Shown in pieces: positions 1 to 64,000 of a stretch of 64,000 nucleotides of DNA. Each line of letters begins with the position of its first letter. The stretch's first letter is position 1. The translations under genes were made by a program, and so were the position numbers. The stretch covers positions 1 through 64,000 of the forward strand of contig JARCRQ010000093.1 of assembly GCA_029850585.1 (NCBI GenBank). The letters run 5' to 3'. The notes below the pieces were generated by a model that saw nothing but the letters and a program-made list of their open reading frames with translations, searched no databases and had not been told where the DNA came from. The stretch comes from Sideroxydans sp. GTDB lineage: Bacteria; Pseudomonadota; Gammaproteobacteria; Burkholderiales; Gallionellaceae.

Positions 1-1385
1 GTGTTGAGTTGCATCGCGGTAAACAACATTTGCCGCGTTTCATTTTCGTCGGCGGGCGTCATCACCGTCATATTCGGCACGCAACGCAAAAAACTTAAAT
101 CGAAACTACCCGCGTGTGTCGCGCCATCCGCGCCCACCAGTCCGCCGCGATCTATCGCCAAAATCACGGGCAAATTTTGAATCGCGATGTCGTGTATCAG
201 CTGGTCGTAAGCGCGTTGCAAAAACGTCGAATAAATCGCCACCACGGGTTTGTAGCCGTCGCACGCCAAGCCCGCCGCAAAAGTTAGCGCATGTTGTTCG
301 GCAATGCCGACATCAAAATAACGTGTGGGAAATTTTCCCTCAAAGGCTTGCATCCCAGAGCCCTCGCACATCGCGGGGGTGATGCCGATAACGCGCGCAT
401 CCGCCTCCGCCATGTCGCACAACCATTGTCCGAACACTTGCGTGTAGGTTGGCAACAGCGCGGCTTTCGGCATGATGCCGCTGCTGCGGTCGAATTTGCT
501 CACACCGTGATAGAGCAAACAATCTGCTTCCGCCTTGTCGTAGCCACGACCTTTTTGCGTGACCACATGCAAAAATTGCGGGCCTGTGAGCTTCTTGATA
601 TTGCTTAAAGTATCGAGCAACACATTGATGTCGTGCCCATCAATCGGACCGATGTAGTTAAAGCCAAACTGCTCAAACATGGTGCTAGGCGTAACCATCC
701 CTTTGACATGCTCTTCAGCGCGCTTGGCTAATTCGTGGATGGGCGGAATGCCGCGCAAGGCTTTTTCACCCGTGTTGCGCATCGCCGAATAAAAACGTCC
801 CGACATCAGCTTCGCCAAATAATTATTCAACGCGCCGACGGGTTTAGAAATCGACATATCGTTGTCGTTCAAAATCACCAGCAAATTCGCGTCCATCGCC
901 CCCGCGTTATTCATCGCTTCAAATGCCATGCCGCCCGTCATCGCACCATCGCCAATAATCGCCACCGCGCGCCGTTCCGAACCATTCAGCTTTGCTGCGA
1001 TTGCCATACCCAGTGCCGCCGAAATCGAGGTGCTGGAATGTCCCGTACCAAAGGTATCAAACGAACTTTCTTCGCGTTTTGGAAAGCCCGCGATGCCGCC
1101 CGTCATGCGCAAGGTGCTCATCGCAGCGCGCCGACCCGTCAAAATTTTATGTACATAGGTTTGATGACCGACATCCCACACCAGCTTATCGTCAGGCGTG
1201 TTGAACACGGTGTGCAGCGCGAGGGTGAGCTCTACCGTGCCTAAATTGGACGACAAATGTCCGCCCGTTTTGCTTACTGATTCGACTAAAAATTCGCGCA
1301 GCTCCATCGCCAACTGCGGCAACTGCGCACGCTCTAAACCGCGCAGTGCTGCAACGCTCGTGACGGTGTCCAATAATTTATACAT
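1..1385 (-). CDS. dxs: 1-deoxy-D-xylulose-5-phosphate synthase, N-terminal part (runs off the left edge)
   Basis: Reverse-strand translation from ATG at 1385: [61 protein letters not shown]...[17 protein letters not shown], typical Dxs N-terminus; adjacent to ispA/xseB. Confidence 0.93.
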
Positions 1386-2290
1386 CAGAATTTTCTCAAC
1401 ACAATAAAGTCGGCAAGTTCGCGCAAGCGTTGCGCAGCCGCACCAAATTCGTCCAAACTTTTTAACGCGTCTTGATGCAACTGCTGCGCCATTTCACGCG
1501 CTGCTTTCACACCCAATAAGCTCACATAAGTGGGCTTGTCGTGATCGGCATCTTTGCCTGCGGTTTTGCCCAAGGTCGCGGTGTCGGCTTCGGTGTCCAA
1601 CACGTCATCCACCACTTGAAACGCCAGCCCGACGCATTTACCAAAATGATCTAACTGCGCCAGTTGCGCGGGTGTGGCATTGCCGCATTGCGCGCCCAAC
1701 ACAATCGCTGCGCGTATCAGCGCGCCGGTTTTGTGGATGTGCATCAACTCCAATTCGGGCAAGCTCAACGCCACGCCGACACTCGCCAAATCTATCGCCT
1801 GCCCGCCCGCCATACCGCGCGAACCGCTGGCTTGTGCCAACAATTTGAGCATGTCTAATTGCCGCGCTGCGTCATCATTTAGGCGATGTTCTGCCAATAA
1901 TTGAAACGCTAAAGTTTGCAAACTATCACCCACCAGCAACGCAGTCGCCTCGTCATATTGCACATGACAAGTCGGCTTACCGCGCCGCAACACATCGTCG
2001 TCCATGCACGGCATATCGTCATGCACCAGCGAATACGCGTGGATAAGCTCAACCGAAGCCGCAGCAATGTCGGCGCGCGCCATGTCCGCGCCGAACAACT
2101 CGGCAGCGGCAAACGCCAACAGCGGACGCACCCGCTTACCGCCATCCAACACCGCGTAACGCATCGCCGCGTGTAAGCGTTGTGGGGCAATACTGGCGGC
2201 GGGCAACAGCTCGCCCAACACCGTTTCAAAGCGGCTTAAATGCGCCGCTGTCCAGTGCTGAAAATCCAAGGGTTGCTTAGCTAAGCTCAT
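1385..2290 (-). CDS. ispA: Farnesyl diphosphate synthase (polyprenyl synthetase)
   Basis: DDMPCMDDD and DDVLD Asp-rich motifs; between xseB and dxs. Confidence 0.95.
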
Positions 2291-2532
2291 AGGTTTTGTC
2301 CCGTCTCATTCTGCACCGCGAACTCTTTCAACATACCGTCTTCCAACACGCGCACTTGCTGCTGCGCATCGTCCAAACGGCTGCGGCAAAACGCCAACAA
2401 CTCCGCGCCGCGCTTATAAGCCGTCAGCGCATCTTCCAGCGACAATTTGCCGCCTTCCATCTCTGCGACCAGCGCGTCCAACTCCGTCATCGCCGCCTCA
2501 AAACCCTGTGCCTTCTGTGCTTTCGCCACCAT
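2287..2532 (-). CDS. xseB: Exodeoxyribonuclease VII small subunit
   Basis: MVAKAQKAQGFEAAMTELDALVAEMEGGKLSLEDALTAYKRGAELLAFCRSRLDDAQQQV: XseB pattern; start trimmed from the ORF track. Confidence 0.93.
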   Translation of the reverse strand: MVAKAQKAQGFEAAMTELDALVAEMEGGKLSLEDALTAYKRGAELLAFCRSRLDDAQQQVRVLEDGMLKEFAVQNETGQNL

Positions 2533-2669
2533 GCTGATTCCCGCGCCAAACAAAGCTGGGCATTCTACCGAAGGCATGAAAGTAGGGCTAATTTTTCTCG
2601 GCGCAACAATCGCCCGATAAAATCGCCCGATAAATCGACTGCCTACGCAAACCCTTGCCCTCCTGCAAA

Positions 2670-2703
2670 AAAAGCCGCCGCACTATTCAGCGCGGCGGCT
2701 TTA
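2670..2703 (-). terminator. Rho-independent-type hairpin (agccgccgc/gcggcggct), T-run on minus strand
   Basis: Inverted repeat with a 7-T run on the minus strand. Confidence 0.6.
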
Positions 2704-2939
2704 ATTTTTACGACGATTACTTATTGCAGTCTAAAGTTTGCACCTGCACCAGCGCTGTCGTTCACCGCGCCAAGCATCGCCATCGTTGCCGCGCAACTTT
2801 CTAAATAGCCTAGCGAAATTCAATTTTGAGCCGCCAACCCTGCGCTTAAAAATCGGTATGATGCGCACGGCTCAATGCAAGTTGGGCCATTTTTTTGTGA
2901 GCTGGCTTTTTGAATTTCAATATCGACAGGAGAACTAAC

Positions 2940-3362
2940 ATGGGCTTATTTGACAGTATTTTGGGTGCGGTACAGGGCAAGGTGGCGAGTGGCGCGCAGG
3001 GCAATGTGATGGAGTCGGTGATGGGGATGCTCAACGATCCACAAGTGGGCGGTTTGCAAGGTTTGGTAGAAAAATTTTCCAAGGGTGGCTTGGGTGAGCA
3101 AGTGGCTTCATGGGTGAGTACGGGTAAAAATTTGCCTGTGTCCGCCGAGCAATTGCAAAGCGCGATGAGTTCATCTGGCTTGCAAGACATCGCCGCAAAA
3201 TTTGGTTTGCATACGGCGGACATGGGTAGCCAGTTGTCGAGTTTGTTGCCGCAACTGATTGACCACTTAACCCCAAATGGTCAAGTGCCAGAAGGCGGTG
3301 CGGACATGTCGAAACTGGCGATGAGCGCGTTGTCAGGGTTGTTCGCTAACAAGCCAGCGTAA
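2940..3362 (+). CDS. YidB/DUF937-like protein
   Basis: MGLFDSILGAVQGK... Gly-rich DUF937-like composition; SD 'aggaga' upstream. Confidence 0.75.
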   Translation: MGLFDSILGAVQGKVASGAQGNVMESVMGMLNDPQVGGLQGLVEKFSKGGLGEQVASWVSTGKNLPVSAEQLQSAMSSSGLQDIAAKFGLHTADMGSQLSSLLPQLIDHLTPNGQVPEGGADMSKLAMSALSGLFANKPA

Positions 3363-3376
3363 CCTTTAGGCACGCT

Positions 3377-3409
3377 AAAAAGGCTGACAGCGATGTCAGC
3401 CTTTTTTGT
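3377..3409 (+). terminator. Rho-independent terminator
   Basis: aaaaaggctgacagcgatgtcagccttttttg. Confidence 0.9.
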
Positions 3410-3463
3410 TTGCGCAGGCATTTTTTCCGCACGCCAGCGGCGCGAGTGATGCAATAATGCGCC

Positions 3464-5416
3464 ATGGTTTCAAGTCAACAGACACACGCAATTAAGCCCC
3501 TCGACACCGCCGCTTTGCTCACGCAATTCGGCGGTGTTTTTACGTCTAGCGAAACAGCGGCGATGGCGCGTGCAATCGCATTTGCCGAGCCGCTGTATGC
3601 CAAGCAAATTGAGCTGACGGGCGAAAAAGTGCTGCATCACGCGCTGGGTGCGGCGACAATTTTGCAGGGCTTAAACATGGATGCGGACACGCTCATCGCG
3701 GCGATTTTGCATCGCGTGCCGAGCTGTTTAGCCGACTGGCGCGAGCGCGTCGAAGCGCAGTTTGGTAGCCATGTCTGTTTGCTGCTGCAAGGCTTGGCGC
3801 GTATGGAACAGCTTGCCGCATTTAACGCAACAGGCACGCCGATGGCGGATGCGGCGCAGCTAGAAAATCTGCGCAAGATGGTGTTGGCGATGGTCGAGGA
3901 CATTCGCGTAGTGCTGATTAAATTGGCGTTGCGCACCGACACCTTGCGGCATTTATCGGGGGCGGCGGCGGTGCAGCAACAACGCATCGCGCACGAGACG
4001 CACAGCATTTTTGCGCCGCTGGCAAATCGGCTCGGTGTGTGGCAAATCAAGTGGGAGTTAGAAGATTTAGCAGTGCGTTATTTGCAACCTGAGGCGTACC
4101 AAAAAGTGGCGCGCTTGTTGGCAGAAAAGCGTGGCGAGCGCGAGCAATACATCGCTGATTTTATCGCCACCTTGCAAAGAAAATTGCACGAGGCACATAT
4201 CGTCGCAGCCGTGACGGGGCGACCCAAACACATCTATAGCATCCTCAACAAAATGCAGCGCAAAGGCTTGGCTTTTGAGCAGCTGTTTGATGTGCGCGCG
4301 GTGCGCATTTTGGTTGAGAGCGTGTCCGATTGTTATGCCGCGCTCGGTGCGGTGCAGGCGTTGTGGACTCCCATCGCGGGCGAATTCGACGATTATATTG
4401 CGCGCCCTAAAAGTAATAACTATCGCTCGATACACACCGCTGTGCTGGGCGCACGCGGTTTGCCCATCGAGGTGCAAATTCGCACCCATGAGATGCACCA
4501 AACTTCCGAGCTGGGCGTGGCGGCGCATTGGCGTTACAAAGAAGGCAAGCAAGCGGACAGTCAGTTTGATGAGCAAATTGTCTGGTTGCGGCAGATTTTG
4601 GAATGGAAATCAGAGCTGGTCACGCAGCCCGACAGTCAGTTCAAAAATGCCAGTTTTGGCGAGCAAATTTATGTGTTCACGCCACAAGGCAAAGTGATTG
4701 ATTTACCCGCCAACGCAACGCCTGTGGACTTTGCTTATCGCTTGCATACTGATTTAGGACACCGCACGCGTGGCGCGAAAATCAACGGCAATATCGCACC
4801 GCTCAATACTAAATTGCACAACGGTCAACGCGTCGAAATTCTCACCATTAAACACGGCGCACCGAGTCGCGACTGGCTCAATCCGCAGCTAGGATTTTTG
4901 CAAAGCACGGGCGCGCGCGCCAAAGTACGCGCTTGGTTTAACGCGCAAACCATTAGCGACAGCATCGCGCAAGGGCGCGCGCTATTGGATAAAGAGTTGC
5001 AACACTGGGGCGTAACCGAGCTCAATCAAGACAAGCTGGCGCAGCAATTAGGCTACAACAAACTAGAGGATTTACTCGCCGCGTTAGGACGCAGCACGCT
5101 GAGTACACGGGCGGTGGCGCGTGCCTTGCAAAGCGTATTCCCACACAAAATTATCATCGCCGCACCCCTAGCAAAAGTGAGCCGCCCGCGTGAGAAAAGT
5201 GCGCACATCAGCGTCGGCGGCGTGAATAATTTACTCACCAAAAACGCCTTGTGCTGCAAGCCCACAACGCATGACCCAATCGCGGCATACATCACGGGCA
5301 ATCACGGCATCACCATCCACAAAGCCAGCTGCGCTTACTTAGTCAGGCTTGCTGCAACGCGCCCTGAGCGGGTGTTAACGGCGCAATGGGCGGCGAGCAC
5401 TCAGGCGAAAAAATGA
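3464..5416 (+). CDS. relA: RelA-type (p)ppGpp synthetase (synthetase + TGS + zinc-finger-like region; no C-terminal ACT/RRM)
   Basis: Synthetase motif EFDDYIARPKSNNYRSIHTAV...VQIRTHEMHQTSELGVAAHWRYKEG; TGS YVFTPQGKVIDLP; degenerate HD motif (LHRVPS); stops shortly after HKASC...PERVLTAQW. Confidence 0.92.
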   Translation: MVSSQQTHAIKPLDTAALLTQFGGVFTSSETAAMARAIAFAEPLYAKQIELTGEKVLHHALGAATILQGLNMDADTLIAAILHRVPSCLADWRERVEAQFGSHVCLLLQGLARMEQLAAFNATGTPMADAAQLENLRKMVLAMVEDIRVVLIKLALRTDTLRHLSGAAAVQQQRIAHETHSIFAPLANRLGVWQIKWELEDLAVRYLQPEAYQKVARLLAEKRGEREQYIADFIATLQRKLHEAHIVAAVTGRPKHIYSILNKMQRKGLAFEQLFDVRAVRILVESVSDCYAALGAVQALWTPIAGEFDDYIARPKSNNYRSIHTAVLGARGLPIEVQIRTHEMHQTSELGVAAHWRYKEGKQADSQFDEQIVWLRQILEWKSELVTQPDSQFKNASFGEQIYVFTPQGKVIDLPANATPVDFAYRLHTDLGHRTRGAKINGNIAPLNTKLHNGQRVEILTIKHGAPSRDWLNPQLGFLQSTGARAKVRAWFNAQTISDSIAQGRALLDKELQHWGVTELNQDKLAQQLGYNKLEDLLAALGRSTLSTRAVARALQSVFPHKIIIAAPLAKVSRPREKSAHISVGGVNNLLTKNALCCKPTTHDPIAAYITGNHGITIHKASCAYLVRLAATRPERVLTAQWAASTQAKK

Positions 5417-5625
5417 ACAGCGCGCACTTAGAAAAACTCGTCACCACCACCATGCCGTTCGGTAAATATCAGGGGCATTTAATCGCCGATTTACCCGGGC
5501 GATATTTGAATTGGTTCGCCAACAAAGGCTTTCCCAAAGGCGAAATCGGGCAACTGCTCGCCCTAATGCAAGAGCTGGATCACAACGGTCTGGCGGAGCT
5601 GCTCACGCCGTTGCGCAAAAAATAA
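5413..5625 (+). CDS. DUF3820-family protein
   Basis: TTMPFGKYQGHLIADLPGRYLNWFANKGFPKGEIGQLLALMQEL; ATGA overlap with relA stop. Confidence 0.8.
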   Translation: MNSAHLEKLVTTTMPFGKYQGHLIADLPGRYLNWFANKGFPKGEIGQLLALMQELDHNGLAELLTPLRKK

Positions 5626-5630
5626 TCCAG

Positions 5631-6866
5631 TTACTTTAACGCCACATCGACGACGGGCGGACGCGCTTGGTGCATCACGATGCGTGCCACAAACCAAATC
5701 GCTACAGCGTTTGCCGCCAGTGCGACATAGCCGACAATTTCGTAATGAATAATTTCGCCCGTAGCACTTTGCGTGATGATGAAGCCTGCCAAACTGCTGG
5801 CGAGTGCCATGGCTAACGATTGCACGGTGGCGTTGAGCGACATAAATGTGCCGCGCAATTTTGGTTCGGCGGCGGAGGTAATAATCGCCATAGCGGGAAT
5901 CATGCGCCCCGATACCAGCACGAAAAATACCGTGGTGTAAATCATCCATAACCACAGCGGCGCGGCACTGATTTGCGTGACGATAAGCAGCGGCACGGAG
6001 GCTGCGATTGCCACCAGTCGATACACTTTTACCTTGCCGTGGCTATCCGCGTATCGCCCAATCAGCCTTGCCGTTATCAGCGTTGCAGCCCCACCCGCCA
6101 AATAAATCAACGGGATTTGCAGTTGGCTAATCGCCAGATTGTGTACCGCGAATAAGGTGATATACGGAATCACGGTAAAGCCCGAAAAAATAATCAACGC
6201 GGAAAACAGCAAGGCGCGGCGGTGATTGGCTTCGCGCAAAACGGCAAACATCGGCACAAACGGATGGGCGCGTTTTTCCGCGCTGATGTGATGACGCAAG
6301 GTGGGCAATACCTGCCGCCCGACCAGCACGAATATCACCGTGAGCAGCGCGACCAACACGAATGGTGCGCGCCAATTTAGCCAGTTCGCCAACCATAAAG
6401 AAATCGGCACGCCCGCGATGGTCGAAATCGAGAACGCCGACATCACCACGCCATTGGCGGCGGCGCGGCGTTCAAACGGAATCACGTCGCCGATGATGGT
6501 TTGCACCATCGCACCCATCACGCCGCCGAACGCACCCGCCAAAGCGCGCGCAATCAGCAAGGTGATAAAACTCGGCGCCAAGGCGCACGCCAACGTCGCC
6601 ACGCCAAACAAGCCAAACATCCACAGCAGCAAACTTTTACGCTCGAAGCGATCAACAAAAGTCGCGCCCAACAAACCCGAAAACGCCGCGCTAAAACTAT
6701 ATGACGCGACCAACAAACCGAACTGGTGGGTGCTAATACCTAAGCTGGAAATTAAAATCGGCCCCAGCGGCATCATGATCATAAAGTCGAGAATGTGACT
6801 GAACTGAATGCCCGCGAGAGTCAGCAACAAGCGGCGTTCATGTGGCGGGGTGAGGGTGGCGGACAT
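5631..6866 (-). CDS. MFS transporter
   Basis: 411 aa, 12-TM hydrophobic pattern, LGATFVDRFERKSLLL motif A-like loop. Confidence 0.9.
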   Translation of the reverse strand: MSATLTPPHERRLLLTLAGIQFSHILDFMIMMPLGPILISSLGISTHQFGLLVASYSFSAAFSGLLGATFVDRFERKSLLLWMFGLFGVATLACALAPSFITLLIARALAGAFGGVMGAMVQTIIGDVIPFERRAAANGVVMSAFSISTIAGVPISLWLANWLNWRAPFVLVALLTVIFVLVGRQVLPTLRHHISAEKRAHPFVPMFAVLREANHRRALLFSALIIFSGFTVIPYITLFAVHNLAISQLQIPLIYLAGGAATLITARLIGRYADSHGKVKVYRLVAIAASVPLLIVTQISAAPLWLWMIYTTVFFVLVSGRMIPAMAIITSAAEPKLRGTFMSLNATVQSLAMALASSLAGFIITQSATGEIIHYEIVGYVALAANAVAIWFVARIVMHQARPPVVDVALK

Positions 6867-6989
6867 GGCAAAAGTGAAAAGTGGCGGGCGCGCATTCTAG
6901 CAGCGGTGTGGAATGTGCTAAGGATTTAGAGCGTAAACCTTTACACTGCCGCCCTCGCGCGCGAAGCGCACTATTTTTTGAAGGTTTTT

Positions 6990-7487
6990 ATGTACCCCGT
7001 TCACGATGCTGATGCTATTTTGTTGCTGTCTTTATCTCTCGCCGCCAAGCGTCGTCCTGCCGATTTAGTTGAAATCTGCGCGGCGGCCGATTTGTTGCAA
7101 GGCGTGATTCCTAATCCCGCCAAAGTCTCCGATTCGTTCGCGCGCTTGTCCGCGTATGGCTTGATACAAGAAGTGAACGGCGGCTATACGCTCAATGCCG
7201 ACGCGCAACAAATGATGGAAGGAATGCGCAAGCGCGACACTATCGAGCAGCGCATCCATATGCTCAAAGAATTGCTGGCGGAATATCATTTGCAAGGCGA
7301 ACACGTCACGCTACAAGTCAGCGACGAGGCTCTTTCCGCCGCCACTTTGGCGCATCGCGCCGCGAAAAACAGCATCGCGAAAAACATGCTGGTGCCGAAA
7401 CCGAAACCTGTCGAAGACCCGCGCAAACGCCCCGCCAAATACCAATCCTTTTCTGCCAAACGTGCCGCTGCGCGCCGCAAGGATTAA
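6990..7487 (+). CDS. Hypothetical protein, possible winged-helix
   Basis: Intact ORF immediately upstream of dbpA; MYPVHDADAILLLSLSLAAKRRPADLVEICAAADLL. Confidence 0.65.
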   Translation: MYPVHDADAILLLSLSLAAKRRPADLVEICAAADLLQGVIPNPAKVSDSFARLSAYGLIQEVNGGYTLNADAQQMMEGMRKRDTIEQRIHMLKELLAEYHLQGEHVTLQVSDEALSAATLAHRAAKNSIAKNMLVPKPKPVEDPRKRPAKYQSFSAKRAAARRKD

Positions 7488-7490
7488 GCC

Positions 7491-8876
7491 ATGAGCAACG
7501 AAAATAATTCTTTTGCGCAACTGCCTTTATCGCCTGCGATGTTGGCGAATTTGCAGCAGCTCGGCTATTTGACGATGACCCCGATACAGGCGGCGAGCCT
7601 GCCGATTACTTTGGCGGGCAACGATTTATTGGCGCAAGCCAAAACGGGTAGCGGCAAAACCGCCGCGTTCGCCTTGTCGTTGTTGACGCGCTTGAATCCC
7701 AAACATTTTGGCGTGCAAGCGATGGTGTTATGCCCCACCCGCGAACTTGCCGACCAAGTCACGCAAGAGCTGCGCCGTCTGGCACGCGCGGCGGACAATA
7801 TCAAAATTTTAACCTTGTGCGGCGGCTCGGTGATGCGCGCACAAATCGCCAGTTTGGAACACGGTGCGCACATCGTGGTGGGTACGCCGGGGCGTTTGAT
7901 GGATCACATCGAGCGCGGCACACTGAATTTAAGCGCGCTCAATACGCTGGTATTGGACGAGGCGGATCGTATGTTGGACATGGGTTTTTATGACGACATC
8001 GCCTACGTTGCCAAGCGTTGTCCTGCGGCACGTCAGACCTTGATGTTTTCCGCAACCTATCCCGACGGCATCGCGCGTTTGGCACGTCAATTTATGCACA
8101 ATCCGCAAGAAGTAAAATTGCTGGAGCAGCATGAGACAAGCAAAATCCGCCAACGCTTTTACAAGATAGACAACGAGCAACGCTTAGAAGCGGTTGCCAT
8201 TTTGCTCAAGCACTATCATCCCGTGAGTACGCTGGCGTTTTGCAACACCAAACAACAATGTCGTTCGCTGCTTGAAGCCCTCCATGCACAAGGCATCAAA
8301 GCCCTGACGCTGAATGGTGACTTGGAACAACGTGAACGCGACCAAGTGCTGATTCAATTTGCCAATCGCAGTTGCTCGGTGCTGGTGGCAACCGATGTCG
8401 CTGCGCGCGGGCTGGACATCACCCAACTCGAAGCCGTCATCAACGTCGATGTCACGCCCGACCCCGAAGTTCACATCCATCGCATTGGTCGTACCGGACG
8501 CGCCGATCAAGACGGTTGGGCATTGAGTTTATGCGGACCGACTGACCGCCATCGCATCATCACCATCGCGCAAATGATGCACATCGAACCCGCATGGCAT
8601 GAGCTGAACGAACTCGAAAGTAGCGACGACACCCCGCTCATCGCGCCTATGGTGACGCTGCAAATTTTGGGCGGACGCAAAGAAAAAATCCGCGCAGGGG
8701 ATGTATTAGGCGCACTCACTGGCGATGCGGGTTACACGCGCGAACAAATCGGCAAAATCAACGTCACCGAGTTTTCCACTTACGTTGCCGTGGCGAGAAA
8801 TATCGCCTTGGAAGCGGTGCGCAAACTCAATGCAGGGAAGGTGAAAGGCAAAACCGTTAAAGTGCGCGCGCTGTAA
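7491..8876 (+). CDS. dbpA: ATP-dependent RNA helicase DbpA
   Basis: AKTGSGKT, PTRELADQV, VLDEADRMLD, SAT, HRIGRTGR; C-terminal DbpA RNA-binding domain VTLQILGGRKEKIRAGDVLGALTGDAGYTREQIGKINV. Confidence 0.95.
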   Translation: MSNENNSFAQLPLSPAMLANLQQLGYLTMTPIQAASLPITLAGNDLLAQAKTGSGKTAAFALSLLTRLNPKHFGVQAMVLCPTRELADQVTQELRRLARAADNIKILTLCGGSVMRAQIASLEHGAHIVVGTPGRLMDHIERGTLNLSALNTLVLDEADRMLDMGFYDDIAYVAKRCPAARQTLMFSATYPDGIARLARQFMHNPQEVKLLEQHETSKIRQRFYKIDNEQRLEAVAILLKHYHPVSTLAFCNTKQQCRSLLEALHAQGIKALTLNGDLEQRERDQVLIQFANRSCSVLVATDVAARGLDITQLEAVINVDVTPDPEVHIHRIGRTGRADQDGWALSLCGPTDRHRIITIAQMMHIEPAWHELNELESSDDTPLIAPMVTLQILGGRKEKIRAGDVLGALTGDAGYTREQIGKINVTEFSTYVAVARNIALEAVRKLNAGKVKGKTVKVRAL

Positions 8877-8937
8877 TGCTCGCTAATGCAGTATAAAAAG
8901 CTGCTTTTCGATTGAACTGTACGAGTGTGCCGCGTAA

Positions 8938-9061
8938 AAATTTTGAGAGGCGGTTCATTCGGTTCTTCGACTGACTACGCATCTAACAAAATGTGGAAGT
9001 ACAACGAAAGTGTTGTGATTGCTTGCAAAAAATAATGCCTCTCGTAACACGCTGGATAAAA
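8938..9061 (+). pseudogene. Orphan 3' fragment of the lipoprotein gene (second copy at 10695-10817) plus first codons of the DUF4105-like gene
   Basis: ggttcattcggttcttcgactgactacgcatctaacaaaatgtggaagtacaacgaaagtgttgtgattgcttgcaaaaaataatgcctctcgtaacacgctggataaaa matches 10709-10818 with few substitutions. Confidence 0.9.
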
Positions 9062-9152
9062 GAAGCGGGGCACGCAGTGGCGATGACTCTGGTATTGAAG
9101 ACCGCTTTTCATTTTCTATAGGCTTTAGATTATGGCGCATGGATTCGCTCCG

Positions 9153-9184
9153 GTTTTGGTTTTGGTTTTGGTTTTGGTTTGGCT
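9153..9184 (+). repeat. Short tandem repeat (GGTTTT)n, about 5 units
   Basis: ccggttttggttttggttttggttttggtttggc. Confidence 0.9.
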
Positions 9185-9288
9185 TTAACATCGCCATTTA
9201 TCTACGCAATCCGCTGGTGCTAGCCGTAAATTTATTCGCCCTATTTAGTGTATCATCGCCCGCACATCACCGCCGTGGAGGGCTAACC

Positions 9289-9522
9289 ATGAACACCATC
9301 GCACTACCTAAAACACTCTTAAATCGCTTAGAACGATTTACAGCAAACACCAAAGCAACCCCCGCCGCTTTACTAAAACAAGCCCTGACCAACCAGCTAG
9401 ACCATGACGAATGGCTATTAGATCAAGTAGAAAAAGGACTAGACGACGTGACAGCGGGACGCGTACACAGTGCCGAATCCGTTAAAAAAATGCTAGGGCT
9501 AAAGAATGCAACGAAGCGTTAA
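9289..9522 (+). CDS. ParD/RHH-like antitoxin
   Basis: MNTIALPKTLLNRLERFTANTKATPAALLKQALTNQLDHDEWLLDQVEKGLDDVTAGRVHSAESVKKML; overlaps downstream toxin. Confidence 0.82.
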   Translation: MNTIALPKTLLNRLERFTANTKATPAALLKQALTNQLDHDEWLLDQVEKGLDDVTAGRVHSAESVKKMLGLKNATKR

Positions 9523-9781
9523 GTATTCAAGCCACGCAAGGACGCAACTATTAGAAATTCACACGCGCATCACGCGCGACAATCCAGAGGCGGCGGTGCG
9601 GGTTGCCAAGCTAGTCACTGATTCTGTGGATGGCTTGCTAGATTTTCCAATGCTAGGCAAAGCATGGTTAAAAGTTGGCACGCGCAAGCTAGTTATCTCA
9701 AAATATCCGTACTCAATAATCTACAAACTCACACCCGAAGCCGTACTAGTTTTGGCGATTGACCATCACTCCCTGCGTTAA
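9506..9781 (+). CDS. ParE/RelE-family toxin
   Basis: VKYSSHARTQLLEIHTRITRDNPEAAVRVAKLVTDSVDGLLDFPMLGKAWLKVGTRKLVISKYPYSIIYKL; 17-nt overlap with antitoxin. Confidence 0.9.
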   Translation: MQRSVKYSSHARTQLLEIHTRITRDNPEAAVRVAKLVTDSVDGLLDFPMLGKAWLKVGTRKLVISKYPYSIIYKLTPEAVLVLAIDHHSLR

Positions 9782-9816
9782 AAAAATCGCCTTGCCATTG
9801 TCGCAGGGCGTTTTTT
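9781..9816 (+). terminator. Rho-independent terminator after ParE-like toxin
   Basis: cgccttgc-cattgtc-gcagggcgtttttt. Confidence 0.7.
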
Positions 9817-10162
9817 GCCTAGCTTGGTCTCCAAAAAACGCATTATCACCATCGCGCAAATGATGCACATCGAACCCGAATGGCATGAGCTAAGTGAACT
9901 CGAAAGTAGCGACGACACCCCGCTCATCGCGCCTATGGTGACGCTGCAAATTTTGGGCGGACGCAAAGAAAAAATCCGCGCCGGTGACGTGCTGGGCGCA
10001 CTCACGGGTGACGCGGGTTACACGCGCGAACAAATCGGCAAAATCAACGTCACCGAGTTTTCCACTTACGTTGCCGTGGCGAGAAATATCGCCTTGGAAG
10101 CGGTGCGCAAACTCAATGCAGGGAAGGTCAAAGGCAAAACAGTTAAAGTGCGCGCGCTGTAA
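9815..10162 (+). CDS. Orphan DbpA C-terminal RNA-binding domain (duplicated 3' end of dbpA, intact ORF)
   Basis: Residues from RIITIAQMMHIEP to the end match DbpA with only 2 aa differences; nucleotide differences mostly synonymous. Confidence 0.85.
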   Translation: MPSLVSKKRIITIAQMMHIEPEWHELSELESSDDTPLIAPMVTLQILGGRKEKIRAGDVLGALTGDAGYTREQIGKINVTEFSTYVAVARNIALEAVRKLNAGKVKGKTVKVRAL

Positions 10163-10429
10163 TTTGGAGTGATAAATATCGCCACGCACTGTCCACAATT
10201 CCCGTGCATGACTATGTGGGAATACTGTGGATAAGACGATATTTTTATGCGGATACAACTGGCTATACCATTAGCGCAATAATTGTTCGAGAACGCAGTA
10301 GAAATACTGATTTTTGATTGAGGTCTATGGATGCACCGAGTATCATGCCGCCGCACTAAGTTTATGGTGTGCAGTACGATTTAGCGTAACAGCAAGTTCT
10401 ATTCAATCAATCTAAGCAAGGGATTAACA

Positions 10430-10792
10430 ATGAAATTAGTTTATGTAAGTGCTATCGCTTTGACAGTTGCACTGTCAGGTTGCGCATCCATTTTGAACGA
10501 CAAAACGCAAGCAATTAACGTATCAAGCTCAACAGGCTCGGACATCCAAGGAACCGTTAACGGTATGCCCTTCAAAGCGCCTGGCGTCGTTTCAGTCATC
10601 CGTGAAAACAAGAACAAACTGTTCGTCACTGAAACCGAAGGCTGCACCAAAGAAACCATCGTTGAAAAATCCGTTGATCCAAAATTCTTCATCAACATTT
10701 TGAGCGGTGGTTCATTCGGTTCTTCGACCGACTACGCGTCTGACAAAATGTGGAAATACAACGAAAGCGTTGTGATTGCTTGCAAAAAATAA
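10430..10792 (+). CDS. Small lipoprotein
   Basis: Signal peptide and lipobox MKLVYVSAIALTVALSGCAS. Confidence 0.85.
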   Translation: MKLVYVSAIALTVALSGCASILNDKTQAINVSSSTGSDIQGTVNGMPFKAPGVVSVIRENKNKLFVTETEGCTKETIVEKSVDPKFFINILSGGSFGSSTDYASDKMWKYNESVVIACKK

Positions 10793-12642
10793 TGCCTCTC
10801 GTAACACGCTGGATAAAAAGCGGCTTCATTGCCGCTTTTTTATTGCTCTGTACTCACCCAGCTTTTGCCACACAAGCTGATGCCGACGCGCTTGTCGCGC
10901 AGCTCAATCTCAAGGCAACGCAACACCACCTTGCAAACTCATCGGTGTGGCAAGCCTTACTCCATGCCACGACCACACACAGCAACATTTCCGACCAAAA
11001 TTTCCTACTGAGCTTGCCCAGTTTTTCTTTAGCGGCGGAGCTGCAACACACTTTAGTTTTTCTATACTCAGGCGATACCAGCCATGTGTGCCGCTTTCCC
11101 GCGCGTTATGTGTGGCTACGTCAACAACTCGCTGCGCCTGAACTGCCACTAGATGATTGTCCTGATGTTATTGAGTTTCGTCGCAAAGCCCCGCTTGATG
11201 AAATAGCACTGGTATTTGCCAGCGAACGGATTGCTGAACCCGCCAGCATGTTGGGACATGCGTTTTTGAAATTGACAGGCAAGAATGCTGAAGGGTTATC
11301 TGTCAGCCATGCGATTACTTTTTACACAGATGCGAATACGTTGAATTTGCCTAAACTGCTGTTCGATAGCATGGTAATCGGCAAGCAAGGCTATTTCAGT
11401 CTCACGCCTTATGCCGAGCAACAGCAACGCTATGTAGATGAGGAACAACGCAATTTATGGGAATACACACTTGCGTTAAGTGGCGATCAAACCGAGCTGA
11501 TAGGTTTGCATTTATTGGAATTGAAGCAAACAAAGCTAACGTATTTTTTCCAAAAATATAATTGCGCGACGGTACTGAATTTCATCTTGGCGGTATCGGG
11601 TAAAAATATCGCGACACATGACTGGATATTAACGCCCAACGATTTAATTAAACACGCCCAGCACGCGGGGCTGATTAGCGAAACGCGCGTCATCACCCCG
11701 AGTCGCTGGTTGTTCTTAAACCTTTCCCAACAAGTTGGCGCGGCACAACGCGATGCTCTGATTAAGCAAGTCAAGCTAGGCACAGCAAGTGAATATATTG
11801 CGCAGCAAACAGGCGATTCCGCGTATCTCAATTTGGAATTGGCGCGCGCCTATAACCAATATGCTTACCTGACGCAACAGCTTGAGCAACAACGCTGGCA
11901 TGAAAATGAAGTCAGCCTAAGCAAGCTAAAACAGCAGCGGTTTGCAGCGTTGTCACTCAGCAACAATAACCGTTACGACCCCGTCAATACGCCCGCCGAT
12001 AGTCAGATAACGGTGAGTTCTCTGTACGACCATAATGGTGCGGCAATGAGCCTGACGCTTTTGCCTGTCTCGCATACTTTGCATGATGACAATCGCGCTT
12101 ATGCGAATGAATCCAGTCTGCAACTATTTGCGACCACGCTAAAGATTCCGACGCGTAGTCAGCAAATCGAGTTAGACCAACTTACTATTTTTGAGATGCA
12201 ATCTTTGCTGCCTTACGACGCAATCACAGGCGGCGCGGCGAGCCGTTTTCGACTGGCAATCGAGCCGCAAAAAGATCAGCAGTTGTTGCTACATCGCGTG
12301 TTTGCCATGAGCGGCGGCTACGGTCTGAGTCAAAGAGTGACGGACGATATAGATGCGTACGCATTGCTCGGTGGCGGCATTAGTTACACAAGTGCGCGGG
12401 GATTTTTTTATACGACGCTAGAGTCAGGCGCAATTATTCGTGAAGTGTGGGATATGAAAAGCGCGTTGCTGTTGACGCGTACCGACCGTCAATTTGCAGC
12501 CAACTCGCACTACTACACCGCCAATTTGAATCAAGCTAAGTTTCTAACGCCTGACACCAGCATCAGCTTTAGTTGGCAGCGCGACTTTAATCAAAGCCAA
12601 CAGCAACACCGTGTTGCGCTCTCGTTCAAGCAGCTGTTTTAA
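10792..12642 (+). CDS. DUF4105-like exported/membrane protein
   Basis: N-terminal signal sequence; ASMLGHAFLKL and YFFQKYNCATVLNF motifs; TAATG overlap with lipoprotein. Confidence 0.75.
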   Translation: MPLVTRWIKSGFIAAFLLLCTHPAFATQADADALVAQLNLKATQHHLANSSVWQALLHATTTHSNISDQNFLLSLPSFSLAAELQHTLVFLYSGDTSHVCRFPARYVWLRQQLAAPELPLDDCPDVIEFRRKAPLDEIALVFASERIAEPASMLGHAFLKLTGKNAEGLSVSHAITFYTDANTLNLPKLLFDSMVIGKQGYFSLTPYAEQQQRYVDEEQRNLWEYTLALSGDQTELIGLHLLELKQTKLTYFFQKYNCATVLNFILAVSGKNIATHDWILTPNDLIKHAQHAGLISETRVITPSRWLFLNLSQQVGAAQRDALIKQVKLGTASEYIAQQTGDSAYLNLELARAYNQYAYLTQQLEQQRWHENEVSLSKLKQQRFAALSLSNNNRYDPVNTPADSQITVSSLYDHNGAAMSLTLLPVSHTLHDDNRAYANESSLQLFATTLKIPTRSQQIELDQLTIFEMQSLLPYDAITGGAASRFRLAIEPQKDQQLLLHRVFAMSGGYGLSQRVTDDIDAYALLGGGISYTSARGFFYTTLESGAIIREVWDMKSALLLTRTDRQFAANSHYYTANLNQAKFLTPDTSISFSWQRDFNQSQQQHRVALSFKQLF

Positions 12643-12647
12643 GCCCA

Positions 12648-13079
12648 CTAGCTTCCGCCCAGCACCAGCAAATTTTTTGCTTTCGCACCTGCAATCGCAG
12701 CGAGTGGAATACCTCTATCTAGCGTGACAAATCGTCCGCCTTGTTGCGTAGCGAGGGCGAGCAGATAAACATCGGTCAGATGGCGTGAGCTGAGAATTTT
12801 TTGCCAGTCCACTTGGTCATTCAGCAAGCTAACTGAATCCGCCCAAAATTCATGCGCGTGATGCTGTGTTGCCGCCGTCAAGCGTTCGGCAATTTGTGCG
12901 GCAAGAACAGCATTCGGGTAGCTGGGTTGCGACAAAATATGCAAGCAGCCGTTTTGCGTAATCGGGCAAGAAGCCCAACCTGCCTTGAGATGCGCGCCTA
13001 ACCAGTCGCTCACCAAAGCATGATGACATGGTTGCTATCGAACAACGCAATCAGCACGTTGACATCCAGTAGCGCGCAT
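12648..13079 (-). pseudogene. VapC-like PIN toxin, disrupted by two frameshifts
   Basis: LLDVNVLIALFDSNHV in one frame, then HHALVSDWLGAHLK...LTDVYLLALATQQGGRFVTLDR in another; ATG frame hits TAG between them. Confidence 0.75.
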
Positions 13080-13213
13080 CACACGCCTTCCGCATCACGC
13101 AAGCGATTGACCAGCTCATTGCTGATGACATTTTTACCTTTAGGTAAAGGCTGAAATCCAGCTACGCCCGATGCGCGCACTGTGCCGCTGTTTAATGCTG
13201 TTTTCCCGGTCAT
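13079..13213 (-). CDS. VapB-like antitoxin (44 aa)
   Basis: MTGKTALNSGTVRASGVAGFQPLPKGKNVISNELVNRLRDAEGV; TGATG overlap with the PIN gene. Confidence 0.75.
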   Translation of the reverse strand: MTGKTALNSGTVRASGVAGFQPLPKGKNVISNELVNRLRDAEGV

Positions 13214-13247
13214 TGCTAGGCTTGATGCGGCTTGGCGCACCCGCAAT

Positions 13248-13282
13248 AAAAAAGGCTCACCAACTTGGTGAGCCTTTTTAGG
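13248..13282. terminator. Strong bidirectional terminator hairpin at the rnpB 3' side
   Basis: aaaaaaggctcaccaacttggtgagcctttttta. Confidence 0.88.
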
Positions 13283-13795
13283 ATGAGGTGAAGTTAGCCG
13301 TTAAGCCGGGTTCTGTCGTGGACAGTCATTCCTCTAGGCGTTTCGTTACCTGACGCTCAAGCAATCTACCCGCTGACGACGCGAGCCACGCCAATGTCAG
13401 CCTATTTGATCTTGCTCCGAATGGGGTTTACCTTGCCACGCGTGTTACCACGCGCGCGGTGAGCTCTTACCTCGCCATTTCGCCCTTACCTGTTCCGAAT
13501 AAAAATTCTTGCGAAAATAAATCCAGTCATCGGCGGTATGTTTTCTGTGGCACTTTCCATCACCTCACGGTGTCCGGCCATTAACCGGCATTCTGCTCTG
13601 TGGAGCCCGGACTTTCCTCTCCGTTCGCAAGCTCACGAAGAGAAAAGTCCGAGTTTCCCCGAACTTTGGCTTCGGCTAACTTGCTTACGCAATTTACCCT
13701 ACACCGCAACCCACTCGCTTACGCGAGCCAGTTGTCCTCTCCGTATCACTTCATACGCAGCGACTGTCTAGCCAACTTCGGCGCGCAGTCTATCA
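13283..13795 (-). ncRNA. rnpB: RNase P RNA (bacterial type A) containing an insertion; ends approximate
   Basis: Minus strand: GACAGTCGCTGCG..., GAGAGGAAAGTCCGGGCTCCACAGAGCAG, TAGAGGAATGACTGTCCACGACAGAACCCGGCTTA. Confidence 0.95.
13615..13744 (-). repeat. 110-bp intervening sequence (13625-13734) flanked by 10-bp direct repeats TCCTCTCCGT within rnpB
   Basis: Direct repeats at 13615-13624 and 13735-13744; excising one repeat plus the insert restores GACAGTCGCTGCGTATGAAGTGATACGGAGAGGAAAGTCCGGGCTCC. Confidence 0.88.
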
Positions 13796-13826
13796 CAGCG
13801 AGCGTTTGGCTTAGTCGTGAAAATGG

Positions 13827-15305
13827 CTAGCTGGCGGGGCTGATTTGCAAGCTGATGCCTAGCGTTTTCCATTGCCGCGCTTCTTCTTGCAAGGCGGCTT
13901 CGGTGAGGGTGTTTTGCGCGAGCCAGTCGCTCGAGAGCGTCAGATGGAATTTTGCACCCGTGAATTGCGCACGGATGGCGGGCAACAAGGTGTCGCTGCG
14001 ATTGCGATAAAACAGGCTGGCTAAACGCAAGCTCATCAGCAGGATTAAATCGGCAGGTGTCGTAAGCGTGGCTTTACATTTCTCCAGCCCGCCACGATGG
14101 GCGAGTACTAACAAGCTCATCCGTGCTTGTTCTTTTTTCGAGAAACCTGGCATATCGGCATGCGCCAAAATATACGCACTGTGTTTGTGATAACCGTTGT
14201 GCGCGATGCGCGTGCCGATTTCATGCAGACGGGTAATCCAGCTTAGAAAATGTAACGCCGCTTCGGCTTCCTCATCGCCTAAAAATTGCTCAGCTAATAA
14301 TTGTCCCAGCTGCCCGACACGCTGCGCTTGTTTGCTATCGACTTGATAGCGACGCATAAAGTTTTGCGCGGTGATGTCGCGCATATCTGCGTTATGCGCG
14401 CGCCCCCACAAATCATGCAGCACGCCTTCACGCAATGCGCCAATCGCAGGCTGCATTTGGGTAATGTCTAACTCGCAAAATGCCGCGTACATAATAGCAA
14501 AGCCACCCGCAAAAGCAGCGATACGATCAGCCTTTAATCCATGCAGCTCAAGCTTTTGCACCTCACCAACTTTGAGAATATGGCTGCGTAATTTTTCTAA
14601 GCCCGCACGCGTAATGCCGCTGTCGCTGTAGCCATTTTGTTCCAACACTTCGCACAACATTTTTGCCGTGCCTGATGAACCCCACGCTTCTTGCCATTGC
14701 CCGCGATAAGCATTGCTGATGGTTTGCAGCTCGCTACGCGCGGCAAGCTCGGCTTCGTGCAGTGCAGCTTTGGTGATTTTTCCATGGGCAAAAAAGCGTG
14801 CGCTAAAACTGACGCAGCCCATGTACAGGCTCTCTAATTTAATCGGTGTCAGCCCGCTGCCAATAATAAATTCGGTCGAGCCGCCGCCGATGTCCATGAC
14901 TAAACGCGGCACACTGGAAGGCGGTAAGCCGTGCGCCACGCCTTGATAAATCAGCCGCGCTTCTTCGCGCCCCGCAATCACTTCGATGGGGAAACCTAAT
15001 GCTTTTTCCGCGAGAGGAATAAATTCGGCAGCGTTTTTAGCCACACGCAAAGAGTTGGTGCCGACCGCGCGCACCGCCTCAAGCGGCATACCACGCAAAC
15101 GTTCCGCGAAGCGTGCCAAGGCAGTCAGCGCACGGTGTTGCGCGGCGGCATCGAGATAATTATCAGCCGTGAGCCCCGCCGCCAAACGCACCGATTCGCG
15201 CATCCCATCTTGCATATAGAGCTGCTCGCCTTCGACGCGCGCGATTTGCAGCCGAAAACTATTCGAGCCTAAATCGACGGCGGCAAGCAGAGGATGGGAT
15301 TGCAC
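13827..15305 (-). CDS. ppx: Exopolyphosphatase (Ppx/GppA family)
   Basis: AAVDLGSNSFRLQIAR, VMDIGGGSTEFIIG. Confidence 0.93.
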   Translation of the reverse strand: MQSHPLLAAVDLGSNSFRLQIARVEGEQLYMQDGMRESVRLAAGLTADNYLDAAAQHRALTALARFAERLRGMPLEAVRAVGTNSLRVAKNAAEFIPLAEKALGFPIEVIAGREEARLIYQGVAHGLPPSSVPRLVMDIGGGSTEFIIGSGLTPIKLESLYMGCVSFSARFFAHGKITKAALHEAELAARSELQTISNAYRGQWQEAWGSSGTAKMLCEVLEQNGYSDSGITRAGLEKLRSHILKVGEVQKLELHGLKADRIAAFAGGFAIMYAAFCELDITQMQPAIGALREGVLHDLWGRAHNADMRDITAQNFMRRYQVDSKQAQRVGQLGQLLAEQFLGDEEAEAALHFLSWITRLHEIGTRIAHNGYHKHSAYILAHADMPGFSKKEQARMSLLVLAHRGGLEKCKATLTTPADLILLMSLRLASLFYRNRSDTLLPAIRAQFTGAKFHLTLSSDWLAQNTLTEAALQEEARQWKTLGISLQISPAS

Positions 15306-15310
15306 GGGAG

Positions 15311-16024
15311 TTATTGCTGAACTTCGCGTTCGATTTCGTCGGTGGTGACATGACGCACATCGCGCCCTTTGACCATGTAAATTACATATTCCGCCATGTT
15401 TTGCGCATGGTCGCCGATGCGTTCAATCGCTTTTGCGACGAATAAAATTTCCAGTGAAGTTGAAATGGTGCGCGGATCTTCCATCATAAAAGTGATGAGA
15501 TAACGCATGATGGAACGGAACTCTTCATCCACTTGATCGTCCTGACGCACCACTTGTGCTGCCATCATCACATCCAAGCGGGCAAAAGCATCCAAGGCTT
15601 TACGCAACATGTCCACGGCGATTTCAGAAGCGTTTTTAATTTCGTGATAACGCGGGAAAGCCAACACATTTTTTTGCGACAACATTTTCGCCATGCGTGC
15701 GATTTTTTCCGCTTCGTCACCGATGCGTTCCAAATCGGTGATGGTTTTCACCACGGTCATAATCAAACGTAAATCGCCCGCAGTCGGTTGGCGGCGCGCA
15801 ATCATCTGACTACATGCCTCATCAATTTTGACCTCCATCGCATTGACACGATGGTCTTCGGCAATCACACGATTCATCAACGACACATCGCCGCTAATCA
15901 GCGACTCAATGGCATTTTTAATTTGGCTTTCAACCAAGCCGCCCATGTGCAACACGCTGGCGCGAATAGATTCGAGTTCGGTGTCAAACTGCTTGGAAAT
16001 ATGATCGTGATTCGGCATGGACAT
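15311..16024 (-). CDS. phoU: Phosphate transport system regulator PhoU
   Basis: HISKQFDTELESIRASVLHMGGLVE...RIGDEAEKIARM...RIGDHAQNMAEYVIYMVKGRDVRH. Confidence 0.95.
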   Translation of the reverse strand: MSMPNHDHISKQFDTELESIRASVLHMGGLVESQIKNAIESLISGDVSLMNRVIAEDHRVNAMEVKIDEACSQMIARRQPTAGDLRLIMTVVKTITDLERIGDEAEKIARMAKMLSQKNVLAFPRYHEIKNASEIAVDMLRKALDAFARLDVMMAAQVVRQDDQVDEEFRSIMRYLITFMMEDPRTISTSLEILFVAKAIERIGDHAQNMAEYVIYMVKGRDVRHVTTDEIEREVQQ

Positions 16025-16085
16025 TCCTTAAATTAAAACAATCGAACACTATGCAATAGCGACATTAAAGTTTAATGACAGCAAC

Positions 16086-16748
16086 TTAAACGGTGTAAGT
16101 TTTCACGCCTTCTGGTGTACCCAACAACAACACATCGGCAGCACGGCGCGCAAACAAACCGTTGGTCACTACCCCTGCGATATGGTCTAAGGCAGACTCT
16201 AATTCGACGGGATTCATAATTTGTAAACCGTGTACATCTAAAATGATATTACCATTATCGGTGGTGAAACCTTCACGCAATTTTGGCTGTCCGCCGAGCG
16301 CAATCAGTTGACGTGCTACACCGCTGCGCGCCATCGGAATGACCTCAATCGGTAACGGGAATTTACCTAGCACATCGACCAATTTAGACGCATCGCACAA
16401 GCAGATAAATTTCTGGCTGCATGAGGCAACAATTTTCTCGCGCGTCAACGCGCCGCCCCCGCCTTTAACCATATGCAAGTGACGCGTAATTTCATCCGCA
16501 CCGTCCACATACACAGGCATTTCACCCGCATCATTCAAGCTAAAAACCTCGATGCCGTGTGCTTGCAAGCGTTTCGCCGAAGCCTCCGAACTCGCCACTG
16601 CGCCACGAATTTTGTGTTTAATTTTCGCCAGCTCATCAATAAACATATTGGCGGTCGAGCCTGTGCCCACACCGACGATGCAGTCCGCTGGTACATACGC
16701 AATCGCAGCAGCCGCTACCGCGCGTTTCAAATCATCTTGACTTAACAT
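16086..16748 (-). CDS. rpiA: Ribose-5-phosphate isomerase A
   Basis: [39 protein letters not shown]. Confidence 0.96.
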
Positions 16749-16906
16749 TACATTCTCTTTCACAAAAAATTAGCGGCGGATTATTGCAGGAATTAGCGCG
16801 CTTAGGAAACTCATCGCAATTTTTTAATGCAGCAGGCGAGAGGACTTAACAAAAAGCCTTGCTGTGGTAAGCTGCGCGGCCTTTTTTAACGCCACTCATT
16901 TTGTTT

Positions 16907-17992
16907 ATGTCGTCGCTTCCTGCCTTAATCAATCAGCTTGTCCGTCCTGAAATTTTGGCGTTAAACGCTTATCACGTACCCGCCAGTGCGGGCATGGTCA
17001 AGCTCGACGCGATGGAAAATCCCTATCTTGTCCCCGCTGCCTTGCGTGCCGAAATTGCGGCGGCGGTCAGTGAGGCTGCCATCAATCGTTATCCCGATCC
17101 AAGTGCGCAAGGCTTGCGCCAAAAAATTCGCGACTTATTGCAATTAAGCGACGATATGGACGTGTTGCTAGGCAACGGCTCGGACGAGTTAATCCAATTG
17201 TTGGCAATGGCAGTGAATAAACCGAATGCCACTTTACTCAGCGTTGAGCCGTCGTTTGTGATGTACAAAATGATCGCCACGTTTTTGGGGATGCGCTATG
17301 TCGGCGTGCCGCTCGCGGCGGATTTTTCGCTCGATATGAGCGCGATGTTGGCGAGCATCGAACGCGAACAACCCGCGCTCATTTTCTTGGCATACCCCAA
17401 CAATCCGACTGGCAATGCCTTTTCTACCGCCGACATCCAGCAAATTTTGTGTGCCGCGCAGGGCTTAGTGGTCGTTGATGAAGCCTATTACGCATTTGCC
17501 GAAAACAGCTTTGTGGCGCATCTGACCGACTACCCCAATCTGCTAGTGATGCGCACCTTTTCTAAGCTCGGTATGGCGGGTTTGCGCTTAGGCTTTTTGG
17601 TTGGCGATAAGCGTTGGTTGGCGCAGCTCGATAAGCTGCGCTTACCGTATAATGTCGGCGTTTTGCCGCAGCTGGTTGCGAGCAAACTGTTGCAACATCA
17701 CGACGTGTTGCTCACTCAAGCGGCACAAATCAAACAAGATAGAAGCAAGCTGGCGCAGCAACTAAGTGCCATCACGGGCGTACAAGTGTTTGCCAGCTCG
17801 GCAAATTTTTTATTGCTGCGCGTGGCGCATGCCCAAGAAATTTTTGCAGGCTTAAAACAGCGCGGCGTGTTGATTAAAAACCTGCACGGCGGACATGCAA
17901 TGTTAGAAAATTGTCTGCGCGTAACCGTGGGTACGCCAGCAGAAAACGAGCGGTTTATAGTGGCTTTCAAAGAAAGTATTCAGCAAGGCTAG
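16907..17992 (+). CDS. hisC: Histidinol-phosphate aminotransferase
   Basis: [43 protein letters not shown]. Confidence 0.95.
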
Positions 17993-18006
17993 GTTAGTCA
18001 TAATCT

Positions 18007-18038
18007 TGTGGGAGCTTGATTTATCAAGCTCCCACACA
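18007..18038. repeat. Perfect palindrome TGTGGGAGCTTGATTTATCAAGCTCCCACA (REP-like)
   Basis: Inverted repeat directly upstream of hisB SD; related sequences at 56812-56843 and 56880-56905. Confidence 0.85.
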
Positions 18039-18050
18039 CAGGAGAAAATT

Positions 18051-18638
18051 ATGCGTAGTGCAACCGTCACACGAAATACTTTAGAAACTCAAATCAGCGT
18101 CGCACTGAATTTGGATGGCACGGGCAAGGCTAAGTTTGATACGGGCTTGCCGTTTCTCGACCACATGCTCGACCAAATTGCGCGCCACGGTTTGCTCGAT
18201 TTTGACATCGTCGCAAAAGGCGATTTGCATATTGACGCGCATCACACCGTTGAAGACATCGGCATCACGCTAGGTCAGGCTTTTAATCAAGCGGTGGGCG
18301 ACAAAAGGGGCTTGCGTCGTTACGGTCACGCTTATGTGCCGCTCGATGAAGCCTTGTCGCGCGTGGTGTTGGATTTGTCGGGTCGTCCCGGTTTGGAATT
18401 TAATTGCGCGTTTGTGCGTGGCAGTATCGGCAATTTTGATGTGGATTTATTCCATGAATTTTTCCAAGGTTTCACCAATCACGCGCTGGTGACTTTGCAC
18501 ATCGACAATCTCGCAGGAAAAAATGCGCATCACCAAGCCGAAACTATCTTCAAAGCCTTCGGTCGCGCGCTGCGCATGGCGTTGGAACACGATCCGCGTA
18601 TGGCGGGCATGATGCCTTCAACTAAGGGTTCGTTATAA
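18051..18638 (+). CDS. hisB: Imidazoleglycerol-phosphate dehydratase
   Basis: [46 protein letters not shown]. Confidence 0.96.
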
Positions 18639-18640
18639 AA

Positions 18641-19342
18641 ATGATTGCAGTGGTTGATTACGGCATGGGTAATTTGCGCTCGGTGGAACAAGCCTTGCGC
18701 CATGTTGCACCCGATGCCAGCATTGTTGTGACTGATGATGCCAAGGTGATTGCTAACGCTTCACGCGTGGTGTTTCCGGGGCAGGGTGCGATGCCCGATT
18801 GTATGCGCGAGCTGGATAGTCGCAATTTGCGCGAGGCGGTGTTGCAAGCCGCGCGCAGCAAGCCTTTTTTAGGGATTTGTATCGGCTTGCAAATGCTGTT
18901 TGAGCATAGCGAAGAAGGCGATGTGGCGGGCTTGGGACTGTTGGCAGGTCGTGTGTCACGGTTCGCACATGGCTTGCAAGACGCGCAAGGCAATCGCCTC
19001 AAGGTGCCGCATATGGGTTGGAATCAAGTCCATCAGAAAAATCATCGCCTAGGCGATGGCTCGTTTGCTCTTTCCCCCGCAAGCGGGGGAAAGTTGGATA
19101 GAGGGATGTCGAACAGCCACGCGCTGTGGAACGGCATTGCGCAAGACGCGCGCTTTTATTATGTACACAGTTATTTTGTGCAGCCTGATGATGCGAGCTT
19201 GATACAAGCGACCAGTGATTACCCGCAGCCGTTTGTGTGTGCGGTGGCGCAAGAAAACTTATTTGCGGTGCAGTTTCATCCAGAAAAGAGCCATGCCGCT
19301 GGCTTGCAGTTGTTACAAAACTTTACTCAGTGGAATCCTTAA
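18641..19342 (+). CDS. hisH: Imidazole glycerol phosphate synthase subunit HisH, with an in-frame palindromic insertion
   Basis: VDYGMGNLRSVEQAL, PFLGICIGLQMLFE, VPHMGWNQVH, QFHPEKS; extra RLGDGSFALSPASGGKLDRGMSNS. Confidence 0.95.
   Translation: MIAVVDYGMGNLRSVEQALRHVAPDASIVVTDDAKVIANASRVVFPGQGAMPDCMRELDSRNLREAVLQAARSKPFLGICIGLQMLFEHSEEGDVAGLGLLAGRVSRFAHGLQDAQGNRLKVPHMGWNQVHQKNHRLGDGSFALSPASGGKLDRGMSNSHALWNGIAQDARFYYVHSYFVQPDDASLIQATSDYPQPFVCAVAQENLFAVQFHPEKSHAAGLQLLQNFTQWNP
19070..19093. repeat. Perfect palindrome ctttcccccgc-aa-gcgggggaaag inside hisH
   Basis: 11-bp arms read directly. Confidence 0.9.
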
Positions 19343-19352
19343 GGCTTGCCAT

Positions 19353-19471
19353 AAAATCGGAATTTCGTCGCGATGCGGTGTTGCTCACAAAAAATTATTC
19401 CTTACATATTAAAATATGCCGCGTCACAATTTTTTGTTCGCGCCTTGCCTAGCTTAGAAATTCCGATTTTA
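19353..19471. repeat. Intergenic palindromic element, copy R1 (hisH-hisA)
   Basis: Outer arms AAAATCGGAATTTC/GAAATTCCGATTTT; inner aaaaaatt...aattttttg; core shared with R2-R5. Confidence 0.88.
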
Positions 19472-19503
19472 AGAACTTTCTTTTAATTTTTAACTTTACG
19501 ACC

Positions 19504-20265
19504 ATGCTCATTATTCCTGCGATTGACTTAAAAGACGGTAACTGTGTGCGCCTCAAACAAGGCGAGATGGAAGGCGCGACAGTATTTTCAGACGACCCCG
19601 CCGCGATGGCGAAACATTGGTTGGCGCAAGGCGCGCGCCGTTTGCATCTGGTTGACTTAAACGGCGCGTTTGCGGGCAAACCCAAAAATGAAGCAGCGGT
19701 GCGCAGCATTGTCGCAGCCGTTGGACAAGATGTACCGGTACAACTCGGTGGCGGCATCCGCGATTTGGCGACCATCGAGCGTTATCTCGATTTGGGTATT
19801 ACTTACATTATTGTCGGCACGGCTGCGGTCAAAGTGCCAGGCTTTTTGCACGAAGCGTGCGATGCATTTCCGGGTCACATCATGGTCGGATTGGATGCCA
19901 AAGACGGCAAAGTCGCGGTGGATGGTTGGTCAAAACTGACTGGGCATGACGTGGGAGATTTGGCGAAACGCTTTGAAGACTACGGTGTGGAAGCGATTAT
20001 TTATACTGACATTGGCCGCGACGGCATGATGGGCGGCGTAAACATTCCGGCTACGGTTGAGTTGGCGCGCCCACTGCGCGTGCCAGTGATTGCCAGCGGC
20101 GGCGTGACTAATTTGGATGACGTGCGCGCCCTCGCAGCGGTCTATCAAGAAGGTATCACGGGTGTGATTACGGGTCGCGCGATTTACGAAGGCACGCTGG
20201 ATTTACGCGCCGCGCAAGCCTTGGCGGACGAACTTACGCCGATCAAACTTTCTACGCTGCGTTAA
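19504..20265 (+). CDS. hisA: Phosphoribosylformimino-5-aminoimidazole carboxamide ribotide isomerase
   Basis: [37 protein letters not shown]. Confidence 0.96.
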
Positions 20266-20267
20266 TC

Positions 20268-21026
20268 ATGCTGGCTAAACGTATCATTCCCTGTTTGGAC
20301 GTGACCGCTGGACGCGTGGTGAAAGGCGTGAGTTTTGTTTCGCTGCGCGACGCGGGTGACCCTGTCGAAATCGCCAAACGCTATGATGCGCAAGGCGCGG
20401 ACGAGCTGACTTTTTTGGACATCACCGCCAGCTCGGATGACCGAGGCATTATTTTTCGCATCATCGAGCAAGTCGCCTCGCAAGTGTTTATTCCGCTGAC
20501 GGTCGGCGGTGGCGTGCGCGAAGTGAATGACGTGCGCAATCTGCTCAACGCGGGTGCGGATAAAGTCAGCATGAACACGCAGGCGGTGGTCAATCCGCAA
20601 CTGGTTGCCGATGCCGCAGCGCGCTATGGTTCGCAATGTATTGTGGTGGCGATTGACGCAAAACAAGTCGCACCAAATCGTTGGGAAGTTTTTACCCACG
20701 GTGGTCGCAAGGCGACAGGTTTGGACGTAGTGGCATGGGCAAAAAATATGCAGGGCTTAGGCGCGGGCGAAATTTTGCTGACCAGCATGGACTGCGATGG
20801 ACAGAAAAAAGGCTTTGATTTAGCACTCACGCGCGCTGTCACCGACGCGTTAGAAATCCCCGTTATCGCCAGCGGTGGCGTAGGCAATTTGCAGCATTTA
20901 GCCGACGGCGTAAAACTGGGCGGCGCGGATGCGGTGTTGGCGGCGAGCATTTTTCACTTTGGTGAATACACCGTGCCACAAGCTAAGCGTTTCATGGCAG
21001 AACAAGGGATTGAGGTGCGGCTGTGA
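20268..21026 (+). CDS. hisF: Imidazole glycerol phosphate synthase subunit HisF
   Basis: [39 protein letters not shown]. Confidence 0.97.
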
Positions 21027-21412
21027 GCGACGTTTGGCTAAATAAAATTAACTGGTCGGATGACGGGCTCGTGCCTGCGATTGCGCAAGATGCAGCGACA
21101 GGGCGGGTGTTGATGGTGGCGTGGATGAACCGCGATGCCTTGCGTTTAACCTATGAAAAAAACCAAGCTGTGTATTGGTCACGCTCGCGTAAAAAACTGT
21201 GGCACAAAGGCGAAGAGTCGGGACACTTTCAAGTTGTGCAAGAAATCCGTATGGACTGCGATGCCGATGTGATTTTGTTGCAAATCGAACAGCAGGGCGG
21301 CATTGCTTGCCATACGGGACGCGAAAGTTGTTTCTTTAGTAAATTGACAAATGGCGTGTGGACTGAGGTCGATGCGGTGTTGAAAAACCCAGACGAGATT
21401 TATAAAAAATGA
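21023..21412 (+). CDS. hisI: Phosphoribosyl-AMP cyclohydrolase
   Basis: [40 protein letters not shown]. Confidence 0.96.
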
Positions 21413-21729
21413 ATGACACTTTGCAACGCTTAACCAAGACGCTCGCTGCACGCAAAACGGCCGCGCCTGACAGCTCGTATGTGGCGAAATTATTCAGCAA
21501 AGGCGAAGACGCAATCCTGAAAAAAGTCATCGAAGAAGCGGGCGAAGTATTGCTGGCAAGCAAAGAGGGCGATGCGCAACATTTAGTTTATGAAGTCGCC
21601 GATTTATGGTTTCACAGCATGGTGTTATTGGCGCACCACGGCTTGAGCGCGCAAGATGTGTTGAACGAATTAGCGCGCCGCGAAGGCTTGTCGGGCATCG
21701 TCGAAAAAGCCAGCCGAGCCAAAGAGTAA
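21409..21729 (+). CDS. hisE: Phosphoribosyl-ATP diphosphatase
   Basis: [30 protein letters not shown]. Confidence 0.95.
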
Positions 21730-21742
21730 AAAAGGAGTAAAG

Positions 21743-22090
21743 ATGAGCGACTGCCTGTTTTGCAAAATTATTCGCGGCGACATTCCGAGCCGTAAAGTTT
21801 ACGAAGACGAGGACGTTTACGCGTTTCACGACATCCATCCTGCCGCCCCCGTGCATTTTATGTTGATACCAAAATTACATTTGGATTCACTGGCGCAAGC
21901 GGAACAAAAACACGCGGCGTTGCTGGGTAAGATGTTGCTGTTAGCACCCAAGTTGGCATTGGCGCAAGGCTTGGAGAATGGCTTTCGCACCGTAATAAAC
22001 ACGGGCAAAGGCGGCGGTCAGGAAGTGTTTCATTTGCATATACACGTCATAGGCGGCGGGAATCTCCCGCCTATGGTAAAGCGCAGTTAA
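21743..22090 (+). CDS. HIT-family (HinT-like) protein
   Basis: [28 protein letters not shown] ... [13 protein letters not shown]. Confidence 0.93.
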
Positions 22091-22110
22091 TTATTTTTAA
22101 GGAGAGCGTC

Positions 22111-22332
22111 ATGGGTTCATTCAGCATTTGGCATTGGTTGATTGTGTTGTTGGTGATTGTGCTGATTTTTGGTACGAAAAAACTGCGCAACATTGGTAGT
22201 GATTTGGGTGGTGCGGTAAAGGGCTTTAAGGAAGGGATGAAGTCTGAAACAGATGCGCCTAAGCAAGTTGACAATCAACACGCTTCGACCATCGAAGGCG
22301 AAGTCAAAGACAAAAATTCTACACACGGTTAA
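22111..22332 (+). CDS. tatA: Sec-independent translocase TatA
   Basis: [43 protein letters not shown]. Confidence 0.96.
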
Positions 22333-22357
22333 GTCACGATTTAGTTCGTGTTAGAAC

Positions 22358-22693
22358 ATGTTTGAATTTAGCTTTTCAGAGTTGATGGTGGTGATGGTCG
22401 TCGCATTAGTCGTCATCGGGCCCGAGCGTCTGCCTAAAGTGGCGCGCACGCTAGGGCTGCTGTGGGGACGCGCGCAACGCTATGTACATGGCGTGCGCGC
22501 CGACATCGAGCGCGATTTAGCGGTTGCCGAGTTTCAACAGCTCAAAGCCAAAGTGCAGGCAGAAGCAGATGCAGCGCAACAGGCAGTACAGTCGCTAGAC
22601 CACACTCTCTCCTCGCAAGCGCAGCAACTCAAGCAAGACATCGCCGCCTTAGAGCAGCCCGCCCCACCTTCACCTAAGTCACCCCCCGCATGA
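22358..22693 (+). CDS. tatB: Sec-independent translocase TatB
   Basis: MFEFSFSELMVVMVVALVVIGPERLPKVARTLG. Confidence 0.95.
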   Translation: MFEFSFSELMVVMVVALVVIGPERLPKVARTLGLLWGRAQRYVHGVRADIERDLAVAEFQQLKAKVQAEADAAQQAVQSLDHTLSSQAQQLKQDIAALEQPAPPSPKSPPA

Positions 22694-23409
22694 CCACCAC
22701 GGAAAGTTTCATCGCACATTTGTTGGAGTTGCGCACCCGCTTGCTGCACTCGGTGGTGGCGTTGCTGTTGGTGTTTATCGGCTTAATGCCGTGGGCGGCA
22801 AATCTGTACACTTGGTTGGCGCATCCGCTGTTAGCCAAGCTACCCAAAGGTGCGCAGATGATTGCCACCGATGTCACCACGCCGTTTTTCGTGCCGCTCA
22901 AAGTGGCAATGATGGCGGCATTTTTAATCGCGCTGCCCTACATCCTCTATCAAATCTGGCGATTCGTCGCACCCGGTTTATACGCACACGAAAAGCGGTT
23001 GGTGTGGCCGTTGATTTTTGCCAGCACGCTATTATTTTTTTGCGGCATGGCGTTCGCCTACTTTGCGGTTTTTCCTATCGTGTTCGGCTTCATCACTGCC
23101 AGCGCCCCCGAAGGCGTAGCGGTGATGACTGACATCGACAAGTATTTGAGCTTCGTGATGGGTATGTTTATGGCGTTTGGGGTGACCTTCCAAGTGCCCG
23201 TTGCGGTGGTAATTTTGGTGCGCATGGGCTGGGTGACGGTCGAAAAGCTGCGCGACATTCGCCGCTACGTTATCGTCGGCGCGTTCATCGTGGGCGCAAT
23301 TTTCACCCCGCCCGACGTGGTCTCGCAGTTCATGTTAGCGATGCCGCTGTGGTTGCTATATGAAGCGGGCATCATGGTGGCAAGCTGGACACGCCCTAAA
23401 GTCGTCTAA
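22690..23409 (+). CDS. tatC: Sec-independent translocase TatC
   Basis: SFIAHLLELRTRLLHS ... EGVAVMTDIDKYLSFVMGMFMAFGVTFQVPV. Confidence 0.96.
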   Translation: MTTTESFIAHLLELRTRLLHSVVALLLVFIGLMPWAANLYTWLAHPLLAKLPKGAQMIATDVTTPFFVPLKVAMMAAFLIALPYILYQIWRFVAPGLYAHEKRLVWPLIFASTLLFFCGMAFAYFAVFPIVFGFITASAPEGVAVMTDIDKYLSFVMGMFMAFGVTFQVPVAVVILVRMGWVTVEKLRDIRRYVIVGAFIVGAIFTPPDVVSQFMLAMPLWLLYEAGIMVASWTRPKVV

Positions 23410-23507
23410 GCAGAACGCGTTAGCGGCTTAATTGCCGTGCCAAAACAGCGAAGGTGTTGCGCCACAAATCCCCTATACTTCGCGCGCTTAAAAATAAAGG
23501 AACGATG

Positions 23508-23987
23508 ATGAAAACCCAATACTTACTTGCTTTACTGTGTGTTGTGCCACTGTTGGCACATGCCGAGTTGTATAAACAAGTGGATGCCGATGGGCACGTG
23601 ACTTACTCCAGCGCACCAATAAAGGGCGGTAAAAAAATTTATTTAGAACCGCTGCCCACCATGCAGCCCTTAGCCAAAACGCGTAGCAACAGTCCGAGCA
23701 GCTTCCCCAAAGTAGATGACAATGTGCAAAAAGGTCGCGACGACACGCGCCGTAAAATTTTGCAAGATGAGTTAGCTACCGAGCAAAAACTCCTCGCAGA
23801 AGCCCGCCAAAATCAGGCAAAAGCCGAAGATCAACCACAAGGTAATTTTGTGGCAAATGGTAAATCTAGACACAACGAAGCAGTCGCACAAGAGTATGCA
23901 GACAACCTCGCCAAGCAAAACGAGCAAGTTTCGTTGCATCAAAAAAATATCGACGCGTTAAATGCTGAATTGGCGAAATTAAAGTAA
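23508..23987 (+). CDS. DUF4124-like secreted protein
   Basis: Signal peptide then ELYKQVDADGHVTYSSAPIKGGKKI. Confidence 0.8.
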   Translation: MKTQYLLALLCVVPLLAHAELYKQVDADGHVTYSSAPIKGGKKIYLEPLPTMQPLAKTRSNSPSSFPKVDDNVQKGRDDTRRKILQDELATEQKLLAEARQNQAKAEDQPQGNFVANGKSRHNEAVAQEYADNLAKQNEQVSLHQKNIDALNAELAKLK

Positions 23988-24026
23988 TACTATTCATGGC
24001 ATGGAACGTGCTTTCTAATTAGCATC

Positions 24027-25061
24027 ATGCCTAATACCCTCCCCCTCACCTTTGAAAGCCTGTCCACCGCGATTGTTCTGGTGGACAACCAGGCGCGCAT
24101 CGCCTACCTCAACCCTGCTGCCGAAAATTTATTCGAGCTGAGTCGCACCCAGCTACTCGGTCACGCCGTGTTACAGGTGTTCACTCATACCGAGCAACTC
24201 GCCAGTGCCATGCAGCAAGCCTTGCACGCTCGCGCCAGTTTTATCGAGCACGACATGCTGCTAGGCACACCCGCGCAGACCAAACTGCATCTGCGTTGCG
24301 CGGCGACCCCACTCGATACACAAGGCTTGTTGCTGGAGTTTCATTTGATGGATCGCACCCTCAAACTGGCGCGCGAAGAGCAGATGTTGGATCAGACTCA
24401 AGCGAATCGTTTGTTGCTGCGCAACCTCGCGCACGAGATTAAAAATCCACTCGGCGGGATACGCGGCGCGGCGCAATTATTGGAACAAGAATTCGACAAA
24501 CCCGCCTTGCGTGAATACACCCAAGTCATCATTCAAGAGGCGGATCGCTTGCGCGGCTTGATGGAAAAATTGCTCACGCCGCAAACCCGTGTGCAACACA
24601 GTGCAGTGAATATCCACGAAGTATTAGAGCGCGTGCGCAGCGTGGTACTGGCGGAATTGCCCGATGGTTTAAGCATTCAACGCGATTACGACATCAGCTT
24701 GCCGCCGCTGATAGGCGACAAAGAACAGCTTATCCAAGTGATGCTCAACATTGTGCGCAACGCCGCGCAAGCCATGGGTGGCTGCGGCAGCATCATTTTG
24801 CGCACCCGTATCGCGCGACAAATTACGCTGATACGCCGTCGTCATCGCCTAGCGATTTTGGTTGAAATTATCGACAACGGTCCTGGCATCGCCGCCGAAT
24901 TACGCGACACCATTTTTTATCCGCTGGTATCTGGACGCGCCGATGGACATGGCTTAGGTCTGACGCTGGCGCAAGATTTTGTCAGCCAACATCAGGGCAC
25001 GATTGCTTTTGAAAGCGAAGTCGGACGGACCTGTTTTAGCGTCATGCTGCCCTTGCCTTAA
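24027..25061 (+). CDS. glnL: Nitrogen regulation sensor histidine kinase NtrB
   Basis: PAS domain, NLAHEIKNPLGGIRGAAQLL; followed by NtrC. Confidence 0.93.
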   Translation: MPNTLPLTFESLSTAIVLVDNQARIAYLNPAAENLFELSRTQLLGHAVLQVFTHTEQLASAMQQALHARASFIEHDMLLGTPAQTKLHLRCAATPLDTQGLLLEFHLMDRTLKLAREEQMLDQTQANRLLLRNLAHEIKNPLGGIRGAAQLLEQEFDKPALREYTQVIIQEADRLRGLMEKLLTPQTRVQHSAVNIHEVLERVRSVVLAELPDGLSIQRDYDISLPPLIGDKEQLIQVMLNIVRNAAQAMGGCGSIILRTRIARQITLIRRRHRLAILVEIIDNGPGIAAELRDTIFYPLVSGRADGHGLGLTLAQDFVSQHQGTIAFESEVGRTCFSVMLPLP

Positions 25062-25095
25062 CCGCAAAGTTTTTGAATTTACCTAAGGATTTTTA

Positions 25096-26490
25096 ATGAA
25101 TTCAGTTTGGATTATTGACGACGATCGTTCGATACGTTGGGTGCTGGAAAAATCTTTGACGCGTGCGGAAATCGACTTCAAAAGTTTTCCGAGCGCGGAT
25201 GATGCGCTGCTCGAACTAAAACGCGGCGTGCCGCAAGTGGTGGTGAGCGACATCAAAATGCCAGGCAGTTCGGGCTTGGATTTTTTGCAGATATTGCATG
25301 AAAAATATCCGCTGATTCCCGTAATTATTATGACTGCGTATTCTGATCTAGACAGCGCGGTGTCAGCCTTTCAGGGCGGCGCGTTCGAGTATTTGCCTAA
25401 GCCTTTTGACATCAATCACGCGGTCGAACTCATCGTGCGCGCTTTGGCGCAAAGTCAGCGCAAAGCCAGTGAAGCTGAGGCGGCGGTGGTGTCTAAGGAT
25501 ATTTTGGGACAAGCCCCCGCCATGCAGGAAGTGTTTCGCGCCATTGGTCGCTTGGCGCAGTCGAATGCCACGGTGCTGATTAACGGCGAATCTGGCACGG
25601 GTAAAGAGCTAGTGGCGCAAGCCTTGCACCGCCATAGTGCGCGCGCCGCCCAGCCGTTTATCGCCATCAATACCGCCGCGATTCCTAAAGATTTATTGGA
25701 GTCCGAACTGTTTGGACATGAGCGCGGCGCGTTCACGGGTGCGGCCGCCACACGGCAAGGACGCTTTCAACAAGCCGAAGGCGGCACGTTATTTTTAGAT
25801 GAAATTGGCGACATGCCCGCCGAATTGCAAACGCGTTTATTGCGCGTGTTATCGGACGGCAGCTATTACCGCGTCGGCGGCCAACAACCCATCAAAGCCA
25901 ACGTGCGCATCATCACCGCGACCCACCAAGATTTAGAAGAACGCGTCAAACAAGGCTTGTTCCGCGAGGATTTATTCCACCGCTTAAACGTTATTCGCTT
26001 GCGCTTGCCGCCGCTACGCGAACGTCGCGAAGATATTCCCTTGTTAGCGAGTTTTTTCTTACAAAAAAGCGCGCGCGAATTGGCGGTGGCAGCGAAACAA
26101 TTTAGCGCGGCAACCTTGCAGCATCTGAGTCAGCAAGACTTCCCTGGCAACGTGCGCCAGCTAGAAAATTTATGTCATTGGTTGACCGTGATGACGCCGT
26201 CGCAAAGTATCGAAATATCAGATTTGCCGAATGAATGGCGCAGCGAAAGTGTCATCGTGGCGAGCGGCGATTGGAGCGAGCAGTTGGCACAACACGCCAC
26301 CAGCGCGTTGCAACGTGGCGACGAAGGCATCATGGACCACCTCACCCAGCAGTTTGAGCGCACCCTGATTTTGCAAGCCTTGCAACACACCCACGGCAGA
26401 CGCATCGAAGCCGCGACGCTGTTAGGCATAGGGCGCAATACCTTGACCAGAAAGATTCAGGAATTGGGGCTGGATAGCAAAGACGAATAA
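25096..26490 (+). CDS. glnG: Nitrogen regulation response regulator NtrC
   Basis: Receiver, sigma54 AAA (GESGTGKELVAQALH, GAFTGA) and Fis-type HTH domains. Confidence 0.95.
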   Translation: MNSVWIIDDDRSIRWVLEKSLTRAEIDFKSFPSADDALLELKRGVPQVVVSDIKMPGSSGLDFLQILHEKYPLIPVIIMTAYSDLDSAVSAFQGGAFEYLPKPFDINHAVELIVRALAQSQRKASEAEAAVVSKDILGQAPAMQEVFRAIGRLAQSNATVLINGESGTGKELVAQALHRHSARAAQPFIAINTAAIPKDLLESELFGHERGAFTGAAATRQGRFQQAEGGTLFLDEIGDMPAELQTRLLRVLSDGSYYRVGGQQPIKANVRIITATHQDLEERVKQGLFREDLFHRLNVIRLRLPPLRERREDIPLLASFFLQKSARELAVAAKQFSAATLQHLSQQDFPGNVRQLENLCHWLTVMTPSQSIEISDLPNEWRSESVIVASGDWSEQLAQHATSALQRGDEGIMDHLTQQFERTLILQALQHTHGRRIEAATLLGIGRNTLTRKIQELGLDSKDE

Positions 26491-27870
26491 TTAGCTTTGC
26501 AGTTTTTTCAGCAGCTTGTCGTGTATCCCGCCAAACCCGCCGTTGCTCATCACCAAAATTTGATCGCCTGATTGCGCCACTGCGGCGATGGCGTTAATCA
26601 GTTCGTTTAAATCATCTTTGACCACGGCTTTTTCACCTAATGGCGCAAGTGCTTCGCGCGCATCCCAGCCTAGGTTTCCTGCGTAGCAAAACACCCAATC
26701 GGCATCCTTCAAGCTGGCGGGTAACGCAGCTTTCATCACGCCTAATTTCATCGTATTCGAGCGCGGTTCTAGCACCGCCAAAATGCGCGCCGCACCGACT
26801 TTTTTGCGCAGCCCCGCCACGGTGGTGTCAATTGCCGTGGGGTGATGGGCGAAGTCGTCATAAACGGTAATACCGTTCACCGTGCCTTTGATTTCCATGC
26901 GCCGTTTGACGTTTTTGAATTCGGCAAGCGCGGCGAGACCTTGCGCGACGGGTACGCCGACATGGCGCGCTGCGGATAAGGCGGCGAGGGCGTTCATGCG
27001 ATTGTGTTCGCCCATTAAGTCCCAGTGCAACGTGCCTTGCGCGATACCGTTTAAGCTGACTAAGTTTTCGTCGTTGATATTCCAGCCTGCGTTGCTAACT
27101 CCCTCGCCCTTTGGGAGAGGGTTGGGGTGAGGGTTGCCGAACAATTCCACAGGAGTCCAGTAACCGCGTTTTAATACGCGTTGCAACGAATCTTCGCGAC
27201 CGTTGCAAACCACTAAACCGTGATTTGGCACGGTGCGTACCAGATGATGAAACTGCGTTTCAATCGCATTCAAATCAGCAAAAATATCGGCGTGATCGAA
27301 TTCGAGATTATTCAAAATCGCCGTGCGCGGATGGTAGTGAACGAACTTGGAACGCTTGTCGAAAAATGCGGTGTCGTATTCGTCGGCTTCAATCACGAAA
27401 AACGGCGACTCGGTAATGCGTGCCGAGATACCAAAATTTTCTGGCACGCCGCCGATGAGAAAACCGGGCGTTAAGCCTGCGTATTCCAATATCCATGCCA
27501 GCATCGAAGTCGTGGTGGTTTTGCCGTGCGTCCCCGCCACGCCCAGCACCCATTTATCGCGCAGCAAATTGTCCGACAACCATTGCGGCCCAGACGCGTA
27601 AGGCAGATTGCGATTGAGAATTTCTTCCATCAGCGGATTGCCGCGCGTCACCACATTGCCGATGACATACACGTCCGCATTCAGCGCAAGTTGCTCCACA
27701 CCAAAGCCTTCGATGAGTTCGATTCCTTGCGCTTCAAGCTGCGTACTCATAGGCGGATAAACGTTGGCATCGCAGCCCGTCACGCGATAACCCGCTTGCT
27801 TGGCAATCGCCGCGATACCGCCCATAAACGTGCCGCAAATGCCGAGGATGTGGATGTGTTTGCTCATCAA
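26491..27870 (-). CDS. mpl: UDP-N-acetylmuramate:L-alanyl-gamma-D-glutamyl-meso-diaminopimelate ligase, with in-frame repeat insertion
   Basis: HILGICGTFMGGIAAIAKQAGYRVTGCDANVYPPMSTQLEAQGI; GTHGKTTTTSMLAWILE; insertion NPHPNPLPKGEGVSN. Confidence 0.95.
   Translation of the reverse strand: MMSKHIHILGICGTFMGGIAAIAKQAGYRVTGCDANVYPPMSTQLEAQGIELIEGFGVEQLALNADVYVIGNVVTRGNPLMEEILNRNLPYASGPQWLSDNLLRDKWVLGVAGTHGKTTTTSMLAWILEYAGLTPGFLIGGVPENFGISARITESPFFVIEADEYDTAFFDKRSKFVHYHPRTAILNNLEFDHADIFADLNAIETQFHHLVRTVPNHGLVVCNGREDSLQRVLKRGYWTPVELFGNPHPNPLPKGEGVSNAGWNINDENLVSLNGIAQGTLHWDLMGEHNRMNALAALSAARHVGVPVAQGLAALAEFKNVKRRMEIKGTVNGITVYDDFAHHPTAIDTTVAGLRKKVGAARILAVLEPRSNTMKLGVMKAALPASLKDADWVFCYAGNLGWDAREALAPLGEKAVVKDDLNELINAIAAVAQSGDQILVMSNGGFGGIHDKLLKKLQS
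27098..27135 (-). repeat. Repeat element encoding NPHPNPLPKGEG in frame within mpl
   Basis: actccctcgccctttgggagagggttggggtgagggttgcc; homologous to 59257-59301. Confidence 0.88.
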
Positions 27871-27906
27871 AAATGTACCGCGAAAATTTATGTTTTAAGG
27901 GGGGAG

Positions 27907-28260
27907 CTAGGCTCGAAAAATAAAATATACCGCGCCCATCATGCACAGCGCGGCATACAGATAATCCCATTTCAGCGGCTGGTGCATATACAACACCGCG
28001 AACGGCACGAACACCAGCAGCGTGATGACTTCTTGCATGATTTTCAACTGTCCCAAGTCCATCACGCTATAGCCGATGCGATTCGCGGGCACTTGCAATA
28101 AATACTCGAACAGCGCGATGCCCCAACTCACCAACGCCGCCACATACCAAGGCGAGGTCGCGAAGTTTTTTAGATGCCCGTACCAAGCGAACGTCATAAA
28201 TAAATTGCTCACGGCAAGCATCAACGCCGTGAGCAATAAGGGGTGGGAGATTAGATTCAT
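27907..28260 (-). CDS. DMT-family (DUF486) membrane protein
   Basis: FMTFAWYGHLKN...EYLLQVPANRIGY...LGQLKIMQEVITLLVF. Confidence 0.9.
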   Translation of the reverse strand: MNLISHPLLLTALMLAVSNLFMTFAWYGHLKNFATSPWYVAALVSWGIALFEYLLQVPANRIGYSVMDLGQLKIMQEVITLLVFVPFAVLYMHQPLKWDYLYAALCMMGAVYFIFRA

Positions 28261-28269
28261 TTCCGACTG

Positions 28270-28320
28270 GCAAGCCGTAGGTGCAGATTAGCCGCAGAGC
28301 TTAATCTGCGCATACGTTTT
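28270..28320. repeat. REP-like palindrome (gcagattagccgcagagcttaatctgc)
   Basis: Inverted GCAGATTA/TAATCTGC between genes. Confidence 0.65.
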
Positions 28321-28783
28321 AGCGTACGCCCAACAATTCCACATCAAACACCAGCGTCGCATTAGGAGGAATCACCCCGCCCGCGCCGCGTGCGCCGTAG
28401 CCCATGTTGGCTGGAATAATCAGCGTGCGCTGACCGCCCACTTTCATGCCCGCGAAACCTTGATCCCAACCCTTAATCACATGACCCGCCCCCAATGGAA
28501 AATCGAACGGCTGACCGCGATCACGCGAACTGTCGAATTTTTTGCCTTTGTGTTCAAGCGCGGTTTCGTCGTACAACCAGCCCGTGTAATGCACCGAGAC
28601 ATCGTGTCCCGCAATCGCTTCCGCGCCCGTGCCTAATTTTGTGTCGTTCTTAATCAATTCGCTCATGCTGCCTTGCTCCATCGTAGGTTGAGAAATTGCG
28701 GCAGGTTTAGTGCACGCAGTAGTGAAAAAAACACTGGCGGATAACAAAATTGCCAGCGGTAAAAAAATGTTGCGGTGGTTCAT
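28319..28783 (-). CDS. FKBP-type peptidyl-prolyl cis-trans isomerase (lipoprotein)
   Basis: [11 protein letters not shown]...[33 protein letters not shown]. Confidence 0.93.
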
Positions 28784-28862
28784 AAATAAGACTCCTTTAA
28801 TTACTTTCTGCGATTTTCGATTTCGGGACACCATTCGTCAGCGGGTGTTTGCATTTTAGATT

Positions 28863-29243
28863 TCATAGCATTTCCCTGAATGATGCTGAGATTTTCGCCA
28901 ATCGCTCATCCAGCGTTAGCAGTTTGAGTTGATGCATTTGCGCGGTCGCGGCGATGATGGCATCGGGTAATTTGCATAGACCTGCACGGCGTAAACGAAT
29001 CGCAGCACCCTCTACCGCTTCGTCAATCAACAGCACTTGGCAGCTTTGCAAGAATTCCAGAATCGCACGTTCCTCTTCATCCACCAAACCGGGGAATCCT
29101 AACAATTCCATGCGGGTGATTTGACTGACTGCCGATTGGCTTAATTCGAGTTTCTGCGACTCTGCTAGTGCGATTGCTGCGGGTTGTTGCTTGAGCAAAC
29201 CGATGACGACATTAGTGTCTAGCAGCCAGCTAATTCCACTCAT
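28863..29243 (-). CDS. VapC-like PIN toxin
   Basis: WLLDTNVVIGLLK, RMELLGF, LPDAIIAATA, LLTLDERLA. Confidence 0.92.
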   Translation of the reverse strand: MSGISWLLDTNVVIGLLKQQPAAIALAESQKLELSQSAVSQITRMELLGFPGLVDEEERAILEFLQSCQVLLIDEAVEGAAIRLRRAGLCKLPDAIIAATAQMHQLKLLTLDERLAKISASFREML

Positions 29244-29454
29244 CGCGCATCTTTCGTTGAATGACAACGGGGTCTTCATTGAAACAAGGCGAGCTTTTTA
29301 ATATACCCACAAAGCTGCGCCAATCGGATTGAACTACTGTTTTTTCGGGTATCACCAAGGTCAATAACGCGCGTCGCTCTGCCATGGCAGGCATGGCTTG
29401 CAGCGGATGTATGCCGCCTTGCGCATCAATTTCAACCTCTATGGTTTGCAACAT
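29230..29454 (-). CDS. Antitoxin paired with the PIN toxin
   Basis: Small ORF overlapping the VapC start; EVEIDAQGGIHPLQAMP AbrB-like N-terminus. Confidence 0.75.
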   Translation of the reverse strand: MLQTIEVEIDAQGGIHPLQAMPAMAERRALLTLVIPEKTVVQSDWRSFVGILKSSPCFNEDPVVIQRKMRDEWN

Positions 29455-29494
29455 GATGACTCCTTAAATTTTGGTCGCGGGTGATTCTACTACG

Positions 29495-32400
29495 TTAGTA
29501 ACTCAACACCGGAGCCAACCAACGCTCGGCGGTTTCCATATCCCAGCCCTTGCGTTTTGCGTAGCTGGCGACTTGTTCTTTGTCGATTTTGCCACTCGCG
29601 AAATACTGCGCTTGGGGGTGCGAGAAATAGAAGCCAGAAACGGCTGCGGTGGGCAGCATGGCAAAGCTGTCGGTGATGGTGATGCCGGCATTTTTGGGGG
29701 CTTGCAGCAACTCGAACAGCGGGCCTTTTTCGCTGTGTTCCGGGCAGGCGGGATAGCCAGGCGCGGGACGGATGCCGCGATAGCTTTCGTTGATAAGCGC
29801 GTCATTTTCTAACGACTCATCCGGCGCGTAGCCCCAGAATTCTTTACGCACACGCAGGTGCAAATGCTCCGCGAACGCTTCGGCTAAACGGTCAGCCAAT
29901 GCCTTCAAAAGTATCGCGTTGTAGTCGTCGTTATCTTGTTCAAAACGCGCGACGTGTTCATCAATACCGATGCCTGCCGTGACCGCAAAACCGCCGATGT
30001 AATCCACCACTCCACTAGTTTTGGGGGCGATGTAATCGGCTAAACAATAGTTAGGAATGTCGGCGGGTTTCTTGGTTTGCTGACGCAGATTGTGCCAAGT
30101 CATCGCCACTTTTTTGCGCGTTTCGTCGGTGTAGATTTCGATGTCGTCGCTGTTCACCGAGTTCGCGGGGAACAAGCCGAATACGGCATTCGCAGTGAGC
30201 CATTTTTCCTTAACGATTTTTTTCAACATGGCTTGCGCATCAACAAACAGCTTGGTCGCTTCCACGCCGACCACTTCGTCTTGCAAAATTTTCGGGTAAC
30301 GTCCCGCCAGTTCCCAGGCTTGGAAAAACGGTGTCCAGTCGATAAATTCCACCAGATTTCCCAGCGGATAATTTTCCAGTTTTTGCACGCCGAGCAGCGC
30401 GGGTTTGGGCGGTGTGTATTGTGTCCAATCGGTCTGCACGCCATGCGCGCGCGCCACGTCCAAACTGACATAAACCGCTTTACTTTTTTTGGCTTCGTGT
30501 TGCTCGCGCGCCGCCGCATATTCGGTCTTGATGCCCGCGACATAATCATCGCGCAGCGTGTCGGAAAGCAGGTTGCTACACACCCCCACGGCGCGCGAGG
30601 CATCGGTGACATACACCACTTGCCCGCTCGGATAATTCGGTTCGATTTTTACCGCCGTGTGGACGCGTGAAGTGGTTGCGCCGCCAATCAGCAAAGGGAT
30701 TTTGAAGCCCTGACGTTCCATTTCTTTCGCGACGTGCGCCATTTCTTCCAGCGATGGCGTAATCAATCCTGACAAGCCGATGATGTCGGCATTGTGCTCG
30801 CGCGCAGTGTCCAAAATCTGTTGGCACGGCACCATCACGCCCATGTTGACCACTTCAAAATTGTTGCACTGCAACACCACGGTGACGATATTTTTGCCGA
30901 TGTCATGCACGTCGCCTTTGACGGTCGCCATAACGATTTTGCCCTTGGTGCTGGTGTCGCCGGAACGCAATTTTTCTGCTTCGATGTAGGGAATTAAATG
31001 CGCCACGGCTTGCTTCATTACGCGTGCGGATTTCACCACTTGCGGCAGAAACATTTTGCCCGCGCCGAACAAATCGCCGACCACATTCATGCCGTTCATC
31101 AACGGACCTTCGATGACTTCGACGGGGAACTTCGCTTCGAGTCGCGCAGCTTCGGTGTCCTCGACAATAAAGGTGGTGATGCCGCGCACCAGCGCGTGGG
31201 TGAGGCGCTCTTGCACCGTGCCTTTGCGCCATTCCAAATCTTCAACTTGCTCGCGTCCACCGCCTTTGATGTTCTCGGCGATTTTTACTAGTTTTTCGCC
31301 CGCGTCAGGATGACGATTTAACACCACGTCTTCCACTGCATCGCGCAATTCGCGCGGAATTTCTTCGTAAACGCCGAGCTGCCCCGCGTTCACAATACCC
31401 ATATTCATGCCCGCTTTAATGGCGTGATAGAGGAACACCGTGTGTATCGCTTCGCGCACCGGTTCGTTGCCACGGAAGCTAAACGAGACGTTGGAAACGC
31501 CACCCGAAATTTTCGCGTAAGGCAGATTTTTTCGTATCCAGGCGCAGGCTTCGATAAAGTCCACTGCGTAGTTGTTATGCTCTTCGATACCCGTCGCGAT
31601 GGCGAAAATGTTGGGATCGAAAATAATATCTTCGGGCGGGAAACCAACTTGGTTGACGAGGATGTCGTAGCTGCGTTTACAGATTTCGGTCTTGCGTTTG
31701 AAGGTGTCGGCTTGACCTGTTTCGTCGAACGCCATCACCACCGCCGCCGCGCCGTAGCTGCGCACTAGACGCGCTTGTTGCAAGAATTTTTCTTCGCCTT
31801 CTTTAAGCGAAATCGAGTTGACGATGGACTTGCCTTGCACGCACTTCAAACCCGCTTCGATGATGTCCCATTTGGACGAATCTATCATCAGCGGCACGCG
31901 GCAAATGTCAGGTTCGGAGGCGATGAGATTCAAAAATTTCACCATCGCCGCTTCGCCGTCCAACATGGCTTCGTCCATGTTCACGTCGATGACTTGCGCG
32001 CCCGTTTCCACTTGTTGCTTAGCGACTTCTAGAGCTTCGTCATATAGCCCTTCCAAAACTAAGCGTTTGAATTTTGCCGAGCCAGTGACGTTGGCGCGTT
32101 CGCCGACGTTGACAAATAACGAGGTGTCGCTAATGTTGAAAGGCTCTAAGCCCGATAAACGACATTGATGTTCGAGCTCGGGCAACTGGCGCGGCGGCAC
32201 GTCTTTTAAGGCTTCGGCAATGGCTTGGATATGCGCGGGCGAGGTGCCGCAGCAACCGCCCGCGATATTCAAAAAGCCACTGGTGGCGAATTCTTTAACG
32301 ACCTTGGCGGTGTATTCAGGCGTTTCGTCGTAGCCTGTTTCCGAGAGCGGATTAGGCAAGCCCGCGTTCGGATGTGCGCTGACATAACAGCTCGCCACGC

Positions 32401-33220
32401 GCGATAATTCTTCGACATAAGGGCGCATCAAATCGCCGCCCAGTGCGCAGTTAAGCCCGATAGAGAGCGGGCGCGCGTGGCTCAAAGAATTCCAAAATGA
32501 TTCAGTGGTTTGACCCGACAGCGTGCGTCCCGACGCGTCGGTAATCGTGCCAGAAATCATCACGGGGACGCGCATCTGGTGTTGTTCAAAATGCTTTTCG
32601 ATGGCGAACAACGCGGCTTTGGCATTGAGCGTATCGAAGATGGTTTCCACCATCAGAATATCCGCACCGCCGTCGAGCAAACCGCAAATCGCCACGCCAT
32701 AACCTTCGACCAGCGCGTCGAAACTGATGTTGCGGAAACCCGGATCATTCACGTCGGGTGAAATCGACGCGGTCTTCGTGGTCGGACCTAATACGCCCGC
32801 GACGAAGCGCGGTTTGTTGGCGATTTTCGCCTCAAATTCGTCGCATACATCACGCGCCAAACGCGCACCCGCGAAGTTCAATTCATACGCCAGCTCGACC
32901 ATGTCGTAATCGTCCAACGACGCTGCGGTGGAATTGAAAGTACAGGTCTCCAAAATGTCCGCACCCGCCGCCAAATACTGCGCATGAATCTCGCGAATGA
33001 TGTGCGGCTGGGTCAGCACCAACAAGTCGTTGTTGCCCTTCACGTCCACTGGATGATCGGCGAAAGTCTTGCGTGCACCTGCGTATTCGCCATGCAAAAG
33101 CGTACCGCGATAATGTTCCTCGGTGAGTTTGTAGCGTTGAATCATGGTACCCATCGCGCCATCCAAAATTAGGATGCGCTGCTGGATAAGTTGTTCTATC
33201 AGGTGGGGCTGTTTGTTCAT
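29495..33220 (-). CDS. metH: Cobalamin-dependent methionine synthase
   Basis: [40 protein letters not shown]-terminal activation domain. Confidence 0.97.
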
Positions 33221-33248
33221 GGTGTGATATTTGTTTGTGATTCGGGTC

Positions 33249-33569
33249 TTAATAACCCTGAAAAAGAAAATCGAGTGCCGCCATGATGTCAGCATGATGG
33301 TCAGCCAAAGTCGCGACGGGTGTGTGCAATATCTTGGCGGGCACAGCCGCTAATTTCGCTGTTTCCATAAAGCAGCTCAAGCCATCAATCTCAAATACGG
33401 GCGCGAGATTCTTCGGCAGTATCACTTTGTCAAAACGATCCACACGGCGCATCGGCACAACCACGCGACTATCCAACGCGCTCAGTAAATCACTTTGAAC
33501 TGCCAGCAAATAAGGAACGTCGGATTTCTTGGTGTGCCCTGGATTGGGGTAAATGTCGAAACGCGCCAT
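33249..33569 (-). CDS. ccdB: CcdB-family toxin
   Basis: [40 protein letters not shown]...[14 protein letters not shown]. Confidence 0.92.
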
Positions 33570-33571
33570 GG

Positions 33572-33820
33572 TCAGAAGGTTCGATATTGTTCAAGCGGAA
33601 GCCCGTCTTGTTCGATACGTTTGTTATACGCCGCAATAAAGTCGGCATTTTCTGCCAGCCACTGTTGTTGCTGCGCCTCGCGCACCACGTTCACCAAATG
33701 CTCTTCCACCGCCTGCGATAGATTGATATGCAGCTCTTTGGCTTGGCGCAACAGGTCAGAGTTGATGCTTAGGTTGGTGGCTTTTTTAGGTGCAGAGGGG
33801 TCGAAGTGGATGCTTGACAT
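33572..33820 (-). CDS. ccdA: CcdA-family antitoxin
   Basis: KKATNLSINSDLLRQAKELHINLSQAVEEHLVNVVREAQQQQWLAENADFIAAYNKRIEQDGLPLEQYRTF. Confidence 0.93.
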   Translation of the reverse strand: MSSIHFDPSAPKKATNLSINSDLLRQAKELHINLSQAVEEHLVNVVREAQQQQWLAENADFIAAYNKRIEQDGLPLEQYRTF

Positions 33821-33833
33821 AGTGCCCCCATAA

Positions 33834-33871
33834 ATGATGCGCAGATTATATGCGCATTGTTTATGCGCATC
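33834..33871. promoter_or_regulatory. Candidate CcdA operator: three iterated ATGCGCA palindrome boxes
   Basis: gatgcgcagattatatgcgcattgtttatgcgcatca just upstream of ccdA. Confidence 0.6.
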
Positions 33872-33873
33872 AA

Positions 33874-34024
33874 TTAGCTGATTTTATCCATGCGCCGATA
33901 CTGCACAGCTTCGGCGATATGGCTGGTTTGCAGCTGTTCGCTGCCCGCCAAATCAGCGATGGTGCGGGCGACTTTGAGGATGCGGTGGTAGGCGCGAGCA
34001 GAAAGGTTGAGGCAGGCAATCTGG
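33874..34024 (-). pseudogene. Orphan 3' tail of comM (second, diverged copy)
   Basis: Encodes [45 protein letters not shown], versus the comM C-terminus. Confidence 0.93.
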
Positions 34025-34076
34025 GTTGGTACTGAATGTCAGCTTTTTGCGGAGCGTATGCGGCTCATGAAGGACG

Positions 34077-34691
34077 CTAATTATGGGCGGGCTGGGGCTG
34101 TGAAAGCTCCTCCAAGCGGTCTATAAGCAGGTGCAGCTCGGTGCTTGGATTGAATTCTTGTTCGCTGTTGGCTTGAGCAAGTACCTGTGGAGATATTATT
34201 CGCGCGTTATTAAATTGCTCGCCGAGCAATCTAGCAAACGTACTTGTTGCGCTACCCTTATTATAGTTTTCCATACCTGCCTTGCTGCACAAATCCCGAT
34301 TAAGCAAGTCGCCTGCCGTATAGGGCTTACGTGTATGTCCAAAATGCAGCAGCAACCAAAATTCAAAGCAGGGATAAGACTTGATGATAGTTACTTTCAG
34401 ATGTGAGCTTGCCAATTGAATTGCTTCGTTAAAACTGGGATGGGTGTCGCGGTCGATAACACAGAATACTTGGTCAAATTTAGCTTGCCGTTTAATTGCC
34501 TCGTTGATAATTCCCTTGGGATCAGTCTTTCCACAATGCGCGATTTCCACTTTAGTATGAGCGCGAAAATGCTTGCTTGCATCTTCCAAATAAGTTTTTC
34601 CAGACTTGCTATCTTCGCAAAGTATCAACACCGTAGGCTGCGGCTTGAACTGTGAATTCGCTCGATTAAAAGATGCTGTATTACGTCCCAT
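34077..34691 (-). CDS. RloB-like protein
   Basis: TVLILCEDSKSGKTYLEDASKHF...FCVIDRDTHPSFNEAIQLA...SYPCFEFWLLLHF. Confidence 0.87.
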   Translation of the reverse strand: MGRNTASFNRANSQFKPQPTVLILCEDSKSGKTYLEDASKHFRAHTKVEIAHCGKTDPKGIINEAIKRQAKFDQVFCVIDRDTHPSFNEAIQLASSHLKVTIIKSYPCFEFWLLLHFGHTRKPYTAGDLLNRDLCSKAGMENYNKGSATSTFARLLGEQFNNARIISPQVLAQANSEQEFNPSTELHLLIDRLEELSQPQPAHN

Positions 34692-34700
34692 GTTGGAGTC

Positions 34701-35927
34701 CTAACGCACAAACGGAAGTGCGCGATAACGCCCTTCGTAATACCGTTTTTCCAAATCTTCACTTTCGCGCCCTTCAAACTGATGAATGGAGCGTAATTGC
34801 GTCGCGCCATTCATGTCGCGTTCGGTGAGCCAAAATTGGTCGCGACGCATCAGCTTGGTGTCCATCAAATGCGTATCGTGAGTAGTAAAAATAAGCTGTG
34901 AGGGCTGCTCGGCTTCAATATGTTTTTTAATTAGAGCCGCCACGATATTAGGGTGCAAGCTGCTATCTAATTCATCAGCAACCAAAATTCGTGAATGCTT
35001 CATCATCCAAGGCAACCAAAAACCAGCCAAATTCTGCGTGCCTTTCGACTCTTCTTTGAAGTCAAATTCCGCTTCGCCTAACGCAGTTGCATGAGTCAGC
35101 ATGGTGCGTTTTGACGGCTTCTCAGTTGTCTTATTAGGATTTACGGATGCGAGTCCAATGGGTTCATTTGCTAAGGGCGAGTCAAAGCGAATGCTGCTAA
35201 TTGGAACATCAATTTCTTGTAGAAAGGCTGATAATTTTTTAGCAAGCTCTGGAATATCTGCAGCTATCATCTGCGCAATTTTTGCCCAGCGCCCCATATC
35301 GTCCTCAACAATAGAAAGTCCTCCTTTTAGCCATTCAAATGGCTCTCTTAATTGCTTCATTTCTTCACTGCTGTTAGCGACAGCTTGGGCAATGAACAGC
35401 ATCTTGGGGCTGGTTAAATTTTTCCAAACGGTATGTAGCGTGTCGTCACCTTCAAGTTTTTCCCCAAAATTGTATTGCTCGCCCTGTTCAGTGTGCTCCC
35501 TGCTATACAGCAGCATCTCTTTACCTTTTGGATAGGCTGTAAGTTTTTCACCCGTAACGCGCTCAGTTGTGGCGGCCAAATTGAATTCGTATCGAACTTT
35601 CTTGGCTACGAAATGCAAGGTTATACAGCTAGGTTGATTGGCGAGCGCGGCATCAAATCGAAAGGGGGCAACAGGCAATGGTTCGGTCTCGGTTGGTAGG
35701 CGGGCGGCAAATTTCCCAACCAATTCAAGCGCTTTAATTAAATTGCTTTTGCCCGATGCGTTGGGACCATAAATAGCCGCCACCTTAAGCAGTTTAGGTA
35801 ATTTCTCTTTTTCAACTTCAGGCGTAAAAGTGTTCTCTTTCTTTTGCAGTTTAGTGGAAGCGACCATAGAGAAGGTTTGAGCTTCGCGAAACGAGAAAAA
35901 ATTAGCGATGGAGAGTTCGATTAACAT
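34701..35927 (-). CDS. AAA-family ATPase (RloA/AbiLi-like)
   Basis: MLIELSIANFFSFREAQTFSM, Walker A IYGPNASGKSNLIKAL, Walker B RILVADELDSSLHP. Confidence 0.9.
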   Translation of the reverse strand: MLIELSIANFFSFREAQTFSMVASTKLQKKENTFTPEVEKEKLPKLLKVAAIYGPNASGKSNLIKALELVGKFAARLPTETEPLPVAPFRFDAALANQPSCITLHFVAKKVRYEFNLAATTERVTGEKLTAYPKGKEMLLYSREHTEQGEQYNFGEKLEGDDTLHTVWKNLTSPKMLFIAQAVANSSEEMKQLREPFEWLKGGLSIVEDDMGRWAKIAQMIAADIPELAKKLSAFLQEIDVPISSIRFDSPLANEPIGLASVNPNKTTEKPSKRTMLTHATALGEAEFDFKEESKGTQNLAGFWLPWMMKHSRILVADELDSSLHPNIVAALIKKHIEAEQPSQLIFTTHDTHLMDTKLMRRDQFWLTERDMNGATQLRSIHQFEGRESEDLEKRYYEGRYRALPFVR

Positions 35928-36021
35928 GCAGAAATTCCGCCAAATAGTGTGGTTTTGTGTGGCTTATTATGGCTTAAATTTAATCGAAGTGCATTTTTAT
36001 TGCAGAAGATAGTGTATTCCA

Positions 36022-37518
36022 TTAGCCGCTTTTATCCATGCGCCGATACTGCACAGCTTCGGCGATATGGCTAATTTTCAGCTGTTCGCTGCCCGCCAAA
36101 TCAGCGATGCTGCGGGCGACTTTGAGGATGCGATGGTAGGCGCGCGCGGACAGGTTAAGGCGGGTAATCGCCTGCCGCAGCAAAGCCTCACCCGCCGCAT
36201 CAGGTGCGCAGTAGCGGTCGATCTCGGTGACGGAGAGCAGCGCGTTAGGTTTGTTTTGCCGCGCTAATTGGCGTTGTCGCGCGGCTTCGACACGCGCTTG
36301 TATGACCGCGCTGGTTTCGCCATCCGCCACCTTGAGCAAGTCGTCATGTGCTACGGCTGGCACTTCGATTTGAATGTCGATGCGATCTAGCAGCGGACCA
36401 GAAATTTTGCCGCGATAGCGCGATACCTGGTCGGGGGTGCAGCGGCACTTGCCGTTGTAGTGACCGAGATAGCCGCACGGGCAAGGGTTCATCGCGGCAA
36501 CGAGTTGAAACTGCGCTTTGAAATCGGCACGCCGTGCGGCGCGCGAAATGGTGATGCGCCCACTTTCCAAAGGCTCACGCAACACCTCCAACACATGCCT
36601 ATCGAATTCGGGCAGCTCGTCTAAAAATAACACACCGTTCATCGCGATTGAAATCTCGCCGGGACGCGGGTTGCTGCCGCCGCCCACCAGTGCTACGGCG
36701 GAGGCAGTGTGGTGCGGCGCACGGTAGGGGCGACGTTTCCAATTTGCAATGTTAAACATCCCGCCTAATGACTGCATCGCCGCACTTTCCAACGCTTCGG
36801 CTTGCGTCATCTGCGGCAAGATGCTGGGGAAGCGCGCCGCCAACATGGATTTTCCCGTACCAGGCGGCCCGCTCATCAACACCGAATGTCCGCCCGCCGC
36901 TGCGATTTCCAGCGCGCGTTTGGATTGCGTCTGCCCTTTTACTTCACGCATATCGGGGTAGTTCGGTGTAACGATTTGTGGTCTAGGAATATAGCGTTGC
37001 AGCAATTCGCGCCCCGCCAAATGTGCGGCGACTTGCAGCAAAGATTGCGCGGCATACACCACGGCATCCTCAACTAGTGCGGCTTCTGGTGCGTTCACAG
37101 CGGGTAACACAAAAGCGCGACCCGAATTGGCGGCGCAGTAAGTCATTGCCAGCGCGCCACGTATCGCGCGCAGTTCGCCAGTCAGGGCTAGCTCGCCCGC
37201 GTACTCATATTCGCCCAATTTGTCGCGGGGGATTTGCCCCGTTGCCGCCAAAATTCCCAGTGCAATGGGCAAATCAAAACGCCCACTTTCTTTGGGCAAA
37301 TCAGCGGGCGCGAGATTGACGGTGATGTGTCGCGCGGGGAATTCAAAGTTGCAATTTTGCAAGGCAGCGCGAACCCTGTCCTTGCTTTCTTTGACCTCGG
37401 TTTCGGGCAAGCCCACGATGGTGAAACTAGGCAGCCCATTGGCAAGATGCACCTCGACGGTGACCAGCTCCGCCTCCATGCCAGACAGTGCGCGGCTATA
37501 GAGGACGGCGAGGCTCAT
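36022..37518 (-). CDS. comM: YifB/ComM Mg-chelatase-like AAA ATPase
   Basis: FTIVGLPETEVKESKDRVRAAL, GPPGTGKSMLAARFPSILP, MNPCPCGYLGH. Confidence 0.96.
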   Translation of the reverse strand: MSLAVLYSRALSGMEAELVTVEVHLANGLPSFTIVGLPETEVKESKDRVRAALQNCNFEFPARHITVNLAPADLPKESGRFDLPIALGILAATGQIPRDKLGEYEYAGELALTGELRAIRGALAMTYCAANSGRAFVLPAVNAPEAALVEDAVVYAAQSLLQVAAHLAGRELLQRYIPRPQIVTPNYPDMREVKGQTQSKRALEIAAAGGHSVLMSGPPGTGKSMLAARFPSILPQMTQAEALESAAMQSLGGMFNIANWKRRPYRAPHHTASAVALVGGGSNPRPGEISIAMNGVLFLDELPEFDRHVLEVLREPLESGRITISRAARRADFKAQFQLVAAMNPCPCGYLGHYNGKCRCTPDQVSRYRGKISGPLLDRIDIQIEVPAVAHDDLLKVADGETSAVIQARVEAARQRQLARQNKPNALLSVTEIDRYCAPDAAGEALLRQAITRLNLSARAYHRILKVARSIADLAGSEQLKISHIAEAVQYRRMDKSG

Positions 37519-37519
37519 G

Positions 37520-37756
37520 TTATTTGCTCTGCGCTTCCAGCTCGGCGATACGCGCTTCCAGTGCGGTCAGTTGCTCACGCGCTTTCGCCAATACTTGGGT
37601 TTGCACATCGAACTCTTCGCGCGTCACTAAATCGAGTTTAGCAAAGCCTTGCGCCAGCAAGGCACGCACGTTTTTTTCAGCATCTTTGACTGGGCTACTG
37701 TTTACCGCGTCGTGCAGTTTTTCGGATAAATCATTAAAAATTTTAGCGTTCAACAT
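37520..37756 (-). CDS. ubiK: UbiK/BMFP-family accessory factor
   Basis: FNDLSEKLHDAVNSSPVKDAEKNVRALLAQGFAKLDLVTREEFDVQTQVLAKAREQLTALEARIAELE. Confidence 0.92.
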   Translation of the reverse strand: MLNAKIFNDLSEKLHDAVNSSPVKDAEKNVRALLAQGFAKLDLVTREEFDVQTQVLAKAREQLTALEARIAELEAQSK

Positions 37757-38012
37757 GATGGAATTCCTTAGGATTGAGGATTGGGAAACAGGAGAGTGAC
37801 GCGAGTGTAGCAAAACCTCGCAAGGCTGGCACAGCCTTAGTGCAAACACCGCTGAAGCCGCTTGTTAATGGTGCATAGCACCCGAATCTTAACTAATTAA
37901 ATTAGCTATCATATTGTTTTTATAAGAACTAAAAAAATTGGCACGCTTGCTGCTTATACAACTGCGCGGAAGATTCATCCCGTATTTCTCATTACTTTAT
38001 AAAGGACACAAC

Positions 38013-39187
<1,175 letters not shown>

Positions 39188-39354
39188 GGGCATCTCGCAA
39201 AACCCAAATTTCTTCGCGATGCGTTGTTGCTCACAAAAAATTACTCCTTACATAGCCATCTATCCCCAGCCAAAGCACCTGAGGACAAGTGCGTCGTCGT
39301 AATTTTTTGTTCGCGCCTAGCCTCACTTCGATATTTGAATTTTTCGAGACACCC
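39188..39354. repeat. Intergenic palindromic element, copy R2 (glnK-amtB)
   Basis: catctcgcaaaacccaaat / atttgaatttttcgagacacc arms; shares gatgcg.tgttgctcacaaaaaattactccttacata core; extra central sequence. Confidence 0.85.
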
Positions 39355-39391
39355 TAGAAAATTTTTTATTTAAGTAATTGGAGAGAAAAAC

Positions 39392-40897
39392 ATGTCAAAA
39401 CTCATTGCTTCAATGCTGTTACTGGCTGCTTTGTGCGGCTTGTCAGCGCCCGCTTTAGCGGAAGATGCCGCAGCGGCTAGTGCTACTGCAAGTGTGGCGG
39501 CGGTCGCTGATGCAGCTCCCGCTGTTGCAGCACCTGTTGCTGCCGACCCTGCTGCCGCAGCCGTTGTTGCCCCCGTGCCGAACAAAGGCGATACCACTTG
39601 GATGCTGGTCGCCACTTTGCTGATGATTATGATGTCAATTCCAGGCTTGGCGTTGTTCTACGGCGGCTTGGTGCGCAGCAAAAATATGCTGTCTATCCTC
39701 ATGCAAGTATTCAGCATCTTCGCGCTGATTATGGTGTTGTGGGCGATTTACGGTTACTCGCTGGCATTCACTACAGGCAACGCATTTATCGGCGGCTTTG
39801 ATAGATTGTTCCTGAAAGGCATTTTTGACCCCGTCACTGGCTCGGTTACCAATGCGGCAACCTTCAGCAAAGGCGTCGTGATTCCTGAGTTTGTGTTCGT
39901 AGCATTCCAAGCGACGTTCGCGGCGATTACCGTGGCGTTAACAGTCGGTGCTTTTGCCGAGCGTATGAAGTTTGGCGCGGTGTTGTTGTTCTCAGCGTTG
40001 TGGTTCACTTTCGCTTACTTGCCTATCGCGCACATGGTTTGGTTCTGGCAAGGTCCAGATGCTTACACCACTCAAGCGGCGGCTGACATTGCCAATTCGA
40101 CGGCAGGTTGGTTGTTCCAAAAAGGCGCGTTGGATTTTGCGGGCGGCACAGTGGTACACATCAATGCAGCGATTGCAGGTTTAGTCGGTGCATTCTTAAT
40201 CGGCAAACGCGTTGGCTTAGGCAAAGAAGCAATGGCTCCGCACAACCTCGTTATGACCATGATTGGTGCGTCATTGCTGTGGGTGGGCTGGTTCGGTTTC
40301 AACGCAGGTTCAGCATTAGAGGCAGGTGGCACAGCAACGTTGGCTTTCGCTAACACTTTGATTGCCACAGCCGCAGCGGTATTGACTTGGATGGCAGCGG
40401 AATGGCTGTTGAAAGGCAAGCCTAGCTTGTTGGGCGCAGCATCAGGTGCGGTAGCAGGCTTGGTCGCGATTACGCCTGCTTGCGGTTGGGTTGGTATCGG
40501 TGGCGGCTTAGTCATCGGCGCGCTGTCTGGTGTGGTGTGTTTCTGGGGCGTAACAGGCTTGAAGAAATTGCTCGGCGCAGATGATGCACTCGATGTATTC
40601 GGCATCCACGGCATCGGCGGTATCTTGGGCGCGTTGCTGACTGGCGTGTTCAACACTTGGAGTATGGGCGGCACCGGCATCGTTGATTATGTAAACAACA
40701 AAATCATCGACACCGAAATCGGCGCGCAAGTTTGGATACAAGCACAAGCGGTATTGACCACCCTAATTTGGTCAGGCGTGGTGGCATTTATCTGCTACAA
40801 ACTGGTGGATTGGACGATCGGTCTGCGCGTTACAGTTGAAGAAGAACGTGAAGGGCTGGACACTGCATCACACGGTGAACGTGCTTACAACCTCTAA
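39392..40897 (+). CDS. amtB: Ammonium transporter
   Basis: PGLALFYGGLVRSKN, VVHINAAIAGLVGA, DALDVFGIHGIGGILGALLTG. Confidence 0.96.
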   Translation: MSKLIASMLLLAALCGLSAPALAEDAAAASATASVAAVADAAPAVAAPVAADPAAAAVVAPVPNKGDTTWMLVATLLMIMMSIPGLALFYGGLVRSKNMLSILMQVFSIFALIMVLWAIYGYSLAFTTGNAFIGGFDRLFLKGIFDPVTGSVTNAATFSKGVVIPEFVFVAFQATFAAITVALTVGAFAERMKFGAVLLFSALWFTFAYLPIAHMVWFWQGPDAYTTQAAADIANSTAGWLFQKGALDFAGGTVVHINAAIAGLVGAFLIGKRVGLGKEAMAPHNLVMTMIGASLLWVGWFGFNAGSALEAGGTATLAFANTLIATAAAVLTWMAAEWLLKGKPSLLGAASGAVAGLVAITPACGWVGIGGGLVIGALSGVVCFWGVTGLKKLLGADDALDVFGIHGIGGILGALLTGVFNTWSMGGTGIVDYVNNKIIDTEIGAQVWIQAQAVLTTLIWSGVVAFICYKLVDWTIGLRVTVEEEREGLDTASHGERAYNL

Positions 40898-41019
40898 AAT
40901 TAAAATCTCATCGTGATGCGGCGTTGCTTACAAAAAATTACTCCTTACATAGTTTATCTATGCCGCGTCGCAATTTTTTGTTCGCGCCTAGCCTCACTTC
41001 GATATTTGAATTTTAATTT
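40896..41019. repeat. Intergenic palindromic element, copy R3 (after amtB)
   Basis: AAATTAAAAT/ATTTTAATTT arms; same core as R1. Confidence 0.87.
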
Positions 41020-41128
41020 AACTTAAAAGAACTCTCCCCCAAGAGCAATCGAGTCAATCTAACGGCTCACTTCAAAGAGCATCGCAAGGTGCTCTTTTTT
41101 TACCCCAAAATTTCTTAGGAGACACAAA

Positions 41129-41410
41129 ATGCATGTCAACAATGATCAGTTATTTGCCGTACTTGGACGCGTGTATGTGTTGTTGCGCCGCGAAACGCAT
41201 CGCATGATTGATGTGGAATGGGCGGTCGTGAACACCGACTACGCACTCGAAGTCATACACCTGGCACGCAACACCAAAAATTCTGATTTATTGGCGTTAG
41301 CTAATCAAATTCAACTACTGCACCCGCAAATTAAACGTGACCCAAGCGCAGCCGATAGCGTCAACGAAGCAAGCCCCGCACCCGACAAGTATTTCCAAAC
41401 CCTGCGTTAA
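41129..41410 (+). CDS. Hypothetical protein
   Basis: Intact 93-aa ORF with upstream aggaga SD. Confidence 0.6.
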   Translation: MHVNNDQLFAVLGRVYVLLRRETHRMIDVEWAVVNTDYALEVIHLARNTKNSDLLALANQIQLLHPQIKRDPSAADSVNEASPAPDKYFQTLR

Positions 41411-41521
41411 GCACTCGGCACGGCGCGCGCGACACACAAGGCGGCGCAAGGTGAGGCGGCTGTGGTATCTTGCGCGCCTTGCCCGCACACAACGCACGCC
41501 ACACACAGCAAGCCTTCAACC

Positions 41522-42796
41522 ATGTTGAACCTCGTCAGAATTTTTGTGTTATTCATCAGTTGCTGCGGCGTGGCGGCGAATGCGCGCGCCATCGACCTTG
41601 AGTTGTATTTTCCAGTCGCGGTGCAGGGTTCGATTGCGACAACCCTGCAAACACTCATTGACCAGTTTGAACACGACTATCCCGACATTCACGTCACGCC
41701 GGTGTACGCGGGAACCTATCAAGATGCCTTAGCCAAAACTTTATTGGCACAGAAAAATGGCAAGCCACCTGCCTTGGCGGTGCTGTTCGCCGCTGATGTT
41801 TACACGCTGATAGATGCACACGCCATCGTGCCGTTTGAAGAAGTGATGACCGCTAACCATGCGTCTTTGCCCGCCTTCTTCCCTGCCCTGATGAGCAATA
41901 GCCGCGTGGCGGGCAAGACTTGGGGCATCCCATTTCAACGTTCCACCATTTTGTTGTATTGGAATAAAGCCATGTTCCGCGAGGCGGGCTTAGACCCCGA
42001 CCATGCGCCGCAAAATTGGCAGGAAATGACGCGCATCGCGCAGCAGCTCACGCGCAAAAATAATAAACAACAGCTCATCCGCCACGGCATCGAAATCCCT
42101 GCCACGGGCTTTGCCTATTGGCTGCTGCAAGGCATGGTGACGGGGCGCGGGGCGCGCTTGATGAACGATACGGGCACGCAAACTTATTTCGATGACCCGC
42201 AAGTGATTGCCGCCTTAAACGATTGGGTTGCGCTGTGGCAAAACGGCAATGCGCAGCCCGAAAAATTGACCGAATGGGGCGACGTCAGCGAAGATTTTCT
42301 GCGCCATAAAACTGCCATGATGTGGACGACTAGCGGCAATTTAACGCGCTTGCAACGTCGCGCTAAATTTGATTTTGGCGTGGCGATGTTGCCTGGCACA
42401 GGCTGGCACGGTTCGCCCACGGGCGGCGGCAATTTGTATTTACTGGAAGGCACAAGTCCTGAGCAACAACGTGCTGCGCTGACCTTGGTGCAGTGGCTGG
42501 TATCGCCGCAACACACAGCGCAATGGAGCATCGCGTCGGGCTATATCGCGGTGAATCCTGCGGCGTATCAGACCGAATTGATGCGCGCGCACCTAGCAAA
42601 ATACCCCGCCGCCGAGCTGGCAAAAAATCAGCTCGAATTCGCCGTACCCGAACTCTCTACTCACTTTAATCAGCGCGTCACGCGCGCCCTCAACGACGCG
42701 ATTGTCTCCGCCTTAACGGGCGAACAATCCGCGCAAAGCGCATTGCAACAAGCGCAATCCCGCGCAGTGAAAATTTTGCTACCTTACCAACGATGA
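41522..42796 (+). CDS. Extracellular solute-binding protein (UgpB-like)
   Basis: Signal peptide; IDLELYFPVAVQGSIATTLQTLIDQFEHDYPDIHVTPVYAGTYQDALAKTLLA. Confidence 0.88.
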   Translation: MLNLVRIFVLFISCCGVAANARAIDLELYFPVAVQGSIATTLQTLIDQFEHDYPDIHVTPVYAGTYQDALAKTLLAQKNGKPPALAVLFAADVYTLIDAHAIVPFEEVMTANHASLPAFFPALMSNSRVAGKTWGIPFQRSTILLYWNKAMFREAGLDPDHAPQNWQEMTRIAQQLTRKNNKQQLIRHGIEIPATGFAYWLLQGMVTGRGARLMNDTGTQTYFDDPQVIAALNDWVALWQNGNAQPEKLTEWGDVSEDFLRHKTAMMWTTSGNLTRLQRRAKFDFGVAMLPGTGWHGSPTGGGNLYLLEGTSPEQQRAALTLVQWLVSPQHTAQWSIASGYIAVNPAAYQTELMRAHLAKYPAAELAKNQLEFAVPELSTHFNQRVTRALNDAIVSALTGEQSAQSALQQAQSRAVKILLPYQR

Positions 42797-44502
42797 AAAC
42801 TGCCCCGCACCAATTACGCCGCGCATGGGCAAAACTAGCCAGCCCTTTTTGGCATGGGCGCGAATGGCAAGTATTAAGTTGGCTGGTGCCTATCGTGGTG
42901 CTGCTAATAAGCCTGATGGTGGCGCAGCGCATCAACCAACAACAGGCGCAAGACGTAGCACGCGATAGCGCGGCAGATTTTGCCGTGCGGGTGCGCGAAA
43001 CGGTGGGCATTTTTCAAGAGCGCATGGCGAATTACCAGCAAGTGTTGCGCGCCACGCAAAGCCTATTTTCCGCCTCGGACTCGGTCGATGCGGCTGAATT
43101 TAGCCGTTTTATCGAACGCAGCGAACTGTATAAGCTACGCGGCTTGCAAGGCATCGGCTATGCACAACTCAAGGCTGACCAAAGCAGCGAAGTGCGTTAT
43201 GACGTATCGTTTAATCGCCCCGCCGAGCCGTTTGTCGGCATGGATTTTTTTGCTCAACCGTCGCGTCGTCCTGCTTGGCAATATGCCCGCGATACTGGGC
43301 TGTTGGCGATTAGCAACAAGCTGCCCTTGCCCGACGAAAATCCCCGCAAAATTGCGGGAGGCTATCAAATGGTATTACCGATTTATCGCAATGCCACTGA
43401 GCAAAACAGCCTAGACGAGCGCGCCAAAAATTTGCAGGGCTGGGTGTATGCGCGCTTTAGCATGGACGGTTTAATCGAAGGCATTTTGGGTGAGCGTCCC
43501 AACATTGCCATCAGCATTCTCGACGGCTCTGAGCCGCAAACTTTATCCAGCGAACAAGAGCGCGTCGGCGGGGAGTCGGACTTGGCGTTATTGATAGCCA
43601 ACAAGCCCGTCGAAATCGGCGCGTACCAATGGACCATTGTGGCGCAATCGTTGCCCAATCTCGCCCCCACCACCGCCATGCAAGAGCTGCAAGAACATCG
43701 CCACACGGGCTGGCTGCTCAGCGTGATTCTCGCGTTATTGAGCTGGTTGTTTGTGCGTTGGCGGATGCGCGTGTTGCGCCACGAAAGCCTGTTGCAAGCG
43801 GCTAAAGCCGATGCCGAACACGCCAACCTTGCCAAGTCCAAATTCCTCGCTGCCGCCAGCCACGACTTGCGTCAACCGATACACGCGCTGTGTTTATTTT
43901 TAGACGTATTGGGCGGCACGACACTGAACACACAACAGCAAAAATTACTCGCGCAAATTCGCCTCGCATCGGATGCCACCAACAACATGCTCAACACTTT
44001 GTTGGACTTTTCGCGCATCGAAGCGGGCGCGGTCGAAGCCCGTCCGCACGACTTTGCTTTGCAAAAATTATTTGTCGCAGTCAGCAATGATTTTCAATCG
44101 CAAGCCGCCAGCAAAGGCTTGCGCTATCGGATGCGCAACACCCGCGTCAACGTGTATTCCGATCCGATGTTGTTAGAAATGATGCTGCGCAATTTGGTCT
44201 CCAACGCGCTGCGTTATACCCCACGCGGCGGCATTTTGTTGGCATGTCGGCAGCGCGGCAACGAGGTGATTATTGAAGTGTGGGACAGCGGTATCGGCAT
44301 TGCGCCTGAGCATCAAGAAACGATTTTTCACGAGTTTCAACAACTCAATAATCCCGAACGCAATCGCGATAAAGGGATGGGCTTAGGCTTGGCGATTGTG
44401 CAAGGACTGGCGCGCACCTTAGACCATCCGCTCACCCTGCGCTCGCGGCTGGCACAGGGCAGCGTGTTTCGTATTACCGTGCCGTTGGCGCGCCAACCTT
44501 AG
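42793..44502 (+). CDS. CHASE-domain sensor histidine kinase
   Basis: CHASE-like periplasmic region, AAASHDLRQPIHALCLFLDVLGG H-box, DSGIGIAPEHQETIFHEF, GMGLGLAIVQGLA; ATGA overlap with SBP. Confidence 0.92.
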   Translation: MKTAPHQLRRAWAKLASPFWHGREWQVLSWLVPIVVLLISLMVAQRINQQQAQDVARDSAADFAVRVRETVGIFQERMANYQQVLRATQSLFSASDSVDAAEFSRFIERSELYKLRGLQGIGYAQLKADQSSEVRYDVSFNRPAEPFVGMDFFAQPSRRPAWQYARDTGLLAISNKLPLPDENPRKIAGGYQMVLPIYRNATEQNSLDERAKNLQGWVYARFSMDGLIEGILGERPNIAISILDGSEPQTLSSEQERVGGESDLALLIANKPVEIGAYQWTIVAQSLPNLAPTTAMQELQEHRHTGWLLSVILALLSWLFVRWRMRVLRHESLLQAAKADAEHANLAKSKFLAAASHDLRQPIHALCLFLDVLGGTTLNTQQQKLLAQIRLASDATNNMLNTLLDFSRIEAGAVEARPHDFALQKLFVAVSNDFQSQAASKGLRYRMRNTRVNVYSDPMLLEMMLRNLVSNALRYTPRGGILLACRQRGNEVIIEVWDSGIGIAPEHQETIFHEFQQLNNPERNRDKGMGLGLAIVQGLARTLDHPLTLRSRLAQGSVFRITVPLARQP

Positions 44503-45073
44503 CCCGCCGACGCGCATCTTGCAGCAGCGCAAGCAGCGCATAGCCAGCTAACAGCGGGTCAATTAAATAATCCCACGCATTGCTTGATTCATACGCGCCC
44601 AAGCACCACGCCAGCGTCGCGAGTGCGATGCTCAAAACGATTAAATTGGACTGCCGCCACCATGTCAATAATGCAACCAGCAACACCACGCTGAAAAATC
44701 CTGCATCGCCATAACCCAAGCGGTACGGGTCATACAGGGTGACACCTAAGGTCATGGGATAAAAAATCAACGCCACCAGCGCGATAAGTCGCAACAGGTG
44801 CAGCCGCGATTTTTCACTGACCAAGATGCCGTAAGGTCGCAGTATCGCGAGCCCAATTAACAGCACACTGCTGATGCTGAAATCGCCCACCATGCCGCGC
44901 GTGTAGCCCGCTAAGGGCAAGCCGTTTAAAGGCACTAAGGCGAATATAAAAATCGCTGCGAGCAGCAGACTGATACGCGGCAAACTCAAGCGACGCACAG
45001 CGGGGACGAGTAAGGCGCAGGCGGCAAGCGCGCTGGCGTGTCCGCATAATCCAGTGACATCGGTGAGCATCAT
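44474..45073 (-). CDS. Integral membrane protein, hypothetical
   Basis: Multi-TM ORF, convergent overlap with the kinase 3' end; upstream sialidase-like gene overlaps. Confidence 0.65.
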   Translation of the reverse strand: MMLTDVTGLCGHASALAACALLVPAVRRLSLPRISLLLAAIFIFALVPLNGLPLAGYTRGMVGDFSISSVLLIGLAILRPYGILVSEKSRLHLLRLIALVALIFYPMTLGVTLYDPYRLGYGDAGFFSVVLLVALLTWWRQSNLIVLSIALATLAWCLGAYESSNAWDYLIDPLLAGYALLALLQDARRRAKVGAPTAR

Positions 45074-46353
45074 GGCGTGTCCTTGATGTGCTTTTCTTGC
45101 AACTGATTTTCCAGCCAAGCGTGATTGAATTGGACGTGCTTAATCAAGCCGCGATTCCAGGTATAGACCAGCTGAAAATCGCCGCGCTGAGTCTGGATTA
45201 AATACGGATAAGAAAACTCAAAGTCGCATAAGGCGGGACATTTATTGCGCTGCGCGGTCGCCGCAAAAGCCGCGCCATCCGTGACGTTCGCGTCGCTTGC
45301 CACTGCCAGCTGCGCAGTGCGTTGCGCAAATTGTTCGACACTCACCACCACATCGCTCTCATGCTCAAATTCATAAACGCTGCGCCAGTTCATGCCGCTG
45401 TCGCTAGACAGCATTAACGACAAGGCATGGCGACCGACTTCGAGATTATTCAGCACCGCCAGCATCCGCCCATCCGCCAAGCTCACCGCCGTCAACGCCG
45501 CATCAGGATTGGCGATGGTGAGCTTAGTCGGCACGCTCCAAGTCTGTCCGCCGTCCTGTGTGCGCGTGGCAATCACACGCTTAGGCGGCGCGTTGGTGTG
45601 GCGCATTAACACCGTGGCGTGCTCGCTATCGGTGATGAGCAGCACGGGTTGGATGCCCAGTTTGCCGTTGCTCAAGCGTTGTTTATCCAACACCGTGCCA
45701 TCCGCCGAGAGCCGCAACAGCTCGCCAAATTTGCCTAAAAATTCGTGATACACAGGCAAGCCCAAGCTGCCATCCGCATAGCTAAACGGCGTGCCTTTAA
45801 TCAGCGTGCTGATGTTGAAAAACGGTGAGGTAATTAGGCGGCGCGGCGTGTCCCAACTCGCCCCTTCGTCGTGTGAAGTGATAAAAGAAATTGAGCTGCC
45901 CGCCCAGCCGCCTAGCGACACCGTCACAAAATATAAAACCAACGTCCCGTCGGCGCGCCTTGCCGCAACAGGGTTGCCGAGCTTCTTCACATAACGCCAC
46001 ACGCCTTGCTGGGTTTGCTCGCGATTGATAACCGTCTGCTCTGCGCCCCAGTTTTTGCCGTCAAACACCGCGCTGCGTAACGTCACATCTTGTGCACCTT
46101 CGCGACTGCCTGCGAACCAAAATGCGCGCAATTTTCCATCGTTTAACTCAATCAGCGAGGCGGCGTGCGTGGCGATATTTAATTGGTGCGAGACAAACGC
46201 GCTGTGCAAAAAAGCGGGCGTTACGTCGGGCGTAATCGCAGCGATTTGAAAGCCGTTCGGCACACTGCGCTGAGTAATTTTTTGCGCAGCAAGCACGCTC
46301 GCTAACACCAGCAAAGCTAATAAAAATAAGCGTACGCGCATCATTAGCGACAT
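45070..46353 (-). CDS. Sialidase-like (BNR/Asp-box) exported protein
   Basis: Asp-box repeats: SHDEGASWDTP, TQDGGQTWSVP, SSDSGMNWRSV. Confidence 0.82.
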   Translation of the reverse strand: MSLMMRVRLFLLALLVLASVLAAQKITQRSVPNGFQIAAITPDVTPAFLHSAFVSHQLNIATHAASLIELNDGKLRAFWFAGSREGAQDVTLRSAVFDGKNWGAEQTVINREQTQQGVWRYVKKLGNPVAARRADGTLVLYFVTVSLGGWAGSSISFITSHDEGASWDTPRRLITSPFFNISTLIKGTPFSYADGSLGLPVYHEFLGKFGELLRLSADGTVLDKQRLSNGKLGIQPVLLITDSEHATVLMRHTNAPPKRVIATRTQDGGQTWSVPTKLTIANPDAALTAVSLADGRMLAVLNNLEVGRHALSLMLSSDSGMNWRSVYEFEHESDVVVSVEQFAQRTAQLAVASDANVTDGAAFAATAQRNKCPALCDFEFSYPYLIQTQRGDFQLVYTWNRGLIKHVQFNHAWLENQLQEKHIKDTP

Positions 46354-48074
46354 TGCTCCGCAAGCGTTAAGGCGGGCAGATTCGCCAGCGTGGCGGTGGA
46401 TTGCAACAGCACTTCGCGCACGAATAAATACTCAAAAAATTTGCCGTGCAGCAACATTTCCTTGAGCTCCGCCGAGCTTTGTCGACCGCGTATATCCAAG
46501 CGTTGTCCGATGATTTTGCAGTCCGCGCATAAGCTCGTTTGCACGTCTTGCTGGAGCGGAATTTGCACGGCAAACCACGCATAACGCTGGGCTAATTGCG
46601 CGGCATCGAAATGCAGATTTTCGTGATAAGCAGTGAGCTGGGTGTGCGGTAAGAGGAATTGATAACGCTCGTCTGACGCACGAAAGTCGCACGGCACCGC
46701 CACAGTTTTGCCTTGCAGCGCAGCTTGCGTGGCGGCGTTATAAATCGCCAACTGCGTATCAAAGGGACGCAACAAAGCAGCAAAACTAAGCAGCACTAAC
46801 AAGCCCGCAATCGGTGTGGCATCGCGTGTGAGACGTGGCACAAACAGCGCGACCAGCACCCAGATAAAACTGCTACACAACAGCATCCAGAAACCCGCCG
46901 CGTATAAATGAGCGTCGCCGATTGCGCTTTGCAAGCGCGCTGCCAGCATGGCTAAAGCCAATAAAAATAAGCCCGCCAAGCACAAGGTCGCGACGAAAAA
47001 TTTGCGACTAATCGCTTGCCAATTCAGTGCTGCAAGCAATGCGAGGGCGGGCATCGCAGCTAATAAGTAACGTCCTGAGCGTTGGCTAGGTAAGGCGAAG
47101 CTGATAAAAAATGCGGCTATCCACAACCACAATAATTGCTCGTCACGCGTGAGGCTGTGACGTTTTTGCCAAGCCGTCACGCACACGCCGATGACGACAA
47201 AAGTGAGCAGCCCCGCGTTGCTTAAAAACGCCGCACTGTAGCTCCAGATACTCGAACCACCCCACCACAGTTTCGCCACATAGCTGCCGCCATGCGGGTC
47301 GAATTTGCCTGCGTTTTCGCCGATGACAAACTCCTGCCAGACCGCGCGGGGGTTGGGGTCTAGCGCGAACCACAAAGCAAAAATTGCCACCGCCATGCTG
47401 ATGCTAATGACAATTTTTAAGGCATCGCGACGCACAAAAACGGCTAAATAAAAATCGCGTTCGCGCCAATACCAAGCCGCTAAAAGCAACGTCATCGGTA
47501 AACCTAGCGCGAAGGATTTATACAAAAACGCCATGCCTATGCTGAGACCAAAAAATAGCGGCAACAGGTAGCGCGATTGGAAACTGGTGCGCCAATTAAG
47601 TAGCGCGAATACAGGCAAGCTCAGCCAAAAAACTTCCGCTGCGTTGGTGAGAAAAGGTCGTCCGAAACGATAAGTGCTGAAGAATGCGAGGAAGGTCAAC
47701 GCGGCGATAAACCCTGTTGAGACTTGCCTAGTGAGCCGCCATGCCGTGAGCAACAGCAAGGCAGCGGTGAGCAAAGTGTAGAACACCGACGGCAAACGCA
47801 GCGCAGTTAAATCCCAGTTTTTGCCGCCGTTGGAGCTTGCGATACCTTGCCAAAACAACAGCGGCGGTTTGGTGTTACGCATGTTGTCGAGCTGCGATTG
47901 CAGCGGCAAATAATCGCCGCTGGCAGCGGTTAGACGGGTGATATGCAGATAGACGTTTTCGTCGCCATTTTTCGGAATGTACTGGCTATCCAGCGCGTAA
48001 AAATAAGTCGTTATCGCCAGCAACAGCGCGGCAATCAGCCCTGCCAGCCGAACCTTATTTTGCCGCGTCGTCAT
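46344..48074 (-). CDS. GT39/ArnT-like glycosyltransferase
   Basis: N-terminal TM, KNGDENVYLHITRL, ...NTKPPLLFWQG; multi-TM. Confidence 0.85.
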   Translation of the reverse strand: MTTRQNKVRLAGLIAALLLAITTYFYALDSQYIPKNGDENVYLHITRLTAASGDYLPLQSQLDNMRNTKPPLLFWQGIASSNGGKNWDLTALRLPSVFYTLLTAALLLLTAWRLTRQVSTGFIAALTFLAFFSTYRFGRPFLTNAAEVFWLSLPVFALLNWRTSFQSRYLLPLFFGLSIGMAFLYKSFALGLPMTLLLAAWYWRERDFYLAVFVRRDALKIVISISMAVAIFALWFALDPNPRAVWQEFVIGENAGKFDPHGGSYVAKLWWGGSSIWSYSAAFLSNAGLLTFVVIGVCVTAWQKRHSLTRDEQLLWLWIAAFFISFALPSQRSGRYLLAAMPALALLAALNWQAISRKFFVATLCLAGLFLLALAMLAARLQSAIGDAHLYAAGFWMLLCSSFIWVLVALFVPRLTRDATPIAGLLVLLSFAALLRPFDTQLAIYNAATQAALQGKTVAVPCDFRASDERYQFLLPHTQLTAYHENLHFDAAQLAQRYAWFAVQIPLQQDVQTSLCADCKIIGQRLDIRGRQSSAELKEMLLHGKFFEYLFVREVLLQSTATLANLPALTLAEQCR

Positions 48075-48561
48075 CTAATTCGGGAATGTTGGGCAACGCC
48101 ATTTCGGTGTCGGCTTTATGGTGACGGAACGTCCAAAAATTATTCACCAAAAAGTTAAACACACTCGCCAACACAATCGCGCTGGTGTTCGCCACGAGGT
48201 AATGCAAATGGCTTACCAGCAATTTGGTCAACACAAATTGCAGCACGATGCCTATCCACACCGCGAGTGCGTATTGACCAAAATGCAGCAGCAAATGTTT
48301 GTCGGGATGATGCTGACGGTCACGCCAAGTCCAGGCGCGATTCCACAAAAAATTATTCACCGTGGCGCAAAAAATTGCCGTTGCCAGCGACACATTCAGG
48401 CGCATGTCGGCAGAGTGTATGGTGCGGAATAAAAATTCTTGGCTGACAAATAACACCGCTAAATTGACCAACACACCCGACGCGCCGACCGCGCCGAATT
48501 TCATAAAACGGCGTTTGAATAACCACACAAAACCACGGTGTTCAGTAAGCCGCTTAATCAT
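48055..48561 (-). CDS. GtrA-family protein
   Basis: FMKFGAVGASGVLVNLAVLF...NNFLWNRAWTWRDR...NFLVNNFWTFRH. Confidence 0.92.
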   Translation of the reverse strand: MIKRLTEHRGFVWLFKRRFMKFGAVGASGVLVNLAVLFVSQEFLFRTIHSADMRLNVSLATAIFCATVNNFLWNRAWTWRDRQHHPDKHLLLHFGQYALAVWIGIVLQFVLTKLLVSHLHYLVANTSAIVLASVFNFLVNNFWTFRHHKADTEMALPNIPELDDDAAK

Positions 48562-49784
48562 GTTGCCGCACTCGCTGCACCTTGCGCAGCAAGCATTTCG
48601 TGCGCTTTTTGCAACACTTGTTGCGGCGCAATTTGCTTCAAACATTGATTGTCACCATCACACGCCGAGGCTCTATGGTTGTACGCGGTGAGGCACGGTG
48701 AACACGGCAAGTTGCGATAAAAACAATAGGAATTTGTGCCCAACGATTTATACAAAGTGGGCGTTTCTGGACCGAAGAAAATAATGGTCGGCAGCTGAGG
48801 GGTGAGCGCGGCAAATTGTCCGGGGCCGCCGTCATTGGTGATGAGCAAGCAGGCGCGATGAAACACCGCCAACAAATGTCGCACCGATTTGGTATAGCCC
48901 GCCAAATTCACACACGCAGGGTCTTTACAAAAGTTAACCACCTGCTGCGAAATCTCGCGGTCGCCTTTCATACCGATGACCCCAACCGCGTAACCCTCAG
49001 CCAGCAAGGCTTTGGCGACTTGGCAATAATGCTGTATCGGCCAAGCGCGAATCGGCAAAATGCCGCCGCTGGGATAAATCAGCACCAGTTTTTTGTCTTT
49101 AATAGGCGGATAAAAGTTGTGCAATTCTTTAGTGACTTGCAGCAATTCCTCATCGGGGAATACCAGCACGGGCGTTTTGCCGAGATACGGTTCAGGGAAT
49201 AATTTATTGGCAGGGGTGCTGTCTGATTCGAGTGCTGCCGCCAAACTCAAAAACTGCTGAGTCAAATGGCGATAGGTGTTGTACGCCACGCGGCGGTTGA
49301 TGAATGTACCGCGATACAAGCCTTCTTGAGTGTGGCGATAAAAACCAACGCGATACGCCGCGCCCGACAAATACGAAAAAATACTGCTGACGCGGGAAAA
49401 TAATTCGCAATCAATCACCGCATCAATTTTCAAATCGCGCATTTTGATAATTGCATCCACGCTGTCTTTGAGTAGCGTTTTGAACGAGCTGTCATTCAGG
49501 GTGATGACATTTTCTGGTGGTATCAGCTCCATCAAATCCAGCACTTCGCGATTTTTACCAAACATCAAGACGTGGATAGCGGCTTCGGGGTATTGCTGTT
49601 TAAGGCGCATAAACATCGGCTGCGCCAACACCAAGCTACCCATTTCGGACAACAAAATCACCAAGATACTTTTGGGCGGAATGCCATCGGGCTCGCGCTT
49701 AAACACGCGGTTAAGTCCCGACAACAGCCAACAAATTGGCACACCAATATATCGGTCAACGGCACGCTGATGGTTTATGTCCAT
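48558..49784 (-). CDS. Glycosyltransferase family 9 (heptosyltransferase-like)
   Basis: ILVILLSEMGSLVLAQPMFMRLKQQYPEAAIHVLMF...TNDGGPGQFAAL. Confidence 0.87.
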   Translation of the reverse strand: MDINHQRAVDRYIGVPICWLLSGLNRVFKREPDGIPPKSILVILLSEMGSLVLAQPMFMRLKQQYPEAAIHVLMFGKNREVLDLMELIPPENVITLNDSSFKTLLKDSVDAIIKMRDLKIDAVIDCELFSRVSSIFSYLSGAAYRVGFYRHTQEGLYRGTFINRRVAYNTYRHLTQQFLSLAAALESDSTPANKLFPEPYLGKTPVLVFPDEELLQVTKELHNFYPPIKDKKLVLIYPSGGILPIRAWPIQHYCQVAKALLAEGYAVGVIGMKGDREISQQVVNFCKDPACVNLAGYTKSVRHLLAVFHRACLLITNDGGPGQFAALTPQLPTIIFFGPETPTLYKSLGTNSYCFYRNLPCSPCLTAYNHRASACDGDNQCLKQIAPQQVLQKAHEMLAAQGAASAAT

Positions 49785-49889
49785 AGGATTTTTAAGCTGG
49801 CAAGGAAGAGGGGGATAAAACAGGGCGCGGATTATCGAAGATTTCAATAAAGCTCGCAACCGCCAGCAGGACGCTGGCGTGACACGATA

Positions 49890-50231
49890 TTACTTAGGTG
49901 CGACGGCTGAGGCAGCTTTTACCTCGGCTTTAACTGCTGCTACCGCAGAGGCTGGGGCAGCTTTTACTTCGGCGTTCATTTCCGCCTTAGCGGGAGCTGC
50001 GCTGCCACCCCGTTTGTAGCTCAGATGCTTGGTGCCGCCATCGCAAGTACCGATGGTTTTGCCCGTATCTTCCGCGCCGTTAGTGACGATGTCCAAAGTG
50101 TAGTTTTGCACGCCCTTGGTTTTGAAGGTCGCTTCAATTTCTGACTTCAGTTCTTCGCAAGGTTTAGCCGCAAACGCACTGTGTGTTAAACCCAACAAAC
50201 CGACAACAACTAATAAACGTATGGCTTTCAT
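49890..50231 (-). CDS. DUF1161-family protein
   Basis: KPCEELKSEIEATFKTKGVQNYTLDIV...KTIGTCDGGTKHLSYKRG. Confidence 0.85.
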   Translation of the reverse strand: MKAIRLLVVVGLLGLTHSAFAAKPCEELKSEIEATFKTKGVQNYTLDIVTNGAEDTGKTIGTCDGGTKHLSYKRGGSAAPAKAEMNAEVKAAPASAVAAVKAEVKAASAVAPK

Positions 50232-50362
50232 ATGAACTCCTTAAAGTTAAGTCGCAACCAGAGAGGTAGCGATTCGGCAATTTTGCAAGCATCCATCATT
50301 ACTTAGCCACCCGCAAAATCGCCGCGAAGTGTCTGCGCTCACAGCGACCTTGTCAATATGCT

Positions 50363-52087
50363 TTAAGCATTCAACTTATCCAGCAACTCACGAATTTTTA
50401 GCGGGTCATCGGCGCGCAGAATTTTTTGCGTGAGCAGCCCTAAATCCCCCAAGCTACTGGTTAATACGCGTTGCTTAATGGCGGGGACTTGCGCGGGACT
50501 CATGGAAAATTGGCGCAAGCCTAAGCCTAAAAATAAACGCGTATAAGCCAGCTCGCCCGCCATCTCACCGCACACCGAAATCGGCACGCCAAATTTATTC
50601 GCAGTGGAAATCACATGCGCTAACAAGTGCAGCACAGCGGGATGCAGCGGGTCGTATAAGTGCGCAACTTCCTCATCGGTACGGTCAATCGCCAGCGTGT
50701 ATTGAATTAAATCGTTGGTGCCGATAGATAGAAAATCGAGCTTTTTAGCAAACACGGTGAGGGCTAAAGCGGCGGCAGGAATTTCTATCATGCCGCCGAT
50801 TTTCACATCCTTATCGTAGGGAATGTTTTCGGCATCCAAGGCTTGTTTGGTCGCCTCGATAAACTGCAAAGTCTGATTGATTTCTGCCGCGCCCGACAAC
50901 ATCGGCACGAGAATTTTGACGTTGCCGTAATGCGTAGCGCGCAGCAGGGCGCGTAATTGCGTGCGGAATAATTGCGGTTCGGCGAGGCATAAACGAATCG
51001 CGCGCAAACCCAGTGCGGGGTTGTTTGCCACGCGCTCCGCGCCCTTGATTTGTTTGTCCGCGCCTAAGTCAAAAGTGCGAATGGTGACAGGCTGTCCATC
51101 CATGCCTTCAGCCACCGCTTTGTAAGCTAAAAACTGCTCTTCTTCATCGGGCAACACGTCGCGATTCAGGAATAAAAATTCGCTGCGAAATAAGCCGATG
51201 CCCGTTGCGCCATGCTCTTTTACTTCGGATAAATCATCGGGTTTTTCGATGTTGGCGTGCAGCTCGATGACGCTGCCATCCAAGGTGTTAGCGCGCGCGC
51301 CGCGCAAGCGTTTAAGCTTTTTGCGGTCCAGTTCCCACGCGCTTTGGCGCAGTTTGTATTCCGCCAAAATCGCCTTGTCGGGATTGACGATTAACACACC
51401 CTGCTCGCCATCCAAAATCAGCAAATCGTCTTCGCGGATTAGCTCACGGGCATGATGTAAACCGACTACACACGGCGTATTAAGACTACGCGCGACAATC
51501 GCGGTGTGCGAAGTCGCACCCCCTAAATCAGTAATGAAAGCGGCATATTGCTGCGGCTTGAATTGAATTAAATCGGCGGGACTTAAATCGTGCGCGACCA
51601 AAATCATTTCTACATCGTGACGCGCAGGCGCGGGCTGATGCCCCGGTTGCCCCAATAATTGCTTGAGCAAACGCACCGCGACTTGCTTCACATCAAGCTG
51701 GCGTTCACGCAAATACGCATCTTCAAACTCATCGAATTGCGCCACCAAAATTTCGGTCTGCGTCTTCAATGCCCACTCCGCATTGCACCGCTCGCGCGTG
51801 ATCATTTCGCGCGGTGCGACGCTCAACAAGGGGTCTTCCAAAATCATCAAATGCAATTCGAGAAAGGCATCAAATTCAACAGCGGCATGTTGCGGGCGAT
51901 TGGCGCGCAAGCTAATAAATTCTTGACGTGTCGCCTGTAACGCCACATCAAAACGCGCCACTTCTTCGTGTATGAGTTGCGGCGGCAAGTTGTAGTGCAA
52001 CACCTCTAAGGAGGTGTGCGACAACAAATGCGCATGTCCAATCGCGATGCCGCTGGAGACGGCGATACCATGTAGGGCAAAAGTCAT
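50363..52087 (-). CDS. ptsI: PTS enzyme I
   Basis: GGATSHTAIVARSLNTPCVVGL; EFLFLNRDVLPDEEEQF; IGTNDLIQYTLAIDRTDEEVAHLYDPLHPAVL. Confidence 0.95.
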   Translation of the reverse strand: MTFALHGIAVSSGIAIGHAHLLSHTSLEVLHYNLPPQLIHEEVARFDVALQATRQEFISLRANRPQHAAVEFDAFLELHLMILEDPLLSVAPREMITRERCNAEWALKTQTEILVAQFDEFEDAYLRERQLDVKQVAVRLLKQLLGQPGHQPAPARHDVEMILVAHDLSPADLIQFKPQQYAAFITDLGGATSHTAIVARSLNTPCVVGLHHARELIREDDLLILDGEQGVLIVNPDKAILAEYKLRQSAWELDRKKLKRLRGARANTLDGSVIELHANIEKPDDLSEVKEHGATGIGLFRSEFLFLNRDVLPDEEEQFLAYKAVAEGMDGQPVTIRTFDLGADKQIKGAERVANNPALGLRAIRLCLAEPQLFRTQLRALLRATHYGNVKILVPMLSGAAEINQTLQFIEATKQALDAENIPYDKDVKIGGMIEIPAAALALTVFAKKLDFLSIGTNDLIQYTLAIDRTDEEVAHLYDPLHPAVLHLLAHVISTANKFGVPISVCGEMAGELAYTRLFLGLGLRQFSMSPAQVPAIKQRVLTSSLGDLGLLTQKILRADDPLKIRELLDKLNA

Positions 52088-52230
52088 AAATACTTCGAAA
52101 AAACTACTGCGCCGCTTAATTGCTGCGTCGCGCGGTGCTCGCTTCCTCGCCTACCTGTACGGTATGTCTCGTCACTCCGCTCCGTGCTTCTTGCACTTAA
52201 GCGGCTCGCTACGTTTTTTCGAGGTATTTT
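52088..52230. repeat. Intergenic palindromic element, copy R4 (ptsH-ptsI)
   Basis: aaatacttcgaaaaaac...gcgccgcttaa / ttaagcggc...gttttttcgaggtatttt arms. Confidence 0.87.
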
Positions 52231-52236
52231 CATGGC

Positions 52237-52506
52237 TTACTCGCCTTCTCCAAAATAATCATTGATGAGATTCACCAACGCTTGCATCGCCGCTTCTTCA
52301 TTTTCGCCATTGGTTTCGATGCCTAGGGTCACACCCTTGGCCGCCGCCAACATCATTACGCCCATGATGCTTTTGGCGTTTACGCGGCGCGTGTTGCGCG
52401 TCAACATCACTTCGCATTTGAAGCTCGATGCGAGCTGCGTGAGCTTGGCCGAAGCGCGTGCGTGCAGCCCTAGTTTGTTAATAATCAATACGTCTTGTTG
52501 TTGCAT
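52237..52506 (-). CDS. ptsH: HPr phosphocarrier protein
   Basis: IINKLGLHARASAKLTQLASSFKCEVMLTRNTRRVNAKSIMGVMMLAAAKG. Confidence 0.95.
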   Translation of the reverse strand: MQQQDVLIINKLGLHARASAKLTQLASSFKCEVMLTRNTRRVNAKSIMGVMMLAAAKGVTLGIETNGENEEAAMQALVNLINDYFGEGE

Positions 52507-52515
52507 GGTTGACCT

Positions 52516-52908
52516 TTATAAATCCGAATTCATATAAACGATGCACTCGCGTCCACCTTCAATGGCAAGCTGGGCAAGGGCTGGCATGGTGGTGGTGGGA
52601 TGGCACACCACGCGCAACAGCATGGGTAAATTCACCCCCGCTACCCCAATCACGCGCTCGGCATGACACAGTTGGCGACCGATATTAGACGGCGTGGCAC
52701 CAAACACATCCGCCAAAATTAGCACGCCACTGCCGTTGTCGAGCTGCTTTATTAAACTCTCACCTTGGGCTAATTTGTGCTGCGGATTGTCGTCCGCCAA
52801 CACCGACAACACCTTGAGATGACTGGGCACCGCCCCCAGCACATGCTTGACGCAATCAACCAAACTGTCGCCGAGTCCATTGTGTGTAACCAACAAAATT
52901 CCAACCAT
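52516..52908 (-). CDS. PTS sugar transporter subunit IIA (mannose-family)
   Basis: GILLVTHNGLGDSLVDCVKHVLGA...GVLILADVFGATPSNIG. Confidence 0.92.
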   Translation of the reverse strand: MVGILLVTHNGLGDSLVDCVKHVLGAVPSHLKVLSVLADDNPQHKLAQGESLIKQLDNGSGVLILADVFGATPSNIGRQLCHAERVIGVAGVNLPMLLRVVCHPTTTMPALAQLAIEGGRECIVYMNSDL

Positions 52909-52912
52909 TGCG

Positions 52913-53053
52913 CAGACCTCTATAAATTCATTTTTTGGGCGAATCGCTGCGTCGCGTGCTCGCTCATTCCTTGTCTATCCATCTGATATGCCTGCGTCAT
53001 TCGCTGCGCGGCTCCTTGCGCTCCATCCCAAAAAATCGAATTTCTAGAGGTCT
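52913..53053. repeat. Intergenic palindromic element, copy R5 (upstream of PTS IIA)
   Basis: agacctctataaattcattttttggg / cccaaaaaatcgaatttctagaggtct arms. Confidence 0.88.
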
Positions 53054-53065
53054 GCTACTGCTTCC

Positions 53066-53254
53066 TTAAATCAGCCAAATGGCGAGTGCAGCAAGCAAAA
53101 CCACCAGTGCGTAACGTAAAAATTTTCTTACGTAGCGCGTTTTGTTTGCTTCAGTTTGTTCGTCATTACGCACGATGACGGCGATTTTTCGTAAGGCATT
53201 TTGTGCCGTCGCGCGGCGCGTTTTATAAGCAACGATGTCTTGTTCATCAGACAT
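53066..53254 (-). CDS. Small membrane protein, hypothetical
   Basis: 62 aa with a C-terminal TM (YALVVLLAALAIWLI). Confidence 0.55.
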   Translation of the reverse strand: MSDEQDIVAYKTRRATAQNALRKIAVIVRNDEQTEANKTRYVRKFLRYALVVLLAALAIWLI

Positions 53255-53258
53255 TTCA

Positions 53259-54281
53259 CTACTCCGCTAAAACGGTATTATTTTTATCCAAAAACTCTAA
53301 GCGGGCGGCTAATTCGTCGGTGATATGCACGCGTCCTTGCTCGTCTATCAACATCGCCGATTCTAAATTCATCAGCTTGGCGGCGTTGCGCCAACCCTTT
53401 ACACCCGACATAAAAACAGGCTTAGAAGCCGCATCAGATAAAGTGCCCGCATTTTTACCAGTGGTCAAAATCGTCACGGCTTGCACCGCTTGCATGGGAT
53501 AGCCCGTGCGCGGATTGATGAGGTGGCAATAGCGTATCGCGCCCAACATAAAGTAGCGTTGATAGTCGCCCGACGTGCCAATAGCCTCACCGTCGTGCAG
53601 CTCCAAACTCGCCAGCGCGCCCGCTTTGCGCGGATGTTGGATGCCCACGCGCCAGTTGCGTTTGCCGTTATAACCCAACGCCATGATGTTGCCGCCGATG
53701 TTAATCAGCGCGTTTTTGATGCCGCGTTCGCGCAAAATTTTTGCCGCCCGATCCAGCGCGTAGCCTTTGGCGTAGCCGCCTAAATCTAATTGCACAGCAG
53801 GATTTTTACTCTCGATGCGACCGTGGTCGATAGTCAAGTCGCTCATCTGCGGATTCGCCGCGACTAATTTTGCCAGCTCATTTTGGTCGGGTTGCACAGG
53901 CTTAAAGTCATCGGCATGAAAGCCCCACAACCCAATCAATCCGCCGATGGCAGGGTTGAACATACCGTGTGATTGTTTAGAGAATTGCGCCGCGTCTTGC
54001 ACGATGTTCACCAACTCATTCGACACCGCTGCCGATTCGCCGCGCGCTAACGCGGCGTTGAGCTCGCTTAATTCCGACGGCTGCCAAGCGTGCAACATAG
54101 TGTGTAAACGTTGGAATTCTTGCAGCACCGCAGCGACGGCTAATTTGGCATCCGCATCCGCCGCGCCCGCGATGCTGATTTCCACCAGCGTGCCGAACAC
54201 ATAGCCTTGCTCTTGATAGACAGGTGCGGCTTTTTCAGCGCAGGCGGTGAGCGACAGAGCCAGCAAAACGATGCGCCACAT
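53259..54281 (-). CDS. apbE: FAD:protein FMN transferase
   Basis: Lipoprotein signal LSLTACAEK; AVQLDLGGYAKGYALDRAAKILRERGIKNALINIGGNIMALG. Confidence 0.93.
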   Translation of the reverse strand: MWRIVLLALSLTACAEKAAPVYQEQGYVFGTLVEISIAGAADADAKLAVAAVLQEFQRLHTMLHAWQPSELSELNAALARGESAAVSNELVNIVQDAAQFSKQSHGMFNPAIGGLIGLWGFHADDFKPVQPDQNELAKLVAANPQMSDLTIDHGRIESKNPAVQLDLGGYAKGYALDRAAKILRERGIKNALINIGGNIMALGYNGKRNWRVGIQHPRKAGALASLELHDGEAIGTSGDYQRYFMLGAIRYCHLINPRTGYPMQAVQAVTILTTGKNAGTLSDAASKPVFMSGVKGWRNAAKLMNLESAMLIDEQGRVHITDELAARLEFLDKNNTVLAE

Positions 54282-55555
54282 CAGGAATTTTCCGCCGCTT
54301 CGATTTCTAATGCCGCTGCCAACAACGCCAAACGTGCCACTACGCCGTAGGCGTAAAAGCGATTTGGCGTGTCGTCGGGGGCGCAATCGGGATTGGGTAG
54401 GGAGCAGCACGATTCAAATGCCAGTGGCACAAATTGCATTCCCGGCGCGTTGAGGTTTTCGTCGATGCCGCGCCCCGTGTGGACGCGATAAAAGCCGCCG
54501 ACGACGTAGTGATCGACCATATAAATCACGGGTTCGGCGACCGCTTCGTTGATATTTTCAAAGGTGTAAACGCCTTCTTGTATCAACACATCGCTGACTT
54601 CCTGGCCTTCTTTAATCACCGCCATTTTGTTGCGTTGTTTGCGATTTAGCGCGGTAATTTCGCTGGCATTTTTCACCGTCATAATGCCCATGCCATAGGT
54701 TCCCGCGTCGGCTTTGACGATAACAAACGGCTCGGATTTCAGACCGTATTCGGCGTACTTGATGCGGATTTTGGCGAGCATCAGTTCGACTTTTTCCGCC
54801 AAACAATCCAAGCCAATTTGCTCCTGAAAATTGATGTCAGTACAGGTGTCAAAATAGGGATTGATCAGCCAAGGGTCGATGTGTATCAGCTCGGCAAACT
54901 CCGTGGCAACTTTGTTGTACATAGCGAAATGTTGCGACTTGCGGCGCGTATACCAGCCCACCGACAGCGGCGGATAAATCTCTTGTTCGAGATTTTTAAG
55001 GATGTCAGGCACGCCGCCCGATAAGTCGTTATTGAGCAGCACCACACACGGATCGTAGTCTGTCAAACCTAAGCGATTGCCCCGTCGCACCAAGGGTTCT
55101 AGGGTGAGCGCGCCGCCATTCGGCAAGCTAATCGTGGTCGGCTCAGTGATGTCTGGCAGCAGCGAACCAACGCGCACGCGCATCCCCGCTTGCTTGATGA
55201 TGGTGACCAATTGCGCGACGTTTTGCAGGTAGAACAAATTGCGCGTGTGGTTTTCGGGTATCAGCAATACGCCGCGCGCTTCTGGGCAAATTTTTTGCAC
55301 CGCGCTCTGCATGGCTTGCACGCACAGCGGCAAAAAATCAGGATTGAGATTGTTGAAGCCGCCAGGAAATAAATTGGTATCGACGGGCGCAAGTTTGAAG
55401 CCGCTATTGCGCAAATCTACCGAGGCATAAAACGGCACGGGATGCTCCAACCATTGCGTGCGAAACCAATGCTCGGTAGTCGGCATAGACGACAACAAAC
55501 GCCGCTCCAAATCGAGCAGCGGACCAGTTAAAGCGGTAGTGAGATGAGGAACCAT
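54281..55555 (-). CDS. gshA: Glutamate-cysteine ligase (betaproteobacterial type)
   Basis: MVPHLTTALTGPLLDLERR...SVDLRNSGFKLAPVDTNLFPGGFNNL...FVIVKADAGTYGMGIMTV. Confidence 0.93.
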   Translation of the reverse strand: MVPHLTTALTGPLLDLERRLLSSMPTTEHWFRTQWLEHPVPFYASVDLRNSGFKLAPVDTNLFPGGFNNLNPDFLPLCVQAMQSAVQKICPEARGVLLIPENHTRNLFYLQNVAQLVTIIKQAGMRVRVGSLLPDITEPTTISLPNGGALTLEPLVRRGNRLGLTDYDPCVVLLNNDLSGGVPDILKNLEQEIYPPLSVGWYTRRKSQHFAMYNKVATEFAELIHIDPWLINPYFDTCTDINFQEQIGLDCLAEKVELMLAKIRIKYAEYGLKSEPFVIVKADAGTYGMGIMTVKNASEITALNRKQRNKMAVIKEGQEVSDVLIQEGVYTFENINEAVAEPVIYMVDHYVVGGFYRVHTGRGIDENLNAPGMQFVPLAFESCCSLPNPDCAPDDTPNRFYAYGVVARLALLAAALEIEAAENS

Positions 55556-55620
55556 GATGTGCGCCAAATTCAAAGAGCGCGCATTCTAGCTGATGCGGCT
55601 TTAGCTCGCGTGGCTCTGAT

Positions 55621-56838
55621 TCAATCCAGCGTTCGCCCTGAGCTTGTCGAAGGGTTGCGCAGCGCAAGTACGCGCGCCAACTGCACCACCACCGCATCAA
55701 CAGTGATTAACGCCATCGCGTCACGATGATGCACGCGCGTATTCCAAGCCAATTGCGTGACCGATTTACCTAAGAATTTTTGTACCGCCTGCGGATAGGT
55801 ATTGACGCAAAAATCTAAGGCTTGATACGGACCCGTTAGCTGAGGGCTGGCAACCGCATACAAGCCAATCACAGGCGTGTTCATGCTGCGCGCGATATGC
55901 ACTGCCCCCGTGTCAGGCGCAATCAAAACATCGACAAAACTCAATAGCGCGGCGAGTTGTTGCGGCGTAGTTTTGCCGCACAGATTGAGAGTTGAGGCAG
56001 GCGCGCTGCTGGCAAGCTGTGCGCAAATCGCTTGCTCCGCAGCCGAATTTCCACCTGTTAAAACAATGCTGGCGTGATGTTGCGCAACAGCCTGTTCGAT
56101 GACGGCGCGATAGCGTTCGGGTAGCCAATTGCGTTCGACTTTGCTGGCGACAGGATGCACGGCAAGCCAAGGTCGCGGCAACGCACTGAGCTGTGCCCGC
56201 GCCCAAGCTAAATCTGCCTCGGTAACAGGCAAGCCATGCACCGCTTGCGCTGCGCGCCCTGTGAGTGTTTCAACAAAAGCTAAAAAACTATCTAGTAAAT
56301 GCGTGTCAGCAAAGGCGATGTGACGGTTGCAAAACAGCCACTGCCCTTCGCGCGCGCGGGTTTTATCGAAACCAATTTTGAGCGGCGCGCGCAGCGCGGG
56401 ATAAAGTAAATTGATGCGTAAATTGGCTTGCATCGCCAGCACCACATCAAATTTTTGCCGACGGAATTCACGATAAAAACTGAGGTAATCCTTTAGGCTG
56501 CGCGGTTTGTCGCGCACCACAAACGTCACGCCGCTCATGCCTTGCAACAAGCTATACGCCAGCGGGCTGGTCAGCCAAGTGATGTCCGCGTTAGGTAATT
56601 GCGCCTGCAAAGCGCGCACCGCCGCCGCGACTAACACGAGGTCGCCTAGGGCAGAAAAGCGCACCACAGCGATGCGAAAATGGGGGGTATCAGCAGATTG
56701 CACGGGAGGGATTGAGGGTGAAAAACGGCGCGATTGTAGCGTAAGCGAGTAACTAAAAATTAAGTCTCCATGCGGGGCTTTGCGTTTTTCGGGTGATAAC
56801 TGTACGAAAAAACATCGCTCGATAAATCGAGCTCCCAC
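55621..56838 (-). CDS. Glycosyltransferase family 9; start uncertain
   Basis: FRIAVVRFSALGDLVLVAAAVRALQAQLPNADITWLTS...IAPDTGAVHIARSMNTPVIGLY; C-terminus NPSTSSGRTLD is repeat-derived. Confidence 0.87.
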   Translation of the reverse strand: MGARFIERCFFVQLSPEKRKAPHGDLIFSYSLTLQSRRFSPSIPPVQSADTPHFRIAVVRFSALGDLVLVAAAVRALQAQLPNADITWLTSPLAYSLLQGMSGVTFVVRDKPRSLKDYLSFYREFRRQKFDVVLAMQANLRINLLYPALRAPLKIGFDKTRAREGQWLFCNRHIAFADTHLLDSFLAFVETLTGRAAQAVHGLPVTEADLAWARAQLSALPRPWLAVHPVASKVERNWLPERYRAVIEQAVAQHHASIVLTGGNSAAEQAICAQLASSAPASTLNLCGKTTPQQLAALLSFVDVLIAPDTGAVHIARSMNTPVIGLYAVASPQLTGPYQALDFCVNTYPQAVQKFLGKSVTQLAWNTRVHHRDAMALITVDAVVVQLARVLALRNPSTSSGRTLD

Positions 56839-56968
56839 AGGCTCGGTGTCTCCTCAAAATTTTGCGGATGAAATGCTGTTGTAGGAGACCGATTTATCGC
56901 GCGATAGCCGCATCAATAATCATTTCCACCCACGCTATAATGCGCGACTTTATTTTTTGCCTGCCCTT

Positions 56969-57949
56969 ATGTCCCATTACCCACCGATTGTCGCTGCTCT
57001 CGTCACGCTGCTTGCGACCTTGTTACTCACCTTAAATAAAGACGGCACGATTAAAGATATTCCCAATGAACGTTCGCTGCACAGCACGCCAATTCCGCGC
57101 GTGGGCGGCATCGGCATCATGTTGGGCATCTTGGCGGGCTGGGCATTTTTGCTGGCTGATTTACGCGTGTGGTTGGTGTTGCCGATGTTGGGTTTGTTCG
57201 CTTTATCCATCGTCGATGACAAGCAGGGGCTGTCGGCAAAATCGCGTTTTATTGCGCATGTTATCGCGGCGATTGTGGTGCTGTTTGGACTAGGACTGGC
57301 GTGGTATTGGTGGCTGCCCGTGCTGCTCTACATGGTGTGGATGACCAATCTGTATAACTTTATGGACGGCTCGGACGGTTTGGCGGGCGGCATGGCGATG
57401 TTCGGTTTTACTGTGTACGGCTTTGCCGCGCTGCAACATGGCGGCGCGGATGCCGAAGTGTTTGCCATGCTGTGTTTCGCCATTGGCGCGGCGGCTTTGG
57501 GATTTTTGTATCACAACTTTTATCCCGCCACGGTATTTATGGGCGATGCGGGTTCGATACCGCTAGGCTTTCTCGCCGCCAGTTTGGGCGTGTGGGGTTG
57601 GCAACAAAATTTCTGGTCGTTGTGGTTTCCGCTGCTGGTGTTTTCGCCGTTCGTGATGGATGCGACGGCGACTTTGTTGCTGCGTTTACGCCGTGGCGAA
57701 AAACTCACTCAAGCGCATCGCAGCCATTATTATCAACGCTTAATTTTGAGCGGCTTTGGGCATCAAGCCACGGCGATTTTGGAATATGTGTTGATGGCGT
57801 TGGTCGGCATTTCAGCCGTGTGGGGCATCACGCAACCACTCGCCGCGCAAGCTAATTTATTGGCTTTTTGGGCGGCAATTTATCTTGCCTTGTCGATGTG
57901 GATAGATAAACGCTGGCGCAATTTTTGTGCCGCACAGGAGCCAAAATAA
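56969..57949 (+). CDS. WecA/MraY-family glycosyl-1-phosphate transferase
   Basis: NERSLHSTPIPRVGGIGI...TNLYNFMDGSDGLAGG...GDAGSIPLGF. Confidence 0.93.
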   Translation: MSHYPPIVAALVTLLATLLLTLNKDGTIKDIPNERSLHSTPIPRVGGIGIMLGILAGWAFLLADLRVWLVLPMLGLFALSIVDDKQGLSAKSRFIAHVIAAIVVLFGLGLAWYWWLPVLLYMVWMTNLYNFMDGSDGLAGGMAMFGFTVYGFAALQHGGADAEVFAMLCFAIGAAALGFLYHNFYPATVFMGDAGSIPLGFLAASLGVWGWQQNFWSLWFPLLVFSPFVMDATATLLLRLRRGEKLTQAHRSHYYQRLILSGFGHQATAILEYVLMALVGISAVWGITQPLAAQANLLAFWAAIYLALSMWIDKRWRNFCAAQEPK

Positions 57950-59850
57950 TGTTACGCAAATCGAATACGCGCACCGTGCTTGCCATGTTGCACGACAGCA
58001 CCGCTGCCTTATTAGCTTGGAGTTTGGCTTACGCGCTGCGCTTTAATTTTGAACTCCCCGTCAATTTTTTAACTGAGTTCAAGCAAACCGTTTTGTGGGT
58101 GATGCTGTTACAGCTCGCTGTGTTTTGGCGCATGGGTTTGTATCGCGGCATTTGGCGCTACGCCAGCGTGCCCGACTTGAAGCGTATCGTCCTCGCAGTG
58201 CTGGTTGCCGCAGCACTCATTCCTGTTGCGTTATTGATGCTGCGCATCAATTTGGTCGTGCCGCGCTCGGTGCTGATTTTGAATCCCTTGCTGTTGATGT
58301 TGCTGATGGGCGGCAGCCGTCTGATGTATCGCTCTTGGAAAGAAACGCGCTTGCACGGCAAGCTCAAACTCGCCTCTGAACCTGTGCTAATACTCGGCGC
58401 GGGCGATGCCGCGATTCATTTGGCTAAAGACTTGGTGAAGAATCCCGCTTGGCAATTAGTCGGCTTTTTAGATGACGATGACAACAAACAAAATTGCGTG
58501 TTGCATGGCATTAAAGTGCTGGGCAAGTTGGATGATTTGGATAAATGGGCAACGCATTTCTCGGTGGACAAAGTCATTCTTGCCATGCCCTCTAGTTCAC
58601 ATCAACAACGCAAACGGGCGATTCAACTTTGCCAAGCGGCAGGCGTGGAAGCCTTATCGGTGCCGTCATTTGACGACTTGATGTCAGGCAAAGTCGGCGT
58701 GACGCAACTGCGCGCCATTGAGCTAGACGACTTATTAGGACGCGATCCAGTATGCCTAGACAAAGCGGGCTTGCAAAAATTATTGTCCGACAAAGTCGCC
58801 TTAGTCACTGGCGCGGGCGGCTCAATCGGCTCGGAGCTGTGCCGCCAAATCGCGCTGTACGCACCAAGCAAACTGGTGCTGTTTGAGCAAAATGAATTCG
58901 CGCTGTACAGCTTGGAGCAAGAGCTTAAACAAACTTTCCCGCAGCTTAATTTTTTGTGCATCGTCGGTGATGTACGCGATGCCGCACGCGTCAATGAAGT
59001 ATTTGCCGCGCAAGCTCCTGCTACGGTGTTTCATGCCGCCGCCTACAAACATGTGCCGATGATGGAGCAGCACAACGCTTGGCAAGCCATCCGCAACAAC
59101 GTGCTCGGCACTTACACCGTAGCGCGCGCCGCGCTTGATCATGGCGTCGCAAAATTTGTCTTGGTGTCCACCGACAAAGCCGTCAATCCAACCAATGTGA
59201 TGGGTGCGTCGAAACGCTTGGCAGAGCTGGTGTGTCAAGCGTTGCAACCTGCACCAAACCCTCATCTCAATCCTCTCCCGCAAGCGGGCGAGGAGGCAAA
59301 CGCAAACAGCCTTTCTAAACCCTTAACCCGCTTCGTGATGGTGCGCTTTGGTAATGTGCTAGGCAGCACGGGCAGCGTAATTCCTAAGTTCCGCGCACAG
59401 ATTGCAGCGGGCGGACCGATTACCGTGACGCATCCCGACATCACGCGCTTTTTCATGTCGATTCCTGAAGCCGCGCAACTGGTTTTGCAAGCGGGGCTAA
59501 TGGGACAAGGCGGCGAAATTTTTGTCTTGGACATGGGCGAGCCAGTCAAAATTGTGGATTTGGCAAAAGAGCTGATTCGACTTTCTGGCATGAATGAAGA
59601 CGACATCAAAATCGAATTCAGCGGCTTGCGTCCTGGCGAAAAACTCTTTGAGGAATTACTCGCCGATGATGAAAATACTCTGCCCACGCCGCATCCAAAA
59701 TTATTTATCGCGCAAGCGGTGCAATGTGATGCCGCATGGTTGGAACGCTTGTTGCTGTGGGCGGCGGCAACGACTAAGCCTGATGCCGAAGTGCGCCAAG
59801 ATTTAACCGGCTGGCTGCCTGAATACCAACCGTTCAAGGAAAATGTTTAG
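57949..59850 (+). CDS. CapD/WbpM-like polysaccharide biosynthesis nucleotide-sugar epimerase/dehydratase, with in-frame repeat insertion
   Basis: TGAGGSIGSELCRQIALYAPSKLVLFEQNEFALYSLEQEL...YKHVPMMEQH...STDKAVNPTNVMGASKR. Confidence 0.94.
   Translation: MLRKSNTRTVLAMLHDSTAALLAWSLAYALRFNFELPVNFLTEFKQTVLWVMLLQLAVFWRMGLYRGIWRYASVPDLKRIVLAVLVAAALIPVALLMLRINLVVPRSVLILNPLLLMLLMGGSRLMYRSWKETRLHGKLKLASEPVLILGAGDAAIHLAKDLVKNPAWQLVGFLDDDDNKQNCVLHGIKVLGKLDDLDKWATHFSVDKVILAMPSSSHQQRKRAIQLCQAAGVEALSVPSFDDLMSGKVGVTQLRAIELDDLLGRDPVCLDKAGLQKLLSDKVALVTGAGGSIGSELCRQIALYAPSKLVLFEQNEFALYSLEQELKQTFPQLNFLCIVGDVRDAARVNEVFAAQAPATVFHAAAYKHVPMMEQHNAWQAIRNNVLGTYTVARAALDHGVAKFVLVSTDKAVNPTNVMGASKRLAELVCQALQPAPNPHLNPLPQAGEEANANSLSKPLTRFVMVRFGNVLGSTGSVIPKFRAQIAAGGPITVTHPDITRFFMSIPEAAQLVLQAGLMGQGGEIFVLDMGEPVKIVDLAKELIRLSGMNEDDIKIEFSGLRPGEKLFEELLADDENTLPTPHPKLFIAQAVQCDAAWLERLLLWAAATTKPDAEVRQDLTGWLPEYQPFKENV
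59257..59301 (+). repeat. Repeat element encoding NPHLNPLPQAGEE in frame
   Basis: aaccctcatctcaatcctctcccgcaagcgggcgaggaggcaaac; homologous to the mpl element. Confidence 0.87.
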
Positions 59851-59854
59851 CGCG

Positions 59855-60613
59855 ATGTCCAAACTCTCGGTCATCCTCATCACCAAAAACGAAGCCGCCA
59901 ACCTGCGCGATTGCTTGGCTTCGGTCGCGTTCGCCGATGAAATTGTGCTGGTCGATTCAGGCAGCACCGATGACACGGTTGCTATCGCGCGCGAGCTGGG
60001 CGTGCAGGTTTTTGAGTTCAAAGATTGGCCAGGTTTCGGCGCGCAAAAAAATCGCGCCTTGCATTTTGCCAGCCATGACTGGGTGTTTTCGATTGATGCT
60101 GATGAGCGCGTCACATCTGCGTTACAAGCCGAATTGTTGGCGGCGATGCAGGGCGAATTCGACGGCTATTTTGTGCCGCGTTTGTCGCAGTTTTGCGGAA
60201 AATTTATTCACCATTGCGGCTGGTATCCCGACTATGTGTTGCGTTTATTTAAGAAATCTTGCGCGCGATTTTCGGATGATGTGGTGCATGAACATGTCGA
60301 GCTAACCGGTCGTCACACCAAGCTGCGCAACGATTTACTGCACTACACCTATTTGAATATGAATGATGTGGCGCGCAAAACTTTGCAGTATGCAAAAGCG
60401 GGGGCGGAAAAAAGTTTTGCGCGCGGCAAACGTGCTTATATTTGGGATGCGCCCGTGCGCGGCGGCTGGGCTTTTATACGAACCTATGTATTGCGCGCTG
60501 GATTTTTAGACGGCACAGCGGGCTATCAAATCGCGCGCATGAATGCCCAAACAACGTTCTTGAAATATCAGCAACTGCATTACTTGAACTTAACAAAACG
60601 GCTGCCACTATGA
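59855..60613 (+). CDS. Glycosyltransferase family 2 (KdtX/WaaE-like)
   Basis: LSVILITKNEAANLRDCLASVAFADEIVLVDSGSTDDTVAIARELG...WVFSIDADERV. Confidence 0.93.
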   Translation: MSKLSVILITKNEAANLRDCLASVAFADEIVLVDSGSTDDTVAIARELGVQVFEFKDWPGFGAQKNRALHFASHDWVFSIDADERVTSALQAELLAAMQGEFDGYFVPRLSQFCGKFIHHCGWYPDYVLRLFKKSCARFSDDVVHEHVELTGRHTKLRNDLLHYTYLNMNDVARKTLQYAKAGAEKSFARGKRAYIWDAPVRGGWAFIRTYVLRAGFLDGTAGYQIARMNAQTTFLKYQQLHYLNLTKRLPL

Positions 60614-60662
60614 GTGTTGGTGTTATTGACAACACTGCTACCTGTTGGTATTGTTTACAACA

Positions 60663-60944
60663 ATGAAGGCGCAGATATTATTGGATGAGCGGGTCAAGCA
60701 GAGCGAGTTTAGCTTTGCTGAATTGAGAGTACTAAGTGTCCCAACGGCAGTGCGAGGTAGTACGCATTTGCTCAAATACAGCTTGTCTTTGGTAGTCGAT
60801 GGTGTGTGCGTTTTACGCTTTGATAATGAGGCGGGTAAGGGCGACCACTATCATTTAGGCGAACAACAAATCGCGTATCGCTTTAAGAGTTTGCCTGCGC
60901 TGTTGGATGATTTTTGGAGGCTAGTCGAAACATGCAAAAAATAA
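60663..60944 (+). CDS. TumE-like (DUF6516) toxin
   Basis: KYSLSLVVDGVCVLRFDNEAGKGDHYHLGEQQIAYRFKSLPALLDDFWRLVE; overlaps an HTH gene. Confidence 0.85.
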   Translation: MKAQILLDERVKQSEFSFAELRVLSVPTAVRGSTHLLKYSLSLVVDGVCVLRFDNEAGKGDHYHLGEQQIAYRFKSLPALLDDFWRLVETCKK

Positions 60945-61288
60945 ATAATGTGGTGGTGGTCGGCGTGGCGACTCGCGCTGAAATCAATGCGCGTTTTTTA
61001 CGCGCACTAGAAACGGGTAAGTCACAAGGCGCGTATCGCAGCTTTGCTAGCAGCGACGAACTCTGGCAAACCTTATCACCTAAACGTTGGGCGATATTGC
61101 AAGCCATGACGGGAGCCGGCGCATTGGCTTTGCGTGAAGTGGCGCGGCGATTAGCACGCGATGTAAAAGGGGTGCATACGGATGTTCACACCTTGCTCAA
61201 CGCGGGGCTATTGGATAAGACCGCTGAAGGCAAGCTCATCTTTCCGTTCGACGCTATCCATGTTGACTTTATGCTGAAAGCTGCTTGA
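60932..61288 (+). CDS. TumA-like HTH antitoxin/regulator
   Basis: SPKRWAILQAMTGAGALALREVARRLARDVKGVHTDVHTLLNAGLLDKTAEGKLIFPFDAIHVDF. Confidence 0.85.
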   Translation: MQKINNVVVVGVATRAEINARFLRALETGKSQGAYRSFASSDELWQTLSPKRWAILQAMTGAGALALREVARRLARDVKGVHTDVHTLLNAGLLDKTAEGKLIFPFDAIHVDFMLKAA

Positions 61289-61354
61289 TAAAAAATAGCG
61301 CATTAGTCCGCGCTATTTATTGTGCCTAGGGTGTCTCAAAACATTCAAATTCCG

Positions 61355-62194
61355 TTAGGAAAAACGCCGCTTTAACTCGCTGCGAAATTTTTGCCAGCGT
61401 AATTCGCGCGTGTCTTGGGGTTCAGCTAACACCATGCCTGTCGCCACTTTGCCGCGTCGCAAATAAAAACGATCGAACACCGATTGGCGCAGATTCCATT
61501 TGTGCAGAAACATTTTTCCGCCGTCGTTCTTCACGACTTTGCCCGTTGATTTACATTGGAAGTGATACACCATCGAGTCGCCTACGCCCATAAACACGCG
61601 GCATCCCGCCTGCCACAGCTTCATGGAAAAATCATTGTCGCTACTCATGCCGGGCGAAAACTCGCTGCTGTAGCCGCCCACTTTGTGCCACCAGCGACGA
61701 CTGACTAAAGTGGGAGGCCAAGTCGCACCGTCCCAATCCGCTTTGCGATGTTGTGGCAGCTCGGCGAGTAATTTTGCCTCATCAAATTGGTCTGCATCTG
61801 TGCCGTAATTTTTTACAATTACGCAAGGATTGCCTGTATCGCGCGGCTCTATCATCGTCCCAGACAACATAAATAAATCAGTGTCGAGCAAGCGGGCTTT
61901 ATTGAGCAGCGCGGTATCCCAACCGGGGCAGCAATACATATCGTCGTTCAAATACAAAATGTAATCCTGCGTCGCGTGCATCGCCGATTCATTGACCGCC
62001 AAACAGATGCCGATATTTTCTGGCGAGTGGCTGTAAGTCAGGCCTTGCTCTTTGACCCACGCTAGCGAGCCGTCGCTGCCGTCGTTAACGTGAATAATAA
62101 TCTGGTGCGGATAGGCGGAATTCTCGCGAATGCTGCGCACACATAATTTGAGCAAAGCGAGATTATTCCAAGTCGGAATGAGGATAGAAAACAT
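61355..62194 (-). CDS. Glycosyltransferase family 2
   Basis: MFSILIPTWNNLALLKLCVRSIRENSAYPHQIIIHVNDGSDGS. Confidence 0.9.
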   Translation of the reverse strand: MFSILIPTWNNLALLKLCVRSIRENSAYPHQIIIHVNDGSDGSLAWVKEQGLTYSHSPENIGICLAVNESAMHATQDYILYLNDDMYCCPGWDTALLNKARLLDTDLFMLSGTMIEPRDTGNPCVIVKNYGTDADQFDEAKLLAELPQHRKADWDGATWPPTLVSRRWWHKVGGYSSEFSPGMSSDNDFSMKLWQAGCRVFMGVGDSMVYHFQCKSTGKVVKNDGGKMFLHKWNLRQSVFDRFYLRRGKVATGMVLAEPQDTRELRWQKFRSELKRRFS

Positions 62195-62288
62195 AGTGTG
62201 AAGTCGAGTGAGTTGAGGAGGACAACAAATGCTGCATGGCAGAAAAAATTCGGGTATCGTGCCGCGCCGATTATAAATCAAGCTCGTA

Positions 62289-63356
62289 ATGAAATCTGTG
62301 CAACCCACCCCTCTCTTACATATTGTGCGTCGCTATGGCCCCGTCGGCGGCATGGAGCGTTACGTTTGGGAGCTAACTTTGCAGTTGCGCGACATGGGCT
62401 ATGCGGTGACGGTGGTGTGTCAGCGTTGCCATGTCGAGCTGCCCGTAGGCATTAAAGTTATTGAGTTAGGCGAAGTCGCGATACGTCCGCGCTGGATAGC
62501 CTCGCTGCGCTTTAGTTATCGGGTCTCACAATGGCTGAAAAATAATCCGCAGACAGATGCTTTGATACACAGCAACGAGCGCGTGAATGTTCAACATGTA
62601 AGCACTATTCACGGCCCGCCTTTTGCAACAGTACGCGATAAACCTTGGTGGAAACGCGCTTCGATACGCGTCGCGGCGCAATTGTTTTTGGAGCGACGCG
62701 AGCTGCGCAATGCGCGCGTTATCATTCCCAATTCAGAAATTATCAAGCAGCAAATCGCGCATTATTATCCAGAGTACGCACACAAATTAACCATGCCAAT
62801 ATTGCCCGGAGTGAATGCTGGCGGGGTGCGCGAGGCGAGGCTTGTGCCACTTGATGGAGGCGTGATTGGTTTTGTCGGGCAAGAGTGGAAGCGCAAAGGC
62901 TTGGCATTCGCGGTGAAAATCGTCGCTGAATTACGCCGCACCCGCCCTAACTTAAAGTTCATCGTGATTGGCCCACCGCGCCATGAAATTGAGCCGCTAT
63001 TTGCCGACTGGAAGAGTGGCTATGAATTGATGGGCTGGAGCAAACAAGCGCGGTACACCGAGTTTGATGTGTTGCTGCATCCCGCTAGTGCAGAGCCTTA
63101 CGGCATGGTTATCGCGGAGGCGATGGCGGCCCGTGTACCCGTTGTAATCTCGGATTTATGCGGCGCAAAAGCACAGGTGAGTACCGATGCAGGCGCGGTG
63201 TTATCGCTCGCCTCACCGCTCAGCGATTGGCTGGCAGCGGTTGAACAACAATTACAACGCAGCATGCCCGTCCCGCAATTCGTACACGGTTGGGACAAAG
63301 TGGCACAACAACATGATGCGATTTATCGCACTTTTTCAAAAGAAGGTTTGCTATGA
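62289..63356 (+). CDS. Glycosyltransferase family 4
   Basis: YGPVGGMERYVWELTLQLRDMGYAVTVVC...GVIGFVGQEWKRKGLAFAVKIVAELRR...EPYGMVIAEAMAARVPVV. Confidence 0.92.
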   Translation: MKSVQPTPLLHIVRRYGPVGGMERYVWELTLQLRDMGYAVTVVCQRCHVELPVGIKVIELGEVAIRPRWIASLRFSYRVSQWLKNNPQTDALIHSNERVNVQHVSTIHGPPFATVRDKPWWKRASIRVAAQLFLERRELRNARVIIPNSEIIKQQIAHYYPEYAHKLTMPILPGVNAGGVREARLVPLDGGVIGFVGQEWKRKGLAFAVKIVAELRRTRPNLKFIVIGPPRHEIEPLFADWKSGYELMGWSKQARYTEFDVLLHPASAEPYGMVIAEAMAARVPVVISDLCGAKAQVSTDAGAVLSLASPLSDWLAAVEQQLQRSMPVPQFVHGWDKVAQQHDAIYRTFSKEGLL

Positions 63357-64000
63357 AATTATCTGCAATACGCTACGGCTCAAGCATAGATGCGGCTGTC
63401 ATGCTGTTGTTGTTCAGCTACCCCACTTTAATGTTGACGCTCAAAGGTGGCATGAACACCGCCTTTATTTTGCTGTTGTTAGTCACCTTGGTAGTTACTA
63501 TAAAACGCCCTAAAGAGTTACCAGCCGTAGTTTGGCGGCGTGATTGGACGCTGTATTTATTAGCGATGACGGGCATGTCTGTTGCTATTTTTTTAAGTCA
63601 ATTAGCTAATCATAAATTTGGTGGTCATGCGCACGATGCGGCGACGCGTTACTGGTTAGCCATCCCTATATTTTTGTTATTGCAGCGCATGCCTTTATCA
63701 ACTTTTAATGTCTTGCAACTCACCTTCCCCGTTGCGGCGATTGTGGGGTTTTTGCTGGCGAACAATATCATCGGCAATGTCTATCTTGACCTAGGTGGGC
63801 GAGTGGGGATCTCAAACATAGATTTGATACATTTTGGTGATTTTGAGTTGCTATTAGGGGTGACTTCTTTGTTGAGTATTGATTGGTTTGGGCACGATAA
63901 ACCGCCTGTGCGAGGTCTAAAAATGTTGGGATTTATCGCGGGATTATTAACCTCTATTGCCACTGGCTCACGCGGTGGCTGGATGGCGATTCCAATTTTT
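63353..64000 (+). CDS. O-antigen ligase-like membrane protein (partial, runs off right edge)
   Basis: Multi-TM; ATGA overlap with GT4; GRVGISNIDLIHFGDFELL...ATGSRGGWMAIPIF. Confidence 0.8.
   Translation, partial: MKLSAIRYGSSIDAAVMLLLFSYPTLMLTLKGGMNTAFILLLLVTLVVTIKRPKELPAVVWRRDWTLYLLAMTGMSVAIFLSQLANHKFGGHAHDAATRYWLAIPIFLLLQRMPLSTFNVLQLTFPVAAIVGFLLANNIIGNVYLDLGGRVGISNIDLIHFGDFELLLGVTSLLSIDWFGHDKPPVRGLKMLGFIAGLLTSIATGSRGGWMAIPIF

Follow-up and report, generated by a model that had tools for sequence, protein, structure and literature searches.

The intrastrand triplex motif TM_ECO of E. coli, formerly known as BoxC or PIT, has the consensus CCCTCNCCC-N3-6-GGGNGAGGG-N3-GGGNGAGGG, and its copies in E. 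coli are always intergenic (PMC4666352). Rickettsia palindromic elements (RPE), which are 105-146 bp long and specific to Rickettsia, are selfish palindromes that occur as in-frame fusions within conserved protein genes; guanylate kinase tolerates one such element (PMC2229807). In the available part of a third study, REPs tagged with GTAG or CGTC were placed within ORFs of several species, with repair and tRNA-related genes frequently affected, and recB of two Xanthomonas species was hit by REPs at about one site; recurrence at one loop across many species of a genus is not described in that part of the study (PMC3733652).

The window analysed here, a stretch of 64,000 nucleotides from the draft genome of Sideroxydans sp., carries the gene order hisB-hisH-hisA-hisF (Table 1). 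The hisH product was matched by the TIGR01855 HisH profile at 1e-59 and retained the catalytic motifs GICIGLQ and QFHPEKS; the best PDB match of its AlphaFold model was the HisH structure 4gud, and other solved HisH structures also matched. A sequence-only reading of this DNA had proposed a palindromic insertion within the hisH coding sequence. Comparison with relatives confirmed that the insertion was real, since the loop from GWNQV to RFYYVHS was 40 aa long in the window and 17 aa long in the nearest insert-free relatives. The resulting 23 extra residues were close to the original estimate of about 22, with the outer flanks (QKN and MSNS) assigned with less certainty. The insert had been said to start at 19052; that position does lie within it, but hairpin 1 already begins just upstream. 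As had also been claimed, the reading frame of this biosynthetic enzyme was preserved, with an intact ORF and an element equal to a whole number of codons.

Table 1. Positions of the hisH insert, its component parts, the surrounding operon and two further motif copies in the window.
Feature	Position	Strand	Remarks
hisB	18006-18638	+	operon context
hisH (imidazole glycerol phosphate synthase glutaminase subunit)	18641-19342	+	intact ORF, 233 aa
Inserted two-hairpin element	19043-19105	+	63 bp = 21 codons (135-155), HRLGDGSFALSPASGGKLDRG; by comparison with insert-free congeners, hairpins folded
Hairpin 1	19043-19058	.	CATCGCCTAGGCGATG, exactly perfect 16-bp palindrome
Spacer	19059-19069	+	GCTCGTTTGCT, between hairpins 1 and 2
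Hairpin 2	19070-19093	.	CTTTCCCCCGCAAGCGGGGGAAAG, inverted repeat, perfect 11-bp arms around central AA
Linker	19094-19096		TTG, between hairpin 2 and purine tail
Purine tail	19097-19105	+	GATAGAGGG, possible third strand
hisA	19504-20265	+	operon context
hisF	20268-21026	+	operon context
Motif copy in mpl (murein tripeptide ligase)	27113-27133	+	gene on - strand, open frame 26494-27894
Motif copy in capD-like nucleotide-sugar dehydratase open frame	59259-59279	-	frame on + strand, 57910-59847

Several other repeats were observed in the window. The hisH-hisA spacer contained a repeat of approximately 118 bp (19353-19470), further copies of which were found at 39199-39343 and 40896-41014; it had imperfect terminal inverted repeats (AAAATCGGAATTTC...GAAATTCCGATTTT) and looks MITE-like. 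Long direct repeats were present at 8553-8852 and 9839-10138 and at 8937-9061 and 10694-10818 (94-95% identity, a few kb apart), and a direct repeat of 152 nt with 91% identity was present at 33870-34021 and 36018-36169.

The element within hisH was bipartite. The earlier description of a perfect palindrome was accurate for hairpin 1 but not for hairpin 2, the arms of which are perfect on either side of a central AA. When the window was dinucleotide-shuffled 100 times, the 24-mer that forms hairpin 2 was never matched and therefore is not expected by chance, and the region of the element folded at z = -3.3 as single-stranded DNA. Hairpin 2 holds the pyrimidine arm CTTTCCCCC and the purine arm GGGGGAAAG of a triplex-type motif, and the purine tail mirrored this arm at 8 of 9 positions when T over A was allowed. 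The CGTTTG/GTTTGC portion of the spacer was common to many other copies of the element.

These segments occurred in the published order and spacing of BoxC/PIT/TM, namely a pyrimidine arm, a short loop, a purine arm, a 3-nt linker and a purine third strand. In this genome the typical copies (CCCTCGCCC-GCTTGC-GGGAGAGGG-TTG-GGGTGAGGG), which are dispersed, agreed with the consensus except at one arm position; the window copy is a diverged subtype (CTTTCCCCC/GGGGGAAAG/GATAGAGGG) in which the layout agreed and all three segments carried substitutions. In contrast to the E. coli copies, those found here were mostly within genes and in frame, and a second hairpin usually preceded the motif. The intergenic location reported for E. 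coli did not hold here (26 of 32 copies were internal to open frames); location is regarded as characterising the copies of E. coli and as lying outside the sequence definition of the family.

A tail serving as third strand is expected to be a mirror of the purine arm and not its repeat. The 51 distinct copies gave 18 arm/tail types, which were treated as independent, ignoring the kinship of copies; on that basis the mirror score was 8.44 of 9, compared to a maximum of 8.0 in 2000 shuffles. Among the 13 asymmetric types the mirror match exceeded the direct repeat in 11, and the reverse was seen in none. This symmetry is suggestive of, but does not prove, an antiparallel purine-motif triplex, and the covariation suggests that a triplex-compatible sequence has been kept or copied. 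Judged by its layout and mirror symmetry, the element is a member of the BoxC/PIT/TM family.

Membership of RPE and of the GTAG/CGTC-tagged REPs was considered and rejected. Like RPE, the element is inserted in frame within conserved protein genes; unlike RPE, it is found in a betaproteobacterium and is a bipartite element of 63 bp, outside the range of 105-146 bp (PMC2229807), with a presumably unrelated sequence. It works like RPE but was assigned to a different family. It shares with the tagged REPs, as far as the available part of that study describes them (PMC3733652), the presence of palindromes inside genes. However, the GTAG/CGTC tag was absent at the ends of 19043-19105 and no tag recurred at the ends of the copies read. 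No mobilising enzyme could be linked to the element: the sole Y1-transposase match in the genome (C30, 66461-66790) had no element copy within the surrounding 4.5 kb. An Rfam search of 18000-20500 gave no RNA family match up to E = 1.

A search of the genome for the palindrome, as had been proposed, revealed that the second half of the insert is one of 32 copies of a dispersed element. Counts in these draft genome pieces varied with the search pattern: one pattern gave 22 copies and a looser one 37 matches, and 33 distinct sites were read, from which one false match was removed. A reversed-pattern control gave no matches in the same genome at stricter settings. The second hairpin and a GTTTG-type spacer preceded the motif in many of these copies. 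Across the genus, the pattern search detected the motif in 55 of 61 genomes, with 1,791 matches in total.

Copies were scored as internal when the open frame was at least 150 aa long and extended 40 aa or more to either side of the copy; 26 of the 32 qualified. The genes concerned were mostly conserved and included lysA, murC, mpl, ileS, pheT, priA, uvrD, waaA and an rlmN-like gene. Curated profiles spanned the insert in LysA, MurC, Mpl, WaaA, the RlmN-like protein, SDR, CobC, IleS, PriA and PcrA/UvrD and flanked it on either side in AddA, AmgK, RecX and PheT; some host frames (for example, L175 and L187) had no family match, and placement in a known gene is therefore not proven for every copy. 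As a rough comparison only, the same open-frame criterion placed 13 of 29 copies inside frames in the relative G010, where many copies lay close to ORF ends and stop-to-stop frames overcount.

Relative to the gene, 23 internal copies were antisense and three were sense. In antisense the element had no stops in any of the three frames, all of which were used (PSPQPSP, PHLNPLPQ and TLSPTLSRK), whereas in each sense version one or two of the frames were closed by a stop; the antisense excess is consistent with this difference. The strand and frame pattern fits chance insertion followed by a filter for frame and stops, although targeting also is compatible with it. Since all three antisense frames were used, the encoded peptide is probably incidental.

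To place the hisH insert among its relatives, loop sequences were taken from 73 rows for the genus, corresponding to 71 genomes (G021 and G026 were fetched twice; L033, from another family, was omitted). The loop had 15-19 residues in 58 genomes and comprised 33-62 residues containing palindromes in the other 13. Non-repetitive loops of equal length, which would have spoken against an insertion, were not common. In a wider betaproteobacterial set the loop had 15-17 residues in 64 of 68 sequences; two of the four exceptions (L057 and L058) repeat the palindromic-insert loops of the congeners L205 and L206, and the others had 21 and 26 residues. The dispersed family, the second hairpin and the recurrence of insertions at the hisH site in other species all go beyond the sequence-only reading. 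An assembly or binning artefact might be suspected in a draft genome of 101 contigs. This is scarcely credible, as equivalent inserts occurred in separate congeneric genomes, including the low-contig G029 and G062, and the hisB-hisH-hisA region of the window fell firmly within the genus tree.

Of the 13 HisH inserts, ten had the orientation of the window and two were reversed (L030 and L206); the remaining one, in L031, was a perfect palindrome of 46 bp unrelated to the element. When presence of the insert was mapped on a tree of hisB-hisH-hisA with the insert columns removed, a minimum of 12 changes was required, whereas label shuffling gave a mean of 12.2, and presence therefore showed no phylogenetic signal. 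Clean empty sites were found by comparing close relatives of which one carries the insert and the other lacks it (L206/L263 and L204/L043); in the first pair, 81 nt were inserted between GTTGGCC and ATTCCTTG. No clear target-site duplication was seen at the inserts.

A single old HisH insertion that was inherited and repeatedly lost, or was moved between species by recombination of hisH, would account for the predominance of one orientation. It also would account for five inserts in that orientation (L029, L032, L205, L207 and L248) that had a similar hairpin 1, a type for which no exact match was found elsewhere in their genomes; some of these five may share an origin, either by descent or because hisH was exchanged laterally. 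As a general explanation it is nevertheless rather unlikely. The two reversed inserts and the unrelated palindrome need separate insertions, the insert-free sisters, even very close ones, had unscarred loops of 15-17 aa, and the distribution on the tree was as scattered as that of random labels. The sequences by themselves require at least four separate HisH insertions, and repeated insertion is the more probable account.

A second palindromic element, GATGGAACNACTAGCCATTCGACTA...CAAGTCGCTGGTTATC, was observed nested within the triplex-type hairpin in HisH (L207 and L248), in MurC (L321 and L323) and at other loci of relatives. It seems also to sit within other palindromes elsewhere; no copy was observed in the window.

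Recurrence was not confined to HisH. One MurC loop had 16 residues when insert-free, and inserts were present in 18 of 30 retrieved loci, a set biased to inserts because the query itself carries one; 12 of these 18 matched the motif in antisense. When insert-free genomes were included, some of them scored from a gap in the search rows rather than from sequence, inserts were present in 15 of 48 and required 10 changes on the tree. The MurC loop of L330 and L331 contained a different insert, GAGAAGGGTGG...CCCTTCCCCCTTCCC, and this loop therefore also accepts unrelated elements. In its recurrence, the MurC loop behaves like the HisH loop. An active mobile element directed to particular loops or sites, with the HisH and MurC loops as true hot spots and the triplex or hairpin perhaps helping movement, is compatible with the strand and frame pattern but appears distinctly improbable; a selective filter would be the favoured reading over targeting.

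With regard to the protein, the structure was modelled, as had been proposed. AlphaFold kept the HisH core with confidence (mean pLDDT of 91.3), and residues 138-143 and 145-155 had values below 50, which fits disorder but also is expected where few aligned sequences cover an insert. The prediction is thus of a disordered loop, with the HisH fold unaffected; a folded extra domain was rejected. The absence of predicted structure in the insert weighs against the loop being an adaptive part of HisH, such as a regulatory or interaction segment, with the palindrome incidental. That the frame was always kept and that the HisH site was used repeatedly would agree with such a role, but the peptides varied in sequence, element orientation and length (loops of 33-62 aa), most species had no insert, and the same DNA encoded unrelated peptides in three frames of other genes; an adaptive loop is accordingly considered very unlikely.

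It also was considered whether the element is left untranslated, through ribosome bypass of the hairpin or its removal from the mRNA. A strong hairpin lies within the gene, and palindromic elements with translational bypassing are reported from yeast mitochondria (cited in PMC6649704). However, the HisH and MurC inserts that were read were in frame and stop-free, neither of which bypass or removal would need, and the antisense bias agreed with the stop-free frames. This explanation is extremely unlikely, and the insert is presumably translated.

Taken as a whole, the 23 extra residues of HisH very probably represent a tolerated copy of a non-autonomous, selfish BoxC/PIT/TM palindrome in a permissive loop of hisH. 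The copy is inserted in the stretch bounded by the HxLW segment and the strand that follows the PHMGWN motif. Its retention would be explained by a length divisible by three, the absence of a stop in the frame through it and the permissiveness of the surface loop. The element would then be translated as a disordered loop beside an intact enzyme core, at nearly neutral cost.

Until now BoxC/PIT sequences were regarded as repeats of intergenic regions, with neither mobility nor an origin known for them. In this genus, with dozens of sequenced species, BoxC/PIT/TM elements enter genes in frame, occupy the same loops and have left recent empty-site pairs, so that their mobility, target choice and protein cost become directly testable. 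The inserts also constitute a natural record of protein loops that tolerate insertion.
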